From: an uncultured Thermomonas sp.
GTDB taxonomy: Bacteria > Pseudomonadota > Gammaproteobacteria > Xanthomonadales > Xanthomonadaceae
Assembly (NCBI GenBank): GCA_946480065.1
Contig: CAMLJA010000065.1
Coordinates: forward strand, 1-8,926
Reading direction: 5' to 3'
DNA length: 8,926 bases
Shown: one piece after another, positions 1-8,926 of the stretch
Layout: every line of letters starts with the position of its first letter
How positions within the stretch are numbered: position 1 is the stretch's first letter
Position numbers and translations under genes: made by a program
Notes under the pieces: generated by a model
Told to the model about the DNA's origin: nothing
Seen by the model: the letters and a program-made list of their open reading frames with translations, nothing else
Database searches by the model: none

Positions 1-73
1 AACCCGGCTTGACGTCGACCTTGTCGCCGAGGTTGCCGAGGTTGACGACTTTCTGCAGCAGGATCAGTTGCAT
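1..73 (-). CDS. rplI: 50S ribosomal protein L9, N-terminal part (cut by window edge)
   Basis: The first 24 codons of L9 are read on the minus strand. They begin [17 protein letters not shown] and continue to KVDVKPG, which is the conserved N-terminal RNA-binding start of L9, a large-subunit protein that binds 23S rRNA near the base of the L1 stalk. The ATG is at 73-71. A GGAG sequence about eight bases upstream of it (minus strand) serves as ribosome binding site. It is the last visible gene of the rpsF-rpsR-rplI operon, 88 bp after rpsR. The rest of the protein lies outside the window, so nothing can be said about its C-terminal domain or the operon end. Confidence 0.93.
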
Positions 74-110
74 GGGGTTGCTCCGTGCTCTAGGTGAGCA
101 TCATTCGTTA

Positions 111-128
111 GCGGCGCCGGGGCGCCGC
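111..128 (-). other. Perfect inverted repeat (hairpin) between rpsR and rplI
   Basis: An 8-bp GC-only perfect inverted repeat (arms 111-118 and 121-128) lies in the 88-bp gap between rpsR and rplI. With a realistic loop of 4 to 6 bases it would form a very stable 6- to 7-bp RNA stem. On the transcribed minus strand it is not followed by a T-run, so it does not look like a simple intrinsic terminator. It could be an mRNA-stability or processing element that adjusts L9 expression relative to S6/S18. The function is inference. Confidence 0.5.
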
Positions 129-161
129 AACTGTGGCTGTCCGAATGGACGGTGGAAAGGA

Positions 162-392
162 TCAACCGGTGTGGTTGTCGGTGTACGGGATCAGGGCCAG
201 GAAGCGCGCGCGCTTGACCGCGGTCGCCAGCTGGCGCTGGTACTTGGACTTGGTGCCGGTGATGCGGCTCGGCACGATCTTGCCGGTCTCGGTCAGGTTC
301 TGGCGCAGGGTGTTGAGATCCTTGTAATCGATCTCCTTGACGCCCTCGGCGGTGAACTTGCAGAACTTGCGGCGGCGGAAGAACTTGGACAT
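162..392 (-). CDS. rpsR: 30S ribosomal protein S18
   Basis: This 76-residue protein matches S18 in full. It has the basic N-terminal [13 protein letters not shown] segment, the conserved [14 protein letters not shown] core, then PSRITGT and [14 protein letters not shown], ending in [10 protein letters not shown]18 binds the platform of the 30S subunit as a heterodimer with S6, whose gene lies immediately upstream. An AGGAG sequence stands nine bases before the ATG. The gap to rpsF is only 26 bp. The primosomal gene priB, which separates rpsF and rpsR in enteric bacteria, is absent here. Length is normal for the family. Confidence 0.97.
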
Positions 393-418
393 GTCTGTGT
401 GCTCCTGGAGGGCGAGGG

Positions 419-838
419 TCAGGCGGCTTCGGCGGCGTCGTCGGCAGTGCCGACCGCGCTGTCGCTTTCGTCGTCGCGGCGGCGGCGCTCGCCACGCTCG
501 GGCTTGTCGCCCTTCTCGTCCTTGTTCTTCATGATCAGCGACTGCTCGGTCACCGCGTCGTCGCGGCGCATGACCAGGTGGCGCAGGACCGCGTCGTTGA
601 AGCGGAAGCCGTCGACCAGCTCGTCCAGCACCGGCTGCTCGACCTCGATGTTCATCAGCACGTAGTGGGCCTTGACCAGGTTCTGGATCGGGTAGGCCAG
701 CTGGCGGCGGCCCCAGTCCTCGAGGCGGTGGATCTTGCCGCCGCCGTTCTCGATGGCGCCCTTGTAGCGCTCGATCATGGCGGGGACCTGCTCGCTCTGG
801 TCCGGGTGGACCAGGAACACGATTTCGTAGTGGCGCAT
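419..838 (-). CDS. rpsF: 30S ribosomal protein S6
   Basis: This 139-residue protein starts [18 protein letters not shown], the hallmark S6 N-terminus. It carries the conserved [15 protein letters not shown] segment around residues 37-51 and the AHYVLMNIE strand near 57-65. S6 has a ferredoxin-like fold and pairs with S18 on the 30S platform. The last 40 or so residues form a charged, low-complexity tail ([18 protein letters not shown], then Asp/Ala-rich). The tail ends in Ala-Ala rather than Glu-Glu, so it does not look like the C-terminal Glu substrate that RimK extends in E. coli. An AAGAGGA Shine-Dalgarno at 847-853 lies eight bases upstream of the ATG. It is the first gene of the operon and is followed closely by rpsR. 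Confidence 0.97.
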
Positions 839-853
839 TGCGTCTGTCCTCTT

Positions 854-877
854 GGATGCCGGCGGCGGGATGCCGGC
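854..877 (-). promoter_or_regulatory. rpsF leader: 10-bp direct repeat that forms a hairpin (candidate S6:S18 regulatory site)
   Basis: Two copies of GGATGCCGGC (plus strand) lie at 854-863 and 868-877, four bases apart. Because GCCGGC is self-complementary, the repeat can fold in the rpsF mRNA leader as a 6-bp stem (858-863 with 872-877) around an 8-base loop that contains CCG. The element sits directly upstream of the Shine-Dalgarno. Many bacteria have an rpsF leader structure bound by the S6:S18 complex in which a CCG trinucleotide is a key contact. The match of this hairpin to that motif is inference from position and sequence only. Confidence 0.4.
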
Positions 878-924
878 CGGTCAGCCCTCGGCCACCGCCA
901 CGGGGCGGCGCGTTCGGGCAAGGT

Positions 925-940
925 CTCCCGCGGGCGGGAG
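925..940 (-). other. 5' leader hairpin of the rpsF transcript
   Basis: A perfect 7-bp inverted repeat (arms 925-931 and 934-940) lies about seven bases downstream of the proposed -10 box, so it would sit at or near the 5' end of the rpsF operon mRNA. A folded 5' end can protect a transcript from decay. It could also be one helix of a larger autoregulatory leader together with the hairpin nearer the start codon. No T-run follows, so it is not a typical terminator. Confidence 0.4.
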
Positions 941-946
941 CCGGCC

Positions 947-976
947 ATTATGGCAGATTCAAGGACTTACGGGCAA
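947..976 (-). promoter_or_regulatory. Putative sigma70 promoter of rpsF-rpsR-rplI
   Basis: On the minus strand a -35-like TTGCCC (971-976) and a -10-like CATAAT (947-952) are separated by 18 bases. They lie in the gap between the iscA stop and rpsF, a region that is locally richer in A/T than its surroundings. This places a start of transcription about 100 bases upstream of the rpsF ATG, leaving room for a structured leader. It was found by eye only. Confidence 0.55.
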
Positions 977-992
977 TCCGGGCGGGGCCGGG

Positions 993-1337
993 TCAGGCGG
1001 CGCGGCCGGCGTCGGTGGTGAAGCTCTCGCCGCAGCCGCACTCGCCGGCCACGTTTGGGTTGCGGAACACGAACTGCTCGTTCAGGCCCTGCTTCACGAA
1101 GTCGATCTCGGTGCCGTCCACCTGGGCCAGGCTGGCGGCGTCCACCAGCACCTTCACGCCGTCCGCCTCGAACACCGCGTCGCCCGCCCCGGCCTCGCCG
1201 TGGGCCATCTCGATCCGGTAGCCCCAGCCCGAACAGCCGCTGCGGGACACCCCGAAGCGCAGGCCGGTGGCGGTGGGGTCGATCTCCAGGTAGCCGCGGA
1301 CGCGGTCGGCGGCGGCGGGGGTGAGCGAAATGGCCAT
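993..1337 (-). CDS. iscA: A-type iron-sulfur carrier protein, IscA-like
   Basis: This 114-residue protein belongs to the HesB/IscA family of A-type carriers, which hold an Fe-S cluster or iron and pass it to target apoproteins in the cytoplasm. The three ligand cysteines are present: Cys35 in SGCSGWGY and Cys100/Cys102 in the C-terminal ECGCGESF. The stretch DFVKQGLNEQFVFRNPNV is closer to IscA than to ErpA. The gene stands alone rather than in an isc cluster, divergent from asnS across 67 bp and pointing toward rpsF. No convincing Shine-Dalgarno precedes the ATG. A short tail (TTDAGRAA) extends past the usual end. Which specific targets it serves cannot be read from sequence. Confidence 0.9.
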   Translation of the reverse strand: MAISLTPAAADRVRGYLEIDPTATGLRFGVSRSGCSGWGYRIEMAHGEAGAGDAVFEADGVKVLVDAASLAQVDGTEIDFVKQGLNEQFVFRNPNVAGECGCGESFTTDAGRAA

Positions 1338-1343
1338 GGGCGG

Positions 1344-1349
1344 ATTCTA
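1344..1349 (-). promoter_or_regulatory. Possible -10 box of iscA, placed for a leaderless mRNA
   Basis: TAGAAT on the minus strand (five of six to TATAAT) ends six bases before the iscA ATG. If used, transcription would start at or within a base or two of the start codon. No clear -35 hexamer is visible 16-18 bases upstream, and no Shine-Dalgarno lies at normal distance, so the evidence is only suggestive. Confidence 0.3.
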
Positions 1350-1389
1350 CCTTGGGTAAACTGCACGGCCTATCTCGATGCCGGAACGC

Positions 1390-1393
1390 AGGA
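1390..1393 (+). promoter_or_regulatory. Ribosome binding site deciding the asnS start
   Basis: AGGA lies 11 bases before the ATG at 1405, a slightly long but usable spacing. The alternative in-frame ATG at 1378 has no purine-rich sequence in front of it, so this site favours 1405. Confidence 0.45.
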
Positions 1394-1404
1394 TTTCAAG
1401 CCCT

Positions 1405-2805
<1,401 letters not shown>

Positions 2806-2812
2806 GCCCGCC

Positions 2813-3130
2813 ATGGATGCCGACCTCGTCCTGTTCCTCGCCCTGTTCGCCTTCGCCATCGCGATCGCGGGCGCGACCGCGTTCGTGATCTTCTGGCCGC
2901 TGGCGCTGGTCCACATCCGCGACCGCCACCCGGAGATCACCGCGAAGCTCGGCCAGGGCGCCTTCCTCAAGCCGCAGGCGCTCTGGTGGCTGCTGCGCGG
3001 CGACTACCGCGCCGCCGGCGACCGCAACCTGTCCGGCCTGGCCACGCCGTCGAAGGTCTCGCTGCTGGTGATCCTGGGCGGCGTGGCGATGGGCGGCCTG
3101 CTCTGGATCCTCGGGCAGGCGCTGTCATGA
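2813..3130 (+). CDS. Small two-TM membrane protein of unknown function
   Basis: I do not recognise a named family with certainty. The 105-residue protein has a hydrophobic segment at about residues 5-28 and another at about 82-100, joined by a polar, probably cytoplasmic loop with a KPQALWWLLRGDYRAAGD stretch. The layout (TM, charged middle with aromatic and RDYR-like residues, C-terminal TM) recalls the small inner-membrane protein UspB, but this is only a topological resemblance. The start lies seven bases after the asnS stop with no strong Shine-Dalgarno. Its stop codon overlaps the next start in an ATGA arrangement, so the two small genes are probably translationally coupled. Codon bias agrees with its neighbours, supporting a real gene. 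Confidence 0.75.
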   Translation: MDADLVLFLALFAFAIAIAGATAFVIFWPLALVHIRDRHPEITAKLGQGAFLKPQALWWLLRGDYRAAGDRNLSGLATPSKVSLLVILGGVAMGGLLWILGQALS

Positions 3131-3432
3131 GCGCGGCCCGCGACGGCTGGTGGCTGGCCACCCTGGGGCGCACCCTGGTCTGGGCGCGCCTGCGCGAGCG
3201 CGATGCCGGCACCGCCGAGGTGTTCGACAGCGACGGCAACACCCTGTCCTACGACAGCGTGGACACCGCCCGCGCCGCGCTGATGGACGCCGAGTTCGTG
3301 GAGTTCGACGGCCTGGACGAGCAGGACGCGCTGGCGCGGGGCTTCTCGCTCGGCGAGATCGCGCCGCCGGACGCGCAGGACGATGCCGCGCTGCGCGGGC
3401 GGATGGTGCAGTCGCTGGGGGCGCGCGCATGA
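3127..3432 (+). CDS. Small acidic soluble protein of unknown function
   Basis: Unrecognised. The 101-residue protein starts at an ATG that overlaps the previous stop (ATGA), and its own stop overlaps the next start in the same way. An open frame extends upstream to 2986, but that part is antiphase to the membrane-protein gene and is rejected. The N-terminal third is tryptophan/arginine-rich (GWWLATLGRTLVWARLRER). The middle reads VFDSDGNTLSYDSVDTARAALMDAEFVEFDGLDEQDA, a regular pattern of acidic turns and short strands or helices. There is no signal peptide, no membrane segment and no metal-binding motif. The tight coupling to a membrane-protein gene upstream and a dehydrogenase downstream suggests co-expression, but no function can be assigned. 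Confidence 0.75.
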   Translation: MSAARDGWWLATLGRTLVWARLRERDAGTAEVFDSDGNTLSYDSVDTARAALMDAEFVEFDGLDEQDALARGFSLGEIAPPDAQDDAALRGRMVQSLGARA

Positions 3433-4217
3433 TCGACCTCGGGCTGGCCGGCAGGCACGCGCTGGTCTGCGGCGCCTCGGAAGGCATCGGCCGCGCCACC
3501 GCCGTCGCGATGGCCGATCTCGGCGCCACCGTCACCGTGCTGGCCCGGCGCCAGGACGCGCTGCGCGAGGTCGTCGCCAGCCTGCCGCACGCGCACGGGC
3601 AGGCCCACGGCCTGCTGGCCGTCGACCTGGCAGACGCAGACGTCCTCCGGGCCGCCGCCGACGCACTGGCGGCCCGCACGCCGGTGCACATCCTGGTCAA
3701 CAACACCGGCGGCCCGCCCGGCGGGCCCGCGCACGCGGCGCCGGTCGAGGCCTACCTCGACGCCTTCCGCAAGCACCTGGTCGCCAACCAGACGCTGGTG
3801 CAGGCGCTGCTGCCCGGCATGCGCGCGGCGGGCTGGGGCCGCATCGTCAACGTCATCTCGACCTCGGTGTACGAGCCCATCCCCAACCTCGGCGTGTCCA
3901 ACACCATCCGCGGCGCGGTGGCGAGCTGGGCGAAGACCCTCTCGCGCGAGCTGGGCGGCGATGGCATCACCGTGAACAACGTGCTGCCCGGCTATACCCG
4001 CACGCGCCGGCTGGAGCAGATCCTGGCCGACCGCAGCGCCGCCACCGGCAAGTCCGAGGACGAGGTGGCGCAGGCGATGCTGGCGACGGTCCCCGCCGGG
4101 CGTTTCGCCGACGCGGAGGAACCCGCGAACCTGATCGCCTTCCTGTGCAGCCCCGCCGCCGCCTACGTCAACGGCCAGTCGATCGCGGTGGACGGCGGCC
4201 GCATGCAGTCGATCTGA
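3429..4217 (+). CDS. Short-chain dehydrogenase/reductase family protein with altered active site
   Basis: This 262-residue Rossmann-fold SDR has the glycine-rich cofactor motif GASEGIGRA (15-23), an Arg40-Arg41 pair after the second beta strand that suggests NADP(H), NNTGG (91-95) in place of NNAGG, and the C-terminal PGYTRT and YVNGQSIAVDGG segments. Ser144 aligns with the catalytic serine. Thirteen residues later, where Tyr of YxxxK should be, is Ser157, and the Lys position is Arg161 (SNTIR). The tetrad Asn position also appears changed (His116). A conventional Tyr/Lys proton relay is therefore missing. Divergent SDR branches with this change exist, and the substrate is unknown. Annotation as 3-oxoacyl-ACP reductase would be unsafe. 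Its start overlaps the preceding stop (ATGA), and nei begins four bases after its end. Confidence 0.88.
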   Translation: MIDLGLAGRHALVCGASEGIGRATAVAMADLGATVTVLARRQDALREVVASLPHAHGQAHGLLAVDLADADVLRAAADALAARTPVHILVNNTGGPPGGPAHAAPVEAYLDAFRKHLVANQTLVQALLPGMRAAGWGRIVNVISTSVYEPIPNLGVSNTIRGAVASWAKTLSRELGGDGITVNNVLPGYTRTRRLEQILADRSAATGKSEDEVAQAMLATVPAGRFADAEEPANLIAFLCSPAAAYVNGQSIAVDGGRMQSI

Positions 4218-4221
4218 GCCG

Positions 4222-5049
4222 ATGCCCGAGGGTCCCGAGATCCGCCGCGCCGCGGACCGCCTGGCCGCGGCCGTGGCCGGGCAACCGCTGCTGCGCGCGG
4301 AGTTCGCGTTCCCCGCGCTGAAGCGCTTCGAACGCACGCTGCCGGGCAGCCGCATCCTGTCGGTCACGCCCCGCGGCAAGGCGCTACTGACCGCGTTCGA
4401 CAACGGCTGGACGCTGTATACCCACAACCAGCTCTATGGCGTCTGGCAGGTCGCCGGGCCGGGCGATCGCCCCGCCACCTCGCGCAGCCTGCGGGTCGCG
4501 CTGGAAACCCGGCGCGCGTCGATCCTGCTCTACTCCGCCTCGGACATCGAGCTCTGGCGCAGCGACGAGATCGAGGCCCATCCGTTCCTTCGCGGCCTCG
4601 GCCCCGACGTGCTGGACATGACACTGGACGCCGACACCGTGGCCGCGCGGCTGCAGTCGCCGGCGTTCCGCGGCCGTGCGCTGGGCGCGCTGCTGCTCGA
4701 CCAGGGCTTCCTGGCCGGGATGGGCAACTACCTGCGCGCGGAAGTGCTGTTCGAGGCCGGGCTGCACCCCGCCCTGCGCCCGCGCGAGCTGGCGCCCGCG
4801 CGGACCGCGCGACTGGCCGAGGCGCTGCTGGCGATCCCGCGCCTGAGCTACGCCACCCGCGGCATCGAACCCACGCGCGGGATGCGCGCCGACTACCTGG
4901 CGCGCGAGGGCGAGGCGTTCCGCTTCCGCGTGTTCCAGCGCGACGGCCGGCCCTGCGAACGCTGCGCAACGGCGATCGCGCGCATCGCCAGCCAGTCGCG
5001 GCCGCTGTTCCTGTGCCCGCATTGCCAGCCTGCGCGCCCGCCGCAGTAA
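4222..5049 (+). CDS. nei: Endonuclease VIII (DNA glycosylase/AP lyase)
   Basis: A bifunctional glycosylase/AP lyase of the Fpg/Nei family that removes oxidised pyrimidines from DNA and cuts the abasic site. It begins MPEGPEIRRAADRL. Pro2 is the Schiff-base nucleophile and Glu3 the catalytic acid, with Glu6 and Lys53 (TPRGKALL) in the expected places. HNQLYGVW and LLYSASDIE are Nei-specific and separate it from Fpg. The helix-two-turn-helix region contains LLLDQGFLAGMGNYLR. The C-terminal zinc finger is intact (Cys245, Cys248, Cys265, Cys268, spacing C-X2-C-X16-C-X2-C). At 275 residues it is about a dozen longer than E. coli Nei. It sits four bases after the SDR and nine before the aldehyde dehydrogenase, an unusual place for a repair gene. 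Confidence 0.95.
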   Translation: MPEGPEIRRAADRLAAAVAGQPLLRAEFAFPALKRFERTLPGSRILSVTPRGKALLTAFDNGWTLYTHNQLYGVWQVAGPGDRPATSRSLRVALETRRASILLYSASDIELWRSDEIEAHPFLRGLGPDVLDMTLDADTVAARLQSPAFRGRALGALLLDQGFLAGMGNYLRAEVLFEAGLHPALRPRELAPARTARLAEALLAIPRLSYATRGIEPTRGMRADYLAREGEAFRFRVFQRDGRPCERCATAIARIASQSRPLFLCPHCQPARPPQ

Positions 5050-5058
5050 ACTCGCGGG

Positions 5059-6483
5059 ATGCACCGGTTCGGACACGTCATCGGCGCCCTCAGCGGCGAT
5101 TCGACCAGCACCCGCTGGCAGCCGGTGTTCGACCCCGCCCATGCGCACCCGTACGCGGAGGTGGCGGCCGGGGACGCCGGCACCGTCGATGCCGCGGTGG
5201 CCGCGGCCGCCGCGGCGGCACCGGCCTGGGCGGCGCTGCGCCCCAGCGACCGCGCGCGCCACCTGGAGCGGCTGGCCGACGCGCTGGAGGCCCGCCTCGA
5301 CGCCTTCGCCCGTGCCGAAGCCATCGACGCCGGCAAGCCGCTGGCACTCGCGCGCGACATCGAGATCCCGCGTGCCGTCTCCAACCTGCGCTTCTTCGCG
5401 CACGCGGCCACCCAGTTCGCCAGCGAGTCGCACCACGGCGAGGCCGGCCTGAACTACACCCTGCGCCTGCCGCTGGGCGTGGTCGGCTGCATCAGCCCGT
5501 GGAACCTGCCGCTGTACCTGTTCACCTGGAAGATCGCGCCGGCGCTGGCCGCGGGCAACGCGGTGGTCGCCAAGCCATCGGAGATCACGCCGGCCACCGC
5601 GACGCTGCTGGGCGAGCTGGCGCTGGAGGCCGGCCTGCCGCCCGGCGTGCTCAACATCGTCCACGGCCTCGGCCCGGACGTGGGCGAGCCGCTGGTACTT
5701 CATCCGCAGGTCAAGGCGGTCTCGTTCACCGGCAGCACCGCCGTGGGCCGTCGCATCGCCGGCATCGCCGGGCCGCTGCTGAAGAAGGTCTCGCTGGAGC
5801 TGGGCGGCAAGAACGCCACCGTGGTGTTCGCCGACAGCGACTGGCGCGCCCACCTCGACACCGTGGTGCGCAGCGCGTTCCAGAACAGCGGCCAGATCTG
5901 CCTGTGCGGCTCGCGGATACTGGTCGAACGGGCGATCTACGCCGACTTCCGCGACGCCCTGGTCGAACGCGCCCGCGCGCTGCGCCTGGGCAGCCCGCTG
6001 GACGACGGCGTGCAACTCGGTCCGATGGTCTCGCAGGCCCACTTCGACAAGGTTATGGCCGCCCTCGAACGCGCGCGCAGCGAAGGCGGCCGCGTGCTGT
6101 GCGGCGGCGCGGCGGTGGAGCGCGCCGGGTGGTTCATCGCGCCGACCGTCATCGAAGGCCTGGGCCCGGACTGCGCCACCAACCGCGAAGAGATCTTCGG
6201 CCCGGTGGCCACCCTGCAGGCCTTCGAATCCGACGATGACGCGCTGGCGCTGGCCAACGCCTCCGAGTACGGCCTGTCCGCCAGCGTGTGGACCCGCGAC
6301 CTGGCCCGCGCGCACCGCTTCGGCGCGCAGCTGCGGGTGGGCATCGTGTGGATCAACAGCTGGATGATGCGCGACCTGCGCACGCCCTTCGGCGGCACCG
6401 GCGCCTCCGGCATCGGCCGCGAGGGCGGGCTGGAGGCGATGCGTTTCTTCACCGAAGCCCGCAACGTGGGGCTCGCCCTGTAA
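5059..6483 (+). CDS. nbaE: 2-aminomuconic 6-semialdehyde dehydrogenase (ALDH family)
   Basis: A 474-residue aldehyde dehydrogenase that would oxidise 2-aminomuconate semialdehyde to 2-aminomuconate with NAD+. Seen directly: PWNLPLYLFTWKIAPALAAGN (Asn149 the oxyanion-hole residue), Lys172 in AKPSE, FTGST (223-227), Glu247 in LELGGK and the nucleophile Cys281 in NSGQIC. The C-terminal WINSWMMRDLRTPFGG segment and the ARDIEIPRA stretch near residues 98-106 are typical of the AMSDH/ALDH8A1 group rather than general aldehyde or betaine-aldehyde dehydrogenases. Neighbouring deaminase, dioxygenase and decarboxylase genes support the specific substrate. The N-terminus is somewhat short for the family but the fold appears complete. 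The start is nine bases after nei with no strong Shine-Dalgarno, suggesting coupled translation. Confidence 0.9.
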   Translation: MHRFGHVIGALSGDSTSTRWQPVFDPAHAHPYAEVAAGDAGTVDAAVAAAAAAAPAWAALRPSDRARHLERLADALEARLDAFARAEAIDAGKPLALARDIEIPRAVSNLRFFAHAATQFASESHHGEAGLNYTLRLPLGVVGCISPWNLPLYLFTWKIAPALAAGNAVVAKPSEITPATATLLGELALEAGLPPGVLNIVHGLGPDVGEPLVLHPQVKAVSFTGSTAVGRRIAGIAGPLLKKVSLELGGKNATVVFADSDWRAHLDTVVRSAFQNSGQICLCGSRILVERAIYADFRDALVERARALRLGSPLDDGVQLGPMVSQAHFDKVMAALERARSEGGRVLCGGAAVERAGWFIAPTVIEGLGPDCATNREEIFGPVATLQAFESDDDALALANASEYGLSASVWTRDLARAHRFGAQLRVGIVWINSWMMRDLRTPFGGTGASGIGREGGLEAMRFFTEARNVGLAL

Positions 6484-6488
6484 CCCAT

Positions 6489-6511
6489 GGATGGACCGAC
6501 GGATGGACCGA
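6489..6511 (+). repeat. Short tandem duplication at the can start
   Basis: GGATGGACCGA occurs twice with a 12-base period (6489-6499 and 6501-6511), ending on the first base of the chosen can start codon. The duplication adds in-frame ATGs and makes the true start ambiguous. It looks like a small slippage event. Confidence 0.7.
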
Positions 6512-7173
6512 TGAGCCGACTCGACGACCTGCTGGACAACAACCGCGCCTGGGCCGACCGCGTCTCGCGCGAGGACCCCGGCTTCTTCCAGCGCCTGTCG
6601 CGGCAGCAGGCACCGAAATTCCTCTGGATCGGCTGCTCGGACTCGCGGGTGCCGGCGAACCAGGTGGTGGACCTGGCGCCGGGCGAAGTGTTCGTCCACC
6701 GCAACATCGCCAACGTGGTGGTGCACACCGACCTCAACTGCCTGTCGGTGATCCAGTTCGCGGTGGACGTGCTGAAGGTCGAGCACGTGCTGGTGGTGGG
6801 CCACTACGGTTGCGGCGGCGTGCACGCGGCGCTGCACGGCAGCCGCCTGGGCCTGGCCGACAACTGGGTGCGCCACGTCGGCGACGTCGCCGGCAAGCAC
6901 CAGGACGTGCTGGACGAGATGGGCGATGCGGAACTGCAGCACGACCGCCTGTGCGAACTGAACGTACTGGAGCAGGTGGCGAACGTCTGCCAGACCAGCA
7001 TCGTGGCCGACGCCTGGGGGCGCGGCCAGAAGCTGGCGGTGCACGGCTGGGTGTACACCCTGCGCGACGGCCGCGTGCACGACCTGGAGCTCAATGTGGC
7101 GGGCGCGGACGAGCTGTCGCCGCAGTACGCGGCGGCGCTGGCGCGGATCCGCGCCGACCGGGAGGACCGCTGA
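6511..7173 (+). CDS. can: Beta-class carbonic anhydrase
   Basis: A zinc enzyme interconverting CO2 and bicarbonate in the cytoplasm. From the ATG at 6511 it is 220 residues, equal to E. coli Can, and the zinc ligands fall at the same numbers: Cys42 and Asp44-Arg46 in GCSDSRVP, His98 and Cys101 in GHYGCGG. The DPGFF, LWIGC, HRNIAN, TDLNCLSVIQ, LCELNV and HGWVY blocks are all kept, so it should be active. An in-frame ATG at 6487 would add eight residues (DGPT/DGPM repeat) unlike the family. The stop overlaps the next start (TGATG). It sits between the semialdehyde dehydrogenase and the deaminase of the kynurenine route, so a role in handling CO2 released there is a reasonable inference. Confidence 0.95.
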   Translation: MSRLDDLLDNNRAWADRVSREDPGFFQRLSRQQAPKFLWIGCSDSRVPANQVVDLAPGEVFVHRNIANVVVHTDLNCLSVIQFAVDVLKVEHVLVVGHYGCGGVHAALHGSRLGLADNWVRHVGDVAGKHQDVLDEMGDAELQHDRLCELNVLEQVANVCQTSIVADAWGRGQKLAVHGWVYTLRDGRVHDLELNVAGADELSPQYAAALARIRADREDR

Positions 7174-7607
7174 TGGCCGCCGCCGGCATCATCGTCCCGG
7201 GCGCGCCCTCGCCGGTCGGCCATTACCCGCATGCGCGCCGCGTGGGCGACCTACTCTACGTCTCCGGCGCCGGCCCCCGCGACGCCGCCACCAACGCGGT
7301 GCCGGGCAACGTGCTGGACGCCGATGGCCGCGTGGTCGACCACGACATCGCCGCGCAGTGGCGCAGCGTGACCGGCAACGTGGAGCACGTGCTGGCCCAC
7401 TGCGGGCTGGGCTGGGCGGACGTGGTGGACGTGACCGTGTTCCTGACCGACTACGACCGCGACTTCGCCGCCTACAACGCGCTGTGGGCGGAAAAATTCC
7501 CCACGGTCGCCGACGCGCCGTGCCGGACCACGATGGAGGTCAGCCGGCTGCCCGGCCCGATCCACATCGAGCTCAAGGTCATCGCCCAGTTCCCGCCAGG
7601 AGCCTGA
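7173..7607 (+). CDS. nbaF: 2-aminomuconate deaminase, RidA family
   Basis: This 144-residue protein has the RidA/YjgF trimeric fold. The role proposed is hydrolysis of 2-aminomuconate to 4-oxalocrotonate and ammonia. RidA features include [13 protein letters not shown] near the N-terminus, [22 protein letters not shown] (84-105), and the active-site Arg118 (CRTTMEV) with Glu133 (IHIELKVIA). The internal insertion with [15 protein letters not shown] (45-59) and the ending resemble the deaminase subgroup rather than housekeeping RidA. The assignment rests mainly on its position between the AMSDH/can pair and the dioxygenase. A general enamine deaminase is the alternative. A strong GGAGG at 7161-7165 precedes the start, which overlaps the can stop. 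The next gene begins after one spacer base. Confidence 0.87.
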
Positions 7608-7608
7608 C

Positions 7609-8175
7609 ATGCCGCTGCCCGGACCGCTGAACCTGCAGGCCTGGATCGACGAGCACCGACACTTGCTGCAGCCGCCGGTCGGCAACAAGTGCATCGTCGA
7701 CGACGACTACATCGTGATGGTGGTGGGCGGCCCCAACGCGCGCACCGATTACCACTTCGAGGACGGCCCGGAGTGGTTCTACCAACTCGAGGGCGAGATG
7801 GTCCTGCGGGTGCAGGAGGACTACGACGGCGAGCGCGGCGCGGTGCGCGACATTCCCATCCGCGCCGGCGAGATGTTCTACCTGCCGCCCAGGGTGCCGC
7901 ACTCGCCGCAGCGCATGCCGGGCAGCGTGGGCCTGGTGATCGAGCGCCGCCGGCTGGCGCACGAGGACGACGCCCTGATGTGGTTCTGCGTGGCCTGCAA
8001 CCGCAAGCTCTACGCGGAATCCTTCCACCTGGTCGACATCGAACAGGACTTCTTCCGGGTGTTCGAGCGCTTCTACCGCGACGACGCCCTGCGCACCTGC
8101 CCCGACTGCGGCACGCTCAACCCGCGCCCCAGCCGCTACGAGATGGGCGCGGACTCGCAGGCCGACATCACGTGA
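7609..8175 (+). CDS. nbaC: 3-hydroxyanthranilate 3,4-dioxygenase
   Basis: A cupin dioxygenase that opens the ring of 3-hydroxyanthranilate with O2 to give 2-amino-3-carboxymuconate semialdehyde (ACMS), which otherwise cyclises to quinolinate. The 188-residue protein keeps the catalytic Fe(II) ligands His49, Glu55 ([16 protein letters not shown]) and His98 ([11 protein letters not shown]), and the conserved [11 protein letters not shown] around residues 39-49. It also has the second, rubredoxin-like iron site found in bacterial enzymes: Cys127/Cys130 (CVAC) and Cys164/Cys167 (CPDC). A loop of a few residues around [10 protein letters not shown] is longer than in the Cupriavidus enzyme, and there is a short C-terminal tail. 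AGGAG at 7598-7602 gives a good ribosome site. Its product is the substrate of the next gene. Confidence 0.96.
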
Positions 8176-8183
8176 GCGCGGGC

Positions 8184-8926
8184 ATGCTCAAGATCGACAC
8201 CCACGCCCACTACCTGCCGCGGGACTGGCCGGACCTTGCCGGCAAGTACGGTGACAACCGCTTCCCGGTGATCCACCACGGCGACGACGGCCGCCACCGG
8301 ATCTACAAGGACGGCAAGTTCTTCCGCGAGATCTGGCCCAAGACCTGGGACCCCCAGATCCGCATCGACGACTACGCCGGCTTCGGCGTGCAGGTGCAGG
8401 TGCTGTCCACGGTGCCGGTGATGTTCAGCTACTGGGCCCGCGCCAGCCACGCGCTGGAACTGCACCGCGCGCTGAACGACCACCTGGCCGCCACCTGCCG
8501 CGACCAGCCGCGCCACTACGCCGGGATCGGCACGGTGCCGCTGCAGTCGCCCGCGCTGGCGGTGCGCGAGCTGGAGCGCTGCATGGACGAGTTGGGCCTG
8601 CAGGGCGTGCAGATCGGCAGCCACGTCGAGGACATGAACCTGGACGCGCCGGAGCTGTTCGAGTTCTTCCAGGCCGCCAGCGACCTGGGGGCGGCGATCC
8701 TGGTGCACCCGTGGGACATGATGGGCGCCGATTCGATGCCCAAGTATTGGCTGCCATGGCTGGTGGGCATGCCCGCCGAGCAGTCGCGCGCCGCCTGCTG
8801 CCTGGTGTTCGGCGGCGTACTGGAGCGGCTGCCGAAGCTGCGCGTCGCGCTGGCCCACGGCGGCGGCAGCTTCCCCTACACCATCGGCCGCATCGAGCAC
8901 GGCTTCAACATGCGCCCGGACCTGGT
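8184..8926 (+). CDS. nbaD: ACMS decarboxylase (amidohydrolase family), N-terminal part
   Basis: 2-amino-3-carboxymuconate-6-semialdehyde decarboxylase, a zinc enzyme that removes CO2 from ACMS to give 2-aminomuconic semialdehyde and so diverts flux away from quinolinate. About 247 of some 335 residues are visible. Seen: the metal-binding HxH (His7, His9 in IDTHAHYLP), [26 protein letters not shown], the third metal His175 in LVHPWDMMG, and HGGGSF with His225. The fourth ligand, an Asp expected near residue 290, lies beyond the window. The ATG at 8184 gives the usual N-terminus. A GTG at 8172 overlapping the dioxygenase stop (GTGA) is in frame and would add four residues. The close junction indicates coupled expression with the dioxygenase. 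Confidence 0.94.

Follow-up and report, generated by a model that had tools for sequence, protein, structure and literature searches.

A carbonic anhydrase gene within a kynurenine-degradation gene run of an uncultured Thermomonas species is probably the lineage's housekeeping enzyme

One report (PMC3364446) describes carbonic anhydrase (CA) knockouts of Ralstonia eutropha and Escherichia coli as failing to grow in ambient air and growing at 1–5% CO2, CA being dispensable at high CO2. The housekeeping enzyme of E. coli, Can (YadF), belongs to the same family (PRK10437) as the product of the gene considered here, a Can-type beta-CA gene (can) found in an 8,926-nt stretch of DNA from an uncultured Thermomonas species, referred to below as the window. 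The two proteins align over their full length and have the active-site residues in common, and can of the window type, like its E. coli counterpart probably a housekeeping gene, is usually the sole beta-CA gene of its genome. Unlike E. coli can, however, it sits inside a string made up of asnS and kynurenine-pathway genes. A second report (PMC6627978) places the CA gene cynT in the E. coli cyn cluster and gives bicarbonate as a substrate of cyanase. That cluster resembles the window in that a CA gene lies within a catabolic cluster releasing CO2 and ammonia. The use of bicarbonate by cyanase gives CynT a direct role, whereas we know of no enzyme encoded in the window that uses bicarbonate; window-type can also differs from cynT in usually being the sole beta-CA gene. 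The pathway genes themselves are best compared with the nba-type 2-nitrobenzoate/3-hydroxyanthranilate meta-cleavage route of Pseudomonas fluorescens KU-7. As in that route, 3-hydroxyanthranilate 3,4-dioxygenase (HAO), 2-amino-3-carboxymuconate 6-semialdehyde decarboxylase (ACMSD), 2-aminomuconate 6-semialdehyde dehydrogenase (AMSDH) and 2-aminomuconate deaminase all occur together in the window; the likeness may end at a 4-oxalocrotonate decarboxylase, for which the relatives considered below give no match where ACMSD is present. No report of a CA in a kynurenine cluster appeared among the open-licence papers listed in our searches.

The window carries the following features.

1378..2805, plus strand: AsnS, asparagine--tRNA ligase, first gene of the same-strand run (NF003037 and TIGR00457 over cut-off)
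3429..4217, plus strand: SDR-family oxidoreductase (PF13561), a frequent AMSDH neighbour in relatives
4222..5049, plus strand: nei-like gene, endonuclease VIII / Fpg family (NF007763 over cut-off)
5059..6483, plus strand: AMSDH-like gene (PF00171; best solved chains 4u3w, 7bzv, 4npi)
6484..6510, plus strand: spacer from the AMSDH stop to the likely can start, with a short direct repeat (by eye) and an alternative in-frame ATG at 6487
6511..7173, plus strand: can, Can-type beta-carbonic anhydrase, 220 aa from the likely start, which was set by comparison
7173..7607, plus strand: RidA-family protein, probable 2-aminomuconate deaminase (PF01042; best solved chain 6izh)
7609..8175, plus strand: HAO (NF009763 and TIGR03037 over cut-off)
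8172..8926, plus strand: ACMSD (PF04909), starting at GTG 8172 or ATG 8184 and truncated by the window end

The open reading frame at 6487–7173 on the plus strand encodes a complete Can-type beta-CA (228 aa if read from 6487). As the earlier note had said, it lies between the AMSDH and deaminase genes and overlaps the latter, the can stop and the RidA ATG (7173) having one base in common (TGATG). The product scores 287.3 bits against the NCBIfam equivalog PRK10437, carbonate dehydratase (cut-off 251), and matches Pfam PF00484. The active site of beta-CAs consists of Cys/Asp/His/Cys zinc ligands plus an Asp-Arg dyad. Read from ATG 6511, the product aligns to E. coli Can (1i6o) with residue 2 on residue 2 and through to 214/213, and C42, D44, R46, H98 and C101 are all kept. 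Because of this alignment, and because the match starts at query residue 7–12 in 58 of 80 relatives, a start at 6511 is likelier than one at 6487. The direct repeat ahead of the likely start (6487–6510) contributes the extra in-frame ATG. We regard the product as a putative carbonate dehydratase, for which CO2 hydration is predicted.

The assignments of the flanking genes draw largely on solved structures. For the AMSDH-like product the best solved chains are 2-aminomuconate 6-semialdehyde dehydrogenases, and no cut-off is passed among the 25 NCBIfam matches listed. The best solved chain for the RidA-family product is a 2-aminomuconate deaminase (E 1.5e-20), and this product falls below every NCBIfam cut-off. 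For ACMSD, the best solved chains are themselves ACMSD (E 2.5e-90) and an NCBIfam match is absent.

From asnS (1378) to ACMSD every annotated gene is on the plus strand, neighbours being no more than 27 nt apart. The earlier note had placed can within a decarboxylating catabolic operon. These spacings suggest that can is probably co-transcribed with the neighbouring pathway genes, but since the tightly spaced same-strand run opens at asnS, it is not a purely catabolic operon. A scan of positions 1300–8300 found zero promoters and zero terminators; as 0.3 and 1.8, respectively, are expected by chance, this result says little about transcription.

To place the arrangement among relatives, loci were collected with can as the anchor, and the best 80 of 444 confirmed can loci were retained. 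By record title, most come from Lysobacter, Stenotrophomonas, Pseudoxanthomonas, Xanthomonas and close kin. In 79 of the 80, HAO follows 3' of can in the same orientation; the contig of one locus (L051) stops inside can, and in another (L080) HAO is 6.6 kb away. On the other side, 69 of the 80 loci carry asnS upstream of can, in the same orientation. AMSDH is present at the can locus in 53/80, RidA in 52/80 and ACMSD in 48/80, figures in which absences, like the distances, may be assembly gaps, many of the genomes being drafts or MAGs. Chance adjacency of can was ruled out on the counts for HAO and AMSDH. The Xanthomonas and Stenotrophomonas loci have can and HAO adjoining, without AMSDH, RidA or ACMSD, and a kynureninase gene and a KMO-like gene follow beyond HAO. 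Seven loci (L028, L033, L039, L040, L046, L069 and L076) hold a can-kynurenine block without asnS within 7–9 kb upstream; in these, therefore, can stayed with the kynurenine block and not with asnS.

The pairing described in the earlier note has counterparts in relatives to the extent that the order AMSDH-can-RidA recurs, tightly packed, across several genera. Between can and RidA the distance falls within -10 to +20 nt at 55 of 60 loci, 41 of them overlapping, under a procedure that chose the RidA start nearest the can stop and so favours tight values. Between AMSDH and can, 51 of 62 loci have a gap of no more than 130 nt, counted up to the point where the tblastn match begins. Such coupling over several genera may have been selected, or may be mere dense packing like that of the other genes of the run.

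A second survey took HAO as its anchor. Of 151 genomes sampled from the order, 115 gave an HAO match, of which 111 strong matches were kept and 4 weak ones dropped; the match in one genome (G428) is a fragment. A listed CA lies within 15 kb of HAO in at least 31 of the 111 genomes, and within 3 kb on the same strand in at least 29, both counts being lower bounds with distances taken from 150 listed places in 120 of 122 genomes. Among 24 further genomes with strong HAO matches (9 + 15, from class and phylum samples outside the order sample), a listed CA never comes within 15 kb of HAO; the smallest distance on a shared contig is about 35 kb (G758), and G300 and G776 show no CA. Taken alone, the HAO-anchored counts had made the link look confined to the 29 of 111 genomes within 3 kb.

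Inspection of individual regions gave a different picture. The string asnS-SDR-AMSDH-can-RidA occurs with HAO far away in L149, L152, L154, L157, L158, L161 and L185–L189, and AMSDH and RidA are therefore the more widely shared flanks of can. An old link between can and HAO was rejected, as AMSDH-can-RidA is seen with HAO elsewhere in other genomes. Of 16 regions initially picked by hand, mostly with HAO far from the CA, 9 show AMSDH-can-RidA and 7 do not; in three of the 9, asnS is outside the stretch or another gene lies between. A second set of 16 includes 7 that hold can, and AMSDH and RidA flank it in 7/7, two of these 7 (L182 and L190) having been chosen from genomes known for can near HAO.

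The linkage nonetheless breaks both ways. Two loci (L153 and L156, of genomes G400 and G364) keep can and have neither AMSDH nor RidA at the locus, with ACMSD matches of just 33–38%. AMSDH and RidA are also absent at L004, the genome of which retains ACMSD; loss of the former pair was scored at the can locus only and that of ACMSD genome-wide. Conversely, L180 and L181 have asnS-SDR-AMSDH-RidA and lack can; no PF00484 match was recorded for their genomes, G448 and G409, the latter by an explicit zero and the former as one of 9 unlisted genomes counted as having none. In L177 (G336) the same string is joined by HAO and ACMSD, again without can, and the only PF00484 match of that genome (L162) is located on a different contig, where no other query gene surrounds it. 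AMSDH and RidA without can between them were also found in L165, L166, L083 and L088. The occurrence of a CynT-like enzyme would be tied to its pathway in both directions; among these relatives that of can is not.

Trees were used to follow these changes. In a joint AsnS and CAN tree of 77 loci, built by a quick method and with 18 of 74 inner branches open, AMSDH presence at the locus needs at least 7 changes and RidA presence likewise at least 7; can is in all rows by choice, and the tree thus cannot show its loss. We infer that the AMSDH and RidA changes were losses from the presence of both genes in most basal rows. One locus on a contig titled Bacillus subtilis SK7B5 (L058) falls within Stenotrophomonas in this tree and is probably contamination or mislabelled. 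In a tree of CAN alone (51 rows), 47 rows including the window form one clade (98/84), outside which lie the CAN of G336, G332 and G323 and the root row. This clade fits one insertion of can, under a root that rests on one long branch, the distant L150; L164, at 30% identity, was excluded.

The earlier note had also raised whether can is the only CA gene of its genome. We addressed this in 40 genomes, all can-holding and chosen by hand from the 80 loci for spread over genera. In 32 of them can is the sole PF00484 match, which points to a housekeeping role; the remaining 8 have two or three matches, and an alpha-CA is present in 6 of the 40, so that the uniqueness of can holds for most relatives but not all. 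With both beta- and alpha-class enzymes searched, 27/40 have one beta-CA and zero alpha-CA. A second beta-CA as the housekeeping enzyme was accordingly rejected for most relatives. A CynT-like enzyme would have such a separate housekeeping beta-CA beside it, and the relatives without one are these same 32, against 8 with more. In the wider sample of the order, 29/151 genomes have no PF00484 match, and some members seem to do without any beta-CA.

The same 40 genomes were examined for the steps that release CO2. An ACMSD ortholog (at least 81% identity to that of the window) is present in 27, and in the other 13 an ACMSD match is absent or at most 33%. All 13 genomes without an ortholog keep can beside HAO, although in one of them (L022) a 0.65 kb gene lies between the two. 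This result, together with the existence of the gene string without can, speaks against the earlier proposal that handling of the CO2 from ACMSD is the reason for the pairing. The accompanying statement that later steps of the route also decarboxylate finds no support: the 4-oxalocrotonate decarboxylase model (TIGR03218) matches 0 of the 27 ACMSD-positive relatives, and its matches in 6 of the 40 genomes (2 over cut-off) are all in ACMSD-negative ones. Another enzyme could carry out that step.

NAD synthesis was considered in the same set. A NadA match is absent in 30 of the 40 genomes, including all 13 without ACMSD and 17 of the 27 with it. Because these 13 have no NadA match, HAO is probably their only de novo route to quinolinate. 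ACMSD is present in all 10 of the 40 genomes that do carry NadA. The ACMSD branch, which diverts ACMS away from NAD, is absent solely from genomes in which the kynurenine route appears to be the one de novo source of NAD.

Our preferred explanation, which we consider likely, is that can is the housekeeping beta-CA of this lineage, that it was inserted into an older, asnS-linked catabolic string, that it is co-transcribed with that string, and that handling of CO2 from ACMSD is not the cause of the adjacency. During growth in air the enzyme would supply carboxylases with bicarbonate made from CO2. The gene would have entered an existing asnS-SDR-AMSDH-RidA string between AMSDH and RidA, perhaps a single time, in an ancestor shared by part of the Xanthomonadales, and would since have been transcribed with its surroundings: upstream with asnS and downstream, in this species, with the kynurenine genes. 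The adjacency would then reflect insertion and dense packing rather than a need for CO2 handling by ACMSD. Several observations count against this explanation. AMSDH-can-RidA is tight over genera, and an accidental neighbour need not be; seven can-kynurenine blocks have no asnS nearby; and some relatives have further beta-CAs or an alpha-CA, while others in the order show no beta-CA match. A secondary, pathway-linked benefit of can is possible but would not be what keeps the gene there. Should the can-deaminase overlaps mark a real partnership, kynurenine use would raise the sole beta-CA, which would turn local CO2 and ammonia into bicarbonate and ammonium for carbamoyl phosphate and other carboxylations, and lineages lacking the pathway would keep can for housekeeping only. 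We think this unlikely. Were the coupling that remains to have a function, the supply of bicarbonate in these bacteria would be tied to kynurenine and asnS transcription.

A stronger link to catabolism, in which can is a pathway-specific CA akin to CynT that hydrates the CO2 released by ACMSD, acts as a buffer together with the ammonia that the deaminase releases and is co-regulated to this end, would account for the position of can between AMSDH and RidA with its frequent overlaps, for the ACMSD orthologs in 27/40 genomes, and for the persistence of AMSDH-can-RidA in several genomes although HAO and ACMSD are elsewhere. It is harder to reconcile with the retention of can beside HAO in the 13 genomes without an ACMSD ortholog and through at least 7 changes in AMSDH and RidA presence, or with strings that do without can (L177, L180, L181, L165, L166, L083 and L088). 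Nor would a dedicated second isozyme be the sole beta-CA in 32/40 relatives, and TIGR03218 is unmatched in every ACMSD-positive genome; we therefore judge this reading improbable. The pairing could instead reflect NAD synthesis, with can and HAO both needed in aerobic growth, HAO providing quinolinate where NadA is missing and can providing bicarbonate for carboxylases. The adjoining can and HAO of Xanthomonas and Stenotrophomonas loci that lack the catabolic genes, the kynureninase and KMO-like genes after HAO, and the missing NadA matches would all agree with such a link. However, other members of the order have HAO far from can and can between AMSDH and RidA, and a listed CA is near HAO in a minority of the order sample by lower-bound count (at least 31/111) and in 0/24 further genomes, which makes this reading improbable as well. 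Against these, the housekeeping explanation is the one we retain. The case illustrates that a gene's close and repeatedly observed place in an operon may hint at a pathway role for which a broader survey leaves less support.

Other genes recur around these loci. The SDR gene is often next to AMSDH, also in loci that lack can (L165, L177, L180 and L181). In genomes that give no 4-oxalocrotonate decarboxylase match, its product may catalyse a step of the 2-aminomuconate route that has gone unrecognised. In eight loci, among them L001 (1227–2504), L002 (8724–10007), L013 (8696–9976), L051 (1890–3188) and L069 (8624–10000), AMSDH and can are separated by a gene of about 430 aa that matches ChaN/Tiki weakly (PF04187, below cut-off). 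A related gene is found between can and RidA in L080 (10764–12107), L151, L159 and L182, and other loci have copies nearby.
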